A stretch of 64,000 nucleotides of DNA from the NCBI GenBank assembly GCA_902776645.1, contig CACYQT010000003.1, positions 1 to 64,000 on the forward strand, written 5' to 3'. This document shows, in pieces, positions 1 through 64,000 of the stretch. The notes beneath the pieces were generated by a model. That model saw only the letters and a program-made list of their open reading frames with translations, had not been told where the DNA came from and made no database searches. The stretch comes from an uncultured bacterium. GTDB lineage: Bacteria; Verrucomicrobiota; Lentisphaeria; Oligosphaerales; Oligosphaeraceae. The translations under genes were made by a program, and so were the position numbers. Each line of letters starts with the position of its first letter. Positions within the stretch are counted from its first letter, which is position 1.

Positions 1-95
1 TCATGAATCTCGGGGGCCTTCGCCTGGTCGATGTTGTTGTCCGGCAGCAAGGCACGGACTTCCTGCCGTAACGGCTTCATGTATTCCGCATTCAT
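1..95 (-). CDS. Start of an unrecognised gene, cut by the window edge
   Basis: Reading leftwards from an ATG at 95 there is an open frame of 31 codons (begins MNAEYMKPLRQEV) that runs off the window edge without a stop. It starts four bases after the stop codon of the ATPase/nuclease gene at 100, so if real it is the next gene of that transcript. The visible part is hydrophilic and has no signal peptide. It is too short to assign to a family, and a chance open frame cannot be excluded. Confidence 0.4.
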   Translation of the reverse strand, partial: MNAEYMKPLRQEVRALLPDNNIDQAKAPEIH

Positions 96-99
96 CGTA

Positions 100-1677
100 T
101 CAGCTCCGTTCGACTTTCGCCTCAACCAGCTGGCGTGTATTGCCGTCAAAATTGAGGCCGATTGTCCAGATAGGAAGGCCACGGCCATGGTATGGCGCAT
201 CATAATGTTTTTCACGCACTTGTCTAAGGGCCTCATCCGCTGATTCGTTGACCTTCAGTTCGAAGATGAACACGCCGGCAGGAGAATCAGCGACAATGTC
301 CGCCTGCCCGTTGGCCTGCCGATCCTCCGTTGTGCAGCGGATGGCCTGCGACTTCAGCAAAACATACAGACAGCGCTCGTAGGAGAATTCGTGGACAGTC
401 CCTTCCTTTGAACCATACGGCAGAGCGGCGTACAGCGCCTTAAGCCCTTCGAAGAACTCATCCCATTCCGCCAGAAGCAGTTTGCTTCCAAGTGACGTCA
501 CCCAGTCAGGCTTCCTGTCGGCGATGGCGGCAGCCGTCAAAATCGCCAAATCCTTCCGCACCTCTTCGTTCGGCACACGAAGTTCATATAAATGCGACCG
601 TCGGTTGTAGTCGCCAATTGTCAGATAGCCAGTTTGGAAAAGCATCGGGACTGGCTTGAGATTGCGGATGTCCGACACATCGAAATCATCTTCCTGCACA
701 CCGCGGACGGATTCCATGTCTATGGAAAGAAAGCCATCCCGCTTGATGTAGTTCATGAGCATGGAGGCTTTTCCCGTCGTCCTCCAGTATGGCTTGAACT
801 CAGGTTCGCGTTTGGACAGATTCATGCCGATCGACACCGGATTGTAAACAGCTTCACCCTTGAACTTCCAGAAACGATATCCATTGAACCATCGTTTCAA
901 TTCCGCGCGATAGGCGTCATAGTCCATCTCCAACGCCTTCGCATGATCACGCATGTGTTCAGCGAAATATTCATCCAGCTCCGCCTCCGTGTAGCCCAGC
1001 ATCGTCGCATAATCGTCGTCAAAGGAAAGGTCAACGAGATTGGACAAAGCGGAGAATACCGACATCTTCGTAAATTTCGAGACACCAGTGATCATGAGGA
1101 AGCGGATTTTTCCAGTTCGGTCTTTCATCTGGCCGTAGAAACTCGCCAGCATCCCCCGTACTTTTTCCGCTTCTTCAGGCTTGTCCAGCAGCCGCGCCAC
1201 TGGATCGTCGTATTCGTCAATCAAAATGACAACACCCTTCTCGTTATTCTCGGTGGAAAGCACGTCGATGGCGTTTCCAAAGTTGACAATCGCAGTCTCG
1301 CTTGAATCATACGTCCCGCCAGCGTTTTGGATACCCATCTTCACCGTGTTCGAGAATGTGCGGCGAAATTCGTCACCGGACGACATCGCTGCGAAACCGA
1401 AATTGAAATGCAACACAGGATATTTTTTCCACTCGTAGTCCGTGTTCGATATGGCCAGTCCGTCGAACAGCTCCCGCCGCCCCTCGAAGATTGCCTTCAA
1501 TGTACTGATCATCAATGATTTGCCGAATCGGCGTGGACGCGCTAAAAAGAAACGACGCGCATCCCGCCGCGTAATCAATTGATGAAAATACGCAGTCTTA
1601 TCGACGTAGATGCATTTGTTCTCGCGAATTTCAGTGAAGTCGCTGGAATCAACTAGAATAGGTTGAAGCTTGTCCAT
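100..1677 (-). CDS. AAA-ATPase-like / PD-(D/E)XK nuclease-like protein (DUF1703 type)
   Basis: A 525-residue protein of the AAA-ATPase-like family (PF09820) with a C-terminal PD-(D/E)XK nuclease-like part (PF08011). The N-terminus has the family hallmark YVDKTAYFHQL followed by a P-loop variant RPRRFGKS near residue 50. An acidic Walker-B-like stretch VVILIDEYDDP lies near residue 150. The C-terminus carries GQADIVAD and FELKVN, matching the D...ExK pattern of the nuclease fold. The family is abundant in Bacteroidetes, PVC and gut bacteria, usually in many copies; its role is unknown, with defence or mobile-element links only suspected. The start is preceded by GAGGG. It stands alone apart from the cut frame downstream. 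The family call is firm; function is not known. Confidence 0.9.
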   Translation of the reverse strand: MDKLQPILVDSSDFTEIRENKCIYVDKTAYFHQLITRRDARRFFLARPRRFGKSLMISTLKAIFEGRRELFDGLAISNTDYEWKKYPVLHFNFGFAAMSSGDEFRRTFSNTVKMGIQNAGGTYDSSETAIVNFGNAIDVLSTENNEKGVVILIDEYDDPVARLLDKPEEAEKVRGMLASFYGQMKDRTGKIRFLMITGVSKFTKMSVFSALSNLVDLSFDDDYATMLGYTEAELDEYFAEHMRDHAKALEMDYDAYRAELKRWFNGYRFWKFKGEAVYNPVSIGMNLSKREPEFKPYWRTTGKASMLMNYIKRDGFLSIDMESVRGVQEDDFDVSDIRNLKPVPMLFQTGYLTIGDYNRRSHLYELRVPNEEVRKDLAILTAAAIADRKPDWVTSLGSKLLLAEWDEFFEGLKALYAALPYGSKEGTVHEFSYERCLYVLLKSQAIRCTTEDRQANGQADIVADSPAGVFIFELKVNESADEALRQVREKHYDAPYHGRGLPIWTIGLNFDGNTRQLVEAKVERS

Positions 1678-1802
1678 TTTCCCTCTGGGCAGTGGATGAA
1701 TCTTTTGCTATTCATATACATTATATATACTATATGATTTTACAAGCGTTTTCAGAAGTTTTCACAACATACCCAAAACACCATGTCACTGCCAATTCTC
1801 GG

Positions 1803-3170
1803 TCAATGTCCACTGGACGAAAACGCCTCGCTCGCATGGTAGGAACTGCGCACCAACGGGCCACAGACCGCGCAGGAGAAACCTATCTCATTCTCCGCCA
1901 CACGCTTCCAGTCTTCAAACTCCTCCGGGGAGACCATCCGCGCGACAGGCCAGTTGTCCTTCGTCGGCTGAAGATACTGCCCCAACGTCACGATCGACAC
2001 GCCCGCGTCATGCAGATCCACCAACGCCTGGCGGATTTCATCCGCCGTCTCGCCAAGGCCGAGCATCATGCCGGACTTCACAGCACAGCCTTGCGGAACA
2101 TGCTGCGCGGCATACTGCAGCACATCCAGTGAGCCGCGATAGGTCGCATAGCCGCGGATGACCGGCGTCAACCGTTCCACCGTCTCGATGTTGTGGCCGA
2201 AAACAGACACGCCGCTCGCAAGTACCGTGTCGACAGCATCATGCGAACCTTTGCAGTCGCTGACAAGCACTTCGACCTTCACGTCCGGACAACGCGTTTT
2301 GATGGCTTTGACCGTCGCCGCGATATGGGCGGAACCGCCGTCGGGCAGATCGTCGCGCGTCACGCAGGTGATGACGGCGAAACGCAGGCCAAGCGTTTCG
2401 ACCGTTTCCGCAACATGTTGCGGTTCTTCAGGATCCACGGGACGCGGCTTGCCATGCGCCACGGAGCAGAATTTGCAGTTGCGCGTGCAGATGTCGCCCA
2501 AAACCATGAACGTCGCCGTGCGATGCTTCCAGCAGTCGCCGCGATTCGGGCATTTCGCGCTGTCGCAAACCGTGTGCAACTTCGCGCGTTGCAACAACGA
2601 ACGCATCTCGACATGCTCCTTGCCGCCCATGAACGGCGCACGTAGCCACGACGGCTTGCCCAGTTCACGGCAGCACGGCGGCCTGCCCTGTCCGCGCAAC
2701 CAGCAGCGGAACTGGTCCGTCCGCGACGGTTCCGCGACTGACACGTCCGTCATGCGGGACAACTGTCCGTCGCCTTTCAGCATGTCGCAGGCCTCGCGAT
2801 CCGCCGGAGCCCAGTCCAAATCGTTCAACTGACGATGGTCGTGCCATCCGAACGACTGCCCTTCCTTCGCCTCCGGACGGCAGTTTTCCGCCACGTCGCA
2901 CAGCATGAAATGCAGGCGGACCGTCTTCTCCGGATAACGATGGACCAGTGAAAACAGTTCCAACGCATCCGTGATCTCAAGCCCGAGCTCCTCCTGAAGC
3001 TCACGGCGGATGCAATCCGCCAGACTTTCGCCTCCGCCCTGCTTGCCGCCAGGAAACTCCCACTTGCCGGCCAGACTGCCGCCCGGCCGACGGCTCGCCA
3101 GCAGCAGCTTGCCGTCACGGAAGGCAACTGCCGCGCAGACCTCCAAATACGCTGAATCCATATCGTCCAT
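1803..3170 (-). CDS. lipA: Nudix hydrolase-lipoyl synthase fusion
   Basis: A 455-residue protein of two joined enzymes. Residues 1-135 are a MutT-like Nudix hydrolase with a complete Nudix box at residues 42-64 (G42, E48, then REL-EEL-G-L). Residues 168-455 are lipoyl synthase, the radical-SAM enzyme that inserts two sulfurs into octanoyl groups on carrier proteins. The auxiliary cluster cysteines are C202, C207 and C213; the radical-SAM cysteines are C228, C232 and C235; the RSSY motif that supplies the serine ligand is at 441-444. The lipA half is of ordinary length, so the Nudix part is an addition. The frame is continuous with no internal stop. AAGG precedes the start. No lipB is in the window; a GcvH-like possible substrate is at 56363. 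Activity of both halves is inferred from motifs. Confidence 0.95.
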   Translation of the reverse strand: MDDMDSAYLEVCAAVAFRDGKLLLASRRPGGSLAGKWEFPGGKQGGGESLADCIRRELQEELGLEITDALELFSLVHRYPEKTVRLHFMLCDVAENCRPEAKEGQSFGWHDHRQLNDLDWAPADREACDMLKGDGQLSRMTDVSVAEPSRTDQFRCWLRGQGRPPCCRELGKPSWLRAPFMGGKEHVEMRSLLQRAKLHTVCDSAKCPNRGDCWKHRTATFMVLGDICTRNCKFCSVAHGKPRPVDPEEPQHVAETVETLGLRFAVITCVTRDDLPDGGSAHIAATVKAIKTRCPDVKVEVLVSDCKGSHDAVDTVLASGVSVFGHNIETVERLTPVIRGYATYRGSLDVLQYAAQHVPQGCAVKSGMMLGLGETADEIRQALVDLHDAGVSIVTLGQYLQPTKDNWPVARMVSPEEFEDWKRVAENEIGFSCAVCGPLVRSSYHASEAFSSSGH

Positions 3171-3183
3171 CTATACCTTATAT

Positions 3184-3235
3184 TAATAAAAGAAAGCCGT
3201 GATCCCGCACTCCTCGAAGTGAAGCAATCACGGCT
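3184..3235 (-). terminator. Rho-independent terminator of the Pal gene
   Basis: An inverted repeat (AGCCGTGAT at 3195-3203, ATCACGGCT at 3227-3235) with inner pairing CACT/AGTG. Read on the minus strand it is followed by a T-rich tract TTTCTTTTATT. It lies between the end of the Pal gene and the start of the Nudix-LipA gene, so the two are probably separate transcripts. Confidence 0.75.
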
Positions 3236-3250
3236 AGAAAAAATGACATT

Positions 3251-3273
3251 CAACGGCGAGACGCCGTCGTTAC
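3251..3273. repeat. Right half of a two-hairpin intergenic repeat
   Basis: The stretch AACGGCG-AGA-CGCCGTCGTTAC is a hairpin that closely matches the right half of the complete two-hairpin element at 50849-50911. It sits five bases from the stop codon of the Pal gene. Confidence 0.6.
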
Positions 3274-3277
3274 ATCA

Positions 3278-3967
3278 TCAGCGGATGGCGCCGACCAGGA
3301 ACTGCGCACGGCGGTTCAGCTGATGCTCCTGCTCCGTACGGGCGTTGGGAACGTCGGGGCGGTCTTCACCGTAGCTGACGGTCCGCATGCGGTCCGCGGC
3401 GATGCCGAGGGAGACCAGATAGTCCTTCACGGCCAGACTACGGCGTTCGGACAGGGAGCGGTTGTATTCATCGCTGCCGCGATCGTCGCAATGGCCTTCG
3501 ATCACGACGCCGAAGGTCGGATTGCTCTGCAGATGGTTCGCAAGAGCTTCCAGTTTCGGGCGTTCGGACGGACGGACTTCCGAGCGGTTGAAATCAAAAT
3601 AGACTTTCTGCGCGAAATACTGGCCGTTCTTCACGAAGTTCTCGGCATCGCTGCCGGCCAGCGCGGCGTTCACATCCGACCATGTGCCGTTGCCGCCGAT
3701 TCCGTTGTTGCCAGCGCCATTGGGATCAAACGCGCCGATGCCGCTGCCATTCGTATTGGCGACTGGAACGACAAACGGATCATTCGCACCGCCAAAGCCG
3801 CCGCCGAAACCATTGCCGGCCGTGCCGTTGCCGCCTTCGCCATCCTGCACCGCACCGGCCGGATTCTGATCCAGACCATCCAAATTCACCTTGGCTTTCT
3901 TCGTGCAGCCGAAGCACACCAAAATCGCCATCACACACACGACCGACATTTTCATCATTTCACGCAT
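3278..3967 (-). CDS. pal: OmpA-family peptidoglycan-associated lipoprotein
   Basis: A 229-residue outer-membrane lipoprotein. The N-terminus is a hydrophobic signal ending FGC, with the lipidated cysteine probably C21; the lipobox is unorthodox. Residues 30-100 are a Gly/Asn-rich flexible linker. The C-terminal 110 residues form an OmpA-like peptidoglycan-binding domain (YFDFNRSEVRP, IEGHCDDRGSDEYN, LSERR, YGEDRP). The order matches Pal, which tethers the outer membrane to the cell wall with the Tol system, but no tol genes are nearby. The start has AGGA six bases upstream. Another OmpA-like lipoprotein is the alternative reading. Confidence 0.88.
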   Translation of the reverse strand: MREMMKMSVVCVMAILVCFGCTKKAKVNLDGLDQNPAGAVQDGEGGNGTAGNGFGGGFGGANDPFVVPVANTNGSGIGAFDPNGAGNNGIGGNGTWSDVNAALAGSDAENFVKNGQYFAQKVYFDFNRSEVRPSERPKLEALANHLQSNPTFGVVIEGHCDDRGSDEYNRSLSERRSLAVKDYLVSLGIAADRMRTVSYGEDRPDVPNARTEQEHQLNRRAQFLVGAIR

Positions 3968-4048
3968 GACCTGTCCTCTCTTGACTGTTTGTTGTTGTTT
4001 ACCTGCCCCGTGACCACGGGAAAAAGGCTTGATATTGATTGTTTGTTT

Positions 4049-6271
4049 TTAATTTTCCTGTTTCTCTTCCGACGGCGCGGCTTCAACGGCTTCCGCCGGT
4101 TCCTCCGCCTTCGGAGCTTCCGTCTCAACGACTTCCGCCTGCGGCGCGGCCTCTTCAACGGCGGCCGGAGCGGCCTCCGCCTGCTGCGCGGCCTCTTCAA
4201 CGGCGACCGGAGCCTCGGGCTCCGCGACGGCTTCGTCTTCAAAAGCGTCCGCGTCGATCAGCTTGTTCTTGACGATCGCGTCCTCGATCCAGTTCGCGAT
4301 GTTCGCCGCGCCTTGTTCATTGTGCATGAACCAGTTGGACATCCACTTCTGGGCAGTGTGAGTACCTCCCACTTCGAAAAGCGCATGGCCGTCGACCAGC
4401 GGGATGTCAAACCGCTTGCAGTTCTGGCGGACTTGGTTCGTCAACGATTCGTAAAGCTTCACCTGGCAGTCCGCCCAGGCCTTGAAAGCCTCCGAATCAA
4501 ACGCCTTCTCGCCGCTGTTCTGCGGATAGACGGGATTCGGCAGCCAGCAAAGCAGTTTCGTGCCCGTCTCCTTGAACGCCGCGACGAATTCCTCAAAGGC
4601 CGTGTTCACGGCCGTCAGACGGGCGACCATCGCCTCTTCGTCCAACGTCTTGTTCACGGGAAGCTTCGCATCGCCCCACGTGAAGGAGAACACCGCCAGA
4701 TGCGGATTGAACGGCGTAATGTCACGCGCGATACGCGCCACGCCCTGCGCCGTCCCGCAGCCTTTGATGCCGACGTTCAGGACGCTGAGCTTGCCTTTTG
4801 TCTGGAAGCGCTTCTGGAGGCTGTTCTCCAGCAGCGCAGGCCACGACTTCTCAGCATCGTCCATGGACAGCGTCTGTTCGTCTCCGATGCAGACGACGCG
4901 GATTTTCGCATTCTCCATCGCCGCGACCGCCGCATGGTCCATGCGGACGGGACGATCACGAATCACTTCGTCGCCGTTCCACGGCCCGGACGTCGGGATG
5001 TGAATCACAGGACGGCTCACGATTTTGATTTCGCCGACGGGGCTCGCCGCGCCGATCTCCTTTGTGGCACAGTTTGAGCACAGCGTCGGTTTCGCGAAAT
5101 TGCCAAGATGGACCTGCAGCTGCTCCTGCACGGACCACTTGAACGTGGCGCCGCAACGCTCGCAGGTCAAATCCTCCGCCTTGTGGTTCTGCAGGAACTC
5201 CTGGCAGGACGCGCAACGGCGCTTCGGCTCCTCACGCTGGTTGCATTTGTCACGGATCTGGTCTTTCACGGTGTAGGTCCATGTGCCGTTGCAGCCTTGG
5301 ACGCTGCATGGACGCTCTTCGTCCTTCAGCGACATGAACGCCTTCACGCAGTCTTCGCACAGGCGGACAGGCGTATGGTTGTTCCCATGGACATGCGCCC
5401 CAAGCTGCATGCTGCGCGTCCAGACCCACTTGTTCGTGCAGGCCTTGTTCTGGCAGGGCACTTCGATGTCCTTCGCGTTCGCGTAGAAGTCGAAGCACTC
5501 CTTGCACATGCGCTGCGGCATGACGGGCTCCTGGCCTTCCGGCGTGCTGCGGATCACTTCCAGCTGCTCGTAGGCGGTCAGCGTCCACGTCCCTTTGCAG
5601 CCGTTGATCTTGCAGGGCCGCGTCTCGTCCTTCAGCTCGTTGAATTTCTTGAAGCATTCGTCGCACATGCGGCGCGGCGGATTGTCCAGGCTCTTGCCGG
5701 ATTTGATATGTTCAAGCTGCTGGTAGCGAGTCCATAGCACACTGTTTTTGCAGCCTTTGATACGGCACGGGAGATAGTCGTCCTTCAACGGCTTCAGCAA
5801 ATTGAAGCATTCGTCGCAAAGACGCGGCGCCGGCGGCTTGCCGCCGCTGGCGATCTGCTCGCGGGCCGTCCATGTCCACGTGTTCTTGCATCCGCGCAGA
5901 CGGCAGGGACGTTCCTGCGGCTCCACTTTCGAAGCCTCCGCCCTGCACTTCTCGCACAGCCCATGGGGCGGCGCCGGATTGTCCGTCTTCTGCTTGCGCA
6001 TCGCCTCCAACTGGGCGTGACGATTCCACACCCATGTTCCGTCACAACCTTCCGTGGAACATGGAAGTGTCTTGTCCTCAAGAGTCTGGAATATCGCGTA
6101 GCATTCCTCGCACATCTTTTCAGGACGTGGATTCTTGCCGCTTGCCAGCTTCTGTATCACTTCTTCCTTCGAGACGCGAATCATGTTTCCGCATCCGCGG
6201 ATACGGCATTTCACTTCCGTTTCCGGAAAAAAGTCACCTAAATTGCCAAAATTGCTTCCCAAAACGCACAC
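4049..6271 (-). CDS. Eight-fold zinc-ribbon protein with degenerate SGNH domain
   Basis: A 740-residue protein that I cannot match to a named family. Residues 21-405 hold eight tandem modules of about 45-50 residues. Each has a C-x4-C pair (C-x2-C in the last), a tryptophan-rich strand such as GTWVW, and a second C-x2-C pair, as expected of a zinc ribbon. Residues 455-670 resemble an SGNH/GDSL hydrolase (CIGDEQT, NVGIKG, then HNEQGAANIA). The catalytic serine position is E465 and the usual aspartate three residues before the histidine is W647, so it is probably inactive. Residues 675-740 are an Ala/Glu/Pro-rich tail. There is no signal peptide. The frame opens with GTG at 6271, but the AGGAG is better spaced for the TTG at 6262. 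A cytoplasmic scaffold or nucleic-acid binder is possible. Confidence 0.85.
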   Translation of the reverse strand: MCVLGSNFGNLGDFFPETEVKCRIRGCGNMIRVSKEEVIQKLASGKNPRPEKMCEECYAIFQTLEDKTLPCSTEGCDGTWVWNRHAQLEAMRKQKTDNPAPPHGLCEKCRAEASKVEPQERPCRLRGCKNTWTWTAREQIASGGKPPAPRLCDECFNLLKPLKDDYLPCRIKGCKNSVLWTRYQQLEHIKSGKSLDNPPRRMCDECFKKFNELKDETRPCKINGCKGTWTLTAYEQLEVIRSTPEGQEPVMPQRMCKECFDFYANAKDIEVPCQNKACTNKWVWTRSMQLGAHVHGNNHTPVRLCEDCVKAFMSLKDEERPCSVQGCNGTWTYTVKDQIRDKCNQREEPKRRCASCQEFLQNHKAEDLTCERCGATFKWSVQEQLQVHLGNFAKPTLCSNCATKEIGAASPVGEIKIVSRPVIHIPTSGPWNGDEVIRDRPVRMDHAAVAAMENAKIRVVCIGDEQTLSMDDAEKSWPALLENSLQKRFQTKGKLSVLNVGIKGCGTAQGVARIARDITPFNPHLAVFSFTWGDAKLPVNKTLDEEAMVARLTAVNTAFEEFVAAFKETGTKLLCWLPNPVYPQNSGEKAFDSEAFKAWADCQVKLYESLTNQVRQNCKRFDIPLVDGHALFEVGGTHTAQKWMSNWFMHNEQGAANIANWIEDAIVKNKLIDADAFEDEAVAEPEAPVAVEEAAQQAEAAPAAVEEAAPQAEVVETEAPKAEEPAEAVEAAPSEEKQEN

Positions 6272-6598
6272 TCCTACGAGATCTTTCGCCGTATTGTGAA
6301 CTGTTACGTTCCTGTTTTCTTTCTTCTTACTGCAAGTCTTCTAATTTAAACCTTGTGTAATAAAAGGCAACCGATTTCACCAAAAAAACGGCGCAAATCC
6401 GTTTTTTTCCTGCAACGCTTTTATCAGCGGCATGTTAGACGCTTCGCGTTGCGAAACGGCGCTTATGGCCAATTGTCCGTCCCCTTCCGTCTGACGTCTT
6501 ATCGCCTCCAGTCTTCGTTCACGTCTCGCGACTAACGTCTCTCGTCTCATGCCACTGACCGCCACTAACACCGGCCGCGCAGGAGCGCAGCCCTCCCC
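6272..6598. other. Gene-free stretch upstream of the zinc-ribbon gene
   Basis: About 330 bases between the start of the zinc-ribbon gene and the end of the CBM-like gene, both on the minus strand. It holds an AT-rich part next to the start (a likely promoter region, no clear boxes) and then a C-rich part. No open frame with a ribosome site or family resemblance is seen. Confidence 0.5.
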
Positions 6599-6623
6599 GC
6601 CACTAGCCACTAGCCACTAGCCG
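6599..6623. repeat. Heptamer array, unit ACTAGCC
   Basis: Three exact tandem copies of the 7-base unit, ending six bases from the stop codon at 6630. The unit contains TAG on both strands. Confidence 0.85.
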
Positions 6624-6629
6624 CTTTGG

Positions 6630-7772
6630 TCATTTGTAGAGGACGATGCAGTCCAGATTCATGTGCTGCCCGCAGAAATTCTCAAGAGCCAGCGTGTTGA
6701 CGCCGGCCTTGAATTCGACCGTCACAGGCTTGCCGTTCGCGCCGACCGCCTCGAAGGCCTGCCATTCCTTCGGATTGCTGCGGCCCCAGCCGCCCGTCCC
6801 GTCGAACGCGATCAACGCGGCCTCCGCCACGGATTTGCCGTTCAACGCAAACTTGCGCAATGAGACAGTCTCCTGGGCGGCCGTCACGAACACGACATGG
6901 TATTTTCCCGCCTCGGGAACCTTGACGTCCCATTCCAGACGCGTTCCGGCCGTCCCCCACGCGAAGATGCAGCCGCCCGCGCTCGTGTTCTTATGTTCCT
7001 TGCTAATAGACACTTCGCCGCCGATCATGCGGTCGAACGCCTCGCCTTCAACCTTTATGATGTCCTTCCGGGCCAGCAGTTTTTCACGATTCTGCGATTT
7101 CACCGACACTGCGTTGCCGACGCATTTCGCCGTCACTTTCACATCCGGAGCCTTGCCACCCGGAGCTTCCGCATCCACTTGCAGCGCACTGCCTTTGGTG
7201 AGAAAATACGTCTTGTCGTCCACGCGGGACGCGTTCACAGGCTTCAGCAGGCAGTTTTCGGGAACGGTCACTTCGTACAAGCCCGCCGCATTCTCAGGCC
7301 AGGCGACTTGCCCGGAGAACTTTTCATCGACATTCGTGCCCTTCAAATCAAGCGTCAGCTTCCCGCCGTTGGCCGCGGGATCAACGGCGACTTTGTACAC
7401 CAACGCCATGGGCTTCAACGTCGCCATGTCATCGAAGCGGAACTGCACACTGGTCGAACCAGCCGGCACGACAAGCGTCGTCATCTTCTTGTCATCCAGA
7501 TAGTTCCACTTCCCGGCGTCCAGCAGTTCGCGGTTGACGAACACGCGGACGGGCTTCTTGTCCGTCCGCACGGAAATCTTTCCTTCTTCCTTCGCGTTCA
7601 CGACGGCTTTCACGGCGCGATCGCCGTACGTCGCGCCGAAACTGACCTTCGCCTCCGATTCGAAAATCGTCTTGCCTTCATACGTCAGCTGCGTGCCGCC
7701 CGCGAGAATCGCCCCCGCCAAAATCGTCGATGCCAACAGTCCAGCCATCATCTGCTCCTTGATTCTGTTCAT
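6630..7772 (-). CDS. Secreted protein with C-terminal CBM6/35-like domain
   Basis: A 380-residue exported protein. The N-terminus is a signal peptide (hydrophobic run LLASTILAGAILAGG). The middle is a set of beta-rich segments without a recognised family. The last 130 residues (from IKVEGEAF to the end) resemble a carbohydrate-binding module of the CBM6/CBM35 type, with the usual opening EGEAF, a WDVKVPEAGKYHVVF strand and a closing GVNTLALEN...LDCIVLY. This points to binding of a glycan or cell-surface polymer outside the cytoplasm. AAGGAAAG precedes the start. It is flanked on both sides by short heptamer arrays and is probably transcribed alone. Confidence 0.8.
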   Translation of the reverse strand: MNRIKEQMMAGLLASTILAGAILAGGTQLTYEGKTIFESEAKVSFGATYGDRAVKAVVNAKEEGKISVRTDKKPVRVFVNRELLDAGKWNYLDDKKMTTLVVPAGSTSVQFRFDDMATLKPMALVYKVAVDPAANGGKLTLDLKGTNVDEKFSGQVAWPENAAGLYEVTVPENCLLKPVNASRVDDKTYFLTKGSALQVDAEAPGGKAPDVKVTAKCVGNAVSVKSQNREKLLARKDIIKVEGEAFDRMIGGEVSISKEHKNTSAGGCIFAWGTAGTRLEWDVKVPEAGKYHVVFVTAAQETVSLRKFALNGKSVAEAALIAFDGTGGWGRSNPKEWQAFEAVGANGKPVTVEFKAGVNTLALENFCGQHMNLDCIVLYK

Positions 7773-7792
7773 GTCATCTTTCCTTGTATTAA

Positions 7793-7826
7793 GTGGTTAG
7801 TGATTAGTGGTTAGTGGTTAGTAGTC
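7793..7826. repeat. Heptamer array, unit TTAGTGG
   Basis: Four imperfect tandem copies of a 7-base unit upstream of the CBM-like gene. It is related in sequence to the reverse complement of the array at 6599. Stop triplets (TAG, TAA) occur on both strands. Confidence 0.75.
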
Positions 7827-7873
7827 AGGATGGTTGCATTCTTGCGCGCCCTATGAATAATGTTTTGTATTCT

Positions 7874-7906
7874 GCTTTAAGCTTTTAGCTTTAAGCTTTA
7901 AGCTCC
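7874..7906. repeat. Heptamer array, unit AGCTTTA
   Basis: Four copies of AGCTTTA or a one-base variant, running up to the stop codon (7906-7908) of the permease gene. The unit is nearly palindromic (AAGCTT) and gives TAA on both strands. Confidence 0.85.
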
Positions 7907-9522
7907 TACTGGAGCCTGCTCTGCCGTTTCGGATCGAACGCCTCGCGGACGCCTTCGCCGATGAACACACCGAGCAGCATCACCAGAAACAGCGCCAATG
8001 ACGGATAGAGAATCAGCCACCACGCCCACTTCTGGCTCTGGGCCTGCTGCAACAACTGCCCGAGGCTCGCCGTCGGCGGCGGCAGTCCGAATCCGAGATA
8101 ATCCAACGCCGCCAATGCGCCGACCGCCCCCACGAGCGAGAACGGGAAGAACGTCACCAACGGCACCAACGCGTTCGGCAGAATGTGCTTCAGCACGATC
8201 TTCCAACCTGGCAGGCCGAGGCACTTTGCCGCCTCCACGAACGGAAGTCGTTTCAGCCGAAGCATTTCCGCACGCATGTAGTAGCTCATGCCGATCCAGT
8301 TGAACAACGCGTAGCAGACGATCAGCAGCCAGAAGCTCGGCCCGTAGACGGAGCCCATCAGAATGATGATGTAGAGGAACGGCAACGCGCTCCAGATTTC
8401 GATAAGTCGTTGCCCCGTAATATCCACCCAACCGCCGAGATAGCCCTGCACGCTGCCGATCAGCGTGCCGAACGACAACGAGCAGATGACCAATATCAGC
8501 CCGAAGCTCAGACTTGTCCGCAGGCCATAGAGGATCCGCGCCAAAACGTCGCGTCCGGAATCGTCCAGCCCCATCACATGGGCGGGCGTGGACACGCCTT
8601 CCGGAATGCCACGCACAGGCCTGAACGGAAAACGAACCTCCTCCATCTCAAAACTCAGTTCATACGCAACGCCTTCAATCTCCACGACTTCCGTAGCGAC
8701 TTCCTTGCCTTCCCAAAGCTCCTGCACCTTGCTTCTCATTTTGATTTGCAAAATTTCAGGCAGTTTGGCGAAGGTGTCCCGTCGCCGAAGCGGTTGACGT
8801 GATTCAGACTTCGGATCAAACTGCCAGATGCCGTCTAAACCATCGGCGGAAACCGCGCCTTCCCGCAACGTCACGTTCACTTTTTTCGGCGGACGCTTCC
8901 GCGGCTCATATGCCAAGAGGCTCAATTCCGCCGCGCCGATGCCGTCCTTTCCAACGCAACGAATCGTCACGGCATCGCATGGCTTATTCGCAAAGCGTTC
9001 TCCCAACGCCTTTTGAAAAGATTCCGGAACATTCCATAAATCACCAAGAGCCTTGCCGCTCCATTCGCCGACACCGAAAAATTCGCCGCCCGTCAAATCC
9101 GCCATTTCAAACGTCTCCGCCAAAACCACCGCCTTCGCGATCCGTGGCTGGCGGTACAGCCGCGCGGTGCATCGCGTATGCTTCGACAATTCGGCAGGCG
9201 GGATATGCTCATACGGATTCGATCGAATGGGCGCCCAAAGCATCCAGCATTCCTTCGTATAATCCAACAGCCGATAGTCCTGCGCCTTCATGCGATCCGT
9301 CGAACCGTTGTCGAAGAACGTTCCGACGGCATAATATTTGAACGCGGGGAAGTACGTCTTCCCTTGATAGCGCAATATCAACGGCTTGTCGTTGCAGACC
9401 AGTTCGGACGCGAGGCTCAAGGCGTACAAAATGCCCAATATCCACAACGACCAATACGCGCGGCGTATGGATTTGAACCGCGCGATCCGTTTCGCTGTTA
9501 TGGGATTGAGCTTGAACAACAT
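7906..9522 (-). CDS. yejE: YejE-type oligopeptide/microcin ABC permease with large insertion
   Basis: A 538-residue inner-membrane permease. Residues 1-104 closely follow YejE (RAYWSLWILGILYALSLASE, NDKPLILRYQGKTYFP, LWAPIR). Residues 312-538 are the binding-protein-dependent transport permease domain (DDSGRDVLARILYG, five membrane segments, FIGEGVREAFDP at the end). Between them lie about 200 residues where, as I recall, E. coli YejE has about 25; this insert falls in the periplasmic region and shows no family I know. The partner genes (yejA, yejB, yejF) are absent from the window. The start follows the UPF0016 gene by six bases, so translation may be coupled. It imports peptides in known relatives; the substrate here is unknown. 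Confidence 0.9.
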   Translation of the reverse strand: MLFKLNPITAKRIARFKSIRRAYWSLWILGILYALSLASELVCNDKPLILRYQGKTYFPAFKYYAVGTFFDNGSTDRMKAQDYRLLDYTKECWMLWAPIRSNPYEHIPPAELSKHTRCTARLYRQPRIAKAVVLAETFEMADLTGGEFFGVGEWSGKALGDLWNVPESFQKALGERFANKPCDAVTIRCVGKDGIGAAELSLLAYEPRKRPPKKVNVTLREGAVSADGLDGIWQFDPKSESRQPLRRRDTFAKLPEILQIKMRSKVQELWEGKEVATEVVEIEGVAYELSFEMEEVRFPFRPVRGIPEGVSTPAHVMGLDDSGRDVLARILYGLRTSLSFGLILVICSLSFGTLIGSVQGYLGGWVDITGQRLIEIWSALPFLYIIILMGSVYGPSFWLLIVCYALFNWIGMSYYMRAEMLRLKRLPFVEAAKCLGLPGWKIVLKHILPNALVPLVTFFPFSLVGAVGALAALDYLGFGLPPPTASLGQLLQQAQSQKWAWWLILYPSLALFLVMLLGVFIGEGVREAFDPKRQSRLQ

Positions 9523-9528
9523 ACCGTT

Positions 9529-9870
9529 TTATTTCTGCTCTGTTTCGACCTTCTCCGTCTTTTCGCCCTTCGCGTCGTCGAACTCCTTGCTCGTCCACGC
9601 CAGTTGCGAGAGACTTACGACGCCCAAAATGATGAACAGCACCGCGCTCGCGATGCGGACGTATTTCGGATTGATGTACGCCGCGAGAAAGCTGCCGCAC
9701 AGCACCGCCAGCGCCGTCGAGCAGACCAAAGCCGTGCTCGCGGCGATGAACACCGTCCACGGCCCGCCGTTGCCGGACGTCGTCAGCGACAGCGCCGTCA
9801 GCTGCGTCTTGTCGCCGAGCTCCGCGAGGAACACGACGCCGAATGTCATGAAAAACAGTTTCCAGTCCAT
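9529..9870 (-). CDS. UPF0016 / GDT1-family cation transporter, half-size
   Basis: A 113-residue membrane protein with one copy of the UPF0016 repeat. The signature ELGDKT at residues 17-22 lies at the end of the first helix, followed by two more hydrophobic segments and a charged tail. Most family members (yeast Gdt1, human TMEM165, bacterial manganese exporters) have two such repeats; half-size forms act as dimers, sometimes encoded by two neighbouring genes. Only one copy is seen here, so a homodimer is inferred. The transported ion is probably Mn2+ or Ca2+. AAGGA lies nine bases before the start; the gene is three bases behind the secreted protein at 9874. Confidence 0.9.
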   Translation of the reverse strand: MDWKLFFMTFGVVFLAELGDKTQLTALSLTTSGNGGPWTVFIAASTALVCSTALAVLCGSFLAAYINPKYVRIASAVLFIILGVVSLSQLAWTSKEFDDAKGEKTEKVETEQK

Positions 9871-9873
9871 GTT

Positions 9874-10566
9874 TTACTTTGTCCTTAAGTTAAAGTCATA
9901 GAAGCGGTTGAGGCCTTCACAGCCCGTCACGCCGACATACAGTTTCTTCGGCAGGTCATGCTCCAGATAGGAGAAGCACGCCCCGTCGCACATAATCGTC
10001 ACCTGCGGCCCTTTCGCCGTGTAGTCGACGCTGACCGTCAGTTCGTATTTCTTGTCCTTCTCAAACGTCTTCTTCAGCTGCGCGGCGCGATGCCACATCG
10101 GCTTGCCTTCCTTGCTGCGCTGATGATGCCAGACGTTGATGCCTTCGTTCCAAAGCACGATTTCCCAATGCTCATGGTATTCCGGATAGCCGTTCGCGTC
10201 TTTTCCAAGTTCGTTGGCCAGAACGATCAGCGGCGCCATCAAGTAGTCGAACGACATCGTCGAACGGACGGTGAAACTCGTCGCCACAGGCGTCTTCCAG
10301 ACCATGCTCGTGTAGGTTTCCGGAGCGCGCTGTCCGAGCATTTCATCCTTCGTCGCGTCCGCCGGAATACGGTTTTCGATATGGTCGTCCCGCTGCACCC
10401 ATGCGCCGATGTTCGGCCAGCGGCCGCATTTGACCATGGTCCAATCCGCTTCCTTCCATCCGCCGCGCGCGAACGAGACGGCGACATCGCCGCCAAACAC
10501 CGCCGTCACACCCATGAGCAACAACGTCATGATGACTTTTGATGATTTTAATCTGTTTTTGTTCAT
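9874..10566 (-). CDS. Secreted protein of unknown function (jelly-roll-like)
   Basis: A 230-residue protein starting at the ATG at 10566; the longer frame back to 10668 runs through a hairpin-rich spacer and is unlikely to be translated. It has a signal peptide (KVIMTLLLMGVTAVFGG). The rest is beta-rich with many tryptophans (GGWKEADW, HEHWEIVLWNEGINVWHH) and resembles the DUF1080/concanavalin-like lectin fold only in general character. It ends YVGVTGCEGLNRFYDFNL. Carbohydrate binding or hydrolysis outside the cytoplasm is a guess. It is likely first in a transcript with the UPF0016 and YejE-like genes (spacings 3 and 6 bases). Confidence 0.8.
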   Translation of the reverse strand: MNKNRLKSSKVIMTLLLMGVTAVFGGDVAVSFARGGWKEADWTMVKCGRWPNIGAWVQRDDHIENRIPADATKDEMLGQRAPETYTSMVWKTPVATSFTVRSTMSFDYLMAPLIVLANELGKDANGYPEYHEHWEIVLWNEGINVWHHQRSKEGKPMWHRAAQLKKTFEKDKKYELTVSVDYTAKGPQVTIMCDGACFSYLEHDLPKKLYVGVTGCEGLNRFYDFNLRTK

Positions 10567-10593
10567 AATTTTGATTTTCCGCAAAGAAATCTT

Positions 10594-10665
10594 TGCGCGA
10601 AGCGTATCGCAACAGCCGCGAAGCGGCAAAACCACCGCCGAAGGCGGCCGTAAGCGAAGCGCTTC
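10594..10665. repeat. Cluster of GAA-loop hairpins
   Basis: Four small inverted repeats in a row, each with GAA at its centre: GCG-GAA-type palindromes at GCGCGAAGCG, GCCGCGAAGCGGC, CCGCCGAAGGCGG and AGCGAAGCGCT. They sit just upstream of the gene starting at 10566. A matching hairpin (GCCGCC-TTC-GGCGGC) abuts the stop codon at 40738. Confidence 0.6.
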
Positions 10666-10670
10666 CATAT

Positions 10671-10706
10671 AATAATTATGAATTATGAATTATGCATTAT
10701 GAATTA
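10671..10706. repeat. Heptamer array, unit AATTATG
   Basis: Five tandem units (AATTATG, one as CATTATG) ending exactly at the stop codon (10707-10709) of the sugar isomerase gene. Confidence 0.9.
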
Positions 10707-11531
10707 TTAAGCCTCCCACCATTTCTTCAGATTCTCCACCGTCTCCAGAATGTCGCGCTTCTGCTCTTCGCCTTCGGCGATTTCGCGCTCGATGATGAAC
10801 TCGCCGTCGAAACCGATCTCATGCAGGCGTTTGACAAAGCGCGGGAAGTTGACCATTCCCTTGCCGACCTGCACTTCGCGGCCAAGCCGCTTGCCGTCCG
10901 TCGGCGTCATGCCGTCCTTCACATGGATGTTGCGGACGTATTTGCCGAAGACTTCCAACGCGTCGATCGGATTTCCTTTACCATACATTAATAGGTTGGC
11001 GGGATCGAGATTGATGCCGAAATTGCCGAGGCCAAGCTCTTCGATGACGCGGAGGATGACGACCGGCGTCTCCTGCCCCGTCTCGAACCAGAAGCCCAGA
11101 CCGAGCTCCTTGCAGTAGCTCGCCACGTCGTTGATGGCCGCCAGAACGCCCGGATACAGCGGATCGGTCATGTTCTCCGGAATGAAGCCGCAATGCGTGA
11201 TGATGGCCGGAACGCCTATCATCTTCGCGAAATCCGCGCCTTTCTTCAAGTCGTTGACGCGGCGTTCGCGCATCTCCTCCGGAACGACGCCCAGCGTGAC
11301 CGGCCCTTCCGTGAAATTCCAGCGAACAACGCCGCTGTATCCCGCCCACAGCGCGCAGGGCTTCACGCCCGTGGCCGCGCTTTGGTCAAGTACTTTCTTC
11401 GCAAGGGCTTCCGAATAATAGTCGCTATTCCAGATATTCACCTGGCAGGTGGTCAGGCCGAGAGCCGCCACGCGGTCGAACATATGGTCTTCTTTTGCAG
11501 GATGCAGTCCGTTGATCACGCCGATGTTCAT
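10707..11531 (-). CDS. Sugar phosphate isomerase/epimerase (AP endonuclease 2 / xylose isomerase-like TIM barrel)
   Basis: A 274-residue cytoplasmic TIM-barrel protein of the AP_endonuc_2 family, which includes hydroxypyruvate isomerase, inosose dehydratase and sugar epimerases. Family segments visible are ITHCGFIPEN, GFWFETGQE, FGINLDPANLLMYG, NIHVKDG and the metal-binding glutamates near EFIIERE. In PVC bacteria such genes often accompany Gfo/Idh/MocA oxidoreductases in sugar oxidation, as those at 21207 and 30465, but here it stands alone. AAGGAA precedes the start and a TATAAT box lies 32 bases further up. The exact sugar cannot be told. Confidence 0.92.
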   Translation of the reverse strand: MNIGVINGLHPAKEDHMFDRVAALGLTTCQVNIWNSDYYSEALAKKVLDQSAATGVKPCALWAGYSGVVRWNFTEGPVTLGVVPEEMRERRVNDLKKGADFAKMIGVPAIITHCGFIPENMTDPLYPGVLAAINDVASYCKELGLGFWFETGQETPVVILRVIEELGLGNFGINLDPANLLMYGKGNPIDALEVFGKYVRNIHVKDGMTPTDGKRLGREVQVGKGMVNFPRFVKRLHEIGFDGEFIIEREIAEGEEQKRDILETVENLKKWWEA

Positions 11532-11562
11532 GAATCGTTCCTTTTCTTTGTCGCTTGTATAA

Positions 11563-11568
11563 ATTATA
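11563..11568 (-). promoter_or_regulatory. Candidate -10 box for the sugar isomerase gene
   Basis: Perfect TATAAT on the minus strand, 32 bases before the start codon at 11531, in the spacer shared with the divergent mutS2. No good -35 box is seen. Confidence 0.4.
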
Positions 11569-11668
11569 TGGTATGAATAGTAAGATTTTCCCTAATGTGA
11601 ATATATATTAAGCTAAATGCGTTTCAAGCTTTTTTCAACGGATATTCTTGATTATCCGTCCATCTCCC

Positions 11669-14083
11669 ATGAACGAACATTCCTTCAAAGTCCTCGAATA
11701 CCATGAACTGCTCGCGCTGATCGCGGGATACACCCAGAGCCAGCTCGGGGCGGACATCGTGCAGAACATCCGCCCGCAGTCGCAACTCAACGCCATCCAG
11801 TCCAGACGGAACCTCTACGGCGACCTGCTCGGCATGGCAGAAACTTCCCTCTCTCTCCCGCCGCTCCGCATCGACGACATTTCGCAGATCCTTCGCGAAG
11901 TCGCTCCAGACGGCGCCGTCGTGGCGGGCGTGGATTTGAACGCCGTCCGCGGCGTGTTGGACGTTTGTTATGACTTGCAGGCCTTCCTGACGAAGCCGGA
12001 ATGCCTCCAATTCTCTTATCTCCAAAAACTTGCGGCTCCGTTGAATCCGTGCGACCAGCTCCGTTTCGATATCGCGCGAAGCATCGATTCAGACGGTGCC
12101 GTGCTCGATTCCGCCTCCCCGAAGCTCCGCGAACTACGCCGCGCATGCATCACGACGGAAGCGAAAATCCAACGCTATCTGGACACGCTTGTCAAAAGCA
12201 ATGAAATCGGCGACAATGCACAGGAGCGGTTCGTCACGATGCGCAACGGCCGTTTTGTCATTCCCATCCGGAAGGACGCACGCACGTCGCTGACCGGCAT
12301 CGTCCACGACATGTCCAACAGCGGCCAGACGATGTTCGTCGAACCGAACGAGACGCTCGGTTGGGGCAACGATCTGGCCCGTCTGCGCGTCGAAGAGCGC
12401 GACGAAGTGCGGCGGATTCTCGCCGTTCTCAGCGGACAAGTCCGCCTCGCCGCCGACAGCATCCGCGTCAACCAACGCATTATCGCCGAACTGGATGCGG
12501 CGGCCGCCGTCGCCCGCTGGGCCGTCGCCTACGGCTGCCATTTTCCGAATTTCGGCGGCTATCTGTCGCTCCACCAGGCCCGCCATCCGCTGCTGATGGC
12601 GCAATTCCGCAAGATGGGCGGCGGCCGCGACGTCGTCCCGTTGGATCTGGAACTGCCGAAAGGAACGAAGATTCTCGCCATAACAGGTTCCAACACAGGC
12701 GGCAAGACGATCGCCCTGAAGACGACGGGCCTGCTCGCCTTGGCCGCCCAAAGCGGCCTGCCCATCCCTGCGTCGCAAGACAGCCAGTTCGCCATTTACG
12801 ATCACATTCTTGCGGATATTGGAGACGAACAGTCCATCGAAGCGAACCTTTCCACCTACAGCGGCCATATCTCCAACATCGCCAGTATCTTGGAAGAGAC
12901 GTGGGACGGCTCGTCGCTCGTCCTTTTGGACGAACTCGGTTCGGGAACGGATCCGCTGGAAGGCGGCGCCATCGCCTGCGCCATTCTCGCAGCGTTCGTC
13001 AAACGAAAGGCCATCACGATCACGACGACGCATCTCGGCATGGTGAAAAACTACGTCCAGCAACATCCGCAGATGACCAACGCCGCCGTCCGTTTCGACG
13101 TCAATTCCCTCAAGCCGTTGTTTATCTTGGACATCGGTCGTCCGGGCGCCTCCTACGCGTTGCTGACGGCGAAACGCATCGGTATGCCCGCCGACATTCT
13201 GGCCGACGCCGAAAAGCATCTTTCCGGCGAACATCTCCGCATGGAGGAGATGCTCGCCAAGATGGAGGCCGACCAGAAGACGCTCGCCGAACAGGCCCGC
13301 CAGATCGAAGAAACGAACCGCGAACTAATCCAGAAGCGCGACCAGCTCCGCTCTGAACTCGATTCGCTCCGCAACGACCGCAAGAAGCTCACCAACGAAG
13401 CTTATCAGAAGGCGCAGGCCATCGTCGATAACACGCGCCGCGACATGGAGAATCTCGTCCGCGAAATCCGCGAGAAGGCCAAACGCAAGTCAAACGACGA
13501 CAACGACGTCCAGACAGACGAGATCGCCAAGATGCGCGACAAGCTCACCGATCGCGAACGCCGCATTCAACAGGGGCTCCGCACGTCATCGAACCGCCCC
13601 GCCGCACCCGTCACGGCAGACGAACTGCAAGTCGGCAAGAAAGTCTGGATCGAACGCCTCAACGCCCATGGCAAGATCGTGTCCGTCTCCGAAAACAAGA
13701 AGACGATCATCGTCAGCGTGGACGGCGTCAATTTCACGATGAAGGCCGCCGACCTCCAGAAGCCGACGGAAAAGGACGAACCGCCGAAACCGACGGTCGT
13801 GAAAATCGTCGCGCCAATCGTCAAAGGCGATACATCCCACGAAATCAATCTGATAGGACTGCGCGTCGAAGACGCGTTGGAGCAATTGGAGCCATTCATC
13901 AACCGCAGCATCATGGCGCGCATCGATGAAATCCGCGTCGTCCACGGCTTCGGCACGGGCCGCCTCCGTGCGGGCATCCACGAATGGCTCCGCCGCCAGC
14001 CGTCCGTCCGCTCCTTCCGTCTTGGCCGCGAACCGCACGACATCGGCGGCGCAGGCTGCACCATCGTCAAGCTGCGGTTGTAG
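11669..14083 (+). CDS. mutS2: MutS2-type ATPase/endonuclease
   Basis: A protein of 804 residues from the ATG at 11669; a TTG 21 bases upstream is a weaker alternative. The order is the usual one for MutS2: MutS core helices, the ATPase with P-loop ITGSNTGGKT near residue 340 and Walker B LVLLDELGSGTDP near residue 420, a long coiled coil (about 510-640), a KOW-like segment (VGKKVWIER), and the C-terminal Smr nuclease domain (INLIGLRVEDAL, VHGFGTGRLR). MutS2 suppresses recombination and in some species splits collided ribosomes. It lacks the MutS mismatch-recognition domain. The last 15 codons are repeated, with changes, at 14235. Confidence 0.97.
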   Translation: MNEHSFKVLEYHELLALIAGYTQSQLGADIVQNIRPQSQLNAIQSRRNLYGDLLGMAETSLSLPPLRIDDISQILREVAPDGAVVAGVDLNAVRGVLDVCYDLQAFLTKPECLQFSYLQKLAAPLNPCDQLRFDIARSIDSDGAVLDSASPKLRELRRACITTEAKIQRYLDTLVKSNEIGDNAQERFVTMRNGRFVIPIRKDARTSLTGIVHDMSNSGQTMFVEPNETLGWGNDLARLRVEERDEVRRILAVLSGQVRLAADSIRVNQRIIAELDAAAAVARWAVAYGCHFPNFGGYLSLHQARHPLLMAQFRKMGGGRDVVPLDLELPKGTKILAITGSNTGGKTIALKTTGLLALAAQSGLPIPASQDSQFAIYDHILADIGDEQSIEANLSTYSGHISNIASILEETWDGSSLVLLDELGSGTDPLEGGAIACAILAAFVKRKAITITTTHLGMVKNYVQQHPQMTNAAVRFDVNSLKPLFILDIGRPGASYALLTAKRIGMPADILADAEKHLSGEHLRMEEMLAKMEADQKTLAEQARQIEETNRELIQKRDQLRSELDSLRNDRKKLTNEAYQKAQAIVDNTRRDMENLVREIREKAKRKSNDDNDVQTDEIAKMRDKLTDRERRIQQGLRTSSNRPAAPVTADELQVGKKVWIERLNAHGKIVSVSENKKTIIVSVDGVNFTMKAADLQKPTEKDEPPKPTVVKIVAPIVKGDTSHEINLIGLRVEDALEQLEPFINRSIMARIDEIRVVHGFGTGRLRAGIHEWLRRQPSVRSFRLGREPHDIGGAGCTIVKLRL

Positions 14084-14102
14084 CGACGGCGTCCCGCCGT
14101 TG
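14080..14102. repeat. Left half of the two-hairpin intergenic repeat
   Basis: GTAGCGACGGCG-TCCCGCCGTTGG overlaps the stop codon of mutS2 and matches the left half of the complete element at 50849-50911. It is followed by two copies of a second, similarly folded repeat. Confidence 0.6.
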
Positions 14103-14122
14103 GCGTGGAAGGTCCCGCAGGC

Positions 14123-14160
14123 GTCTCGGCCTTGTCAAGGGCGAGGACGCCCTTGCTACC
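14123..14160. repeat. Partial copy of a two-hairpin repeat
   Basis: This 38-base stretch is identical to 14188-14225. It has the second hairpin complete (AAGGGCG-AGGA-CGCCCTT) and lacks the first outer arm GGTAGC, so it is a truncated copy. Confidence 0.75.
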
Positions 14161-14175
14161 ACTAGTTTTGTAGGG

Positions 14176-14225
14176 GGTAGCAAGGCCGTCTCGGCCTTGT
14201 CAAGGGCGAGGACGCCCTTGCTACC
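14176..14225. repeat. Complete two-hairpin (three-way-junction) repeat
   Basis: Outer arms GGTAGC and GCTACC enclose two hairpins: AAGGCCG-TCT-CGGCCTT and AAGGGCG-AGGA-CGCCCTT. The same layout, with different bases, is seen at 50849-50911. Confidence 0.75.
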
Positions 14226-14234
14226 TCCTGTTTT

Positions 14235-14279
14235 GACATCGATGGCGCAAACTGCACGATCGTCAAGCTAAGGCTGTGA
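14235..14279 (+). pseudogene. Relic second copy of the mutS2 3' end
   Basis: These 45 bases align without gaps to the last 45 bases of mutS2 (14039-14083), including a stop codon. They encode DIDGANCTIVKLRL against DIGGAGCTIVKLRL in the gene. Most of the roughly ten base differences are at silent positions or give allowed changes, so it looks like the end of a related mutS2 allele rather than a fresh duplication. It has no start and no upstream reading frame of its own. The two-hairpin repeats lie between the copies. Confidence 0.75.
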
Positions 14280-14412
14280 ACTGCCATTCACAACTAAAAA
14301 AGACATAAGGGACACAAGGGACTAAAAAGTCAGGCTTTTTGCAACTTTTCCAAGGCTTTTCGCAAAAACTTCTTGCCTTTCAAACAACGTCTCTTCAGTC
14401 TCTTATGTCGCT
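14280..14412. other. Gene-free stretch between mutS2 and the ROK kinase
   Basis: With the repeats above, this makes about 330 bases between two convergent genes. The rest is AT-rich, with scattered direct repeats of short pyrimidine or purine words (AAGGGAC, GTCCCTT) and a weak AAAAAG/CTTTTT hairpin near 14325. No gene is seen. Confidence 0.5.
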
Positions 14413-15327
14413 TTAGTCCCTTTCGCTCTGTCTCCCAAACACCAAACTTGCCGCGCCCAACAGCGACGCCTCGTAGCCAAGATGCGTCCGTTCGATGATC
14501 GCCTTGCGGCATTCCGGCAAGGCATCGCGATCGAACGTCTCGCGAAGGCTCGGCATCAATAAATCCAAACTGCGCGACACGCCGCCGCCCAGATATGCCT
14601 TCTCAAAATTTAGCATATTGGCCAATTGCGCCAACGCGCGACCGAGATACATACCGGCCGTTTTGTAAACTGACAACGCCCGCTTGTCGCCCTGACGACA
14701 CAACGCCGCGCAGCCCGCGGCATCCGTATCCAGTCCGACTTCGCGGCACATCCGCGCAATGGCCGGGCCGGAGGCATGCGCCTCCAGACAACCGTAACCA
14801 CCGCAACCGCAACGAACTGGATGGTCGTATTCGACTTTGATATGCCCCAATTCGCCTGCGCAGAACGATTTGCCGCGAACCAATTCACCGTTTGCGACGA
14901 CTGCGCCGCCGTTGCCTGTGCTAATCGTCAGCCACACGAAATCACGACCACCACCGCCAAACCGCAATTCCGCCAACGCGCAGGCGTTGATGTCGTTTTC
15001 CAGACGGATCTTTTCCGCCGGAAGTCCTAGAGCGGGAACCAATAGCGACAATGCGGAGAACGACCCCCAGCCCGCCGACGGCGAGCCATAGACCCAGTCC
15101 TTCCCGTCCGTCATGCCCGGAATGCTCATGCCGACGCCGTCCAATTTGTCCAACGTCACGCCGATCTCCGCCGCGCAATCCTTCAGCATGGCCGCGCAAC
15201 GGTTGAAATACGCCGCAACATCCTTCGGCGGAACAGATTCCGTCCGCGAAGACAGAATCTTTCCGCTGTCATCGACGATTCCCGTCATGACCTTCGTGCC
15301 GCCGCCGTCGATCGCCCCTGCCAGCAT
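14413..15327 (-). CDS. ROK-family sugar kinase
   Basis: A 304-residue cytoplasmic kinase of the ROK family (glucokinase, N-acetylglucosamine or N-acetylmannosamine kinases). It has the N-terminal phosphate-binding loop AIDGGGTKV, the sugar-binding and catalytic segment LENDINACALAE with its aspartate, and the zinc motif CGCGGYGCLEAHAS with E-x-G-H (ELGHIKVE) before it. AAGGAGAA precedes the start. It follows the SIS isomerase by 12 bases, so the two form an operon: phosphorylation of a sugar and isomerisation of a phosphosugar. The substrate cannot be fixed from the sequence; a heptose or amino sugar is plausible. Confidence 0.93.
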   Translation of the reverse strand: MLAGAIDGGGTKVMTGIVDDSGKILSSRTESVPPKDVAAYFNRCAAMLKDCAAEIGVTLDKLDGVGMSIPGMTDGKDWVYGSPSAGWGSFSALSLLVPALGLPAEKIRLENDINACALAELRFGGGGRDFVWLTISTGNGGAVVANGELVRGKSFCAGELGHIKVEYDHPVRCGCGGYGCLEAHASGPAIARMCREVGLDTDAAGCAALCRQGDKRALSVYKTAGMYLGRALAQLANMLNFEKAYLGGGVSRSLDLLMPSLRETFDRDALPECRKAIIERTHLGYEASLLGAASLVFGRQSERD

Positions 15328-15339
15328 GTCGTTTTCTCC

Positions 15340-15912
15340 TTACAACTGTTTCCGCAGAGCACAGACAAGATTATGGAAATAAAAGAGATGCAAATCCTCC
15401 AGCATTTCCATGGAATACGTCGGGGCAATGAGAATGATGTCGCACAACGCCTTCATCTTGCCGCCGTCGCGACCGCCCAGACCGATGGTCTTCATGCCGA
15501 TCTCTTTCGCGGCAGTCAGGCCGTTCACGACGTTCGGCGAATTGCCGCTGCCGGAAAACGCCAAGGCGACGTCGCCCGCCTTCGCATACGTCTTCAGCAG
15601 AATGGAATAGACGTCCGCGTAGGAAAAATCGTTCGCGAGACAGGTCAGAAGCGTGCTCGAATCGTTCAGGCAGATCGCCTTGAAACCGACTTCGTCCCGC
15701 ACGCGGCAGCCTTTCACAAGATCATTTGTCACATGCGACGCCGTCGCGGCGCTGCCGCCGTTTCCGAACAGCCAGATGGAATTGCCATTCTTTTTCGCCG
15801 TCAGAAGTGCCTCGCCTATCGCGTCCAGGCAGTCCCAATCCGTCGCCAGCAGGCAACGCGAAAGCTCTTCACCGTAAGCACACAAATCTCCAGCCATCCG
15901 TTTTTCCGACAT
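15340..15912 (-). CDS. SIS-domain phosphosugar isomerase, GmhA-like
   Basis: A 190-residue single-domain SIS protein close to phosphoheptose isomerase GmhA, the first step of ADP-heptose synthesis for LPS core. Visible are the phosphosugar loop FGNGGSAATASH, the segment LTCLANDFSYADVY, the second loop LAFSGSGNSPNVV, and the C-terminal EMLEDLHLFYFHNL with the E/H residues used in GmhA. AAAAGGAA precedes the start. It is the first gene of a two-gene operon with a ROK kinase; gmhB and hldE are not near, so a role in a different sugar route remains open. Confidence 0.9.
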   Translation of the reverse strand: MSEKRMAGDLCAYGEELSRCLLATDWDCLDAIGEALLTAKKNGNSIWLFGNGGSAATASHVTNDLVKGCRVRDEVGFKAICLNDSSTLLTCLANDFSYADVYSILLKTYAKAGDVALAFSGSGNSPNVVNGLTAAKEIGMKTIGLGGRDGGKMKALCDIILIAPTYSMEMLEDLHLFYFHNLVCALRKQL

Positions 15913-16026
15913 ATTTTCAGTTCCTTTTGTGATGTTTTTTACGAATAGAATACATCTATATAGTTTACGCCTATTCCGCCCGTTTTCCAGTTTTCACCAC
16001 AAAAACCATGAATGGAACCAGAATGG

Positions 16027-17370
16027 TTAATTCGGTTCAACAACAGCGTCCTTGAGCACGCCGAACGTCTTGTCGTTCTCTGTCACGATTTGGAATTTGC
16101 CTGTCACGGTGATGGCCTCGCCGCTCTTCGGATAGGCGGCGTTCGCATCCGCCAGCTTGAAGGGGATCATCTTCGCGCAACATCCCGTGCCGTCCAAGAC
16201 GTTGCAATTGTAAGTTCTCTGCTGGGTGACACGATTTTTCATGATCGTGCAGACGCCCGGCAGACGGATCGTCTGGCCGTTGTAGTCCTCCGGTTTCTGC
16301 ATCATGTAGAACACTTGCACATAGACCATGTTGGTGTTGACTTTTGTCAAATCCACATCGATTTTCTCGTCCTTTTGAGGTTCCGTGGTTGTCGTCGCAT
16401 CAACGTTTTCCTTTCCTGCAACAACCGGTCCATCTTCCTTTTTATCAGACTGTTGCGATGTATGTTTCTGCCCGCAGGAGACGGCGAACAGCATGATCAG
16501 ACACAATGCGGTGGAAGCCATCTTCCTGAGCCGCAGCCGCGGAAGCAACACGCCGATTGCCGCGCATAGGAGGAAAACAACCATGTCCGCCGCCACAATC
16601 GTCGAACCGACGGGTGTGCCTCCCAGAATGGCCGTCAGCATGCCGATCAACGCGCACGCCACGGAGAGAACGGCCGCGCAAATGGTTACACTCAAAAAGC
16701 TTCGGCAGACGCGCATGGCCGCCAACGCGGGAAAAACGATGAGCGCCGAAATCAGCAGGGAGCCGACGAGATTCATCGCCAGCACGATGATGACCGCCAC
16801 GACGACCGCCAGAAACAGATTGCAAAGCCCTGTGCGGACACCGCCTGCACGGGTGGACGTTTCGTCGAACGTGATGGCGAAGATGCGTTCATAGAACAGG
16901 ATGAAGAAAATGACCACCCCCATGGAGAGCGTCGCGCAAAGCCATACATCCAGACTGGAAAGCGTCAGAATGGATGTAGAGCCAAACAGCGTCGTGCAAA
17001 CATCGCCCGACAGATTGGAGGATTTGCCGAAAAGATTGAGCAGCAGATAACCGATCGCCAGCGAACCGACGGACAGCATGGCGATGGACGCGTCGCCGCG
17101 GATTCGCGAATTCTGACTCGCGCAAAGCAATGCCACGGCGCACAATACGGTGGCGGGCAGGACGAAGACCATCGGTGCCGTCAACCGCAAGACGGACGCG
17201 ACGGCCAGCGCCCCGAAGGCGACGTGCGACAGTCCGTCGCCGATCAACGAAAAGCGTTTGAGCACAAGCGTCACGCCGAGAAGCGACGAGCAGAGCGCGA
17301 TCATGACGCCCGCCACCAATGCGTAGCGCACGAACGGATATGCAAGATAAGTCCGAAGGGATTCCAGCAT
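16027..17370 (-). CDS. znuB: Zinc ABC permease ZnuB fused to a lipoprotein
   Basis: Starting at the ATG at 17370 (AGGAGG seven bases before it), a 447-residue protein. Residues 1-283 are an ABC-3 metal permease with about eight helices (LKRFSLIGDGLSHVAFGALA, NLVGSLLISALIVFPALAA). It then runs, without a stop, into MASTALCLIMLFAVSCGQ, a perfect-looking lipoprotein signal with lipobox AVSC, a Lys/Thr-rich linker, and a beta-rich domain (NMVYVQVFYMMQKPEDYNG, CNVLDGTGCCAK) like lipoproteins I recall from Firmicutes. The internal ATG at 16521 could also start separate translation (AGGA nearby). Third gene of the zinc operon; one base separates it from znuC. Confidence 0.92.
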   Translation of the reverse strand: MLESLRTYLAYPFVRYALVAGVMIALCSSLLGVTLVLKRFSLIGDGLSHVAFGALAVASVLRLTAPMVFVLPATVLCAVALLCASQNSRIRGDASIAMLSVGSLAIGYLLLNLFGKSSNLSGDVCTTLFGSTSILTLSSLDVWLCATLSMGVVIFFILFYERIFAITFDETSTRAGGVRTGLCNLFLAVVVAVIIVLAMNLVGSLLISALIVFPALAAMRVCRSFLSVTICAAVLSVACALIGMLTAILGGTPVGSTIVAADMVVFLLCAAIGVLLPRLRLRKMASTALCLIMLFAVSCGQKHTSQQSDKKEDGPVVAGKENVDATTTTEPQKDEKIDVDLTKVNTNMVYVQVFYMMQKPEDYNGQTIRLPGVCTIMKNRVTQQRTYNCNVLDGTGCCAKMIPFKLADANAAYPKSGEAITVTGKFQIVTENDKTFGVLKDAVVEPN

Positions 17371-17371
17371 T

Positions 17372-18076
17372 TCAAACCTCCTTTGTTTCTGAAAAACGAC
17401 TGTCCGACGACATGGCCTGATAGTCTTCACGAGTGCCCCAGAACGGTTTAGGCCCCATCAGCAGAATATGCGTGGCATGCTCCACCGCCTCATGGAGGTC
17501 ATGCGAAACCATGATGATTCCCATGCCGTCCTCCTGGCAAAGCGACTGCACCAATCGATACATTTCCGCCTGCATGGCGGGATCCAGCCCCGCCGTCGGC
17601 TCGTCAAGCAGCAGAAGCCGCTTGGCGGCGCAAAGGGCACGCGCCAGCAGAACCCGCTGGCGCTGCCCGCCCGACAATTCACGGAAGCTTTGTTTCTCCA
17701 TGCCGTCCAGCCCAAGCCGCGACATGTGGCGGCGCGCCATGTCCTTTTCCTTTCGCCCGTAGAAAAAACGCCATCCAAGATGCCCGATGAAACCGGAAAG
17801 GACGACCTCCTGGACGGTCGCGGGAAAATCGCGCTGCACGGCGGTCTGCTGCGGCAGATAGCCGATGTCCTTTGGACTCAACTCATTACTGAAATGAATC
17901 GTCCCGCCGAGCGGCGGCTGCAAATTCAGCAGAGTCCGTACCAACGTGGATTTTCCCGAACCGTTCTCCCCCAGAATGCAGAGGCATTGCCTCTCTTCCA
18001 GAGAAAATGAAAGGTCGTCCGTCAACAACCGCCCCGGATAGCCCAAGGCCAGATGGCTGCATACAAGTAAAACCAT
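17372..18076 (-). CDS. znuC: Zinc ABC transporter ATP-binding protein
   Basis: A 234-residue ABC ATPase that drives zinc uptake through ZnuB. Motifs in order: Walker A GENGSGKST, Q-loop YLPQQTAVQRDFP (typical of ZnuC/MntB-type ATPases), signature LSGGQRQR, Walker B LLLLDEPTAGLDP and the switch histidine MVSHD. A GGAGG stands before the ATG. It lies between znuA (18 bases upstream) and znuB (one base downstream), so the three are one operon and the substrate is taken from the His-rich binding protein. Manganese is the alternative metal. Confidence 0.95.
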   Translation of the reverse strand: MVLLVCSHLALGYPGRLLTDDLSFSLEERQCLCILGENGSGKSTLVRTLLNLQPPLGGTIHFSNELSPKDIGYLPQQTAVQRDFPATVQEVVLSGFIGHLGWRFFYGRKEKDMARRHMSRLGLDGMEKQSFRELSGGQRQRVLLARALCAAKRLLLLDEPTAGLDPAMQAEMYRLVQSLCQEDGMGIIMVSHDLHEAVEHATHILLMGPKPFWGTREDYQAMSSDSRFSETKEV

Positions 18077-18094
18077 GGCGCGCCTCCAAATCGT

Positions 18095-19159
18095 TCAGTC
18101 GGAAATACCTAGAGCCGTCCGAATGGCCGCGAGATTCTTCTCCATGGCCCCCAGATAAGTCTTGCCTTTGGCGGCGTCACGCGATGTGGACGACTGCAAT
18201 GAATCGACGGCGATAATCTTCACGCCTTTCGATTTGGCGGTCTTCACGACCGTTTCCGCGATCTTGTGATGGCGGTTTTCCAAAACCACGACGGCCGGAA
18301 GTTTCAGTTCATCGACCTTGCCCGCCAAAAAGGCGATGGTCTTGAAACTCGCCTCCGTTTCCGCCGAACAGCCGGAAAACGCCGCAAAACACGTCAGCCC
18401 ATAATCCTCCGCCAGATAACGGAACGGAAAGCGGTCGCCGAACAGCAGAGTCTTTCGTGGAGCGGACTTGACCATCGCCGCATAGCGGCCGTCCAATGCG
18501 GCCAGTTTGGCGACATACGCCTTGCAGTTGGCCTGATACTCCGCCGCATGCTCAGGATCAAGCTGCCCAAGCCTGACCGCAATCGTCTGGCAGAGACGAG
18601 CGGCGCAACGAAGGGACAGCCAGACATGTTCGTCCAGTTCATGTTCGTCGTCATCGTCATGATGATGGTCATGATCGTGTTTTTTGTCATGGTCATGATC
18701 GTGCTTCTTGTCATGGTCATGATCATGCTCGTGTTTCGCATCATGATGATGGTCATGGTCATGTTCCTCCATGCCCTCCAGATGCTCCTCCTCGCGGGCG
18801 AAGTCGCCGAGTTCTTTCAGCAGATTCACGGCGATGCGGCGCGGATTGCGCTGTGAACGCAAGGCCGTTTCGGCCCATTCGTCCGATTCGCCGCCGACAA
18901 ATACGAACAAATCGCATTGGGCGATGCGGGCGATGTCGCGGACGGACGGCTGGAAGTTGTGAAGATCGACGCCGTTGTCCTGCAACTGGATCAGCTCCAC
19001 GTCATTGAGCTGCTTGCCAAGTATCTGGCGCGTCCAGTCATACAACGGAAACGTGGTGGTGATGACGCGAAGGCGCGGCGCCTGCGCGGCAAAGACGGAT
19101 TCGGCGGCCAGACACAATACGGCCATGACTGCCGCAAACGCAAACATGCGGACTTTCAT
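18095..19159 (-). CDS. znuA: Periplasmic zinc-binding protein with His-rich loop
   Basis: A 354-residue cluster A-I metal-binding protein, started at the ATG at 19159 with GGAG before it. A signal peptide ends near SVFA. The fold follows ZnuA: ITTTFPLYDWTRQI, the first ligand region DNGVDLHNFQPS, LDEHVWLS, and a C-terminal lobe (LLFGDRFPFRYLAEDYGL, VVVLENRHHK). Between the first and second ligands lies a loop of about 45 residues made almost only of His, Asp, Glu and Lys (HDHDHD-type repeats), longer than in E. coli ZnuA. Such loops sense or buffer zinc. The DNA for it is a tandem repeat, which may change length by slippage. Function is well supported. Confidence 0.95.
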   Translation of the reverse strand: MKVRMFAFAAVMAVLCLAAESVFAAQAPRLRVITTTFPLYDWTRQILGKQLNDVELIQLQDNGVDLHNFQPSVRDIARIAQCDLFVFVGGESDEWAETALRSQRNPRRIAVNLLKELGDFAREEEHLEGMEEHDHDHHHDAKHEHDHDHDKKHDHDHDKKHDHDHHHDDDDEHELDEHVWLSLRCAARLCQTIAVRLGQLDPEHAAEYQANCKAYVAKLAALDGRYAAMVKSAPRKTLLFGDRFPFRYLAEDYGLTCFAAFSGCSAETEASFKTIAFLAGKVDELKLPAVVVLENRHHKIAETVVKTAKSKGVKIIAVDSLQSSTSRDAAKGKTYLGAMEKNLAAIRTALGISD

Positions 19160-19249
19160 TTGATTTCTCCTGGTTAAGATCATAATTTCAAGGCGGTCAA
19201 GCCGCCTGCACAGGGCACAATACGCCCTTGTCATCAACCAGAAGACAGT

Positions 19250-19579
19250 TTATTTGTTCTGCCGCACCTTCAAAAAGACAAGCGTCGCGGGAACGGCGGC
19301 CGGAACGGCCGCGTAGAAACGATGTTGTTGCAATGACGGGACTTGCGAAGGGAGAGAAGCCGTCATATTGCCTTCGCCCAACCCCAGGCAGGTCATGTTC
19401 TTCTTCGCCTGATGAATCGCCAGACAGACAGGGCAATCCGCTCCCGAACAGTCATGGTCATGCTCCAGCAGGATGAACACACTTGAGAAAGTCATGACAG
19501 CCAGCAACAGCACGCACAAGAGCGCGGTCGCATGTTTTTGGCGTTGGTTGTCGTTGAACAGTCTCATGATGGATGGCAT
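19250..19579 (-). CDS. Small membrane protein with Cys/His motif, zinc operon
   Basis: A 109-residue protein with one N-terminal membrane segment (ATALLCVLLLAVMTFSSVFIL), followed at once by EHDHDCSGADCPVC, a compact set of three His/Asp and three Cys that looks like a metal site. The tail is uncharged and ends with a second hydrophobic stretch. An ATG 12 bases further in is an equal start candidate; neither has a clear ribosome site. It is the first gene of the zinc operon (91 bases before znuA). I recall short proteins with a similar motif beside zinc transporters in Firmicutes, so a role in zinc handling or sensing is inferred. Confidence 0.7.
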   Translation of the reverse strand: MPSIMRLFNDNQRQKHATALLCVLLLAVMTFSSVFILLEHDHDCSGADCPVCLAIHQAKKNMTCLGLGEGNMTASLPSQVPSLQQHRFYAAVPAAVPATLVFLKVRQNK

Positions 19580-19756
19580 TTAGGATGACTGATATTGGCT
19601 CATTACGCTTTTTAATTTAATATTTCCATGGCGGATATGCAAATCTGACGTTTGAAAAAGCTATGCAACACTCTCAAGGTCGAACACTCAAGACTTCCGG
19701 CATAAGGAGCATTTGCTTGCATCCGTTTAACGCGTTATGCTTTAAACTTTTAGCTA

Positions 19757-20377
19757 TCACTCATCGTCCTTCAGATTGTCGCACTTCTCCCATGTCTCGC
19801 CGTCGCTCCAGCGTTGCCATTCCACATGGCCGTCGCAGAACGCGATGACGGAGCCTTTGCCGTGGCGTTTGGCGAGCACATTGTTGTCGACCAGAAAATA
19901 GCCGTCGTCCGTCGTGCCGCGCGTGCCTTCCTCCAAAATCAGCGGGCAGGATGCCGCATCCTTCGGGGCGTCAACAGGCTGCGCGTTCAGTTTGGAATTG
20001 ATGCTGTACGAATTGTTGTTGCGCGTCTTCTCGGACGGGCAGCGATAGACTTTCACGGTTCCGACGTAGGAGAAAAGCGTGCCGCTTTCGATGTCGAAAA
20101 GCCCCTCCGTCGGACAGGGGAAATTCTCATAGCGGATCCAGCCGCCATACACGCCGCAGCCGACCGCGCCTTGTGTCGTGAACGGGAAATGGCTGCGGTT
20201 GTCATTGGAATACATGGTGATGGCCAGCGAGAGATTCTTCTCGTTGTTGAGGCAGTCCGCCTGCTTCGCCTTCTCCCGTGCCTTGCCCAAGGCGGGCATG
20301 AGCATCGCCGCCAGAACGGCGATGATGCCGATGACGACCAACAGTTCAACCAGTGTAAAAAATTTTCCTTTCTTCAT
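19757..20377 (-). CDS. Type II pseudopilin-like protein (PVC prepilin family)
   Basis: A 206-residue protein with a type IV prepilin leader: a short basic start, then FTLVELLVVIGIIAVLAAML with the cleavage and methylation site before the phenylalanine and Glu at +5. The rest is the Planctomycetes/Lentisphaerae/Verrucomicrobia expansion: cysteine-containing N-terminal half (ADCLNNEKNLSLAITMYSNDN) and a C-terminal part related to the H-X9-DG segment (FCDGHVEWQRW). These proteins occur in tens to hundreds of copies per genome and are presumed to be surface pseudopilins; no secretion ATPase is near. It is one of the best taxonomic pointers in the window. Confidence 0.93.
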   Translation of the reverse strand: MKKGKFFTLVELLVVIGIIAVLAAMLMPALGKAREKAKQADCLNNEKNLSLAITMYSNDNRSHFPFTTQGAVGCGVYGGWIRYENFPCPTEGLFDIESGTLFSYVGTVKVYRCPSEKTRNNNSYSINSKLNAQPVDAPKDAASCPLILEEGTRGTTDDGYFLVDNNVLAKRHGKGSVIAFCDGHVEWQRWSDGETWEKCDNLKDDE

Positions 20378-20440
20378 GGCGCTTTCTTTACCCGCAATTC
20401 AGGACAACGACGATCTGGCGACTCCCCCCCTCTCCGCCAT

Positions 20441-20475
20441 TGTAAATTATAAATTATGCATTATACATTATAAAA
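20441..20475. repeat. Degenerate AATTATG-type heptamer array
   Basis: Four imperfect units (AAATTAT, AAATTATG, CATTATA) between the pseudopilin gene and the terminator of the discoidin-like gene. Confidence 0.6.
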
Positions 20476-20503
20476 ACGCCGCAGACCGTCACGGCCTGCG
20501 GCG
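20472..20503 (-). terminator. Rho-independent terminator of the discoidin-like gene
   Basis: Strong stem CGCCGCAG-CCG / CGG-CTGCGGCG with a three-base loop; on the minus strand it is followed by TTTTTATAATG. It lies about 30 bases beyond the stop at 20532. Confidence 0.85.
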
Positions 20504-20531
20504 CCACAAACCAACGGCTTCCAGCCGGCCG

Positions 20532-21173
20532 TCATTTATTCACGAACAGTTCGATTTCCGAAAGCTGGAAATGCTCGCCGCCATGGTTGGCCTTGACGAC
20601 CAGGCGGTAGTACTGGTAGGACACGGCGGCCTTCAGCTTGAACAGCTTCAGCTCGAAGCGGCTGATGAACTCAACACCCTTCTGCGCATCGATATCCGTC
20701 CACGCCTTGCCGTCGTTGGAGCCCTGCAGGACCCATTCCTTCGGGTCGCGTTCAGTTGCGTCGTTCGCCGTGCGGAACGCATAGGCGACGATGGACGGCT
20801 TCACGCCGTCCGGGAACTGGTACTGGATCCACGGTGTCGCGTTCGGCGTGCAGTATTTCGTGTTCTTGTCGTTGTCGAACAAGCATGTCACGCCTTCTTT
20901 TTCAACAGCGCCGGCGGTGGACGCCGTGATGACGCCTTTCACGCCGTCCGTCGCATCCTTGTACATGGATGTATCGACAGGCTTCGGCATCGGCCACGTC
21001 CCGTCGGCCTTCGGATCGGTCTTCCATGTCTTCTCAATCAATCCGGCGGAAACAAATTCCGTGCCGACGGCGATCTTGTACGACGACTTGTCGCCGACCG
21101 GCAGCGTGTGTTCCGTGCAGCAGCATCCCGTCAGAAACGCCACACCCAACAGCAATGTCATATATTTCATCAT
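20532..21173 (-). CDS. Lipoprotein with F5/8 type C (discoidin) domain
   Basis: A 213-residue lipoprotein: signal peptide with lipobox LTGC (lipidated C17), then a linker and a discoidin-like beta-sandwich from about residue 75 to the end (LFDNDKNTKYCTP, PWIQYQFPDG, PKEWVLQGSNDGKAWTDID, YQYYRLVVKAN, QLSEIELF). The domain usually binds sugars or cell-surface polymers. GAGGTG precedes the paired ATG start. It follows the Tat oxidoreductase gene by about 30 bases and ends in a terminator, so the two may be one transcript and serve the same glycan. Confidence 0.9.
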   Translation of the reverse strand: MMKYMTLLLGVAFLTGCCCTEHTLPVGDKSSYKIAVGTEFVSAGLIEKTWKTDPKADGTWPMPKPVDTSMYKDATDGVKGVITASTAGAVEKEGVTCLFDNDKNTKYCTPNATPWIQYQFPDGVKPSIVAYAFRTANDATERDPKEWVLQGSNDGKAWTDIDAQKGVEFISRFELKLFKLKAAVSYQYYRLVVKANHGGEHFQLSEIELFVNK

Positions 21174-21206
21174 GGCTTGTCACCTCTTCTTGTTTTTTCC
21201 AATGAC

Positions 21207-22547
21207 TTAATAGACTCTGTATGCGCAGCGGACGAACTTCGTCGCCTCCGGATCGCCGATGCAGGTCAACGTCTTGGCATCCCAGTAGATACGACGATGG
21301 CAGCGGATGGCCAGATTGCCCAGCAACGCCGTCTCCGTCAGCTTGGTGGCGTAATCGACGAGATTCGAGCCGCAGGGCGCGCCGCCTTCCTTGCAGGACT
21401 CCACCCATTCCTTGTGTGGGTTCTGATCGGGGGCCGACGGCGGCATGTAGCGCGGACGGCCGACCTTCTTCATGCGCTTCTCCGGGAAGATGCGCGGCGA
21501 TTCGCCGTAGCAGCCGGCCATCAAATTGCCGTTGGAACCGTAGAAGACCTGTCCGTTGCCGTGCGGCAGATTGCGGCCGGGCTCCAGATCCGCGGGGCGC
21601 GGGACGGGGCGTTTGCCGTCGTACCAGACCATCTTCACCGGCGGACGCCAGCTGTTCGCGGGGAAGAAATACGTCACGATGGACCATGTCGGCGTCGTGT
21701 CCGCGTCCGGAGCGTCGGATTCGGCTTCGACCCACAGCGGGTCGCGCAGATCAAGCGCCCAGAACGCGCCGTCCATGATATGGCAGCCCATGTCGCCGAT
21801 GGCGCCGCAGCCGAAGTCCCAGTAGCCGCGCCACTTGAAGTGCATGCCGCCTTTCGGGTACGGACGCCACGGCGCCGTGCCGAGCCACAGGTTCCAGTCC
21901 AGTGTCGGCGGAACGGGGGCTTCCGCCGGCCACGGCGTCTTCTGCGCCCAGATCGGGCGGTCCGAATAGACATGGACTTCGCGGACGTTGCCGATGCAGC
22001 CGTTGCGGATCCATGCGTAGATACGGCGCGTCGCGTCCGTCGCATGGCCCTGGTTGCCCATGATCGTGGACACGCCGTACTTCTTGGCGGCCATCTGCAT
22101 CAGACGGGCCTCTTCAATCGTGTGCGCGCAGGGCTTCTGCACGTAGATGTGCTTGCCCATCTGCATCGCCAGCATGGCGATCGGGAAGTGCATATGGTCA
22201 GGCGTCGAAATCGTCACGCCGTCGAACTCGTCGCCCAGATCTTCGAACATCTTGCGGTAGTCCTTGTAGATCTTCGCGCCCGGATAGCGGTTGATGGCGT
22301 TGCCAAGACGGCCGCGGTCCACATCGCACAGACCGACGACTTTCGCGCCGGCATGGACCGCGCCATGGATGTCCGATTCACCTTTGCCCGCGCAACCGAC
22401 GCAGACAATCTTCATATCCTGACCTTTCGGGACACGCTTCGGCGTACCGCCAAACCAACGCGCTGCATAGGCTTCAGGCGTAAGCCCCGCGACTGCCGCC
22501 GTCGCAACCGCGCCTTTGATGAAACTACGACGTGAGACGTCCATCAT
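21207..22547 (-). CDS. Tat-exported Gfo/Idh/MocA oxidoreductase
   Basis: A 446-residue NAD(P)-dependent oxidoreductase, started at 22547 where AAGGAAAG precedes ATGATG. The N-terminus is a twin-arginine signal (SRRSFIKGAVATAAVAGL). The Rossmann part has IVCVGCAGKGESD and later VDGVTISTPDHMH and YVQKPCAHTIEEA, the usual EKP-like catalytic segment (here QKP). The C-terminal half is the long form seen in PVC bacteria (GCGAIGDMGCHIMDGAFWAL). These enzymes oxidise or epimerise sugar derivatives outside the cytoplasm with a tightly bound cofactor. A second paralogue is at 30465. Confidence 0.95.
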   Translation of the reverse strand: MMDVSRRSFIKGAVATAAVAGLTPEAYAARWFGGTPKRVPKGQDMKIVCVGCAGKGESDIHGAVHAGAKVVGLCDVDRGRLGNAINRYPGAKIYKDYRKMFEDLGDEFDGVTISTPDHMHFPIAMLAMQMGKHIYVQKPCAHTIEEARLMQMAAKKYGVSTIMGNQGHATDATRRIYAWIRNGCIGNVREVHVYSDRPIWAQKTPWPAEAPVPPTLDWNLWLGTAPWRPYPKGGMHFKWRGYWDFGCGAIGDMGCHIMDGAFWALDLRDPLWVEAESDAPDADTTPTWSIVTYFFPANSWRPPVKMVWYDGKRPVPRPADLEPGRNLPHGNGQVFYGSNGNLMAGCYGESPRIFPEKRMKKVGRPRYMPPSAPDQNPHKEWVESCKEGGAPCGSNLVDYATKLTETALLGNLAIRCHRRIYWDAKTLTCIGDPEATKFVRCAYRVY

Positions 22548-22649
22548 GTTCTTTCCTTTGCTTGTCGTTTGAAAACGAACGTTGAGACTCAAAAACAAAT
22601 GACAAAACTACAAATACTCTAACTTATACGTTTTTTCCGTCTCGTCAAG

Positions 22650-23819
22650 TCATTTCTTCTCTTCTGCGGGCTTCTCCTGCGGCTTATCCTTGAAAAAATC
22701 GCCGATGACGTGATCGACGTTGCCCAAAGAATACGTCCCGACTTCGTAAATCCATTTGCCGTACTGCTCGTTCATGGACGCCGCCTTGGCCTGGTTCTCT
22801 TTCACTTTCGCGGCGAACTCCGCGTCCAGTTTCGCCTTGTCCTCCGGCTTCTCACCATCCACCGGCTTGCGGACGGTCTCACCGTCCCATTCGGCCTTCT
22901 CCAACTTCAGATACCGTTTGTCGCCGACAGCCGCACCGAACGCCATTGTATAGGTGAAACCGTCGAAGTCCTTCACGACCATTGATTTGGCCTTGTCCAT
23001 GCCGATGGCTTCAGGCTTCGCCGCCGGATCCGCCACATCGTTGAAACGCATCCAGCTGAACGCGCTCTTCACGGAACTTATCTTGCTCGTGTCCAACTCC
23101 TTGCCTTCCGGAGTCGGAGCGTCCAACTTCAAATCGTCGCTCTTCGAGCCACGGGCCATCTTCCACAGCGACTTGCCGCCTTCCAGAAGTTCCGCGGACT
23201 TCATGTCGCCAATCTTGAAAAAGTCCTTGTCAAGCCATGACGCGACGGCGGAATCGACGGAATACAGCGTGTCGGGAACCAACACGGCGCGACCGTCCGC
23301 CAGCAGGATGAAACGGCCGTCCGGCATGTTGCCGCCGCCCATCATCATCATGCCCTGCGGCATGTTGCCGCCGTCCGACTCCTTGTCGTGCGTGATACCG
23401 CAAACCAGTGTGCGCAAGTCCTTTCCGTCGCCGTCCATCAGTTTCACCGTGACGGCGCCCGCGTCATCCGTCAATTTCATCTCGGACTTCAATTCGTCGG
23501 AAAGCTCCATTTCGCGGAGGATCCGGCAGTCGCACAACGCCGTGATGAATTTGTCCAGATTGTCCATGTTCACAGGATAGCCGTAGCGCTCCACGACCTT
23601 CCAGCCGCCGTCGTTCACCAACGTGACCGTCTTGTCCTTCGATGTGAAAGTCACTTTCTTGACGCGCGACAAATCGATCTCGCCCTCCGGCAGCAGATAC
23701 TCCGACGGCCCGTCGTCTTTTCCGAAATATTTCTTCAGTTCATCGCGATGCAGGTAGCAGGCGACCGCGCCGAGCACGATCAATATCAACAGCGTCTTCA
23801 ACAGCTGATTCTTTTTCAT
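22650..23819 (-). CDS. DUF4340-domain membrane-anchored protein
   Basis: A 389-residue protein with one N-terminal membrane helix (LLKTLLILIVLGAVACYL) and the DUF4340 repeat pattern (DLSRVKKVTFTSKDKTVTLVNDGGWKVVE; PVNMDNLDKFITAL; GDMKSAELL). A Met/Gly-rich insert (NMPQGMMMMGGGNMPDG) lies near residue 160. DUF4340 proteins regularly close operons that encode GldA/F/G-like ABC systems, as here; their role is unknown. It is the fourth gene of that operon, 164 bases after the GldG-like gene, with a pyrimidine-rich repeat between. Confidence 0.9.
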   Translation of the reverse strand: MKKNQLLKTLLILIVLGAVACYLHRDELKKYFGKDDGPSEYLLPEGEIDLSRVKKVTFTSKDKTVTLVNDGGWKVVERYGYPVNMDNLDKFITALCDCRILREMELSDELKSEMKLTDDAGAVTVKLMDGDGKDLRTLVCGITHDKESDGGNMPQGMMMMGGGNMPDGRFILLADGRAVLVPDTLYSVDSAVASWLDKDFFKIGDMKSAELLEGGKSLWKMARGSKSDDLKLDAPTPEGKELDTSKISSVKSAFSWMRFNDVADPAAKPEAIGMDKAKSMVVKDFDGFTYTMAFGAAVGDKRYLKLEKAEWDGETVRKPVDGEKPEDKAKLDAEFAAKVKENQAKAASMNEQYGKWIYEVGTYSLGNVDHVIGDFFKDKPQEKPAEEKK

Positions 23820-23877
23820 TTTTTCTTTTTCTCCATGTTTTCTCTAATTTCTTCCCCCACCATTTTCTCTTTCCTTT

Positions 23878-23958
23878 CTATCCCTTTTCGCTTCTATCCC
23901 TTTTCGCTTCTATCCCTTTTCCCTTCCTTTTATCCCTTTTATCCCTTGAATCCCTTCA
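23878..23958. repeat. Pyrimidine-rich tandem repeat
   Basis: Repeated words CTATCCCTTTT and TCGCTT (units of about 9-17 bases) on the plus strand, giving a purine-rich run on the transcribed minus strand, between the gldG-like and DUF4340 genes. Confidence 0.75.
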
Positions 23959-23983
23959 TTCAACGTCTCTTTTTTTTATCTTT

Positions 23984-25879
23984 TCAGCTCCTGCGCCGCA
24001 GGAAGGCGTAGGCCAAGCCGCCGATGGCGACCAGCAGCGGCATCAGGCCGATGTTCACGAGCATGACGCGGTTCTCCAGCGAATCCACGTCCTTCCGCAG
24101 CTGCTTACGCGCCGTCTGCAACGCCTTCTTCGCTTCTACTTCCTTCTTGCGGAAGCTCTTCAGCAGTTCACGCTGTTCGGCGGACAACAGTTCCTTGTCG
24201 CCAGGCTTGCGTTCATGCTGCAGCTTGTTGATTTCCGTCTGGATCTCCTGGACGTCCTTTTCAAGCTTCTCGATCTGCTCCTGGAAGCGTTTGTTGGCTT
24301 CCAATTCCATGTCGCGGACACGCTTGAACGGGCGGTTCGTGCCGCCGCGCGAACGGATGCCGAACAGCACGCTGTCGCCGCTCATGTATTCGATCAGATT
24401 CTGCGCGAACGCCAAATTGTGGTTCAGCGGCTGGACGAGAATCTGCCCCATGAACTGCTGCCGTTCAACGCAGACAGGATCGTACAGCATGTCGGAATCG
24501 CCGACGAGCACGACCGCGCCCTCCTTCGCGGATTCCTTCAGCCAGCCGCCTTCAGGCGGTTCGGGCGCCTTCGGTGCTTCTTCGCCTTCTTTCGCGGCAG
24601 GCGTCGGATAGCCGTCGGGATACGCCGTCTTGAACTTGCCCGTCAGCTTGATGGCCAGATCTTTTTCCTTGCCGTCTGATTTGAAGCCCTTCGTGAAATC
24701 GATGCCGCCCTGCAGGGCGAGCATCTTGGAGGCCAATTGCGATTCGTCGGAACTCTTCAGAAGGACCGTCTTCGTCAGCCCTTCCGCAGGCTTGCCCGTG
24801 AACGAACCTGTGCAGAACATCATCAAAGAAGACAGCTGGCTCGTCGTCGGGTCGTCGCCGACGATGCGATCCTTGTCCAGCATCAGTAGGACGGGATTAC
24901 GGCCGCCGTTGCCCATGCCGCCGGCCAGAAGTTTGTCCAGCACAAGCTGTTCCGTATCGAATTCGACGCCCCACGCCTTCAGCAGCGGCGGCAGGGAGGA
25001 ATCCATCGACGGCGGCGCGTACTGCTGCATCTGCGGATTCTGGCTCTGCATGTCCGCCACGCTCATCGGATCCAAAAACGCGATCAGATGGCCGCCGCGC
25101 AGGACATACTGGTCCAACGCGAACATCGCCGTATCCGCCATCTGCTTCGGATGGATCAGCAAAACGGCGGAAATATCGTCCGGAACGCTCTTTACATCCA
25201 TGCCGAGCTCAACGACCTCATATGTCCGCTTCAGTTCGCTGATGACGATCCACGCGGGATTCGGCCGCGCGTTGCCCTGCATCATCGCCATCGGATTGTC
25301 GTAACCGCCCATGATCTTCAGCGCGCTGATGACACCGACTTTCGGCTTCTTCGCGCTCTTCACGCCGACGATCGCCCGCGTCAGATCATATTCCAGCAGC
25401 TTCTCGCGGTCGGGGCTCAAAAACGGAATCGCCTCCGTGCGGTTGCCGCAGCTGACGGCCAGGCCGAGATAGATCTGCTCGTCGCCGAACACGTCCAGAC
25501 TCTTGCCGGAGATGCCGTCCAGATTGGCGGAATCCTCCGCATCCGTGTCCGGTTTCGGATTCAACTTCTTGATTTCCAGCTTTTTGCCAGCGACCTGCTT
25601 GTATTCCTGCAACAGGTCTTCCACCCGCATGGCGTAATTTTTGAAATAGACGGGCATCTTCGCCACGTCTTTTGAATAGTAGAAGCGGATGCTGACCGTG
25701 TCCGTCAGGCCTTTCAACGTCTCTTTCGTCCCTTCGGACAGCGTGTAGAGCTTGTCCGCCGTGCAGTCCATGCGCGCGTTCAGCGGCTTGAAGATGATGT
25801 TTACCAATATTAATATGGCGGCGATCAGAACGATGCCGGCCAGCGAGCTGAAACAAATCGTCAATTTCTTGCTTTTCAT
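23984..25879 (-). CDS. gldG: GldG-like ABC transporter auxiliary protein
   Basis: A 631-residue protein of the ABC_transp_aux family (PF09822). There is one N-terminal membrane helix (FSSLAGIVLIAAILILVNI), a large periplasmic part (YTLSEGTKETLKGLTDTVSIRFYYSKD, LLEYDLTRAIVGV, LDQYVLRGGHLIAFLDPMS), a coiled coil of about 80 residues (ELEANKRFQEQIEKLEKDVQEI), and a C-terminal helix ending RRRS. GldG partners the GldF permease; in Bacteroidetes this system is needed for gliding, elsewhere its cargo is unknown. GGGAGG stands before the start, and the GldF-like gene ends 18 bases upstream. Confidence 0.93.
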   Translation of the reverse strand: MKSKKLTICFSSLAGIVLIAAILILVNIIFKPLNARMDCTADKLYTLSEGTKETLKGLTDTVSIRFYYSKDVAKMPVYFKNYAMRVEDLLQEYKQVAGKKLEIKKLNPKPDTDAEDSANLDGISGKSLDVFGDEQIYLGLAVSCGNRTEAIPFLSPDREKLLEYDLTRAIVGVKSAKKPKVGVISALKIMGGYDNPMAMMQGNARPNPAWIVISELKRTYEVVELGMDVKSVPDDISAVLLIHPKQMADTAMFALDQYVLRGGHLIAFLDPMSVADMQSQNPQMQQYAPPSMDSSLPPLLKAWGVEFDTEQLVLDKLLAGGMGNGGRNPVLLMLDKDRIVGDDPTTSQLSSLMMFCTGSFTGKPAEGLTKTVLLKSSDESQLASKMLALQGGIDFTKGFKSDGKEKDLAIKLTGKFKTAYPDGYPTPAAKEGEEAPKAPEPPEGGWLKESAKEGAVVLVGDSDMLYDPVCVERQQFMGQILVQPLNHNLAFAQNLIEYMSGDSVLFGIRSRGGTNRPFKRVRDMELEANKRFQEQIEKLEKDVQEIQTEINKLQHERKPGDKELLSAEQRELLKSFRKKEVEAKKALQTARKQLRKDVDSLENRVMLVNIGLMPLLVAIGGLAYAFLRRRS

Positions 25880-25897
25880 GATGTTACCTCCCTGCCC

Positions 25898-26638
25898 TCA
25901 GCTCCGTTTCTGTTTCAGGATGATGCCCGTCGAAATCAACGCGAAGGCCATCAGCGTCACGAAATAGATGATGTCGCGCAAATCCAACACGCCGCGCTGC
26001 ATGCTCTCGAAATGGAACATGACGCTCAGGCTCGCGGCGAAATCAACCAACACGCTGGACGCGCCCCACTTCAGCAGCAGATTCGTCACTGGCGGGAAAC
26101 CGACCAACACCAATAAAAGACACGCCACGACGGATGTGATGAAGCTGATGACTTGATTGCGTGTGCAGGCGCTCGTCATGCCGCTGATCGCCAGATAAGC
26201 ACCTGACATCAGGAAACTTCCGACATAGCCTGTGATCATCGGGCCGACGTCCGGATCGCCCAGATAGCACACCGTGATCGGCATCGGCAGCGTCAGCAGC
26301 AACGCGATGCCCAAGAACAGCCATCCGGCCAGAAACTTGCCCATGATGGCCTGTTTCGCGGAAAGCGGCAGCGTGAACAGCAGCTCCAGCGTGCCCATGC
26401 GGCGCTCCTCCGCCCACATGCGCATGCCGATGGCGGGCACAAGAAGCATGTACAGCCATGGATGCCACACGAAGAAACGGGCCAGAGACGCTTCGTCCGA
26501 CTGGAAGAAACCGCCCATCATGAAGGTGAAGAAGCCCGTCAGAATCAAGAAGATAATCAGAAAAACATACGCGATCGGCGATCCGAAGTAGCTCGCCAGT
26601 TCGCGCTTGATGATATGCAAAGTCTTGTTCATTTTCAA
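25898..26638 (-). CDS. gldF: GldF-like ABC transporter permease
   Basis: A 246-residue ABC-2 type permease with six membrane segments. It opens with IIKRELASYFGSPIAYVFLIIFLILTG, the characteristic GldF start, and carries WAEERRMGTLELLFTLPLSAKQAIMGKFLAG, the coupling region of ABC-2 permeases. It is second in the operon after the ATPase (nine bases) and before the GldG-like protein. AAGGAACAGG precedes the start. The exported or inserted substrate is not known. Confidence 0.95.
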   Translation of the reverse strand: MKMNKTLHIIKRELASYFGSPIAYVFLIIFLILTGFFTFMMGGFFQSDEASLARFFVWHPWLYMLLVPAIGMRMWAEERRMGTLELLFTLPLSAKQAIMGKFLAGWLFLGIALLLTLPMPITVCYLGDPDVGPMITGYVGSFLMSGAYLAISGMTSACTRNQVISFITSVVACLLLVLVGFPPVTNLLLKWGASSVLVDFAASLSVMFHFESMQRGVLDLRDIIYFVTLMAFALISTGIILKQKRS

Positions 26639-26647
26639 CCTGTTCCT

Positions 26648-27601
26648 TTATTTCACATTCGCGCTGTCGAGACTCGTGATCGTCCGGAAGACGTCGTCCA
26701 GACGGCCTTGGTTCGTGTGCAGTTCGTCAAAGCTCCAGCCTTTTTTGTCCAAGGCGGCCTTGATGGCCGCCGCAAGACCTTTCCGGCCTTCGGCAGGCGG
26801 CACGGTCGCCGTCGCATTGCCGTCCTGTTCAGAGACTTCCAACGGACGTCCCGCTTCCGGGATGCCTTCCAGAAGAGCCGTCAGTTCGACTTTCGAAACG
26901 CCTTGGACGCGAATGGTCACGCGGCCCGCTCCAGCGGATTTCGCGCACATTTCCGCAGGCGTGCCGTTGAAGACGAGCTTGCCTTTGTCAATGATGATGA
27001 CGCGTGTGCAGATGGCCTCCACTTCCTCCAGAATATGGGTAGATACGATGATCGCCTTGTCCCGCCCCATCCGTTTGATCAGCTCGCGCATTTCATGCTT
27101 CTGGTTCGGATCCAGACCGTCCGTCGGTTCGTCCAAGACGAGAACTGGCGGATCATGCAAGATGGCCTGCGCGAAGCATGTACGATGGAAAAAGCCTTTC
27201 GACAGCGTGTCGATGCTCTGATGGCGGACTTTTTCCAGATGGCATGTCGCAATGGCCTTTTCGATGGCGTCGCGTTTTTTCTGCCCCGTCAAATCGCGCA
27301 TGGACGCCGCGAAGTCGAGAAACGCCTCCACCGTCATATCTTTGTACGCGGGAGCGTTTTCCGGAAGATATCCGAACAAAGCCTTCGCCGCCAGCGGATC
27401 CTCCGCCATGTCATGGCCGCCGATGGACACGCTGCCCTCCGACATCGGAAGATAACCTGTCAGCATCCGCATCGTCGTTGATTTGCCCGCTCCGTTCGGC
27501 CCCAGAAAGCCCAATACTTCGCCTTTCTGGACTTCGAACGACACATGATCGACGGCCAGCATGCCGCCGTACCATTTCACTAATCCATCTGCTTTTATCA
27601 T
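26648..27601 (-). CDS. gldA: GldA-like ABC transporter ATP-binding protein
   Basis: A 317-residue ABC ATPase. Walker A GPNGAGKST at about residue 37, Q-loop LFGYLPENAPAY (typical for the gliding or ABC-2 group), a diverged signature region TLSKGFFHRTCFAQAIL in place of LSGGxxQR, Walker B VLVLDEPTDGLDP and H-loop VSTHILEEVE. The C-terminal 90 residues form the accessory domain of ABC-2 exporters. It is the first gene of the four-gene operon running down to 22650. The altered signature (SKGFFHR) is common in this subgroup and does not imply loss of function. Confidence 0.95.
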   Translation of the reverse strand: MIKADGLVKWYGGMLAVDHVSFEVQKGEVLGFLGPNGAGKSTTMRMLTGYLPMSEGSVSIGGHDMAEDPLAAKALFGYLPENAPAYKDMTVEAFLDFAASMRDLTGQKKRDAIEKAIATCHLEKVRHQSIDTLSKGFFHRTCFAQAILHDPPVLVLDEPTDGLDPNQKHEMRELIKRMGRDKAIIVSTHILEEVEAICTRVIIIDKGKLVFNGTPAEMCAKSAGAGRVTIRVQGVSKVELTALLEGIPEAGRPLEVSEQDGNATATVPPAEGRKGLAAAIKAALDKKGWSFDELHTNQGRLDDVFRTITSLDSANVK

Positions 27602-27709
27602 GCCAGAATGTTCTCCTTATTTAATTGCGCGTTTCTTGCCTTATAAATATACGAATCCTTACAAGACACGCCGTTTCATGAAAAGTTCGATGAAATTTGA
27701 TTTTTCCAG

Positions 27710-27745
27710 AAAAAAAAGAGGCCGCCTCTTTCAAAGCGGTCTCTT
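27710..27745 (-). terminator. Rho-independent terminator of the HEAT-repeat gene
   Basis: Stem AAGAGGCCGC / GCGGTCTCTT (one wobble pair) followed on the minus strand by a run of eight T. It lies about 45 bases beyond the stop at 27789. Confidence 0.85.
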
Positions 27746-27788
27746 CTTTCTCTCCTGTCGTTTTAGTCGCTTAAGTCGCTTATGTCCC

Positions 27789-30344
27789 TTATTCTTGGAT
27801 GGTTATCACCACCCCTTCCAGCGGTCCGCCGTCTTCGGCGGCGACTTTCGCGCCGAGCTCCCACTGGCCGCCGCCCTGCCCGATTTTCACCAGGAGGACG
27901 TTGTCGCCGGCCTTCAGTTCGACTTTCATCTTGTCTTCGTTCGCCGTGAACGCGCGCGGCACGTTCACGTTTTCAATCAACGCGCCGTTCAGCCAAACCT
28001 TCGCCGCGTCGTCGCTACCGAGCATGATCTGCGCCTTTGTCGCGGCCGCGACGCGGATGATGCAGCGCGCATACGCCGTCACTTGGTTCGCGTTTTCGAC
28101 GGCCGCCAGAAGATTCAGCTTGCCGTTCTTATCGGTGTTCGCCACCTTCCATTTGACGCTTCCGGCCTCTTCCTCTTTTTCAGGGGCGAAGACCATGTTC
28201 TGCAATGTCAGATAGTCTTTGCCATCAACACGATACGCAGGCGAAACCTGCCAGCGCATGACCTTGCCGACGTTCTCGCTGATAAGCGCCAGGCAGGCCT
28301 GCGCACGCTCTTTCTGCTTGTCGTTCAGCAACGCCATCGCCGCACGCAACGGCGCGACGCATTCGCCGCCGCGCAACTTCTCGCTCAAATTGACGATTGC
28401 CGACGCGGCTTCGCCTTTCAATTCGTCGTTCTGCAGATACTCGCGCAGATACGCCATCGATTGGGCGTCCGTCAAATTTCCCATGGTGCCGACTGCCAAT
28501 TTGCGTTCGTCAACACGTTTCGCCAACGCCAGCAGGCCGTTCATTTCATTCGCCTTTTCGGCGTTTTTCTTATTCTGCATCGGAATCAAACGAACACAGC
28601 CTCGGAACGCAAGCACTTGCAGCAAGGGCTTTTCCGCCGTCGCCGCGATATCGCGCAACGTCGGCAGCGCGGCGGCGTTCGGCCAATCGGCCAATGTGCG
28701 GAGCGCGGCTTCCTTCACGGCGTCGCCTTCATTCTTCCAAGCCGCGATTTCCATGTCCAACGCCTCCTGCGAACCCGCCAATGCGGCGGCTTTCAGCAGG
28801 CTCGGCTTCGCCTCCGCCTTGCTGGCCGCGAATGCGTTCTTCAACGCAGGCAGATAGAGCTTCGCGTCGCCAAGACGGCGGCACAATGTCAGCAGGCCTT
28901 TTTCAGCCGCCAGAATTTCCTTCTTCTCGCCAGCCTTCTGCAACTGGTTCAGCAGGAATGCGATAGAAGACTCATCACCGATATTGCCGAAAATACGGCA
29001 CAACGCCTGTCTCGTTTCCAAATCGCCATTTTCCGCCAACGCCGCGATTTTCGGCAGAGCCGCCGTGTCGTTCCGTTTTTCGATGATTTCCAAAGCGCCT
29101 TGCTGGACGGCGTCTTTGCTCTGCAACGCCAACGCCGCAAGTTCTTCAGCCAAAGGCGCCTTCACGACGGCGACGGCCGCCTTGGCCGCCGCCGCGACGC
29201 CGTCCCGTTCATCCGCCAGCCACGCAGGCAGACGACTGATACTGTCTTTGCTGCTCAACGCGACGGCCGCCTTGACGGCCGCCGCCCGCGCCGCTTCGTC
29301 ATCCCAGCCGATTACGGCTTCCACGGCAGGCAGTTGCGCCTTGTCGCCGCTGGCCGCCAGCAGTTCCAACGCCAACGGTGCCTTGTCGGCCTTCTTCGCG
29401 TCCAACGTCTTCGCGATCAACGCCAAACGACTGGCCGTCAGATTCTTCGACAGCAACCGTTTCGCAGACAGACGGACGCGCAATGCGTCGTTCTGAAGAC
29501 CTGCAACAAGCAGCTCATCGCCTTGCGGCGCAACGGCATACGATTCCAATGCCGCGCAGGCGATCGCGACGTCGCCCGGACGCGCCGCCGTCCATGCCGC
29601 CGCCAGCTGGATGGCGTCGTCCGCCTTGCCCCAAGCGGCCAGATTCTTCAGATATTCGCCCAACGCGCCGTCGACGACAGAGCGTTCATAACGCGACAGC
29701 TTCGCGCTGTCCGGCAACCAGGCGGCGAACGCCGCCTTCGCGACTGGTGAATCCATCCGCGCCAACGCCTCGTAGGCGATCAGCCGCGCGCGGCGGTCGT
29801 CGCTCTTCGTGTCTTTCACGGCTTCCGCCGCCGCGTCGGCGACTCCGAGTTCGCCCAACGCCTGCACGATTTCATAACGGCAGACGCCTTTTGCTTCCGG
29901 CAGCGCCTTCAAGAAGGCCGGACCTGCGACTTTCGCCGCGTCCGGAATCGCCACCAATACCTTATATACTTCATGGCAGTATTGCGGATCGTTCAGCAAC
30001 GGCGACAACGCCGCCACCGATTTTTCACCAGCGGTATAGTACAGCTGCTCAAGAAGATACAGCTTCACTTCCGTTTTCTTCGTCTCCACGAACGCTTCCA
30101 GAATGCCCTGTTCCACCGCTTCGGCGATGTTGTTGTAACGGGCATGGACGCACACGCCGTGCAACGCCACGCGCGCATCCGTGTCGTTCTTTTCATTCCG
30201 TTCCGTCACGTCGATCAACTTCAACGCGCAGGCCTTCACGGCGGCCGCGCCGCCTTTCGCCAATTCGTCCGCCGTCTGGCCCTGCGCCGTCAACCACAGC
30301 GCCGCCACCAGCAAGCCACATGTAATTTTATGTAAATTCATCAT
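27789..30344 (-). CDS. Secreted HEAT-repeat protein
   Basis: An 851-residue exported protein with a signal peptide (ITCGLLVAALWLTAQGQT). Residues 30-690 are Ala/Leu-rich helical repeats of the HEAT type (for example AVEAVIGWDDEAARAAAVKAAVAL, ALPKIAALAENGDLETRQALCRI). The last 160 residues form a beta-rich domain (YLTLQNMVFAPEKEEE, DDAAKVWLNGALIENVNVPRAF, LKAGDNVLLVKIGQGGGQWELGAKV) like the sugar-binding or PA14-like caps common in PVC secreted proteins. GGAG precedes ATGATG. It ends in a terminator and is not clearly linked to its neighbours. A role in protein or glycan binding in the periplasm is inferred. Confidence 0.88.
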   Translation of the reverse strand: MMNLHKITCGLLVAALWLTAQGQTADELAKGGAAAVKACALKLIDVTERNEKNDTDARVALHGVCVHARYNNIAEAVEQGILEAFVETKKTEVKLYLLEQLYYTAGEKSVAALSPLLNDPQYCHEVYKVLVAIPDAAKVAGPAFLKALPEAKGVCRYEIVQALGELGVADAAAEAVKDTKSDDRRARLIAYEALARMDSPVAKAAFAAWLPDSAKLSRYERSVVDGALGEYLKNLAAWGKADDAIQLAAAWTAARPGDVAIACAALESYAVAPQGDELLVAGLQNDALRVRLSAKRLLSKNLTASRLALIAKTLDAKKADKAPLALELLAASGDKAQLPAVEAVIGWDDEAARAAAVKAAVALSSKDSISRLPAWLADERDGVAAAAKAAVAVVKAPLAEELAALALQSKDAVQQGALEIIEKRNDTAALPKIAALAENGDLETRQALCRIFGNIGDESSIAFLLNQLQKAGEKKEILAAEKGLLTLCRRLGDAKLYLPALKNAFAASKAEAKPSLLKAAALAGSQEALDMEIAAWKNEGDAVKEAALRTLADWPNAAALPTLRDIAATAEKPLLQVLAFRGCVRLIPMQNKKNAEKANEMNGLLALAKRVDERKLAVGTMGNLTDAQSMAYLREYLQNDELKGEAASAIVNLSEKLRGGECVAPLRAAMALLNDKQKERAQACLALISENVGKVMRWQVSPAYRVDGKDYLTLQNMVFAPEKEEEAGSVKWKVANTDKNGKLNLLAAVENANQVTAYARCIIRVAAATKAQIMLGSDDAAKVWLNGALIENVNVPRAFTANEDKMKVELKAGDNVLLVKIGQGGGQWELGAKVAAEDGGPLEGVVITIQE

Positions 30345-30370
30345 ATTCTCCGTTCAGTTTCTGAAACTTT

Positions 30371-30407
30371 TTCTAGACCTTCTAGAATTTCTAGAGCCTC
30401 TAGAACT
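30371..30407. repeat. CTAGA-type short tandem array
   Basis: Four TCTAGA(A/C)-containing units of 8-10 bases between the HEAT gene and the oxidoreductase gene. CTAG gives a TAG on both strands. Confidence 0.75.
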
Positions 30408-30432
30408 AATGCCATCGCAACCATTGCCTTCC

Positions 30433-30463
30433 GCTTTAAGCTTTAAGCTTTAAGCTTTTAGCT
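30433..30463. repeat. Heptamer array, unit AGCTTTA
   Basis: Four units (last one AGCTTTT) ending one base before the stop codon (30465-30467) of the oxidoreductase gene. It is nearly identical to arrays at 7874 and 44477. Confidence 0.9.
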
Positions 30464-30464
30464 G

Positions 30465-31748
30465 TTATAAGGTCCACGGCGCTCTGCGCGGCGGATTCGC
30501 CATGCGCGTCGCCTCCGGATCGCCGACGATCTCCTGCTTGACTGGATCGTAGTTGATCTTGCGGCCAAGACGCACGGCCAGCGACGCAAGATGCAGCAGA
30601 TCGGCGGAACGCGTCGCCTGACGGACGTTCGGATGGACACCGTTCACGTTTTCACGCGTGCGGACGGCGTGCTCCCAGCTCTCCAGTTTCGGCGGATCGG
30701 GGAACTGCTTCAGTTTCTCCAGCAAGTTCGCGGGCTCCAGATTCATGCCGCCCCAATACTTGCCGTTCGGGCCTTCGATGAGCGGACGGCCTTCCGTCGT
30801 GTGTTCGCCCCACTCCCAACTCTCGATGATGATTTTCGTCCCGTCGGCGTATTTCAGATTGATGGTGCCCCACAGGCCGCACGCGTCCGGATGCTGCGGC
30901 CACGGCGCGACGGCCTCAATTTCCGTCGGCCCCGTATCATCTTTGCCCAGAGCATATTGGAACGGATCGATGTGGTGCTGTCCCATGTCGCCGAAACCGC
31001 CTTCGTCATAGTCCCAATAACCGCGGAAACTGCCGTGGACGCGATGCGGATGGTACGGTTTCACGGGCGCGGGGCCGAGCCACATGTCGTAGTCCAGAAC
31101 GTCCGGAATAGGATGCGGCTCAAGATTCGGACGGCCGCTCCACATCTTGATTTTGAAGCCCGTCGGGCAGTAGCGCGGATTCAGGCAGACGGTCAACGGG
31201 CCGCCCAACAGACCGCTCATGACCAACTTGCGCATGAACCAGCCAATGCCCAGATAGCTGCGCCCCCACGTGTTCGCCTGATAGACGACGCCGCTCCGTT
31301 CAACGGCTTCCACAAGAGCCTTGCTTTCCGCAAGCGTATGCGTCGCAGGCTTTTCCGAATAGATATCGAAGCCCGCCTTGGCGGCCGCGATGGCGATCTG
31401 CGCATGCCAGTGAGGCGGCGTCGGGATGTGGATCGTGTCGATGTCCTTCCGTTCCAAGACTTCACGCCAATCGGAATACGCCGTCACCTGTCCGCCCGCC
31501 TTGCGTTTCGCGTTCTCCAAGTGGTTTTTGTCGACGTCGCAGACAGCCAGCGTCTGCGGATATTTCGTCACATGGCCCATGCCCATGCCGCCCGTTCCGA
31601 TGACCGCGCGGGTGATCATGTTGCTCGGGGCCGACGGCCCGCCAAACACATAGCTGCTCGGCACAATCAGCATGCCTGTGCCGACCGCCGCGCTTCCACG
31701 CAGGAAATTCCGCCGCGTCATGCCGCGTTTCGTCTGTTTTTCTGACAT
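30465..31748 (-). CDS. Tat-exported Gfo/Idh/MocA oxidoreductase, second copy
   Basis: A 427-residue relative of the enzyme at 21207. It has a twin-arginine signal (TRRNFLRGSAAVGTGMLIVP), the dinucleotide loop GTGGMGMGHV, IDTIHIPTPPHWH, the catalytic-region segment YSEKPATHTLAES with the classic EKP, and the long C-terminal domain (DYDEGGFGDMGQHHIDPFQYAL). CAGGAGG stands nine bases before the start. Known relatives act on sugars or inositols. It is followed by no partner gene. The HEAT-repeat gene downstream is separated by two tandem arrays, so it is probably monocistronic. Confidence 0.95.
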   Translation of the reverse strand: MSEKQTKRGMTRRNFLRGSAAVGTGMLIVPSSYVFGGPSAPSNMITRAVIGTGGMGMGHVTKYPQTLAVCDVDKNHLENAKRKAGGQVTAYSDWREVLERKDIDTIHIPTPPHWHAQIAIAAAKAGFDIYSEKPATHTLAESKALVEAVERSGVVYQANTWGRSYLGIGWFMRKLVMSGLLGGPLTVCLNPRYCPTGFKIKMWSGRPNLEPHPIPDVLDYDMWLGPAPVKPYHPHRVHGSFRGYWDYDEGGFGDMGQHHIDPFQYALGKDDTGPTEIEAVAPWPQHPDACGLWGTINLKYADGTKIIIESWEWGEHTTEGRPLIEGPNGKYWGGMNLEPANLLEKLKQFPDPPKLESWEHAVRTRENVNGVHPNVRQATRSADLLHLASLAVRLGRKINYDPVKQEIVGDPEATRMANPPRRAPWTL

Positions 31749-31790
31749 CGTTGCCTCCTGTCTTGACGTTTTTGATATCTCTTTGGTATC

Positions 31791-31838
31791 TTAATTATGA
31801 ATCAGCCATTATGAATGATGCATTATGAATGATGCATT
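31791..31838. repeat. Degenerate ATTATGAATGATGC array
   Basis: Three units of about 14 bases (two heptamers, ATTATGA and ATGATGC) upstream of the divergent oxidoreductase and propeller genes. Confidence 0.65.
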
Positions 31839-31937
31839 TTACCAAATATACACCATTACAAGTGGATAATCACGATTTGGACATTATTTTTTATGTCATA
31901 ACATCTCTTTTACAACACTCCTCACCCAAAAAACACC

Positions 31938-33119
31938 ATGAAAATCTCCGAAACATTCAACTGGAAACGCATCACGCCGGACAACGGCCATTATTTCTTC
32001 GGCTACTATGACCGCAATCCATGGAATCCGTCGCAGACGCTCCATCTGGCCATGAAAATCCCGCAGATGAACCGCCTGCCGCAGCCGGGCGAACTTGCGG
32101 AAATCGGAACCATCACGGTTGACGGCGGTTACACGCCGTTGACCACTACCCGCGCATGGTGCCACCAGCAGGGTTGCATGGAGCTTTTCCTGAAGCACAC
32201 GAAAAACGACACGTTCATCTACAACGACTTCGATCTCAAAGATAAAAAGCTCGTCGCCAACATCTTCGAAATCGGAAAAGGCGTCATCGGCCGCTATGAA
32301 CGCCCCATCTACGCCATGTCGCCGGACGGCCATTGGGGAGTCTCCCTCAATTTCGGCCGCATCCCTCGCCGCGGCTACAGCTACGCGGATGCGCCAATCC
32401 CCCTAACTCAGCCAATACCAGATCTTGACGACGACGGACTCTTCCTAATCGACCTCTATACCGGCGAATCGAAACTGCTCGTCTCCTACCGCCAGATGTT
32501 CGACATCCATCCCGTCCCCTACGGCCTCGACGACGTCTATATCTGGCTCAACCACGCCATTTTCAACTGCGATTCCACCCGCCTCCTCTGGCTCTTCCGC
32601 CACTGCCGCAACCCGCTCGCGCCGCAATGGCAGACCTATATGTACACGGTCGGGCTCGACGGCTCCGAACTCCAATGCCCCCTCCCGCAGGTCTATTGGA
32701 ACGGCGCCATCTCCCACCAGATCTGGGGCCGCACGCCGCGCGAGATTCTCATCGACGCGAAATGGCGCGGCAATAACGCCGACTACGTCGTCTTCGACGA
32801 AACAAAACTCCCCCTGCAGGCCCGTCTCATCTCCAAAGGCTTCGGCCCCATGGGCCACACCGTCTTCTCGCCAGACGGCAAATGGCTTCTGGCCGACACG
32901 TATCCCGATGCTGAACAAAATCAACATCTTGGGATTGTCAACGTCGCCACCGGCGAACTGACCAAATTGGGCACATTCCGCCATCACAAGCCAGCCGGAT
33001 ATCCCGTCGATGTCCGCAACGATCTCCATCCCAGATGGTCGCCGGACGGCCGCTTCGTCACCGTCGATTCCATCCACGACTACAACCGCGGCATCTATCT
33101 ACTGGAACTCAATTCATAA
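31938..33119 (+). CDS. Cytoplasmic beta-propeller protein (TolB/oligogalacturonate-lyase-like)
   Basis: A 393-residue protein without signal peptide. It opens with FNWKRITPDNGHYFFGYYDRNPW and shows repeated propeller blades with SPDG turns (YAMSPDGHWGVSLNF, TVFSPDGKWLLADTYPD, PRWSPDGRFVTVDS). Histidines in DLHPRW and GHTVF resemble the metal site of oligogalacturonate lyase, and the family is often annotated only as hypothetical. A lyase or glycan-binding role is possible. It has no visible ribosome-binding site. The stop codon is the first part of a heptamer array at its 3' end. Confidence 0.85.
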   Translation: MKISETFNWKRITPDNGHYFFGYYDRNPWNPSQTLHLAMKIPQMNRLPQPGELAEIGTITVDGGYTPLTTTRAWCHQQGCMELFLKHTKNDTFIYNDFDLKDKKLVANIFEIGKGVIGRYERPIYAMSPDGHWGVSLNFGRIPRRGYSYADAPIPLTQPIPDLDDDGLFLIDLYTGESKLLVSYRQMFDIHPVPYGLDDVYIWLNHAIFNCDSTRLLWLFRHCRNPLAPQWQTYMYTVGLDGSELQCPLPQVYWNGAISHQIWGRTPREILIDAKWRGNNADYVVFDETKLPLQARLISKGFGPMGHTVFSPDGKWLLADTYPDAEQNQHLGIVNVATGELTKLGTFRHHKPAGYPVDVRNDLHPRWSPDGRFVTVDSIHDYNRGIYLLELNS

Positions 33120-33144
33120 TGCATAATTCATAATTCATAATTAT
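33111..33144. repeat. Heptamer array, unit AATTCAT
   Basis: Four units (AATTCAT, one AATGCAT) beginning inside the last codons of the propeller gene and containing its stop codon (33117-33119). Confidence 0.9.
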
Positions 33145-33231
33145 TATAAGGTAGATAGTTCGCTCTACGCTTACTTTTACTTTATCATTAACAATTATGT
33201 ATTACAGATCACACAAATCATAAATTAAAAA

Positions 33232-33264
33232 AATTATGCATTATGAATTATGAATTATGAATTG
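33232..33264. repeat. Heptamer array, unit AATTATG
   Basis: Four units just upstream of the GNAT gene. Its open frame can be read back into the array (MNYEL), but the real start is more likely at 33271. Confidence 0.85.
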
Positions 33265-33270
33265 AATAAA

Positions 33271-33831
33271 ATGGAAACTGCCAATCATCTTGGAACACAA
33301 CCACTTCAGACGCCACGGCTACTTCTGCGCCATTTCACCATGGACGACGCGCAGAACATGTTCGATCTATGGTGCAACGATCCGGAAGTCACCCGTTTCC
33401 TCTCATGGGGCCCCCATGGCACCATCGACAAAACAAAGCGCCTTCTGAAATCATGGAAACAACGATACGAAGACACGATGTTCTACAACTGGTGCATCGA
33501 ATTCGAAGGCCTCCCGATTGGCGGAATCGATTTGATCATGCGCAGCGAAAAATCGCTCCGCGCAGAGCTTGGATATTGCCTTTCAAACCGTTACAAAGGT
33601 CGCGGCCTCGTCACGGAGGCCGCCTGCGCCGTGCTGACATTCGCATTCGAAGACGTCGGCCTCCACAAAATCTGTGCGAAACACGACGTCGAGAATCCCG
33701 CCTCCGGTCGCATCATGCAGAAGCTCGGCATGCGGCAGGAAGGCTATATGAAACTCGACGCGCAACGCCTTGACGGCACCTATTCCGACATGGTCCTCTA
33801 CGGCATCCTCCGCGATGAATGGCTCAACTGA
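33271..33831 (+). CDS. GNAT-family N-acetyltransferase (RimJ/RimL-like)
   Basis: A 186-residue acetyltransferase of the RimJ/RimL group. It opens with LQTPRLLLRHFTMDDAQNMF, has the acetyl-CoA-binding strand ELGYCLSNRYKGRGLVTEAA (the R/Q-x-x-G-x-G/A loop as YKGRGL) and the closing segment AKHDVENPASGRIMQKLGMRQEGYM. The ATG at 33271 was chosen because the longer frame starts in a tandem array. The stop overlaps the next start by one base (TGATG), so DUF3820 is translationally coupled. The target may be a ribosomal protein, other protein N-terminus, or a small amine. Confidence 0.92.
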   Translation: METANHLGTQPLQTPRLLLRHFTMDDAQNMFDLWCNDPEVTRFLSWGPHGTIDKTKRLLKSWKQRYEDTMFYNWCIEFEGLPIGGIDLIMRSEKSLRAELGYCLSNRYKGRGLVTEAACAVLTFAFEDVGLHKICAKHDVENPASGRIMQKLGMRQEGYMKLDAQRLDGTYSDMVLYGILRDEWLN

Positions 33832-34154
33832 TGGAAAGCAACGATTCTACTCCTAAAACTCCTGAACAGCAGGCATTTGAACAAGCCTTGAAGGATGCCG
33901 TCACGTTGCGGATGCCCTTCGGCAAATTCGGTCCGGAAGGCTATCCGCCCCACGGTCTTCTGCTCTGCGACCTCCCCTATGAATATCTCCGTTGCTTCAC
34001 CCGCAAAGGCTTCCCAAAAGGACGCCTAGGCGAAATCATGTCATTCGTCTACCAGCTGAAGCTCGACGGCGCGGAAAACGTCTTCAAGCTTATCCGCGAA
34101 ACGCCCCGCCAAAGCCTCCGCAAGCCAATCAAGCGGAGATATGATTTTGAATAG
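33831..34154 (+). CDS. DUF3820-family protein
   Basis: A 107-residue protein starting at 33831, where the ATG overlaps the GNAT stop. The core reads RMPFGKFGPEGYPPHGLLLCDLPYEYLRCF-type, then KGFPKGRLGEIM, the conserved pattern of DUF3820, a family once called putative quorum-sensing-regulated virulence factor. It is cytoplasmic and basic at its C-terminus (RKPIKRRY), which suggests nucleic-acid contact. Function is not established. It forms a two-gene unit with the acetyltransferase. Confidence 0.85.
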   Translation: MESNDSTPKTPEQQAFEQALKDAVTLRMPFGKFGPEGYPPHGLLLCDLPYEYLRCFTRKGFPKGRLGEIMSFVYQLKLDGAENVFKLIRETPRQSLRKPIKRRYDFE

Positions 34155-34168
34155 ATTTTTCCATTACC

Positions 34169-34196
34169 CTAGAATTCTAGAATTCTAGATTCCTAG
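34169..34196. repeat. Array of CTAGAATT units spanning a stop codon
   Basis: Two exact 8-base units and two degenerate ones. The mutY stop codon (34185-34187) and the last three codons (LGI) lie inside the array. Confidence 0.9.
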
Positions 34197-35276
34197 TTTT
34201 TCAAAAATCTTGTGGTTCGCCTTCGGGAAGGCGTAGTCCTTCAGCTGTTCCTCCGTGATCCAATGCCATGGGCGGTCGCAGTTCGGCGTTGTCACATCCC
34301 CCTGCAATTCACAGCGAAACGCATGCATCGTGATCGAAAAATGGCTGTAGGCATGCTTCACCACCGCCAGTTTCTTTCCGACTTTCACCGGCAGTCCCGT
34401 CTCCTCCATGATTTCACGCTTGACGGCCTGCTGCGGCGTCTCGCCCTCCTCCAGTTTTCCGCCTGGAAACTCCCATAGCCCGCCGAGCATCTGGTCGTCT
34501 GAACGCTTCAGAATCAACAACTTGTCACCGTCATACACCAGTCCGACCGCCACATCGTAATGCGGCGGTTTCTTTTTCGGCGTCTTTTTCGGATAATCCT
34601 GCACGGCTCCGTTCTGAAACGTCTTGCACCATTTCGCCACAGGGCATTGATCGCAATCCGCCTCCGACGGTTTGCAGACAAGCGATCCAAGCTCCATCAT
34701 CGCCTGATTGAACGTCCCCGGATGATCCGTCTTCTGAATGATTTCCGTCAATTCTTCAAAATACCGCGTCTTCACTTTCGGCATGTCGATCGGCGTGTCG
34801 TCCATCGTCATGCGCGACCAGACGCGCAGCACATTGCCGTCGACGACGGGCACTTTCCGCCCGAAACCGATGCTCGCGACGGCCGCCGCCGTATAGTCGC
34901 CGACGCCCGGCAGTTTTTTCAGTTCGCCGAATTCGTCCGGAATCTCGCCGCCCAATTCCACAATCGCTTTCGCACAGGCATGCAGATGCCGCGCCCGCGA
35001 ATAGTAACCCAATCCCTCCCAAAGCTTTAGAATCTGCTCTTCGGGAGCGGACGCCAAATCGCCGACCGTCGGGAACGCATGCATGAAGCGATGGAAGTAC
35101 GGAATCACCGTCACCACCTGCGTCTGCTGCAACATCACTTCGCTAACCAATATGCGGTAAGGACTTGCGTCTTCCCGCCATGGCATGGCCCGCTTGTTCT
35201 TCTCAAACCAGCCCATCAATGATTTCGGCCATTCTTCTTGCTTTTTCATCTGTCGGTCATCTCGTGCGATTATCAT
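34185..35276 (-). CDS. mutY: A/G-specific adenine DNA glycosylase
   Basis: A 363-residue repair enzyme (354 if it starts at the ATG at 35249, which fits the conserved N-terminus equally well) that removes adenine opposite 8-oxoguanine. It has the catalytic glutamate in SEVMLQQTQV, the helix-hairpin-helix LPGVGDYTA, the catalytic aspartate in VVDGNVLRV, and an iron-sulfur loop C-x6-C-x2-C-x5-C near residue 205. The C-terminal 130 residues are a Nudix-like 8-oxoG recognition domain (WEFPGGKLEEGETPQQAVKRE). Complete and of usual length. The Nudix domain is the normal MutY one, unlike that fused to lipA at 1803. Confidence 0.97.
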   Translation of the reverse strand: MIIARDDRQMKKQEEWPKSLMGWFEKNKRAMPWREDASPYRILVSEVMLQQTQVVTVIPYFHRFMHAFPTVGDLASAPEEQILKLWEGLGYYSRARHLHACAKAIVELGGEIPDEFGELKKLPGVGDYTAAAVASIGFGRKVPVVDGNVLRVWSRMTMDDTPIDMPKVKTRYFEELTEIIQKTDHPGTFNQAMMELGSLVCKPSEADCDQCPVAKWCKTFQNGAVQDYPKKTPKKKPPHYDVAVGLVYDGDKLLILKRSDDQMLGGLWEFPGGKLEEGETPQQAVKREIMEETGLPVKVGKKLAVVKHAYSHFSITMHAFRCELQGDVTTPNCDRPWHWITEEQLKDYAFPKANHKIFEKLGI

Positions 35277-35320
35277 TCATTTTCTTGATTTTTCACACAT
35301 GTTTTCCTTCCCTTTCTGTT

Positions 35321-35473
35321 GCGCGAAGCGCCTTTCAAACCGCCGAGCCGCCGGAGCCCATCTTGATGCTTTTTATCCGACATACTCTTCTTGAAGTGAT
35401 CTTATCGGCAACAAGGGCTACGGCGGCGAGGCTTTCTGTGAAAAATCAGTGTATTCTGTGTTTTCTGTGGTTT
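35321..35473 (+). repeat. Dispersed structured element, copy A
   Basis: It opens GCGCGAAGCG, then CCGCCGAG and a 5' arm GCCGCCGGAGCCC (35347-35359) that pairs with GGGCTACGGCGGC (35415-35427), then GAGGC and a T/G-rich tail with the words TGTATTCTGTG and TTCTGTGGTTT. Copies B (46701) and C (60351) share the same order. Confidence 0.8.
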
Positions 35474-35601
35474 CCTTCAAACATTCAAGCAAAATTACCA
35501 ATCAATCCTGCATTTTCAAGCCATTCCGGTTGATTTTTACCACGGCTCTTTCATTCGAAAATCAGTCCGTTCAATTGAATCTGCGCGGAGAAACATCATA
35601 T

Positions 35602-35607
35602 TATAAT
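35602..35607 (+). promoter_or_regulatory. Candidate -10 box for thrC
   Basis: Perfect TATAAT 37 bases before the thrC start. The nearest -35-like word, TTGAAT, is 21 bases away, which is too far, so only the -10 is supported. Confidence 0.4.
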
Positions 35608-35644
35608 TTGGTTGATTGTCATTTTCATTTGAAGGAATACAATT

Positions 35645-37036
35645 ATGAGCGCATTTTCAAGCTATATCAGCACACGGGGCGGCGTCGCTCCCGTTAATTT
35701 CGCACAGGCCGTCATGATGGGGCTCGCCGATGACGGCGGCCTCCTCATTCCGTCGCAAATACCGTCCATTGAGAAAGATACATTGAACAGTTGGCGGTCG
35801 CTCACCTACCCCGAACTGGCCTGCGAAGTCATGCGTCCGTTCGTTGGAGACGCCATCCCCTATGACGATTTCAAACAGCTCGTCGCCAAAAGCTACGCGA
35901 CGTTCCAGGCCGACGATGTCATTCCCGTCAAAAAGGTCGGAAAAGTCTTCATCTGCGAACTCTTCCACGGCCCGACACTGGCCTTTAAAGACGTTGCGCT
36001 TCAACTACTTGGAAATCTTTTTGAATATCTGCTCAAACGCGACGGCGGCAAGCTGAACATCATCGGCGCCACCAGCGGCGACACAGGCAGCGCCGCCATC
36101 CACGGCGTCCGCGGCAAGCAGGGCATCGACATCTTCATCATGTTCCCGGACGGCCGCGTCAGTCCGTTGCAGGAACGCCAGATGACCACCGTTCCGGACG
36201 CCAACGTCCACTGCATCGCCGTCAAAGGCACGTTCGACGACGGTCAGCGCGTCCTGAAGGAAGTCTTCAACGATCTTGATTTCAAGCGCTCCTATCATCT
36301 TGGCGCCGTCAATTCCGTCAACTGGGCCCGCGTTCTCGCGCAGGTCGTCTATTACTTCTGGGCGTCCTTCAAAGCGCAGAAAGAGACGGGAGCCGCCGCC
36401 GTCCAGATCGCCGTTCCCACAGGCAATTTCGGCGACATCTTCGCGGGCTACGTCGCCCTCCGCATGGGCGCCCCCATCCGCCGCCTCATCCTCGCCACGA
36501 ATGAAAACGACATTCTCAGCCGTTTCTTCAACACAGGTGTCTATAGCCGCGGAAACGTCTGCCCCACGCTCAGCCCGAGCATGGACATCCAGGTGGCCTC
36601 CAACTTCGAACGCTATCTCTACTATCGCGTCGGCCAGAATCCGGAAAAGGTCCGCACCCTCATGGTGCAGTTCGCCGCCGAAAAGTCACTGACCATTAAC
36701 GACGGCGGCGATGCCACGTTCGCGGCCGGCCGCGGCGACACGGCCATGACGCTGGACGCCATCAAACGCTACTACGATTCGGACAAATATATTCTGGATC
36801 CGCACACCGCCGTCGGCGTCTCCGTCGCGGAAAAATTCCTTGCGGACGACATCCCGACGGTCTGTCTGGCGACCGCCCATCCCGCCAAATTCGCCGCCGC
36901 CATCCAGAAGGCTCTCGGGCAGGATCTGGCCCATCATCCCACGCTGGACGCATTGGTCAATCTTCCGACGCGCCGCGTCACGCTCGATCCGCAGAAGGAC
37001 GTCATTGAAAAATACGTCTCGGATTGTCTGAAGTAG
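35645..37036 (+). CDS. thrC: Threonine synthase
   Basis: A 463-residue PLP enzyme that turns O-phosphohomoserine into threonine. The PLP lysine is K115 in HGPTLAFKDVALQ; the phosphate-binding loop is GATSGDTGSAA; further family blocks are SVNWARVLAQ, VPTGNFGDIFAGY and the C-terminal LATAHPAKFAAA. It is of the longer class with the N-terminal cap (STRGGVAPVNFAQA). GAAGGAA precedes the start. No other threonine gene is near. The GH29 gene follows 43 bases later and may be read from the same transcript. Confidence 0.97.
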   Translation: MSAFSSYISTRGGVAPVNFAQAVMMGLADDGGLLIPSQIPSIEKDTLNSWRSLTYPELACEVMRPFVGDAIPYDDFKQLVAKSYATFQADDVIPVKKVGKVFICELFHGPTLAFKDVALQLLGNLFEYLLKRDGGKLNIIGATSGDTGSAAIHGVRGKQGIDIFIMFPDGRVSPLQERQMTTVPDANVHCIAVKGTFDDGQRVLKEVFNDLDFKRSYHLGAVNSVNWARVLAQVVYYFWASFKAQKETGAAAVQIAVPTGNFGDIFAGYVALRMGAPIRRLILATNENDILSRFFNTGVYSRGNVCPTLSPSMDIQVASNFERYLYYRVGQNPEKVRTLMVQFAAEKSLTINDGGDATFAAGRGDTAMTLDAIKRYYDSDKYILDPHTAVGVSVAEKFLADDIPTVCLATAHPAKFAAAIQKALGQDLAHHPTLDALVNLPTRRVTLDPQKDVIEKYVSDCLK

Positions 37037-37079
37037 TTAAGTTCCAGGACACTAGAATCCTCGTTCATTTTCCACGAAC

Positions 37080-38144
37080 ATGACCGCCACCCCCTGCCCC
37101 AAATACCTTCTGCCCTACGCGGACCTTTGGCAAAAGAACCACAAGGAGGCCATTCTCGCATGGTTCAAAGACGCGAAATTCGGCCTTTTCCTCCACTACG
37201 GCCTGTATTCGTTGCTCCATCGCCATGAATGGACCATGTTCATGGACAAGATTCCGCTCGCGAAATACGAACAGCTTGCGACGCAGTTCACCGCCCATCA
37301 TTTCGACGCGGACGCCATTACGGATCTCGCCCTCGCGGCCGGCATGAAATACATCAATCTGACGACATGCCATCACGAAGGCTTCTGCCTGTGGGACTCC
37401 CAAATCGAGCCGTTCAACGTCATGAACACGCCCTGCGGCCGCGATCTTGTCGGCGAACTCAGCGCAGCCTGCGACCGCAAAGGCCTCGGCTTCTTCGCCT
37501 ACTACACGTTCATGCAGAGCTGGCGTCATCCGTATTTCGTCGATCGGTCCGTTTTGAAGACGGCACGGCCGGACTATCCGACGCCCGAGCCGCGCTATCT
37601 ATATAAAAAGAAGGAAGATTTCGCCCGCTACATCGACTACATCAACGACGTCATGGACGAACTGCTCTCCAACTACAAAATCACGGGCATCTGGCTGGAT
37701 CTCATCTCCGCATGGTGGTGCATGGGAGAGGATTACATTCCCATCGAGGACATCTACGCCCGCATCCGCAAGAACCATCCGGACGTGCTGATCTCATGGA
37801 AGCAAGGCGCCACGGGAACGGAGGATTTCGCGTCGCCGGAAAACAACTTCGAAAGCGCCGTCGAAAACGCCCGCAAGAATTTCGGCGACGCGGGGGCGGA
37901 ACGCGCACAGCGCGGCTTCGCGGGCAACATGCACAAGCATAACGAAGTCTGCTCCAGCATCCAACGCGGCACATGGGGCTACTGTCCGCTCTACGAAAAC
38001 CGCACGGCGGACGAACTCCGCGCTTTCTTGAAAGACACCAACGCGAAGAACTGCAATCTCCTTCTCAACGCAGGCCCCATGGCCGACGGCGCCATCAGCC
38101 CAATCCATCAGAAAATCCTGCTGGACATAATGCATAATGCATAA
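37080..38144 (+). CDS. GH29 alpha-L-fucosidase-like glycosidase
   Basis: A 354-residue protein of glycoside hydrolase family 29. The N-terminal blocks WFKDAKFGLFLHYGLYS and the pair of histidines in TTCHHEGFCLWDS are those of GH29, and the nucleophile is probably D207 in ITGIWLDL. It has no signal peptide and lacks a C-terminal beta-sandwich, so it is short for the family and probably cytoplasmic. Fucose release from imported oligosaccharides is inferred; a different deoxy- or hexose specificity is possible. The last residues (IMHNA) and stop codon are encoded by a tandem array. Confidence 0.9.
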   Translation: MTATPCPKYLLPYADLWQKNHKEAILAWFKDAKFGLFLHYGLYSLLHRHEWTMFMDKIPLAKYEQLATQFTAHHFDADAITDLALAAGMKYINLTTCHHEGFCLWDSQIEPFNVMNTPCGRDLVGELSAACDRKGLGFFAYYTFMQSWRHPYFVDRSVLKTARPDYPTPEPRYLYKKKEDFARYIDYINDVMDELLSNYKITGIWLDLISAWWCMGEDYIPIEDIYARIRKNHPDVLISWKQGATGTEDFASPENNFESAVENARKNFGDAGAERAQRGFAGNMHKHNEVCSSIQRGTWGYCPLYENRTADELRAFLKDTNAKNCNLLLNAGPMADGAISPIHQKILLDIMHNA

Positions 38145-38160
38145 TTCATAATGCATAATT
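38126..38160. repeat. Heptamer array CATAATG/CATAATT over a stop codon
   Basis: Five units; the last five codons and the stop (38142-38144) of the GH29 gene lie inside it. Confidence 0.9.
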
Positions 38161-38256
38161 AACAATTAACAATTTATCTAGCGCCTCTAGCGCCTCTAGC
38201 ACCTCCAGAGGTTCCAGAACTTCCAGAACTTCCAGAAAAATTGTTAATTGTTAATT
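38157..38256. repeat. Perfect 19-base inverted repeat around 9-base units
   Basis: Left arm AATTAACAATTAACAATTT (38157-38175) and its exact reverse complement (38238-38256) are each made of AACAATT heptamers. Between them lie 9-base units of two kinds (CTAGCGCCT and TTCCAGAAC). The right arm ends one base before the stop codon of the heparinase-like gene. In RNA it could form a strong hairpin between two convergent genes and act as a two-way terminator. Confidence 0.85.
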
Positions 38257-38257
38257 C

Positions 38258-40636
38258 CTATTTCAGCCCCATCTTCACGCGGAACAACGCCTTGCCGTCT
38301 TCCGTGGCGGTCGCCACGACTTCCACGCGGCGCGCGTTCTTGTTCATGGAATTCCCCTTGAACTCAGGCTGCGGAACCGTCACATCGACGACGCGGACTT
38401 CGCCGCCGTTCAGCGTCTCCGTCACGAAACGCTTTTCGCCATTCACAAGCGTCACGGACTTATCGTCATACGCCTCCACTTTCTGCTGCGTCGTGAAGCC
38501 CCAGACAACCTTCACGCCGGGCTTCAGACCCGTCAGTTCGTCCGTCACTGTCACGACGCCTTCAGGCGAAAGCTCCACTTTGCGGATGGCCGACTTGCAG
38601 TCCTTCGCGTACAGCGACGTCAAATCCATGACGGTGCAGGCGGGTGTTTCCGTAATATTCATGAACATGCCGAAGCCTCTGACGATCTGCGGCTGGTCGT
38701 CGATGACCAGCGTATTATGGCTCTTGTTGTTCAGGCGGAACAACTTCCAGCGGTCGCTATCCTGCGCCGCGCTCCACAAATTCAGCCCCATGGACTCGAT
38801 GCGATGATAGCCTTCCGCGCCTAAATCACACGCCCAGCGGACTTTGGCGGCGTCCAGCACGAACGAGCCGCCGTCCATGTGGCCATGCGGGCCGCCGGGG
38901 CTGCCGCCCTTCAGACCGATATACGTCGCTTTCTCATTATCCCATGTGTTGCGCATGACGACGATCGGCACGGGGCCGCCGCCATTCCAGACGAGCGGCC
39001 TCTGGCTGACAGCGGATTCCACGCCGTCTGGCTTTTCGAACAGCCAGAAGAACATGTACGCATGGAACCAGTCTTGACGCGGCTTTTCGTTGCAATAGAT
39101 TTCAAATCGTTCGCGTTCATAGCCTTCCACCAATTCCGGCTGGTTGAATCGCTTCGCGAACCACCACACGCTGCCCATGCGGCTGCGGCCGCCAGCGCCA
39201 CCGTCGGCATAGTTGAACACGATGCCGGATGGCCCAGTCGCATAGTCGAAATAACCGCCCGTCTCCTTGAAGCCCTTCAGTTCCGACAGGCCGAAATCCG
39301 TTCCGAAGGCATGGTCCATGATGGCCAGCCCCAACACGTTGTAGCCTGTGCCGTACTCCCAGTAACCAGGGCCTTCCGGATAATTGCCGTTCGGCTCGTA
39401 GGCGCGCATCGGAATCGCCATGTTCGTGATGTCTTCGTAGGCTTGCGTCAGGCATGCGCCAAAATCCACATCTGCCGTTGCGACCGCCCCAGCCAGCATG
39501 CCCGTGTGGCAGACCTGCCCCCAGTTGTTGGAGGCGCGACGCCATCCCGCACCCGCTCCCGATGACTTGATGCCCTTCCGCAGGATCGCCTCCGCGAATG
39601 ACTTGCGATCTTCTTCCGTCAATTCGTTGTACAGCCAATCATAGCCTGTGGCGATTGCGAGCGTCATTTCGCCGACATCCAGATAATGGCTTGGATTCCA
39701 ATCGCTAAACGACGCGATGGCCCGCAACTCCTTGACACAACGATCCAAATAACTCGCATTTCCCGTCAACCGATAACTCAACGCCAACGTCGAAACACGG
39801 TACACCGCCGAGCGGGACACGCCCAGCAGACGACGTCCTTCCAGCTTGCGCTCCACGGGCGGAACGTCCATCAGCGAATCCGCCAAAACGCACAAATGAT
39901 CGCGCATACGGCGGCGCATGCCGTTGCCTTCCGCCTCTTTCTTCAACGCCTCGAACTCCTCCGCGCTCGCGAACAGACGCGGATGCGGCATCGCCGCCGC
40001 TTTTTTCATGACTGCTTCAACCTGTTCCATTTCAACCTTCAAGCTCCTTCTGTCACGTTTTCGTTGACCATGTATGATGACGTCTTCGTTTTTCAAATAT
40101 TCCTTCGCCTCTTTTTCCGCCAGTTCGAACAAATCGAAACTGTCCAGATCGGCATCGCCCTTTCCGGCGACCGCCGTGTGGATGCGCAGTTCCCAGAACA
40201 CCGCCGTCGGAGGCGCCATGGCCTGTGTCGAAAACATCTGCCATTCCTTCGTCGCCTTAAAGTGGTAGATCATCTCGCCACGTTGGACGGATGTAAGATG
40301 CACGCCTTTCGCGTCGTAGAAATTCCAATGGATCGCCACACAGCCTGAATTGGTGGCCGTCCGCGCACGGAATTTCAGCTGATAAACCTTTCCCGCCGTT
40401 ACGGGTTTTCTCGTGGAGAAGAACACGTCGCCGCCTCTGGTGGTCGATTGATCAACGACGCGCAACCCGTATTTTCCATGGGAAGCGGCCTCCGGAATGA
40501 TGGTCGAAATCTCTCCTTTGTCATGGATGTTCCAGTTCTTGTCCTTCTTCTCGAAGTCCGCGTTGTCCAACGGGATACGCACGGCGGCATGTACCATCAC
40601 CTCTAACAGAAGCAAACAAATTAGCAATTTTTTCAT
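38258..40636 (-). CDS. Secreted heparinase II/III-like polysaccharide lyase
   Basis: A 792-residue exported protein: signal peptide MKKLLICLLLLEVMVHA, a beta-sandwich of about 150 residues (IPLDNADFEKKDKNWNIHD, PVTAGKVYQLKFRART), an alpha/alpha toroid (ALSYRLTGNASYLDRCVKEL, GYDWLYNELTEEDRKSF, NNWGQVCHTGMLAGA), and the C-terminal beta-sheet domain of heparinase II/III (GSPGGPHGHMDGGSFVLDA, NNKSHNTLVIDDQPQ). The GPHGHMDGGSF block holds the metal-binding histidines. Relatives cut uronate-containing glycans such as alginate, heparin or glucuronans. AAAAAGGAAAAA precedes the start. It is complete and is flanked by arrays on both sides. Confidence 0.92.
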   Translation of the reverse strand: MKKLLICLLLLEVMVHAAVRIPLDNADFEKKDKNWNIHDKGEISTIIPEAASHGKYGLRVVDQSTTRGGDVFFSTRKPVTAGKVYQLKFRARTATNSGCVAIHWNFYDAKGVHLTSVQRGEMIYHFKATKEWQMFSTQAMAPPTAVFWELRIHTAVAGKGDADLDSFDLFELAEKEAKEYLKNEDVIIHGQRKRDRRSLKVEMEQVEAVMKKAAAMPHPRLFASAEEFEALKKEAEGNGMRRRMRDHLCVLADSLMDVPPVERKLEGRRLLGVSRSAVYRVSTLALSYRLTGNASYLDRCVKELRAIASFSDWNPSHYLDVGEMTLAIATGYDWLYNELTEEDRKSFAEAILRKGIKSSGAGAGWRRASNNWGQVCHTGMLAGAVATADVDFGACLTQAYEDITNMAIPMRAYEPNGNYPEGPGYWEYGTGYNVLGLAIMDHAFGTDFGLSELKGFKETGGYFDYATGPSGIVFNYADGGAGGRSRMGSVWWFAKRFNQPELVEGYERERFEIYCNEKPRQDWFHAYMFFWLFEKPDGVESAVSQRPLVWNGGGPVPIVVMRNTWDNEKATYIGLKGGSPGGPHGHMDGGSFVLDAAKVRWACDLGAEGYHRIESMGLNLWSAAQDSDRWKLFRLNNKSHNTLVIDDQPQIVRGFGMFMNITETPACTVMDLTSLYAKDCKSAIRKVELSPEGVVTVTDELTGLKPGVKVVWGFTTQQKVEAYDDKSVTLVNGEKRFVTETLNGGEVRVVDVTVPQPEFKGNSMNKNARRVEVVATATEDGKALFRVKMGLK

Positions 40637-40656
40637 AGATTTTTCCTTTTTGCTTT

Positions 40657-40706
40657 TCTAGAACTCTAGAATTCTAGTCTTCTAGAATCCTAGAATCTCT
40701 AGAACC
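40657..40706. repeat. CTAGAATC-type short tandem array
   Basis: Six CTAGA(A/T)-containing units of 7-9 bases between the UbiB-like and heparinase-like genes. Confidence 0.8.
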
Positions 40707-40723
40707 TTCCTAAAGCCATAAGC

Positions 40724-40738
40724 GCCGCCTTCGGCGGC
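40724..40738 (-). terminator. Hairpin abutting the UbiB-like stop codon
   Basis: GCCGCC-TTC-GGCGGC, a perfect six-base-pair stem whose last base is part of the stop codon. There is no T-run, so termination is uncertain. It matches a hairpin at 10635. Confidence 0.45.
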
Positions 40739-42435
40739 TAGCCTCTATGTTTCATCATATCCCACAGCAGCAAAACTCCGCCTACGGCGGACACGACATA
40801 CCCCAGCAGCCCCATGATGGACGTGCCGTACCAATGCGGCTTCGGATTCGCATGCACGACAATCGACGAACCGACCAGCATCGCCGCCAGCACGATCGCC
40901 GCCGCCAGGCGGTTGAACACGCCGTCGAACACTTTGCTCAGATTCGTCATCCCCTGCACGGTATGTTCAAGATGGATTTTGCCATGAAGCAATTGCTTCA
41001 GCAACTGCCGCACGTCGCGCGGCGCGTCATCCATCAGTTCGCCGATTTCATGCTTGTATGTCTTCAAACGTTTCAAGGCGGTCATCGGATTCATCTGCTC
41101 CAGCAGCAGCTTCTCCGCGAACGGCTGGATCTGCTTCATCAGCTCGAAGTTCGGATTCATGTCCCGTCCAAGCTTGTCGCTCATGGCCAACGCCTTGAAC
41201 ATCATATAGATATGCGGCTTCAGGAACATGCCCTGCCGATAGCACAGCTGATAGAGGTCATGCAGGGCGGAATTAATATCCAGATTGTTCAGACGGCGAT
41301 GGAGATGCTGGTCGGCGAACGCTCCAAGATCACGCTCCAGTTCGCCCATGTCAGGCTCTCCGTCGTGTTCCGTCAACGCCACCAGCACTCGTGCACAGGA
41401 TTTGAAATCGCCTGCGACAAGATACATCATCATGTCGCCGAACAACTTGCGTTCATCGACCGTGATGCGTCCCACATTGCCGAAATCAATGTAGCAGATG
41501 GTTGACGGCAATTGGAAAAACATGTTGCCCGGATGCGGATCCGCATGGAAGAAGCCGTAGTCGAAGAACTGCTCCAGAAGCAGATTCGCGCCAAGTTCGC
41601 TCAGTTTCACCAGATCCGCTCCGGCCGCACGCAGTTCGTCCAGATTCGTCGCCTTGATGCCGCGCACAAATTCCATCGTCAGAATCTGCTTCGTGCAATA
41701 TTCTTCGTAAACCCATGGGATATGGATACCTTCGCGATTCTTGAACTGATGTGCGAAACGCATCTGGTTCGCCATTTCGCGTGAAAAATCCAACTCCTGC
41801 TCAAGCGAATTCTTGAATTCCTCCACGATTTTCACGGGTCGCAGGAAGCCGAGCTCTTCGCTGTGGCGCTCCAAGGCGGCCGCCAGCTGCACAAGTATCT
41901 CCAAATCAAGCCGCATGCTCTGCGCAATGCCCGGCCGCTGGATTTTCACGAAAACCTCCGTCCCGTCCTTCAGCTTCGCAAGATGGCCCTGCGCCATGGA
42001 GGCCGCGCCGACGGGATGTTCGTCGAATTCGGAGAACACATCCTCCAGTTCACGGCCAAGTTCCGTACGAATCTGCTGGCGGACAAGATCCATGCCGAAC
42101 GGCGGCACATTGTCCTGCAACTTGCTGAATTCATGCACGAAATCCGGCGGAATCATATCCTGCCGTTGCGCAAGTACTTGGCCCAGTTTCACAAACGTCG
42201 GGCCAAGCTCCACGAAGGCCATGCGCAGGCGTTCGGGCATGCTGTATTTGGCGGCGATTTCCGTCGTCTCGTCCTTTCGCCACGGCATGAACAACCGCTT
42301 CATAGCCTGCGGCACGCGTTCGCGCAAGGAAATCGTGTCGAAACCGTACTTGAACAGCACGCGCAGGATGTGGCGGAAACGGCTCAGCCGCCGATACGCC
42401 TGCGGAAGATGTCGGATGGTGTCAAAACTACCCAT
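40738..42435 (-). CDS. ABC1/UbiB-family atypical kinase
   Basis: A 565-residue protein of the ABC1/AarF/UbiB family. It carries the family-specific KxGQ motif (LGPTFVKLGQVLAQRQDMIPPDF), the A-rich loop PVGAASMAQGHLAKL, the ATP-binding lysine in VFVKIQRPGI, the catalytic YGFFHADPHPGNMF and the metal-binding IDFGNVGRI. Two hydrophobic segments at the C-terminus (LAAAIVLAAMLVGSSIVV, MGLLGYVVSAVGGVLLL) anchor it in the membrane. UbiB supports quinone synthesis, although no ubi or men gene is near. It follows the esterase gene by 20 bases. Confidence 0.95.
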   Translation of the reverse strand: MGSFDTIRHLPQAYRRLSRFRHILRVLFKYGFDTISLRERVPQAMKRLFMPWRKDETTEIAAKYSMPERLRMAFVELGPTFVKLGQVLAQRQDMIPPDFVHEFSKLQDNVPPFGMDLVRQQIRTELGRELEDVFSEFDEHPVGAASMAQGHLAKLKDGTEVFVKIQRPGIAQSMRLDLEILVQLAAALERHSEELGFLRPVKIVEEFKNSLEQELDFSREMANQMRFAHQFKNREGIHIPWVYEEYCTKQILTMEFVRGIKATNLDELRAAGADLVKLSELGANLLLEQFFDYGFFHADPHPGNMFFQLPSTICYIDFGNVGRITVDERKLFGDMMMYLVAGDFKSCARVLVALTEHDGEPDMGELERDLGAFADQHLHRRLNNLDINSALHDLYQLCYRQGMFLKPHIYMMFKALAMSDKLGRDMNPNFELMKQIQPFAEKLLLEQMNPMTALKRLKTYKHEIGELMDDAPRDVRQLLKQLLHGKIHLEHTVQGMTNLSKVFDGVFNRLAAAIVLAAMLVGSSIVVHANPKPHWYGTSIMGLLGYVVSAVGGVLLLWDMMKHRG

Positions 42436-42455
42436 AACTTATTGTCACAAAGAGG

Positions 42456-44474
42456 TTACTGCATTTGCGCATTCCAATTCGAGACGATCTTCAGCCTGTC
42501 GCCGTACGCCTTGTACAAGTCAGGCAGATCAAACGACTTCAGCACGGCCCACGGCATCATGGCGGACGGCCATGACGGAACCGGACAGTCCGTCCACTCC
42601 TGGAAGGATTTCGGCGTGTCCGCCAGCGTCACATCGACGACGGCGTCGTCGAGCATGCCCGCGAACGCCGCAATGATCGCGCCCTGCCCACGGCCGCTGA
42701 GATGGATCTTCTTCGCGCCTTCGGCCTTCAGAAGTTGCATCGTCCGCAGCACGTCATAGACGCGCCGCCCGAGATAGCTTTCGCCGAACATCAGCCCGAA
42801 GCAGTGCATCATGTAGTCCATGCCGTACGACTGGAAGAAACCGCCGTACGGCTCCTCCGGCATGGATTCGCCAAGTCCGCGGACATCAACGGCATACAAC
42901 ACGCCATCGGCGTTCACGCCCTTCATGAAATCGCTTTCGTTCGCATCCACTTCGACGGATGTGTGCGGCAGATACAGCCAGACTTCCTCCTCCACGTCCA
43001 GCGAGTTCGCCAGACCGCCGTTCACCATGCGTTTCCGCATGATGGCGCGGACGCTGCCTTCCGTCTCCACGGCGTAGCGCGCCCATGTCTTGCCGGCGAC
43101 CTTCAACGCTCGCGGAACTCGGAAATGCGGCGGCTCGACGGGAACTTCCGGCAATTGCAACACATTGCCCAAAAGCGTCTTCCATCCATTCGCGGCGATG
43201 GGCTTCCGCGCCGCCGCCAACGCGGCGGCTTTCTCGCGGATGATGTCCTGTATCGGCGTCGACCCCGCCTTCACAACGTTCTTCTCCGGCAGGACGGCCA
43301 GCGTATCCTGCGATTCCAGAACAGGATCCATGAAGACCTGCTCGCCTTCCATTCCGCTGACGCGGCGGAAGAAGCCGACCATCGCGTCTTGATTGTGCTT
43401 CGAATAGCCATGCTGCGTCGGGCCGATGAACAGCTCCACCTTGTCCTCCGCGCTGAACAGCTTGTAGAACGCCTTCAGATCCGCATACGCCTCCTTCAGA
43501 CCGCGGCGTTCGAAAAAGTCATAACGCTGTCCGAGCAGCATGACCGGTTTCGGAGCCTGCGTGTACATCAGATCGACCATCTCCAAACCCGCGCCGATCA
43601 CGCCCGGAGGGCACTGCTCCGCATCCGTCGGCAATTCGTTCTCCAGATTCGTCAAAAAGCTTGTCACATGGCAACTTGGAGCGCACATCGTCAGACGCGG
43701 CTCGTTCGCCCAGATCCATTCCGACAGCGTGCCGCCGCCGGAATTGCCCGTCATGCCGACGCGATTCGGATCGACTTCCGGCCGCGACAGCAGGACATCC
43801 AATGCGCAACGGCCGTCCCATACGCGCCATCCGCAGAAATTCTCGCCGAGCAGCTCCAGCTGCTTGCCCATAACGTTATGCGCGTCGCACAAGCCTTTTC
43901 CGACGCCGCGATTTTCCAAATTCACATACTGGTCGCGTTCGCCCTGCTGGATCGGATCATAAAGCAAAACGACGAATCCGTTCTTCGCAAGACGCACGCT
44001 GAACGACTGATACGTATCCGTCGCCTTGCCCTCGATCCCGTGCCCGCAGGATCCCAAAACGGCCGGTGCCTTTCCTTTCAGGCCATCCGGAATGTACAAA
44101 TCGGCCGTCACACGGAAGTTCGGACGGCTGTTGAAGGAAACCTTCTCAATGCGGTAGCCGTCGCGTTGCAATGTCTCGCCATATTGGATGTCCAACGGAA
44201 CTCGTTCAGGCCAAGGGCCGAACGCCTTATCGACAACGCTGCGGACATATTGCCGGTAGGCGATGGCGTCCTCCTTCGTCTTCAGTTTCGACAACCGTTC
44301 GTGGCGCTCCGCGCGCATCGCCCGCAACCGCTCCACGTAGTAATCCAACACCATGTGACCATAGCCGTTCTTTTCCATTTTCTTTTCTCCCAAGGCCGTC
44401 GAAACCAACAATAAGATGAATATTATACTATATGGTAATATGTTTTTACTGTTTGCGCTCATTCGTTTACACAT
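42456..44474 (-). CDS. Two-domain alpha/beta hydrolase (acetyl-xylan-esterase-like)
   Basis: A 672-residue exported protein with a signal peptide (ILPYSIIFILLLVSTALG). The first hydrolase domain (about 95-380) has the nucleophile in GMTGNSGGG (S245), the oxyanion segment GSCGHG and a C-terminal histidine in QHGYSK. The second (about 420-670) repeats the fold with GRGQGAIIAAF in place of a clear serine elbow, so it is probably inactive. Such double-domain esterase-like proteins are frequent in PVC secretomes near glycan enzymes and may deacetylate xylan or pectin. Two ATGs, at 44474 and 44462, are possible starts. Confidence 0.88.
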   Translation of the reverse strand: MCKRMSANSKNILPYSIIFILLLVSTALGEKKMEKNGYGHMVLDYYVERLRAMRAERHERLSKLKTKEDAIAYRQYVRSVVDKAFGPWPERVPLDIQYGETLQRDGYRIEKVSFNSRPNFRVTADLYIPDGLKGKAPAVLGSCGHGIEGKATDTYQSFSVRLAKNGFVVLLYDPIQQGERDQYVNLENRGVGKGLCDAHNVMGKQLELLGENFCGWRVWDGRCALDVLLSRPEVDPNRVGMTGNSGGGTLSEWIWANEPRLTMCAPSCHVTSFLTNLENELPTDAEQCPPGVIGAGLEMVDLMYTQAPKPVMLLGQRYDFFERRGLKEAYADLKAFYKLFSAEDKVELFIGPTQHGYSKHNQDAMVGFFRRVSGMEGEQVFMDPVLESQDTLAVLPEKNVVKAGSTPIQDIIREKAAALAAARKPIAANGWKTLLGNVLQLPEVPVEPPHFRVPRALKVAGKTWARYAVETEGSVRAIMRKRMVNGGLANSLDVEEEVWLYLPHTSVEVDANESDFMKGVNADGVLYAVDVRGLGESMPEEPYGGFFQSYGMDYMMHCFGLMFGESYLGRRVYDVLRTMQLLKAEGAKKIHLSGRGQGAIIAAFAGMLDDAVVDVTLADTPKSFQEWTDCPVPSWPSAMMPWAVLKSFDLPDLYKAYGDRLKIVSNWNAQMQ

Positions 44475-44476
44475 TC

Positions 44477-44506
44477 GCTTTAAGCTTTAAGCTTTAAGCT
44501 TTTAGC
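44477..44506. repeat. Heptamer array, unit AGCTTTA
   Basis: Four units ending exactly at the stop codon (44507-44509) of the HD-CoaD gene and overlapping the leader of the esterase gene. Confidence 0.9.
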
Positions 44507-45598
44507 TCATCCAAACATTTCTTCAATGCTCTGGCCGAAATAATCGAATTTCTTCGGATAGTAAATCTCGTCGCGATTGCCGACGTTGAAACGGTGCAGG
44601 CCGTTCAGCATCGAACTGCTGACATGCTCAAGCCGTTTGTCACAAGGGATATAGACAGACTGCGTGCCGGGCCGCATCTCCTGCATGTAGCACAGCTGGT
44701 TCATTTCGTAGTCCAGATCGTAGCCGTTCCTCAAGCCCCTCACCAACGTCACGTCGCAGAATTTCGACTCCTGCTCCATCAGATCGACCATCAGCTGATC
44801 GCAATAGACGACTTCATGGAACGGCAGGATCTTCTCCAGTTTCACGTCCCGCTGGACGTTTTTCGCAGGGTTGATACCGACCACCACGATCACTTTGTCG
44901 AACATTTTCTCCGCCTTCTCCAGAATCGACAAGTGCCCGATATGGAACGGGTTGAACGTGCCCGCATAGATGCCGACGCGCGGCCGCCGCCGTTCCAGAT
45001 ACTCCACGAGGAAGTCGATCGTCGCCTTGCACTGCGGGAAGCGTTTCGGGAACCGCTGGAAGAACGCGCTGCGCCCTTTGCGGTAATCCACCATGTTCAG
45101 ATACTGGAACTCGCGGAAGATCTGGAATTCGTATTCCAGCAGATCGACGTAGTTTCCACGGATGATGACCTGGCAGTCGTACTGATGGAAACGCGCCGCC
45201 ATCTCCGTCGGCGCATCCTGCGTTTCCGTCGCCTTGATGGTCTGCCGAATCAAATCCGCCACGTTCGCGGGCAGCGGATTGCCCAGACGCGACATGATGA
45301 AATCGAACGCCTCGACGGACTTGTCTTCGCTGTCGTGGTCCTGCGGATACCAGACGACATCGTGGAACAGCGCCGTGATGAGCAGCTGCGCCGCCATGAT
45401 CTCGTCGTCCCACGATTCCTTGCGGATGCTTTCGCAGATATTCAGAAGATGCTGCAGCGTATGGAAATAGCGATGCGGCTGGCTATAGGCGGCGAACACC
45501 TTGTCCAGCCATTCGCCTTCATAGTCCAGACGATAGTAGTTGCGTTCCGCAAGCAACTCGCGAATCCGCTGTTCCGTCTCTTTCACGTTCATGTCCAT
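44507..45598 (-). CDS. coaD: HD-domain hydrolase fused to pantetheine-phosphate adenylyltransferase
   Basis: A 363-residue fusion. Residues 1-200 are a small HD-superfamily protein (COG4339-like): YFHTLQHLLNI supplies the first histidines (H46, H50) and LFHDVVWYPQDHDSEDKS the HD pair (H79, D80). Residues 205-363 are CoaD, the fourth step of CoA synthesis: nucleotide-binding loop YAGTFNPFHIGH (211-222), LVRGLRNGYDLDYE (286-298), and HVSSSMLNGL. CoaD alone is normally about 160 residues, so the HD part is extra. The frame is continuous. It starts 16 bases after the amidohydrolase gene ends. Metal-dependent hydrolysis by the HD half is inferred; its substrate is unknown. Confidence 0.94.
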   Translation of the reverse strand: MDMNVKETEQRIRELLAERNYYRLDYEGEWLDKVFAAYSQPHRYFHTLQHLLNICESIRKESWDDEIMAAQLLITALFHDVVWYPQDHDSEDKSVEAFDFIMSRLGNPLPANVADLIRQTIKATETQDAPTEMAARFHQYDCQVIIRGNYVDLLEYEFQIFREFQYLNMVDYRKGRSAFFQRFPKRFPQCKATIDFLVEYLERRRPRVGIYAGTFNPFHIGHLSILEKAEKMFDKVIVVVGINPAKNVQRDVKLEKILPFHEVVYCDQLMVDLMEQESKFCDVTLVRGLRNGYDLDYEMNQLCYMQEMRPGTQSVYIPCDKRLEHVSSSMLNGLHRFNVGNRDEIYYPKKFDYFGQSIEEMFG

Positions 45599-45614
45599 AT
45601 TCTTTTGATATCTC

Positions 45615-46619
45615 TCACAATTTCACGCTGCCGAACAACCGCGCGGCGTTTTCGTACAATAGGGCGTTGATCTGCTTCTCCGTCAGGCCGCAATCCAGAA
45701 TGGCGCGCAGTTGCTCATAGTAGAACGTCGTGAATTCGCAGGCGGCCTCCGCGTCGTAGATGGCCGTGCCGATGCGGTAGTCCTCCGCCATGAGATAGGC
45801 GTATTGGTTGTTGATTTCCACGGACTTGCCGTGCAGCCACGCGATCGGCGCGTCGGAACCGAAGACGATGCGGTCGTTCGGGAAATGGTCGAAGGCGTAT
45901 TTCAGCACGCCCATGTGGTTGACCATCGCCGTGTCCAGCCATGCGTTCGGGCATTCCGCCAATTTGTCCAGCATGCCGATGACATTCTGCATGTAGTATG
46001 CGCGGCCGATATGCGCGAAGATGAACGTGGCGTTCGGCGCCTTGCGGCAGAGTTCGGGCATCTGCGTTTGGTTCAGCGGATCCGCCAGACGCTGCTTGCG
46101 CGGGATGTGGACGGTCGCGATCATCTTGCGGCGGTTCAGCACCTCCAGCTGTTCGTCCGTGAACATTTCGCGGACTTCCACGTCGCTTTCCTTCTTGCCG
46201 TACGCCGCGCCAGCCAGGCCCGGATACGGCTTCACGCCGACCAGTTTATAGTCAACCAGCCGCCGTTCAAGCGTTTCCGCCGAATCCAGCGGCGACACGA
46301 CCGCCATCGAATAGATTTTCTTGTTGTCGTGGTACGGAATGTCCTTTTCGCGGTCCGCCGCGGGATTGACGGAGCCGAAGCAGTTGAACGTCACATCGAT
46401 GCCCGGCAGCAGCTTCTTGTACATTTCGACGCAGAATTCGCTGCGATGCTCGCCGCCGAATTTCTGGTAGCACGACTTCTCCCCCAAGCTGAAGCCTTCG
46501 GGGAAACAGTCTTTGTTGAACACATGCACATGCGCGTCAAAGAGCTTCTTCGGCAGACGCGGCGCCAATTCCTCCGCAAACACCTTGCGGTCCATGTCTG
46601 AAACGAGTGGATACTGCAT
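45615..46619 (-). CDS. Amidohydrolase-2-family TIM-barrel hydrolase
   Basis: A 334-residue protein, started at the ATG at 46619 with AAGGAAAG before it. It is an amidohydrolase-related TIM barrel: DAHVHVF near residue 28 (metal-binding HxH), ATVHIPRK, FIFAHIGRAYY (H) and the catalytic aspartate in RIVFGSDAPIAW. No signal peptide. Relatives include uronate isomerase-like, decarboxylase and lactonase enzymes, so a role in sugar-acid breakdown is plausible. It lies 16 bases before the HD-CoaD gene. Confidence 0.9.
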   Translation of the reverse strand: MQYPLVSDMDRKVFAEELAPRLPKKLFDAHVHVFNKDCFPEGFSLGEKSCYQKFGGEHRSEFCVEMYKKLLPGIDVTFNCFGSVNPAADREKDIPYHDNKKIYSMAVVSPLDSAETLERRLVDYKLVGVKPYPGLAGAAYGKKESDVEVREMFTDEQLEVLNRRKMIATVHIPRKQRLADPLNQTQMPELCRKAPNATFIFAHIGRAYYMQNVIGMLDKLAECPNAWLDTAMVNHMGVLKYAFDHFPNDRIVFGSDAPIAWLHGKSVEINNQYAYLMAEDYRIGTAIYDAEAACEFTTFYYEQLRAILDCGLTEKQINALLYENAARLFGSVKL

Positions 46620-46700
46620 TGATTTCTTTCCTTTGTTATTGTTAATTGCTAATTGTTTATTGAAAAAAGATTTAGAGCTTCCGCATGACATCCTTTTCAT

Positions 46701-46877
46701 TCGCGAAGCGATGAACAACCGCCGAGCAGACGGAGGCCGTCTTGATCTTCAGCAATCCATCATCTCATGCTTGCATAAAATCATCAGCACTACGGCCGAC
46801 GTCTGCGAGGCTTTTCTGTGTAATCCGTGTATTCTGTGGTTCAAAATTTTCGTGTCCTTTCGTGCTTTTCGTGGTTA
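46701..46877 (+). repeat. Dispersed structured element, copy B
   Basis: Same order as copy A. The arms are GCAGACGGAGGCCGT (46726-46740) and ACGGCCGACGTCTGC (46792-46806). At two stem positions the C-G pairs of copies A and C are A-T pairs here. The tail continues further (TTCGTGTCCTTTCGTGC, TTCGTGGTT) than in copy A. With flanks it fills the 276-base gap between the amidohydrolase and FGGY genes, where no gene is seen. Confidence 0.8.
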
Positions 46878-46895
46878 AACAAAAATTGCAAGTTA

Positions 46896-48065
46896 TTAAT
46901 CGTTAATTGATTGCGCCGCCAGCATCGCCGCGCCAACGGCTCCCGCCTGCTTCGCGAACGGCGACGCCTCAACCTCCAATTCCAGCCGTTCCGCGAGGAA
47001 ATGACGCCATCCCGCCCCTTCGGACGGGCCGCCCACCATCACGAGACGGCGCGGCCGCCCTTCCAGACGCGCCTTGAACTTGTCGATCGTCTCCAGCATC
47101 GTCTTCCGCGCTTCGCCGTCTTCCGTCAACGCCATGTCGTTGAACAACTTGTAGCGGTCGTCGCCTTTTCCGGCCAGCCGCACGATCGTCTCCTCCAACG
47201 ACAGGCCGATCCGCGCAATCGAGAAGATTTCGCCCCATGGCCCGCCACGGGACGAAAGGAACGGATCGCACAGATATCCTTTGCGCACACGGCGTTCCGG
47301 AATCGGTGTGAAACCGACCCACGACGTGCCGCACGAAACCAAAACCTCTCCGGGCTTCGTCACATGGACGGCCCGCGCGGCGGACGGATGGTCGAACGAT
47401 CCTGTCGCGATGACCGTCTTCTCCGTCAGATTGCCGCCGGCCAGTTCGGGCTTCAGCGTACCAATCGCCGTTCCAGGCGGATACAACGGCGACAGTTGCG
47501 AAGCGGACACGCCCGCCGCCGCTAGCAGCGACGGCGCGTATTCGCCCTTCGCCTGGTCTTGCAGGAAAAACGGCGTCGCCGACGAATGGTCCAGCCCGCG
47601 CTTTCCGCACAGCAGGAACGCCAGCCAGTCATTGTTCATGAACAGCTGTCCGCTGTTGCCGAACACTTCCGGACAGTTCGCCTTGAACCATGCGCAATGG
47701 ACCAGCGGAAAACCGCCGTTCCACGGCCAGCCGACCAGTTCGTGCAAATCAATCGGCGCGATGGGCGACGGCCGTTTATCCAACCAGCTGATAATGTTCG
47801 TCTTAGGCGTACCGTCCGGCGTTGCGACCAGCGTGTTGCCGCTGGCGGCGGCCATCGCGATGGCCGCCACGGGTTCGTCCGAAGCCGCCGCCAATTCGCG
47901 GATCAGCGACAGGCAGTCCGCCCAATGGGCCTGCGGCGCGATCTCCACTTTTTCGCCGTCGCGGATGAACGTCACTTCCCGTGCGCCTTCCGCCACGATT
48001 TTCTCACCGTCGAACAGCACGCCTTTCAACGCGCTCGTACCTAAATCCAATCCGATTGTTTTCAT
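46896..48065 (-). CDS. FGGY-family carbohydrate kinase
   Basis: A 389-residue kinase of the FGGY family, rather short (usual length is near 480-500). It has the N-terminal phosphate loop GLDLGTSALKGVLFD, the substrate region IISWLDKRPSP, ATGSFDHPSAARAV and the C-terminal adenosine loop VMVGGPSEGAGWRHFLAERL. The final GAVGAAMLAA is typical. A xylulokinase- or gluconokinase-like substrate is likely. It is complete in frame; the missing 100 residues are in lobe loops. No sugar transporter is adjacent. No clear ribosome-binding site precedes the start. Confidence 0.9.
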   Translation of the reverse strand: MKTIGLDLGTSALKGVLFDGEKIVAEGAREVTFIRDGEKVEIAPQAHWADCLSLIRELAAASDEPVAAIAMAAASGNTLVATPDGTPKTNIISWLDKRPSPIAPIDLHELVGWPWNGGFPLVHCAWFKANCPEVFGNSGQLFMNNDWLAFLLCGKRGLDHSSATPFFLQDQAKGEYAPSLLAAAGVSASQLSPLYPPGTAIGTLKPELAGGNLTEKTVIATGSFDHPSAARAVHVTKPGEVLVSCGTSWVGFTPIPERRVRKGYLCDPFLSSRGGPWGEIFSIARIGLSLEETIVRLAGKGDDRYKLFNDMALTEDGEARKTMLETIDKFKARLEGRPRRLVMVGGPSEGAGWRHFLAERLELEVEASPFAKQAGAVGAAMLAAQSIND

Positions 48066-48094
48066 ACCACTTTAATCTTTTTATTTTTCTTATC

Positions 48095-48184
48095 TCTCTA
48101 GCTTTCCTAATATTCTAGATATTCTAGATATTCTAGATCCTCTAGATTTTCTAGGATTGCTCAATTTCCAGTACTTCCAGTACA
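48095..48184. repeat. CTAGATATT and TTCCAGTAC tandem arrays
   Basis: Three 9-base CTAGATATT units with degenerate neighbours, then two TTCCAGTAC units that end at the rfbD stop codon (48185-48187). Confidence 0.85.
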
Positions 48185-49024
48185 CTACATTTCCGCCATG
48201 AACTCCCGTAGCGCATCCTGCCAATGCGGCATCGGCGGCAAGCCGCTCCGCGCCAACGCCGCCTTCTCCAACGCCGAATTGGCGGGACGATGCGCAGGCC
48301 GCGGGAACTCGGCCGTCGTACACGGCACGACCTCCTGTTTCACGCCTGCGACGCGGAAGATCTCCTTCGCGTAGTCATACCATGTCGTCTCGCCTTCGCA
48401 TGTCAAATGCATGACGCCACACAAGTCAGTCCGTTCCAACAGCATCCGAAGATGCCGCGCCACCGCGACGGCGGATGTCGGATTCCCACGCTGGTCGTTC
48501 ACGACCTTCAGCGTCGGACGCGTCCCGTCCGCCAGCTTCAGCATCGTATGGAGGAAACTCGGCCCGCCGTCGCCATAGAGCCATGCCAGCCGCAGAATCA
48601 GATGGTTCGAGCAGAATTCGCGGATGGCGTTTTCGCCAGCGAGCTTGCTCGCGCCATAGACGGTCTGCGGATCCGGTTCGTCAGTCTCAAGATAAGCGGT
48701 CGGCTTGTCGCCATGGAACACATAATCCGTCGAAATCGCAATGAGCCTTTTACCAAGCGTTTGACACGCCTTCGCGACGTTCGCGCTGCCTGTTTCATTG
48801 ATGAGAAACGCGCGTTCCCGCTCCGTTTCGCACAAATCAACCTGCGTCATCGCCGCGCAATGGACGACGGCGTCCACGTCCGCCGCGGCAATCGCCTCCT
48901 GGACGGCATCCACCTGCGTGATGTCGCATTCCGGCAAGTCTCCGACGACGATTTCCACATCCGTGAGCACACGCCGCAACGTGCGTCCCAGCATGCCTTT
49001 ACCGCCTGTCACGAAAATCTTCAT
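48185..49024 (-). CDS. rfbD: dTDP-4-dehydrorhamnose reductase
   Basis: A 279-residue extended short-chain dehydrogenase that makes dTDP-L-rhamnose, the last step of that pathway. It opens with FVTGGKGMLGRTL (NAD(P)-binding), has VVHCAAMTQVD, the catalytic set ISTDYVFHG and YGASKLAGE (Y-x3-K), and the C-terminal RPANSALEK. The start overlaps the GT2 stop by four bases. rfbC is at 52735 in a separate operon and rfbA/rfbB are not in the window, so the pathway is split. Confidence 0.96.
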   Translation of the reverse strand: MKIFVTGGKGMLGRTLRRVLTDVEIVVGDLPECDITQVDAVQEAIAAADVDAVVHCAAMTQVDLCETERERAFLINETGSANVAKACQTLGKRLIAISTDYVFHGDKPTAYLETDEPDPQTVYGASKLAGENAIREFCSNHLILRLAWLYGDGGPSFLHTMLKLADGTRPTLKVVNDQRGNPTSAVAVARHLRMLLERTDLCGVMHLTCEGETTWYDYAKEIFRVAGVKQEVVPCTTAEFPRPAHRPANSALEKAALARSGLPPMPHWQDALREFMAEM

Positions 49025-49932
49025 CTGTCAGCCCCCCGCAGTTTTCGTTTCAAAATCGCCAGCTTGACCAATCCGACGCGGATCCATTGGGAGACACGCA
49101 GCAGCCCCATCATCAGCGCCGAACTCTTTTCATATTTGCCGAAAAACAACCGCTGCCCGAACAATTCGCAATTCAGCAGCAACAGATTCGGCGCCTTCTT
49201 CGATGTCGTGTTCCCCACGAAATGACGGATCGACACCGATGCGTCGTAGTACGCCTGCCGTCCGATTTTCCGCAATCGTTCGCTCAGCAGTTCCTCTTCC
49301 CAATACAGAAATGTCTCGGGATCAAAACCGCCGACCGCCTGAAAATCCGTCGTCCGCACCATGTGGAAGCACCCTCCCACGATGTTCACGAATTCGGATT
49401 TCCGTTCACGTTCCTTCCACAGCCAGAACCGCTTCGCGCCGAACAACGGTTCGCCGATGTTGCGGCGGATGTAATATCCGATCTGCGGCTTTTCATAGCC
49501 TGGCCCTTGCAGATTTCCCTTCAAATCAATGACTTTCGGACCAAGACAACCAATTTCGGGAATCTCGTCCATCCTGTGGCTCAGCACATCGACCACATCC
49601 GACGAGATGAACTCGATGTCGTCGTTGCTGAACAGAAGTTTGTCCGTATCCGGAAAATTGCGCGTCAGAAATTCCGCGCCCAGATTGTTGCCGCGGGCAT
49701 AACCGAGATTCTCCTCGACATGCAAGACGAACAGGCTTCCATCCGCCACCGTGTCCGTCGCCGTCACGACGGCGACGCCCAGCTCGGCGGCAAGCCGTTC
49801 CGCATGGGCGCGTTCGCTGCCCGTATCGACAATCAGCGTGCGATGCGGCACGCCAATCTTCGGCAGTTCATTCCGCACATACGCAAGGACTTGCTCATGC
49901 GATTTGTAGATGAGAACGACGATTCCGACCAT
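49021..49932 (-). CDS. Family 2 glycosyltransferase (rhamnosyltransferase-like)
   Basis: A 303-residue GT2 enzyme. It shows VVLIYKSHEQVLAYV at the start, the segment ENLGYARGNNLG, the DxD-like FSNDDIEF, VGGCFHMVRTTDFQAVGGFDPETFLYWEEELLSERL and a C-terminal membrane-proximal helix. GT2 rhamnosyl and related transferases of O-antigen synthesis have this layout, and overlap with rfbD supports rhamnose as donor sugar. The acceptor is unknown. It follows the secreted propeller gene by three bases and probably shares its promoter. Confidence 0.93.
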   Translation of the reverse strand: MVGIVVLIYKSHEQVLAYVRNELPKIGVPHRTLIVDTGSERAHAERLAAELGVAVVTATDTVADGSLFVLHVEENLGYARGNNLGAEFLTRNFPDTDKLLFSNDDIEFISSDVVDVLSHRMDEIPEIGCLGPKVIDLKGNLQGPGYEKPQIGYYIRRNIGEPLFGAKRFWLWKERERKSEFVNIVGGCFHMVRTTDFQAVGGFDPETFLYWEEELLSERLRKIGRQAYYDASVSIRHFVGNTTSKKAPNLLLLNCELFGQRLFFGKYEKSSALMMGLLRVSQWIRVGLVKLAILKRKLRGADR

Positions 49933-49935
49933 CGG

Positions 49936-50805
49936 TTATTCATTCTCCAAAATGATGACGCCGTGCAGCGTTCCCGCCAGCTTCGCGTCATGCCATGTCC
50001 AGACGATCTTGCCGTCGGGCGCGAACATCAAGAGCTGCTGGCCTTTTTCGCTGTCGTTCGCGCCATGGCCCGTCCAGTTGCTGACGACAATCGAGCCGTC
50101 CTTCAGAATCTCCATGCCCGCGAAGAAGCCCGACACGATGCCGCGCGCCTTTTCGTCGTCCTTCACATGCAGGCGGCGGATTTCCTTCCCGTCCGTGTCG
50201 AACTCCACGATGGAACCGCCGTAACCGCTGGAAACCAACAGGTTGCCATTCGGAAGACGTTCGCCTTGATACACATGGCGACCGCCCGGAATTTTCGTCT
50301 CGCGGATGACCTTTCCCGTCATATCGACTTCCGTCAACGTGTCCTCCGGCCCGCCGAAATACATCGTGCCGACGCCGCTTTCGCGCATGAGCCGCAAGCT
50401 GTTACGGCCGGGGAACACCGCCTTGCGCAATACGTTGTCGTTCGCGTCCAGTTCGAAAATCACAGTGCCGCCTTCGCGCAGCGCCGCCAGCAGCGTCTTG
50501 CCGTCCTTCGTGCGACGGCAGGACATCGTCCCGCCGAATTCGTCACGCGCGACCGTTTTCACGATCGTCTTCGTCGGCAGATCCATTTCATAGTAGCCGC
50601 GACGGCCGTTCAGAAGCAGCCTTGTCGGCGACAGCATCTGGTAGTCGCGGCATTTTTCTGGCAGTTTCAGCGCCCAATTCTCCGCCGCGTTCTTTGTGTT
50701 CACGTAGATCAGCTGGCCGCGCGATTCGTCAATGCCCAGAAAACGCACGGGAGCGGCGTATACCACCATCGCCAGCAGCACCAAAAACGCACTAATTTTT
50801 TTCAT
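49936..50805 (-). CDS. Secreted beta-propeller protein (PQQ/NHL-like)
   Basis: A 289-residue exported protein; the ATG at 50805 is preferred (AGGA nine bases before). Signal peptide ISAFLVLLAMVVYAAP. The rest consists of about six propeller-like blades, each with a GxV/DxxGK turn (LLNGRRGYYEMDLPTKTIV, DLTEVDMTGKVIRE, SIVEFDTDGKEIRR, LMFAPDGKIVWTWHD). The last blade and NWTGHG resemble arylsulfotransferase or NHL propellers. It is the first gene of a three-gene envelope-sugar operon (GT2, rfbD). Its ligand is not known. Confidence 0.85.
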   Translation of the reverse strand: MKKISAFLVLLAMVVYAAPVRFLGIDESRGQLIYVNTKNAAENWALKLPEKCRDYQMLSPTRLLLNGRRGYYEMDLPTKTIVKTVARDEFGGTMSCRRTKDGKTLLAALREGGTVIFELDANDNVLRKAVFPGRNSLRLMRESGVGTMYFGGPEDTLTEVDMTGKVIRETKIPGGRHVYQGERLPNGNLLVSSGYGGSIVEFDTDGKEIRRLHVKDDEKARGIVSGFFAGMEILKDGSIVVSNWTGHGANDSEKGQQLLMFAPDGKIVWTWHDAKLAGTLHGVIILENE

Positions 50806-50848
50806 TTCGTCCATCCTGCTTGTTTTTTTGAAACGTTGGTTAATCTTA

Positions 50849-50911
50849 GTAGCGACGGCGTCCCCGCCGTCGGGGGAAAAATCCGATCAACGGCGCAGAC
50901 GCCGTCGTTAC
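50849..50911. repeat. Complete two-hairpin (three-way-junction) repeat
   Basis: Outer arms GTAGCGACGGCG and CGCCGTCGTTAC, with hairpins GACGGCG-TCCC-CGCCGTC and ACGGCG-CAGA-CGCCGT inside, joined by GGGGGAAAAATCCGATCA. It lies in the divergent spacer between the propeller gene and fabG. Half copies are at 3251 (right) and 14080 (left). Confidence 0.75.
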
Positions 50912-50967
50912 TTTACTATACATTATATAACGGCATTTCAAGAAAACAAACCACAAGGAAGTGAATC

Positions 50968-51720
50968 ATGGGCGAATTGACAGGCAAAGTCGCGTTGGTG
51001 ACCGGTTCATCAAGAGGCCTCGGCAAAGGCGTGGCCCTCGTGCTCGCGGAAAAAGGCGCGGACGTCGTCGTCAACTACAACAGCAGCCGCGACGAAGCGG
51101 AGGACGTCTGCAAGGCCGTCCGCGAATTCGGCGTGCAATCCATCTGCGTGCAGGCCAACGTCGGCAAGGCGGACGACGTCCAACGGCTTTTCTCCGAAAT
51201 CGACGCAAAATTCGGCAAGATCGACTTTCTTGTGAACAACGCGGGAACCAGCCGCGCGGAGAACATTTTCGACATCACGGAGGAGAACTGGGACTATATT
51301 CTGGAGACGAATCTGAAAAGCGTCTTCCTCTGCAGCAAAGCCGCGATGATCCGCATGCGCGAACGGAAATTCGGCCGTATCGTCAGCATGTCGTCGATGG
51401 TCGCCCATCAAGGCGCGTTGTTCGGCCATGTCCATTACGCTTCCACAAAAGGCGGCATTCTGAGCTTCACGAAGACGTTGGCCCGAACCGCCGCGCCATA
51501 CGGCATCACTGTAAACGCCGTCGCCCCAGGCATTATCAAAACAGAATTGCTTTACAAGACACATGGCGAGGAAGGCGTCGCCAAACTGGCCTCCACCGTC
51601 CCGCTCGGCCTTGGCGAAATGCGTGACGTCGGCCTGTCCGTCGCTTTCCTCTGCGGCGAAGGCGGCAATTATCTCACGGGAATTTGCCTGGACGTCAACG
51701 GGGGAATGTACATGCACTAA
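50968..51720 (+). CDS. fabG: Short-chain dehydrogenase, FabG-like
   Basis: A 250-residue classical short-chain dehydrogenase, probably 3-oxoacyl-ACP reductase of fatty-acid synthesis. NADP loop TGSSRGLGKG (12-21), NNAG (90-93), catalytic S142/S143, Y157 and K161 (YASTK), and the C-terminal GNYLTGICLDVNGGM. AAGGAA precedes the start. It stands alone rather than in a fab cluster, so a sugar or secondary alcohol substrate is possible. Its stop codon is the first unit of a long heptamer array. Confidence 0.92.
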   Translation: MGELTGKVALVTGSSRGLGKGVALVLAEKGADVVVNYNSSRDEAEDVCKAVREFGVQSICVQANVGKADDVQRLFSEIDAKFGKIDFLVNNAGTSRAENIFDITEENWDYILETNLKSVFLCSKAAMIRMRERKFGRIVSMSSMVAHQGALFGHVHYASTKGGILSFTKTLARTAAPYGITVNAVAPGIIKTELLYKTHGEEGVAKLASTVPLGLGEMRDVGLSVAFLCGEGGNYLTGICLDVNGGMYMH

Positions 51721-51799
51721 TGCATAATTCATAATGCATAATTCATAATGCATAATTCATAATGCATAATTCATAATGCATAATTCATAATGCATAATT
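51718..51799. repeat. Long heptamer array TAATGCA/TAATTCA
   Basis: Eleven to twelve 7-base units alternating between TAATGCA and TAATTCA, starting exactly with the fabG stop codon. It is the longest array of its kind in the window. Confidence 0.95.
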
Positions 51800-51890
51800 A
51801 TTTCTGAGGGATGGATATTATTGTTTCATTTCTTCTTGATTTGACCACTATGTATTGTTTTCAATTCTCAATTTTATGAATAATAAAAAA

Positions 51891-52247
51891 TTATGATGGA
51901 TCATCTTTCTTTCGGCAGATGGCAGTTAACAATCTCAAGAGTTCCTGACATTCAGGATATATGCTATTGAACTGTTCACTTGTCAAATATCCTGCTGCAT
52001 GTAAAAGTTCAAGCCAATATTCAGTTTCACTAGCTTCCTTTAAAGCTATTCCTATTTTCATATAGAAATCAGGCTTACTGAATGCTCGAATAGCTTCTTT
52101 GGTATTAGCACCTATGCTTGTGCCACTACGTAAAATCTGTTTTGATAAAATGTACTCTCGCTTTTGATTGTTCAAATATTGATACATTTTAACGATTCGT
52201 ATGGCAAAAGCTTTGCTTTTATTTACGATTACATTGTCTTTTTGCAT
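51891..52247 (-). CDS. Four-helix-bundle protein (23S rRNA IVP family)
   Basis: A 118-residue protein of the four-helix-bundle or S23/IVP family: KSKAFAIRIVKMYQYL, SKQILRSGTSIGANTKEAIRAFSKPDFYMKIGIALKEASETEYWLELL. These proteins occur inside some 23S rRNA intervening sequences or alone across many phyla; their relative Avd serves diversity-generating retroelements. No reverse transcriptase is near. The gene is clearly AT-richer than its neighbours and uses different codons, and it lies in an AT-rich island of about 1 kb, which suggests acquisition by transfer. AAAGGA lies ahead of the start. Confidence 0.93.
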   Translation of the reverse strand: MQKDNVIVNKSKAFAIRIVKMYQYLNNQKREYILSKQILRSGTSIGANTKEAIRAFSKPDFYMKIGIALKEASETEYWLELLHAAGYLTSEQFNSIYPECQELLRLLTAICRKKDDPS

Positions 52248-52734
52248 TTTTATATCCTTTGCAATTCACTTACAATGAATTGCTTGCATGAACTTAGTTG
52301 AAGAAGTATGATTTTTGTTTCCAGCAAATAACTTTAAAACAAAACAACATTCCCAGAAAAAAGTCAAAAGAAATTATCCAATTCAATCACTAAAAAATCA
52401 CAAAACAATTCAATAATCAATTCAAGATCAATCAAATAAAAATTCAATTCAAAACAACAGCAATTAAAGAATATCAATCAAATTACAAAAAACAATATCA
52501 AAACCAAAACAATCAACCCAAACAATCAACCAAAACAATCAACCAAAACAATCAACAAAAACAATCAACCAAAACAATCAACCAAAACAATCAACCAAAA
52601 CAATCAACCAAAATAATCAACCAAAATAATCAACCAAAATAATTAGCCGTAAAAAAAATAATAAAAAATTATGAATTATGAATTATGCATTATGAATTAA
52701 AAGTATCCACCTTATAATAATTATGAATTATGCA
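52248..52734. other. AT-rich, almost G-free spacer
   Basis: About 490 bases upstream of the four-helix-bundle gene. The plus strand is built of A, C and T; a run of about 175 bases (52470-52644) has no G at all. The minisatellite at 52504 and heptamer units near 52669-52699 lie within it. No gene is seen. Confidence 0.7.
52504..52646. repeat. 13-base minisatellite, eleven units
   Basis: Eleven consecutive 13-base units, consensus CCAAAACAATCAA; the last three change to CCAAAATAATCAA. On the minus strand this reads TTGATTGTTTTGG, rich in G and T with no C. Confidence 0.95.
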
Positions 52735-52750
52735 TTATGAATTATGCATT
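52669..52750. repeat. Heptamer arrays AATTATG, over a stop codon
   Basis: Two blocks of AATTATG/CATTATG units (52669-52699 and 52716-52750). The stop codon of rfbC (52735-52737) and its last codons (MHNS) are inside the second block. Confidence 0.9.
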
Positions 52751-53283
52751 ATTAAATTAAACGCTACGCCCTTTTTGTCCTTATCGGAAATTATCCTGTT
52801 TGCAACAGGAATCTTCCAGTCAATGGCGAGAGAAGGATCGTCGAAGCGGATCGTCCGTTCGTATTGCGGAGCGTAGAAATTGTCGCACTTGTATGTGAAA
52901 ACCGCTGTTTCGCTCAACACGGCGAAGCCATGCGCAATACCATGCGGCAGAAACAGTTGCAATTTGTTCTCGGACGAAAGCTCCAACGTGAACACTTTGC
53001 CGAATGTCGGCGAATCCTTACGGATATCGACCGCCACATCCAATACACGCCCCGACACGACACGGATCAGTTTCGCCTGCGCAAACGGTTCCGCCTGATA
53101 GTGCAAGCCACGCACGACGCCATAGCGCGACATCGATTCGTTGTCCTGCACAAACGTCACGTCGATTCCCGCCGCCGCATATTTCTCCTTCTGGTAGGTT
53201 TCCATGAAGTATCCGCGCGAATCGCCGAAAACCTGCGGTTCGATAATGACAATCCCTTCAATCTCGGTCATCTGAGTCTTCAT
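52735..53283 (-). CDS. rfbC: dTDP-4-dehydrorhamnose 3,5-epimerase
   Basis: A 182-residue cupin enzyme of dTDP-rhamnose synthesis. Hallmarks: PQVFGDSRGYFMETY, VRGLHYQ with the catalytic histidine, KLIRVVSGRVLDVAVDIR, LFLPHGIAHGFAVLSE and YKCDNFYAPQYERTIRFDDPSLAIDW. AAAAGGAG precedes the start. It follows the FGE-like gene by 18 bases in an operon with an LptG-like permease and RDD protein. The last residues (LIMHNS) come from a tandem array, so its C-terminus was extended or reset there. Confidence 0.96.
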   Translation of the reverse strand: MKTQMTEIEGIVIIEPQVFGDSRGYFMETYQKEKYAAAGIDVTFVQDNESMSRYGVVRGLHYQAEPFAQAKLIRVVSGRVLDVAVDIRKDSPTFGKVFTLELSSENKLQLFLPHGIAHGFAVLSETAVFTYKCDNFYAPQYERTIRFDDPSLAIDWKIPVANRIISDKDKKGVAFNLIMHNS

Positions 53284-53301
53284 TACAGCTTGCTCCTTTT
53301 G

Positions 53302-54285
53302 TCATTTTATGCGGCGCATCACACGAAATCCCAACATGTTGCCATGAGACGACGGCGGCAGGCAGCAACGGTTCGCCGAGCGGCATTCGCCTGAATCGAC
53401 ATACCAGTTGCCGCCACGGATCGTCCGATAACCGTAGCGGTCGCCCGCGTCCGAATCATCCCCTGGATAATTCACATACTGATCACGGCACCATTCCCAC
53501 ACATTGCCATGCATGTCATACAGCCCCAACGCATTGCATCGTCTTTTGCCAATTTCCACCGTCTGCCGGCTGTTGTTTCCCGCATAGTCCGCCCATGCGG
53601 CCAGCCGTTTGACGTCATCGCCGAAACAGAACGCCGTGTCCGTCCCGCCGCGGCATGCATACTCCCATTCGGCCTCCGTCGGCAGGCAGTACGTGTTCAG
53701 CGGAACGCCCTCCAGTTCGCAAAGCTTGTTCACGAACCGCTGGCAGTCATACCACGTCACTTCCTCAACAGGCCGCCGCTCCCCCTTGAAGCCCGACGGC
53801 GAATCCGTTCCCATCACCGCTTTCCATTCCGCCTGCGTCACTTCGAATGCCCCGATGTAGAAATCCTCCGGAAACAACTGGGTGTGAACCACTTCAATCG
53901 TCCCGCGGCCTTTTTCGCCCTCCGGGCTTCCAATCAGGCAGCTGCCAGCGGGAACCAATCGAAAACGCATGCCGACGCTGTTTTCAACTTCTATCGGCAG
54001 CCCTTTTTCACGGGAGACCGATTTCTGCGCCGCCAGCATCCGCTCCGAACCTTCTGCAAGCCCTTCCATCACAGGATAATACGCTGGCGTAACCTCATGC
54101 AGCCCCATCGGCGCCTTCGCCGCCTCTCCAAGCGTTTCAACCTGTTCGCCACGAACAACTTGCTTCTCTTGAGAAGCTTTTTCACGCCGCAGGCGCGGAC
54201 GGACGACGAAATGCTCGACGACCGCAATCAACAGCACGGCCTCCACCGCCCAAAGCCACCATCGCCATCGCGGCATCTTCGCCAT
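53302..54285 (-). CDS. Membrane-anchored formylglycine-generating-enzyme-like protein
   Basis: A 327-residue protein with one membrane helix near the N-terminus (WWLWAVEAVLLIAVVEHFVV) and a C-terminal FGE/SUMF1 domain (residues 95-325): NSVGMRFRLVPAGSCLIGSP, FEVTQAEWKAVMG, RPVEEVTWYDCQRFVNKL, YCLPTEAEWEYACRGG, LYDMHGNVWEWCRD and GGNWYVDSGECRSANR. The final cysteine-containing segment is GECRSANRCC, unlike the paired active-site cysteines of true FGE, so it may bind or modify without making formylglycine. It lies between the LptG-like and rfbC genes, so an envelope role is inferred. GGGGGAGG precedes the start. Confidence 0.88.
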   Translation of the reverse strand: MAKMPRWRWWLWAVEAVLLIAVVEHFVVRPRLRREKASQEKQVVRGEQVETLGEAAKAPMGLHEVTPAYYPVMEGLAEGSERMLAAQKSVSREKGLPIEVENSVGMRFRLVPAGSCLIGSPEGEKGRGTIEVVHTQLFPEDFYIGAFEVTQAEWKAVMGTDSPSGFKGERRPVEEVTWYDCQRFVNKLCELEGVPLNTYCLPTEAEWEYACRGGTDTAFCFGDDVKRLAAWADYAGNNSRQTVEIGKRRCNALGLYDMHGNVWEWCRDQYVNYPGDDSDAGDRYGYRTIRGGNWYVDSGECRSANRCCLPPSSHGNMLGFRVMRRIK

Positions 54286-54297
54286 TTCCGCCTCCCC

Positions 54298-55407
54298 CTA
54301 TTGCTTCCGCCACATGACGGCGAGGCCCGCGCATGTGAAGACGAGGCTCGGCAGCCCTCCCGCGACAAACGGCGGCAGCCAGCCGTTCTTGCCCAGAACC
54401 ATGAAAACCTGCCCCACCAGATAGAACATCACCAAAATGCCGATCGCCCCCGCGAAGCCTTTCATGATTTCGCTCCGCTGGTTCGCAATCGTCAACGCCA
54501 CGCCGAAAAGCGCGCCCACCAGGCTCGCCAGCGGAAACGTGATGTTGTTCCAGACAGACGTCCGCAAAAGCCGCGCCATCTGCGGCGACGGCGCCACGTC
54601 GCTTCGAAGGATCGAAATCGCCTCGCGCGTCGTCACGCCGTCCTGCATCCGCCCCTGCCCCGCGATGTCCCGCAGATGCTCCTGACAGCTGAATTCATAC
54701 GTGTCAAACGTGACGGGCGACGTCAGCATCTTCGCGCCGATGCCGAGCTCCTGACGGCTTCCGTTCTTGAACACGCAGACGCCGTCGTCGCGGAATTCCG
54801 CCGTCTCCGCCATCAGGACCCATTGCGTCTCGCCCTGCTCATTGTATTGGCGCACAACGACATCGTGCATCACATCGGCCAAATCCAGATCACGACAGTA
54901 CCAGTCGCGGTTCTCCTTCACATTGCAGAAAGCGACCGTTTCCACATCCTTCTTCTTGTTGTCCAGCCATTCACGGCGGATTCTCGCCGCGTTCCGAAGT
55001 CCGGCAGGCCCCCAGAATTCGCCGATGCAGATCGCGCAGACACACGCCACGCACGCCACGAGCCAGACCGGAAGCGCGCATGTCAGCAACGACATGCCAG
55101 CCGCCCGCATCGCGCACAATTCGTTGTTGCGCCCCATCATGACCGTCATGAAACTCGCAGCCAACAACACCGATATCGGTATCACGTTCAGCAAGTTATG
55201 GGGCTGCAACGATAAAAAGTACGCCATCACGACGCGTATCGGCACGTTCTTCGACATGAAGTCCGGCAAGTCGTCGAACACGTTGTTCACCAGAAACAAA
55301 AACGCGAACGCCGCCAACGCGCACACCAGCGGAATCATGAATTCCCGCAGGACGTACTTGAAAATCAACGGCGACACACGGAGATGTTTCTTTGCGGCCT
55401 CTGACAT
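54298..55407 (-). CDS. lptG: LptF/LptG-family LPS export permease
   Basis: A 369-residue permease of the YjgP/YjgQ family, started at 55407 (GGAGG nine bases upstream). Six membrane segments flank a periplasmic jellyroll: FKYVLREFMIPLVCALAAFAF, ISVLLAASFMTVMMGRNNELCAMRAAGMSLL (the conserved coupling region), then about 170 periplasmic residues, then three helices (ITFPLASLVGALFGVALTI and onward). It moves LPS from the inner membrane with LptB and its partner permease, neither in the window. Operon with the RDD (26 bases upstream) and FGE-like genes (12 bases downstream). Confidence 0.93.
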   Translation of the reverse strand: MSEAAKKHLRVSPLIFKYVLREFMIPLVCALAAFAFLFLVNNVFDDLPDFMSKNVPIRVVMAYFLSLQPHNLLNVIPISVLLAASFMTVMMGRNNELCAMRAAGMSLLTCALPVWLVACVACVCAICIGEFWGPAGLRNAARIRREWLDNKKKDVETVAFCNVKENRDWYCRDLDLADVMHDVVVRQYNEQGETQWVLMAETAEFRDDGVCVFKNGSRQELGIGAKMLTSPVTFDTYEFSCQEHLRDIAGQGRMQDGVTTREAISILRSDVAPSPQMARLLRTSVWNNITFPLASLVGALFGVALTIANQRSEIMKGFAGAIGILVMFYLVGQVFMVLGKNGWLPPFVAGGLPSLVFTCAGLAVMWRKQ

Positions 55408-55432
55408 CGGCGGTTCCCTCCCGTGCAAACGC

Positions 55433-56170
55433 TTATGCGCGGTTCTTCGCCAGTTTCACCTTCACCATGCGCATGCCCGTCAGGATTTCGGGAATCGTCC
55501 GTCCGAAACTCGCCAGAATGACCCAGTTCACCAGGAAGAACGGCATGAGCAGAAGATTGAACAGGAAGTAGAAGAACACGCGCCCCATCCAGAACTTCTG
55601 GCCGTCCTTACGGCAAAGGAAGACGCCCCAGTAGCGCTGCCCGTACGTCTGGACGCGGAAGGCGATCATCATAACATGATACAGCATATAGATTAAGAAG
55701 AAGACTGTTGTGCAAATGTAGCCCGCGTTGTTCTGGTCAAGCGAACCGGAGCGGAACAGCGCATAGCAGCCAAAATACACCGCGATGAACACCAGAATCA
55801 TGATCACCGTGTCCATGAGACTCGCCATGACGCGCATCGGGATGGATGCGGATGGATACGTCTCCAGGCGGACCCTCACGATGCCTGAGCTGCCTTCCAG
55901 TTCAGGAGCGCGCAAGTTAATGCGGTCCATTAACTTCGAAAACCACGTCTTGTTCTTTTTCATGACTTCGGCCTCCTCCACGCCCAGCAGGAGCTGCTTC
56001 AGGAAGTCGTAGTTGATCGCGCGGTCCCATTTCGCGATCATCGTGCTGCGGATCTTGTCGTCCGGATGGATTTTTCCGTTTTCGGCCCATTTCACCAAAG
56101 TCTCCTGATCGGCAGGCCCCATTTCCTCGCCTTCCGTCGTCTTGACCAAGTACATTCTTTCGTTCGCCAT
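55433..56170 (-). CDS. RDD-family membrane protein with GYF-like N-terminus
   Basis: A 245-residue protein. Residues 1-60 resemble the GYF_2 domain (MYLVKTTEGEEMGPADQETLVKWAENGKIHPDDKI), a peptide-binding module. Residues 100-245 are an RDD domain: ASIPMRVMASLMDTVIMILVFIAVY, then further helices, and YGQRYWGVFLCRKDGQ. RDD proteins are proposed ion or small-solute transporters; the function is unsettled. GAGGAA precedes the start. First gene of the operon lptG-like, FGE-like, rfbC. Confidence 0.87.
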   Translation of the reverse strand: MANERMYLVKTTEGEEMGPADQETLVKWAENGKIHPDDKIRSTMIAKWDRAINYDFLKQLLLGVEEAEVMKKNKTWFSKLMDRINLRAPELEGSSGIVRVRLETYPSASIPMRVMASLMDTVIMILVFIAVYFGCYALFRSGSLDQNNAGYICTTVFFLIYMLYHVMMIAFRVQTYGQRYWGVFLCRKDGQKFWMGRVFFYFLFNLLLMPFFLVNWVILASFGRTIPEILTGMRMVKVKLAKNRA

Positions 56171-56232
56171 GGATATTCCTCTATATATTGCCCGAAATGT
56201 GCTTTTTTTTCACAAAAATGCGCTCTGTTTAT

Positions 56233-56260
56233 TTGACAGATTGAAACGACTATATAACAT
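56233..56260 (+). promoter_or_regulatory. Candidate sigma-70 promoter for the GcvH-like operon
   Basis: TTGACA (56233-56238), a 16-base spacer and TAACAT (56255-56260), about 100 bases before the GcvH-like start. The -35 is perfect and the -10 matches four of six. Confidence 0.45.
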
Positions 56261-56362
56261 AACCTATTATACGGAAATTGCGGTCTCGAAACTGCATTTT
56301 TTCAAAAAAAACATGCGATGCGCCGAAAAGGCGCCAAACAAACAATAAAACAGGAGACATCC

Positions 56363-56752
56363 ATGGCAAGCAAAACCGATCGAAGAGCCTTCACCAACAG
56401 GCATACTTGGGTCCTCCCAGACGAAGATAAGAACATCGCGACCGTCGGCATCACCGACTATCTGACCGAAGAGCTCGTCGCCATCCAGAGCATCGACATG
56501 CCGCTCGTCGGCGACGAACTGGAAATGGACACGTTCTGCATCCACCTTCATCTGGCGAAACGCATCCACCATCTGCGTTCGCCTCTGAGCGGACGCGTCG
56601 TCGAAATCAACAAGGATGTGCAGGACAATCCGTCCCTCCTCCATCTTGATCCCTTCAAGAACTGGCTCTACCGGATGGAATTCGACGATCCGGACGAACT
56701 GGAAATGCTGATGGACATCAACCGTTATACGCGTTTCATCGACCAGTTATGA
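56363..56752 (+). CDS. GcvH-like lipoyl-domain protein
   Basis: A 129-residue relative of the glycine cleavage H protein, started at 56363 with CAGGAG before it. Homologous blocks are NRHTWVLPDEDKNIATVGITDY, SPLSGRVVEINKDVQDNP and LLHLDPFKNWLYRMEF. In H proteins the lipoylated lysine sits in a VESVKAVSD context; here the aligned segment is HLHLAKRIHHLRSP with K66 at the right place, so lipoylation is possible but the recognition context is much changed. No gcvT or gcvP is nearby. It heads an operon with a membrane protein and pyrF (four-base overlap). A GcvH paralogue with a separate function is the best call. Confidence 0.85.
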   Translation: MASKTDRRAFTNRHTWVLPDEDKNIATVGITDYLTEELVAIQSIDMPLVGDELEMDTFCIHLHLAKRIHHLRSPLSGRVVEINKDVQDNPSLLHLDPFKNWLYRMEFDDPDELEMLMDINRYTRFIDQL

Positions 56753-57477
56753 ACATCGCCTCCAATGGTGCACGGCTTCTGGCCTCCTGGACATGGCGGC
56801 TGATGCTTGTATCCGCCGCCGCGCTCCTCATGATGGTCATCGCCTTCATCGGCCTGCGGCGCTATGACTGGCTTGTCTGCCAATGCTACGGGCATTGCAT
56901 CCCGTCCGTCCTCCTTCTCGCCGCCGTGATCGGCTGCGGACGGAAACGGCTGCAGTGCCCCGCCTGCGCCTCCGCCGCCTTCGCGCCTTTCTTCACGTGG
57001 TATCTCGTCAGCGACAAGCCGTCGGACTATTTCATCTGGTGCACCGTCCTCTGGGCGCTCGCGACGATGTGGTTCGCCTTTGAAATGACGGGCCTCATTC
57101 GCTCATGCGCCCATGACGCGGCATGCGAATGGCTTGAAAAAATGGCCGGCCATACCTTTATATCATTGATCTATCTGCTGATCGCCCCGATGGCGGCCAT
57201 CACCGTCGCCAACATGGTCGTGCTCGGCATGCCGACCAACGCCTCCTTCTGGGACGCCACGATCCAGTCGCTCCATGCGACTCCCAAATATTTGCTTCCG
57301 ATTGTATGGAACACCTTCATGTTCCTTAAGATATGCTGCGCGGCGGTCCTCGCCTCGCACATGGCCGTCCGCCAGTCCTTCGACAACGCGCAGAACAACG
57401 ACGCCGAAGAAGAAGATCCGCATCAGGCCGGCCTTCCGCAGCCTCCCCCTTCAGACCAACAGGAAACCACCCCATGA
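56749..57477 (+). CDS. Membrane protein of unknown function
   Basis: A 242-residue protein with about five or six membrane segments (LMLVSAAALLMMVIAFIGL, IPSVLLLAAVIGCG, WCTVLWALATMWFAF, FISLIYLLIAPMAAITVANMVVL, WNTFMFLKICCAAVLA) and a Pro/Gln/acid-rich cytoplasmic tail. There is a short C-x-C-type cluster (CQCYGHC and CPAC) between the first and second segments. I do not recognise the family. It overlaps the GcvH-like stop and the pyrF start by four bases each (ATGA), so the three are co-translated. Confidence 0.8.
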   Translation: MNIASNGARLLASWTWRLMLVSAAALLMMVIAFIGLRRYDWLVCQCYGHCIPSVLLLAAVIGCGRKRLQCPACASAAFAPFFTWYLVSDKPSDYFIWCTVLWALATMWFAFEMTGLIRSCAHDAACEWLEKMAGHTFISLIYLLIAPMAAITVANMVVLGMPTNASFWDATIQSLHATPKYLLPIVWNTFMFLKICCAAVLASHMAVRQSFDNAQNNDAEEEDPHQAGLPQPPPSDQQETTP

Positions 57478-58166
57478 CCACCACTCTCATCGCCGCGCTG
57501 GACGTCGATTCAATTGAAAAAGCCTTCGCCATCGTCGAAAAACTCGGGCCGACCGTCACATGGTACAAAGTCGGCAAGCAGCTTTTCACGCGTTTCGGGC
57601 CAGAAATCGTCAAAGGTCTGAAGGCGCGCGGCAAGAAAGTCTTTCTGGACATGAAATTCCATGACATTCCGAACACGGTCGGGCAGGCCGTCCGTTCCGC
57701 CGCCGCCATCGGCGCGGACATGTGCAACGTCCATGCGTCTGGCGGCCCGTCCATGCTGAAGGCCGCCGCCGAAGCCGCGAAGGAGACGGGCATCATCGTC
57801 ACCGCCGTCACCGTCCTGACAAGTCTGGACGAGACGGAATTGAACGCCGTCGGCATCAACGCCACGCCCGCCGAACAAGTCGTTCGGCTCGCGAAGCTGA
57901 CGAATGAATGCGGCCTGAACGGCGTCGTCTGCTCCGCGTTGGAAATTCCGCTTGTGAAAAAAGCCTGCGGCGACGATTTCATTCTCGTCGTGCCGGGCAT
58001 CCGCCCCGCCGGTGCCGCCAAAGGCGACCAGAAGCGCGTCATGACGCCCGGCGAAGCCGCCAAGGCGGGGGCGCAGTTCATCGTCGTCGGCCGCCCGATT
58101 CTGGCGGCCGACGATCCGGCGGCGGCTGCCGCCGCCGTAAACAAGGAATTGGCGGATAACGCCTAA
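57474..58166 (+). CDS. pyrF: Orotidine 5'-phosphate decarboxylase
   Basis: A 230-residue enzyme of UMP synthesis, started at 57474 where the ATG overlaps the previous stop. It is a TIM barrel of the bacterial class: LIAALDV, the catalytic D59-x-K61-x-x-D64 set in LDMKFHDIPNT, HASGGPSMLKAA, and the phosphate-binding end VPGIRPAG and VVGRPI. It has normal length and all catalytic residues. It is the third gene of an operon with a GcvH-like and a membrane protein, which is an odd setting for pyrF. The stop is followed by a CTAG array. Confidence 0.97.
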   Translation: MTTTLIAALDVDSIEKAFAIVEKLGPTVTWYKVGKQLFTRFGPEIVKGLKARGKKVFLDMKFHDIPNTVGQAVRSAAAIGADMCNVHASGGPSMLKAAAEAAKETGIIVTAVTVLTSLDETELNAVGINATPAEQVVRLAKLTNECGLNGVVCSALEIPLVKKACGDDFILVVPGIRPAGAAKGDQKRVMTPGEAAKAGAQFIVVGRPILAADDPAAAAAAVNKELADNA

Positions 58167-58183
58167 GCTTCTGGATTTCCAGC

Positions 58184-58240
58184 ATCTAGGCGGCTAGGCT
58201 ACTAGGAAATCTAGCCGTCTAGCCTCCTAGCCTTCTAGAA
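58184..58240. repeat. CTAGCCG/CTAGGC short tandem array
   Basis: Seven CTAG-containing units of 7-9 bases between the convergent pyrF and DUF1080 genes, ending three bases before the latter's stop codon (58243-58245). Confidence 0.8.
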
Positions 58241-58242
58241 TA

Positions 58243-59001
58243 CTATGCCTGGTCGTAGTTATTCAGCGGGCGATACCAGATGTTGCGGAAACGGACGAGA
58301 TCGCCGTGATCCTGCAGCTCCAATGCGCCGACGCTGTTCATCAGCGTGTATTCCGCCAGACGGCGATGCTGCGTCGGCCCCTGGATGGATTTCATGTGGT
58401 GCAGAAGCACGCCGTTCAGGAAGACCGTGATGTAGGCGGGCGTAATCAGCTGATGGCCCGCGAAACGCGGCGCGATGAACACGAAATCGTACATGTTCCA
58501 TTCGCCCGGCTTGCGAATCGCGTTCGCCAGCGGCGGGAACTGGCCGTAGATGCCGCCGACCGTGCCGTCGGGATACGTCGGATTCTCATAGCAGTCAAGG
58601 ACTTGGATCTCGAACTTGCGCATGAAGAACACGCCGGAATTGCCGCGGCCCTGTCCTTCGCCCTTCACTTCGGCGGGCGACGCGAACTCCAGATGCAGCT
58701 GGCAGTCGCCGAATTCCGTGCGGGTATGGATGTTGCCCGTGCCCGGAACGACTTCCATGTAGCCGTTCTCAAGCTTCCACTGCGCCTCTTTGTTGTCTTT
58801 GCTCAGCCAGTTGCAGAGGCATTTGCCGTCGAACAGGACGATTGCGTCCGACGGCGGGACGCCGGGCGTCTCCTGCGTGCTGAAACTGCCGGGGTTCACG
58901 ACACGCGGCTGCGGACGGTCGCCGTCATGGACATGCCAGCAGCTGCCCGGAATGATCGGTGTGTCGCTGTAACCAACGCTTTTCTTGACTTCGTCTGCCA
59001 T
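58243..59001 (-). CDS. DUF1080 (3-keto-disaccharide hydrolase-like) protein
   Basis: A 252-residue protein with a DUF1080/concanavalin-like domain from about residue 45: DAIVLFDGKCLCNWLSKD, WKLENGYMEVVPGTGNIHTRTEFGDCQLHLEF, GQGRGNSGVFFMRKFEIQVLD, GEWNMYDFVFIAPRF and LQDHGDLVRFRNIWYRPL. No signal peptide is visible. DUF1080 proteins of PVC and Bacteroidetes are lyases or hydrolases of 3-keto sugars, working with Gfo/Idh/MocA oxidoreductases such as those at 21207 and 30465. AAAAGGAG precedes the start. Monocistronic. Confidence 0.93.
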   Translation of the reverse strand: MADEVKKSVGYSDTPIIPGSCWHVHDGDRPQPRVVNPGSFSTQETPGVPPSDAIVLFDGKCLCNWLSKDNKEAQWKLENGYMEVVPGTGNIHTRTEFGDCQLHLEFASPAEVKGEGQGRGNSGVFFMRKFEIQVLDCYENPTYPDGTVGGIYGQFPPLANAIRKPGEWNMYDFVFIAPRFAGHQLITPAYITVFLNGVLLHHMKSIQGPTQHRRLAEYTLMNSVGALELQDHGDLVRFRNIWYRPLNNYDQA

Positions 59002-59152
59002 TTTGCGTCTCCTTTTCTTGTTCTGTTGAATGGTTTGTCCGTCTTGGACGTTTTTATTTCCGGTTTTCGTTCCACTGTCGGTCTTTTTTGTAGTATATTA
59101 TCACATTGACATAAAAAAGCAAATAATCAGTGTAAATCATAAAGGAGTCATC

Positions 59153-60256
59153 ATGGGTTTCGCATGCGGTTTCGTCGGACTGCCGAACGTCGGCAAGTCC
59201 ACTCTCTTCAACGCCCTGTGCCATGGCGGAGCGGCGGCTGCCAACTTCCCGTTCTGCACGATCGAACCGAACACGGGCATCGTGCCTGTTCCGGATCCGC
59301 GCGTCAACAAGCTCGTCGAACTGGAACATTCCGCCAAGACCGTTCCCGCCACGATGAAATTCATCGACATCGCGGGCCTCGTCGAAGGCGCGAGCAAAGG
59401 CGAAGGTCTTGGAAACCAGTTCCTTGGACACATCCGCACGGTGGACGCCATCGCCCATGTCGTCCGTTTGTTCGATGATTCGGACATCGTCCATGTGAAG
59501 GATTCAGTCAATCCCGCCCGCGATCTGGAACTGATTCTCACGGAGCTGATGCTCGCGGATCTGGAAGTCCTCCAGAAGAAAATCGAAAAGACGAAGAAGA
59601 TGACGCGCTGCGGCGGCGATCCGGAAGCCAAGCAGGAGATGGAGCTCGCCCAGACATTCGTCGAAAGCCTCGAACAAGGCGTCATCCCGACGTATGACAA
59701 GACGGACGCCACGATTTCAAAGCTTGCGGAAGGCCTTCAGTTGCTGACGCTTATCCCCGCCTTCGTCTGCGCCAACACGGACGAGGCGCATTTCAAGTCC
59801 TTCGGGAAGGACGACCTCTCCAAGCAGCTCATCGCGGAAGCCGCCAAACACGGCATGGAGGTCATTCCCGTCTGCGCGAAGCTCGAAGAGGAGCTGCAGG
59901 AGCTCGATCCGGAAGAGGCGAAAGTCTTTTTGGAAGATCTCGGCGTGGAGGAAAGCGGCCTCGAACGCGTCATCCACACAGGCTACAAAATGCTCAACTA
60001 TCTGACGTTCTTCACGACCGGCCCGGACGAAACGCGCGCATGGACCGTCACGAAAGGCGCCACCGCCCCACAGGCCGCCGGAAAGATCCACACGGACATG
60101 CAGCGCGGCTTTATCCGCATGGAAGTCGTCTCCTACGACGATCTCATGCAGTACGGCAGCTGGAACGGCGCGAAGGAAGCCGGCAAGCTCCGCATCGAAG
60201 GAAAGGACTACATCGTGCAGGACGGCGACTGCTGCTTCGTCCGCTTCTCCGTCTGA
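59153..60256 (+). CDS. ychF: Ribosome-binding ATPase YchF/OBG-like
   Basis: A 367-residue Obg-family P-loop protein, started at 59153 (AAAGGAG nine bases upstream). It has G1 GLPNVGKST (9-17), G3 DIAGLVEGASKGEGLGN, an NxxE in place of NKxD (CANTDE) that changes specificity from GTP to ATP, a coiled coil, and the C-terminal TGS-like domain (LTFFTTGPDETRAWTVTKGATAPQAAGKIHTDMQRGFIRMEV). YchF binds ribosomes and has a role in stress response; nearly universal and single-copy. The start far upstream at 59030 in the same frame lacks a ribosome site. Confidence 0.97.
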   Translation: MGFACGFVGLPNVGKSTLFNALCHGGAAAANFPFCTIEPNTGIVPVPDPRVNKLVELEHSAKTVPATMKFIDIAGLVEGASKGEGLGNQFLGHIRTVDAIAHVVRLFDDSDIVHVKDSVNPARDLELILTELMLADLEVLQKKIEKTKKMTRCGGDPEAKQEMELAQTFVESLEQGVIPTYDKTDATISKLAEGLQLLTLIPAFVCANTDEAHFKSFGKDDLSKQLIAEAAKHGMEVIPVCAKLEEELQELDPEEAKVFLEDLGVEESGLERVIHTGYKMLNYLTFFTTGPDETRAWTVTKGATAPQAAGKIHTDMQRGFIRMEVVSYDDLMQYGSWNGAKEAGKLRIEGKDYIVQDGDCCFVRFSV

Positions 60257-60350
60257 TTTTTCCACACGCACGCAAAAACGCAAAGGCGCAGAGGATGTGA
60301 TTTTCTTCTGCGCCTTCTTATTTCTGCCGGTTATGTTGCTTTCTCCATCC

Positions 60351-60497
60351 GCGCGAAGCGCACATGGAAACCGCCGAGCCGCCGGAGCCGTTGGATTCTT
60401 CAGCATTCAGAATTCATTATAACCAAACAAATTCTTGAGAAGATTGTCGGCCCGGCGGCGAGGCATTAGTGTCCAGTCGTGTCCATTCGTGGTTCCT
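60351..60497 (+). repeat. Dispersed structured element, copy C
   Basis: Same order as copies A and B. Arms GCCGCCGGAGCCG (60378-60390) and CGGCCCGGCGGC (60448-60459) pair with a single bulged base. The tail TGTCCATTCGTGGTTCC ends next to the stop codon of the peptidase gene. Together with a short flank it fills the 240 bases between ychF and the peptidase gene. Confidence 0.8.
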
Positions 60498-61615
60498 TAC
60501 AGCTCCAGGAAGACTGGCGCGGTCGTCAGATCTTCGCAGCCGTTTTCCGTCACGACGACGACGTCCTCGATGCGGATGCCGCCCCATTCCGGATAATACA
60601 CGCCAGGCTCGACCGTCACGACATGGCCCGGCTCCAACGGCTTCTCATTGCGCGGGCTGAGCGACGGCGATTCGTGGATCTCCAGTCCAAGGCCATGGCC
60701 CAGTCCATGGAAGAAGCCGTGCGGCGGCTTGCAGGACGTGTCCGTCGGGAAGCCCGCCGCCGTCAATGAATTGGCCACATGATTGTGGACGTCGCTGCCG
60801 GGCACGCCCGGCTTGATCATCTCAATTGCTTCACGCTGAACGCGATAGACCGTCTCAAAAGCCTTCTTCACAATATCCGGGGCCTTGCCTTTCACGACGG
60901 TTCGCGTCAAATCGCCGAAATATCCCGTCGTGTCGCAGCGCGGGAAGATGTCCATGACGATCGGCTCGTTCGCGTGAATCGGCCCATGGCCCGTCTGATG
61001 CGGATCGGCGCCCTGCACGCCGGGCGCCGTGATCGTCTGCGACGCCGTGCCGCCGAGTTTCGCAATCGCCATATCGACTTCGCCGCGAAGGATTTCCGCC
61101 GTCAGCACGTCGCCATTCCATTCCAGAATGCCATCGCTGTTGACGGTCGCTTCGCGCAACACGTCAAAGCCGCGGTACAGGCCAGCCTCCGCCAATTCGA
61201 CGCCATGACGCAGTTTTTCGACCTCTTCCGCCGTCTTGACGATCCGGTTCGGTGAAAACGGCGACAGGACCGACAGCTTCACGCCGGCCGCCAGCAGCGG
61301 CGCGGCAAGACCGTACGGGAAATCATGCGGAACCTGCCATGACCAGTCGTCGTATTTTTTCGAAATACCGATAATGATATTGGACGTCGAAAGCGGCGTC
61401 TCCTTGGCGATGCCCCACAGCTCCCGCGCCTCTTCAAAGCTCAGCACCTTCACATCCTTACGGGCCTGCTTCGACGCACGTCCGTATTCCAGAGCCGACA
61501 CGACAACCGCCTTTTCCGCAGGCGTCTCCACCCACAGGAACGCATCCGGAGCCGAAAATCCGGATTCATACCACAAATCTGCGCACCGTTCGCTCGCCGC
61601 GTATATCAGTCTCAT
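60497..61615 (-). CDS. Xaa-Pro aminopeptidase-like M24 peptidase
   Basis: A 372-residue cytoplasmic peptidase with a pita-bread fold, started at 61615 (GAGG eight bases upstream). The metal ligands are all visible: the aspartates in IVMDIFP and YFGDLTRTVV, the histidine in HGLGHGLGLEIHE and the glutamates in VTVEPGVYYP and RIEDVVVV. The N-terminal half is a creatinase-like domain (YAASERCADLWYESGFSAPDAFL). It removes N-terminal residues before proline. It faces away from the thioredoxin gene (83-base spacer). Confidence 0.95.
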   Translation of the reverse strand: MRLIYAASERCADLWYESGFSAPDAFLWVETPAEKAVVVSALEYGRASKQARKDVKVLSFEEARELWGIAKETPLSTSNIIIGISKKYDDWSWQVPHDFPYGLAAPLLAAGVKLSVLSPFSPNRIVKTAEEVEKLRHGVELAEAGLYRGFDVLREATVNSDGILEWNGDVLTAEILRGEVDMAIAKLGGTASQTITAPGVQGADPHQTGHGPIHANEPIVMDIFPRCDTTGYFGDLTRTVVKGKAPDIVKKAFETVYRVQREAIEMIKPGVPGSDVHNHVANSLTAAGFPTDTSCKPPHGFFHGLGHGLGLEIHESPSLSPRNEKPLEPGHVVTVEPGVYYPEWGGIRIEDVVVVTENGCEDLTTAPVFLEL

Positions 61616-61698
61616 TTCTGCAACCTCTTTTTGAACTTTTTCTTTTATCTGCTGTCTAATACGAAAACCGATTGAACCATCAACCAAAGGAGAAACCC

Positions 61699-62007
61699 AT
61701 GTCTGAAAAAATCCGCAATCTGACCACCGCCGATTTCGACGCCGCCACCTCAAAAGGCACCGTTCTTGTTGACTTCTGGGCTCCGTGGTGCGGCCCGTGC
61801 CGCATGCAAGGCCCCATTCTGGAGAAACTTGCGGAGGAACTCCCTGATGTCTCCATCTGCAAGGTCAACGTCGACGACAATGCCGACATCGCCGTCAAAT
61901 TCCAGATCATGTCCATTCCGGCCCTGTTGATCTTCAAAGACGGGAAGCTCACCAAGCAATACATCGGCCTGACGCAGGCCGACGAACTGAAGCAGGCCTT
62001 GAAATAA
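61699..62007 (+). CDS. trxA: Thioredoxin
   Basis: A 102-residue thioredoxin, started at 61699 with AAAGGAG before it. It has the active site WCGPC (residues 30-34) in DFWAPWCGPCRM, the cis-proline in MSIPALLIF and the fold of cytoplasmic thioredoxins. Complete and of normal length. It reduces protein disulfides as electron donor for ribonucleotide reductase and repair enzymes. It is followed by a hairpin that may terminate both this gene and the opposing murG. Confidence 0.97.
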   Translation: MSEKIRNLTTADFDAATSKGTVLVDFWAPWCGPCRMQGPILEKLAEELPDVSICKVNVDDNADIAVKFQIMSIPALLIFKDGKLTKQYIGLTQADELKQALK

Positions 62008-62016
62008 CAACGGGAG

Positions 62017-62054
62017 GGTCCCGCTCCTGTGGGATCGTTCGCTCCTGCGGGACC
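62017..62054. terminator. Hairpin between convergent trxA and murG
   Basis: GGTCCCGC (62017-62024) pairs with GCGGGACC (62047-62054). Inside, CGCTCCTG occurs twice as a direct repeat. There is no T-run, so it may be a repeat element rather than a true terminator. Confidence 0.5.
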
Positions 62055-62065
62055 GATCGCCATCG

Positions 62066-63190
62066 TCATTTCATCACGCTCAAAATCAGATGGACGAGAT
62101 TCGCCGCGGCATTCGGCTTGCCGAACTGCCGCAGTTTCTCGCCCATCGCGGCCCATGCCGCGCCATTTTCCAGAAAATCCTTCAGCAGCGACGCCAGTTT
62201 TTCCGGCGTCGCTTCTTTTTGCGCGAAATGACGCGCCGCTCCGGCGGATTCCAGAACTTTCGCATTGACGGTCTGATGGTCGTCCGCCGCCGTCGGCAAC
62301 GGAATCAGCGTCAGCGGCTTGCCGAACAGCGACAGTTCGCAGATGCTGGAGGCGCCCGAACGGCATACCACCAGATCCGACGCGATGTAGCACTGCTCGA
62401 TATTCGGATCCGCTCGGCGGATCGACGCCGCCACGCCCGCCGCCTTGTAGGCGTTCTCCAACGCCGCGTTGTCGTCGGATCCCGTCAGATGCATGAACTG
62501 GATCTTATCCTTCACGTCGCCCAGCAGGGCCGCCGTGTTCGCGAACAGTTCATTGACGGCGCGCGCCCCCTGGCTGCCGCCGAACACCAGCACCGTCTTC
62601 TTGTCGTTGGACAGCCCGAGGCTCGGCAGATAGTCGGGCGACTTCTCGCATTTGCCGGCGGCCGCCTCCACGATCGCCTCCCGCAACGGCATGCCGACCT
62701 GCTCCGAACGGCGGCCTTTCACCTGCCCCATGTCCGCCAACGGCAGCGCCAATCCGATCGCGCTCGCCTTGCGGATGAAGACGCGGTTCGTCAGCCCCAT
62801 GAAACTGTTCCCTTCGTGCAGGACCAGCGGCGTCTTCTTCGCGTTGACCGCCCAGCAGGCCGGAACGGCCGCGAAGCTGCCCATGCCCAAAAGCACGTCT
62901 GCGTCCAGTTGTTTCAAGACCTTTCCGGCCGTCCGCACGCAGCTGAACATCTTGAACGGAAACGACAGCATCCCAAGCCCCATGCCAGGCAGACGGACCG
63001 ACGGGATCTCGATCGCCTTGATGCCGAAATCCGCCGCGATTTTCGTCTGTTCCTCCGCATGCTTGCCCGAAACAAGAAGCGTCACCTTCCCTTCCGGACG
63101 TTCCTTCAAAAACTCGCGGGCCACCGCCAACGTCGGGTAAAAGTGCCCCCCCGTGCCACCGCTCGCTATCACCAAATGACCGCCTGCCAT
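62066..63190 (-). CDS. murG: UDP-GlcNAc:lipid I N-acetylglucosaminyltransferase
   Basis: A 374-residue GT28 enzyme that makes lipid II for peptidoglycan. N-terminal loop VIASGGTGGHFYPTLAVA, LLGMGSFAAVPAC, LHEGNSFMGLTNR, the central loop LVFGGSQGARAVN, and the C-terminal donor-binding SDLVVCRSGASSICELSLFGKPLTLIPLPTAADDHQ. Normal length and all family blocks. AGGAAGGAA precedes the start. It is not in a mur/fts cluster here. The C-terminus is slightly longer than E. coli MurG. Confidence 0.97.
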   Translation of the reverse strand: MAGGHLVIASGGTGGHFYPTLAVAREFLKERPEGKVTLLVSGKHAEEQTKIAADFGIKAIEIPSVRLPGMGLGMLSFPFKMFSCVRTAGKVLKQLDADVLLGMGSFAAVPACWAVNAKKTPLVLHEGNSFMGLTNRVFIRKASAIGLALPLADMGQVKGRRSEQVGMPLREAIVEAAAGKCEKSPDYLPSLGLSNDKKTVLVFGGSQGARAVNELFANTAALLGDVKDKIQFMHLTGSDDNAALENAYKAAGVAASIRRADPNIEQCYIASDLVVCRSGASSICELSLFGKPLTLIPLPTAADDHQTVNAKVLESAGAARHFAQKEATPEKLASLLKDFLENGAAWAAMGEKLRQFGKPNAAANLVHLILSVMK

Positions 63191-63227
63191 TGCCTGTCTT
63201 CCTTCCTGTGCAAAGCCCTTTAACGCT

Positions 63228-63262
63228 AAAAAAAGGGCAATCCAGTCAGTCCGGATTGCCCT
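63228..63262 (-). terminator. Rho-independent terminator of the small lipoprotein gene
   Basis: Stem AAGGGCAATCC / GGATTGCCCTT with a short loop, followed on the minus strand by seven T. It lies about 20 bases beyond the stop at 63283. Confidence 0.9.
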
Positions 63263-63282
63263 TCGATGATTACATAATCAGA

Positions 63283-63432
63283 CTAAAGCGGGATGCCCAG
63301 CGTCTGGTCTTCCCAGCTAGCCGGCGCGCTCCACGGCAGATTGCCGTTCCCTTCCGTGGCGCTGACACAGCCGGAGACCAGCAGCAACGCCGCCAAAACG
63401 CCAATCCACAATAACAACCGTCTCATCTTCAT
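63283..63432 (-). CDS. Small lipoprotein, 49 residues
   Basis: Open frame of 49 codons starting at the ATG at 63432 (a second ATG is six bases on). It has a basic start (MKMRR), a hydrophobic core and lipobox LVSGC with lipidated C22, then 27 polar residues ending LGIPL. Such tiny lipoproteins (entericidin- or Lpp-like) coat envelopes; I do not recognise this one. It lies six bases after the 32-residue gene and ends before a strong terminator, so it is the last gene of the coiled-coil protein's transcript. No strong ribosome site is seen; translation may be coupled. Confidence 0.7.
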   Translation of the reverse strand: MKMRRLLLWIGVLAALLLVSGCVSATEGNGNLPWSAPASWEDQTLGIPL

Positions 63433-63438
63433 CTGTTT

Positions 63439-63537
63439 TCAGAAGAAGAACAACGTCTTCATTTCCAGCACCTGGAATGCGACGGCCGCGGCCAACGCGA
63501 GAAATGAAACCACCATGCAAATGGAGAACACTTTCAT
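63439..63537 (-). CDS. Small membrane peptide, 32 residues
   Basis: An open frame of 32 codons with one hydrophobic helix (VVSFLALAAAVAFQVL) and a phenylalanine-rich end (TLFFF). The perfect GGAGG lies eight bases ahead of the ATG at 63537, which is three bases after the stop of the upstream coiled-coil gene. That spacing and ribosome site are the main evidence that it is real. It is probably inserted in the inner membrane next to the coiled-coil protein. No family is recognised. Confidence 0.6.
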   Translation of the reverse strand: MKVFSICMVVSFLALAAAVAFQVLEMKTLFFF

Positions 63538-63540
63538 GGA

Positions 63541-64000
63541 TTAATCCTCCTTGCCGACTTTGTTCGTGCCGGAGTAGAAGACCACCGCGCCCGGCTTGAT
63601 GTCCGCGACACGGCCGCTGATGACTTCAGCGCAGCAAACACGGTCTTCAACTTTCGTGATCTTCACCGTGGCGATGTAGGAGCCATTCTGGTTGACGGCC
63701 ATCTTCAGGCCGGGAACAACCTGGTCTTTGCCCAGATCCATCGTGATGAAGTTCCACTCTTCGTTGACTTCCAGAATCTTGCCCGTGATTTCGATCTTGA
63801 CTTCCTCCATCTTCTCAATCGCTTCGACGGGGGCGTTCACATCCTTGTATTCGGACTTCGGCATGGAGAGCAGTTCGGCCTGCTTCTTCAACTGGTCACG
63901 CTCGGCCGTCATCTTCGCCAAATCATCCTTCAGCTTCGCGATCTGGTCTTCACGATCCGCCAGTTTCGCCTTGAAGTCTTCGACTTCGCGCTTCAGTTTC
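63541..64000 (-). CDS. Coiled-coil protein with C-terminal beta domain, cut by the window edge
   Basis: The frame is open to the right edge, so the start is missing; 152 codons are visible. The visible N-terminal part is a coiled coil with clear heptads (KLADREDQIAKLKDDLAKM, AERDQLKKQAELLS). The C-terminal 85 residues form a beta-rich domain (IEITGKILEVNEEWNFITMDLG, VNQNGSYIATVKITKVED, ADIKPGAVVFYSGTN) like FlgT-C- or OB-type repeats of PVC membrane proteins. Two tiny membrane or lipoprotein genes follow directly. A role in envelope structure is inferred from this company. Confidence 0.8.
   Translation of the reverse strand, partial: KLKREVEDFKAKLADREDQIAKLKDDLAKMTAERDQLKKQAELLSMPKSEYKDVNAPVEAIEKMEEVKIEITGKILEVNEEWNFITMDLGKDQVVPGLKMAVNQNGSYIATVKITKVEDRVCCAEVISGRVADIKPGAVVFYSGTNKVGKED

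Follow-up and report, generated by a model that had tools for sequence, protein, structure and literature searches.

The Oligosphaerales are poorly studied gut and sediment bacteria, and one of their genes raises the question of what a large protein might do that sets eight cysteine modules in front of an SGNH-fold domain without catalytic residues. The gene lies on the reverse strand of the window, that is, the whole stretch of 64,000 nucleotides that was analysed, in an open frame at 4049-6271(-). Answering the question requires settling where the protein begins, who carries it, what its parts resemble, and which of several functions these parts would allow.

The gene and its start codon

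Read from the GTG at 6271, the frame 4049-6271(-) encodes 740 amino acids, and close orthologues span it over its whole length. Since the protein is conserved in at least ten families, a chance origin of the frame is excluded. The GTG start of the initial annotation gives way to a TTG at 6262, codon 4 of that reading, which is most likely the true start: an AGGAG motif stands 7 nt 5′ of it, TTG is the start codon in 30 of the 33 loci compared (GTG in 2), and several loci lack any alternative start between this TTG and the upstream stop. The coding sequence from the conserved TTG would then occupy 4052-6262(-), or 4049-6262 with the stop, and yield 737 amino acids; residue numbers throughout are those of the 740-residue reading from GTG 6271. 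The retention of this TTG over most of the order, before a well-conserved gene, is a separate observation, and translational control is possible, in that a weak yet conserved start codon may limit translation or serve self-regulation. No Rfam or leader RNA match was found within the window, and no upstream leader is conserved beyond the Shine-Dalgarno region among five sequences from the window's genus.

The CAI of the gene (0.735, fifth of the 42 ORFs of the window, beside 0.738 for L2 and 0.736 for L3, with a small reference set) hints at good expression. Ribosomal protein genes also furnished a side observation at locus L097 (G000:C5:84000-103900), where the gene that comes after an S10/L3/L4/L23/L2/S19-like cluster is GNAT-like and unrelated to it; here the S10 operon appears to be split, or the contig misassembled.

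Distribution and inheritance

Of 48 genomes of the order Oligosphaerales (Lentisphaerota), 46 have one copy of the gene, which in some of them is interrupted by an insert or lies on more than one contig; the two that lack it have completeness values of 77% and 85%. Beyond the order, it occurs in a single genome of the same class (G050); the remaining genomes of the class match through generic SGNH domains only. In a sample of 388 genomes from the phylum the zinc array turned up in 26, each of them a member of the order. Two peptide patterns, run against 84,980 species genomes in a search that is not exhaustive, returned only records of Lentisphaerota/Victivallales/Oligosphaera or Verrucomicrobia MAGs. 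The named homologues belong to Lentisphaerota MAGs and to Oligosphaera ethanolica DSM 24202, which NCBI taxonomy places in the Oligosphaerales. The gene tree reproduces the families of the taxonomy and, judged from these sequences, the gene is vertically inherited. A phage origin was considered and discarded, no sequence relative having been found in viral contigs.

No model in Pfam or NCBIfam covers the protein, and a literature search found no paper on it or on its architecture, in agreement with the initial statement that no described family is built in this way. Both domain types were already known; it is the architecture and the family that are missing from the two collections.

An array of eight Cys4 modules

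Eight Cys4 modules follow one another on the reverse strand: module 1 at 6101-6208 (Cys 22/27/54/57), module 2 at 5945-6061 (Cys 71/76/106/109), module 3 at 5807-5905 (Cys 123/128/152/155), module 4 at 5654-5767 (Cys 169/174/203/206), module 5 at 5495-5614 (Cys 220/225/256/259), module 6 at 5348-5455 (Cys 273/278/305/308), module 7 at 5204-5308 (Cys 322/327/353/356) and module 8 at 5069-5164 (Cys 370/373/398/401). Seven of them read C-x4-C...C-x2-C and the eighth C-x2-C...C-x2-C, so that the description of eight tandem modules, each with a C-x4-C and a C-x2-C pair, stands for the eight Cys4 sets and for modules 1-7, and has to be amended for module 8, which starts with C-x2-C. All 32 cysteines are retained in 49 of 49 homologue rows, with one row lacking six only where its contig ends. 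The linker between modules, counted from the last Cys of one to the first Cys of the next, measures 13 residues in 342 of 342 intact cases. Loop length within the modules, unlike that of the linkers, varies between homologues, and in two of them (L056 and L064, genus g3) the inner loop of module 5 holds an Ala/Pro/Glu-rich insert of 60-70 residues.

Modules of the same number are 46-55% identical across species, and modules of different number 18-41%. A module is thus closer to its own-number counterpart than to the other modules, which implies that each has its own constrained role and that the array was complete before the order diversified. The array carries a net positive charge in all but one of 37 homologues, the exception being neutral (range 0 to +19). 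From the sequences and the models we infer that the modules bind zinc, and the regular 13-residue spacing would be compatible with the binding of a long polymer, as had been suggested.

Fold of the modules

Residues 1-677 of the 737-residue protein were modelled with AlphaFold2 at a pLDDT of 85 and a pTM of 0.43, and the fragment of modules 3 and 4, modelled alone, gave a single confident arrangement (pLDDT 93, pTM 0.74). In the model, the topology of a module according to DSSP is a strand, the C-x4-C turn, a strand and a helix with the R..QLE motif, followed after a loop by another helix, with the C-x2-C at its N-terminus in every module. In a zinc ribbon both Cys pairs sit in beta-hairpin knuckles; here the second pair caps a helix and there is a sequence match to zf_Tbcl, and the name zinc ribbons, used in the initial annotation, does not apply. 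In a treble clef, two ligands come from a zinc knuckle and two from the N-terminus of a helix (PMC4999995). The modelled modules share this arrangement of ligands, with the first Cys pair between two strands and the second at the helix start, and depart from the treble clef between knuckle and helix, where DSSP shows a helix and not the primary beta-hairpin. As for bound zinc, the structure prediction that had been proposed as a check on the modules contributes the topology of the model, next to the conservation of the Cys4 sets.

By sequence, the nearest family is Pfam PF13451 (zf_Tbcl, Probable treble clef domain), with which the modules have the Cys pattern and the E/R..QL helix motif in common. 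Module 8 exceeds the curated cut-off of this model in five orthologues; in the window protein it matches with E=0.017, at 15.5 bits against a cut-off of 24 bits, and matches at E below 0.1 occur in 22 of 37 homologues. Unlike zf_Tbcl, the family studied here strings eight copies into a fixed array, has C-x4-C in place of C-x2-C in seven of them, is fused to an SGNH domain, and has most of its modules under the Pfam cut-off. PF13451 (zf-trcl) itself was named in no paper that the literature search found. Among solved structures, Foldseek, which is weak for domains so small, gave no significant match to the module pair (best E 0.66). Among predicted structures, the two-module fragment resembles a phage protein of Siphoviridae annotated as 'putative zinc-ribbon domain' (A0A8S5MPS8; prob 1.00, E 7.8e-4, over 100 columns), which differs in being short (164 aa) and without an SGNH domain, with 20% identity and a TM of 0.45. 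The array is regular and probably rigid, although the whole-protein pTM leaves overall rigidity short of established.

An SGNH-fold domain without its catalytic set

Behind the array, at 4259-4945(-) (about residues 443-671), lies a domain with the flavodoxin-like SGNH fold. Pfam Lipase_GDSL_2 matches it in 33 of 37 homologues, Foldseek aligns it with solved SGNH structures (4rsh_A, TM 0.83; 7ddy_D, TM 0.81), and its pLDDT is mostly above 90. This domain carries Glu465 at the serine position, as first proposed. The placement of Trp647 at the Asp position proved to be one residue off: the Asp and His columns correspond to Asn646 and Met649, because the D-x-x-H retained by five divergent homologues falls exactly there (e.g., DPYHPN in L081) and His650 falls in the column of the Pro in the usual DxxHPN, where 9 of 36 rows have Pro. 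Trp647, which adjoins the Asp position, and Asn651 are almost invariant.

An SGNH enzyme is defined by Ser, Gly, Asn and His in blocks I, II, III and V. Of these the Gly is kept, while among 48 homologues Ser is found in one, the Asn of GxND in three (it is gone in 45) and His in five, and never all together. The serine column holds Glu or Asp in 43 rows, Cys in 3, Gln in 1 and Ser in 1, the only Ser-bearing row having Arg at the His position, and the His column is mostly Leu, Arg, Met or Gln. The complete Ser-Asp-His set appears in 0 of 48. The core of the fold persists (G463, D464, N499, N651 and G654), and the family thus shares with the SGNH/GDSL hydrolases (Lipase_GDSL_2; TesA; 4rsh, 7ddy) the fold, the block I/II glycines and the block I aspartate, and differs from them in the lack of conserved Ser, GxND Asn, Asp and His. 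Judged by these columns the domain is non-catalytic, as the initial annotation held, and the case that was to speak against it, a close homologue with an intact Ser-His-Asp set, is not found among the 48 rows. The preference for an acidic residue at the serine column may be functional. A second Pfam family, PF25182 (NonGDSL), gives weak matches (E up to 0.1) in 26 of 37 homologues, the window protein scoring 23.9 bits where the cut-off is 80. The SGNH domain is acidic, with a net charge from -1 to -12.

N-terminal peptide, tail and location

The protein opens with the peptide x-N-F-G-S-L-G-D-F-F-P (6223-6262(-)). Its first 14 residues (FGSLGD-F/L-FP in the family) are disordered in the model, with a pLDDT below 50, yet are among the best conserved of the whole protein (G6 in 41/48, L8 in 45/48, G9 in 46/48, F12 in 45/48, P13 in 46/48), which suggests a docking peptide. 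A search for the FGSLGD motif elsewhere in the genome gave DNA matches at chance level, with more for the reversed-pattern control, and says little, as the pattern missed the gene's own start. At the other end, the acidic tail first noted as Ala/Glu is present (4052-4258(-), Ala/Glu/Pro-rich); it is confined to the window's genus and one neighbouring genus, being lineage-specific and no feature of the family. The absence of a signal peptide was confirmed, and the protein would be cytoplasmic.

Gene neighbours

A gene for a Pal-like OmpA-domain lipoprotein (TIGR02802, 106.6 bits, under its cut-off) lies downstream of it in families f1, f8 and f9, followed by lipA, with a Nudix domain before lipA. 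The upstream gene is mreB in f4 and argS in f3, and G050 has a SpoU methylase gene downstream. No neighbour is common to all families, and synteny therefore does not give the function. The search for conserved neighbours that had been proposed succeeds for pal-lipA in loci of the window's own family and fails in most other families, and a Pal-related role drawn from this synteny was rejected on the same grounds.

Two other genes of the window deserve mention in their own right. At 1803-3170(-), a Nudix (MutT-like) domain (Pfam NUDIX, residues 14-126) is fused to lipoyl synthase LipA (TIGR00510 above cut-off) in a protein of 455 aa; several relatives share a fusion of comparable length, and in others the two frames are separate. 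At 100-1677(-) lies an AAA-ATPase_like + PDDEXK_9 protein (PF09820, PF08011) of a common family.

Possible functions

The reading that we favour, with a probability of roughly 0.4, is an order-specific, single-copy, cytoplasmic and non-enzymatic scaffold whose zinc array binds one extended ligand, most likely RNA. We infer the role of a cytoplasmic binding scaffold from strict conservation without catalytic residues, the regular array and the missing signal peptide. In such a protein, eight Cys4 modules on fixed-length linkers would form a regular, probably rigid array presenting eight repeated and individually specialised surfaces to one extended ligand, the stripped SGNH domain behind it would be a binding platform or cap, and partners would be brought in by this domain and by the disordered, conserved peptide at the N-terminus. 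RNA, in a ribosome-associated or RNP scaffold, is a guess by analogy, made first choice by the net positive array and by Oskar, whose OSK domain is an inactive SGNH domain that binds RNA (PMC12247748, PMC2848206). Against this reading, the charge of the array is just modestly positive, and the gene neighbours offer no consistent functional link.

Insect Oskar (LOTUS + OSK) likewise fuses an inactive SGNH domain to another module in a non-enzymatic scaffold, and the sole paper found by a literature search for treble clef and SGNH together concerns Oskar. The likeness is drawn without a claim of common descent: the window protein has a zinc array in place of LOTUS (Pfam scans of it and its homologues gave no LOTUS/OST-HTH match), and its SGNH domain is acidic, unlike the OSK surface, described as positive or hydrophobic (PMC12247748), so that this domain may not touch nucleic acid itself. 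It is rather unlikely that the protein is to these bacteria what Oskar is to insects, namely an RNP scaffold, here one found throughout the order. In that case a specific RNA would be organised by the inactive SGNH domain together with a rigid zinc solenoid of eight modules, structurally of a new type, and the conserved UUG start would keep translation of the protein low. The chance that the array represents a new structural type and serves in an RNP is a minority one.

The alternatives, in decreasing order of probability, are a protein scaffold, a DNA-binding protein, a zinc store and an unusual enzyme. The first, though doubtful, survives best: the array would align envelope or cell-shape proteins from the cytoplasmic side without nucleic acid. 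It draws on the position of the gene directly upstream of the Pal-like lipoprotein gene in most loci of three families, and downstream of mreB in a fourth, and on the acidity of the SGNH domain; zinc modules of such a kind also frequently bind proteins. However, the neighbours in other families are argS, the SpoU methylase gene or unrelated genes, and Pal is exported, whereas the zinc-array protein has no signal peptide.

It is unlikely that the protein is a nucleoid or regulatory factor whose modules read or coat double-stranded DNA like C2H2 arrays. Eight evenly spaced modules, each conserved individually, would suit it, and the weak Foldseek matches include C2H2 arrays on DNA, not significantly; but neither by sequence nor by fold does a DNA-binding array match at a meaningful E-value (best 0.66), the positive charge is modest, and neither an HTH nor another DNA-binding domain is present. 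A zinc store or zinc-sensing buffer, with the holding of eight zinc ions as its chief job, is highly improbable: the 32 invariant Cys and codon usage suggestive of good expression would fit, but it needs neither conserved module-specific residues, nor the linker geometry, nor a 230-residue SGNH domain. Least credible of all is an active enzyme with Glu or Asp at the serine position, for which those acidic residues and the D-x-x-H of the five divergent members speak, against the prevailing loss of His and of the GxND Asn.

Whichever ligand the preferred scaffold would bind, a large protein that belongs to the core of an entire order and is missing from almost all related bacteria points to an undescribed cell function by which the order is defined. 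Its geometry, with eight modules and 13-residue linkers without exception, makes for a sharp structural prediction, and Oligosphaera ethanolica DSM 24202 provides a cultured carrier of the gene.
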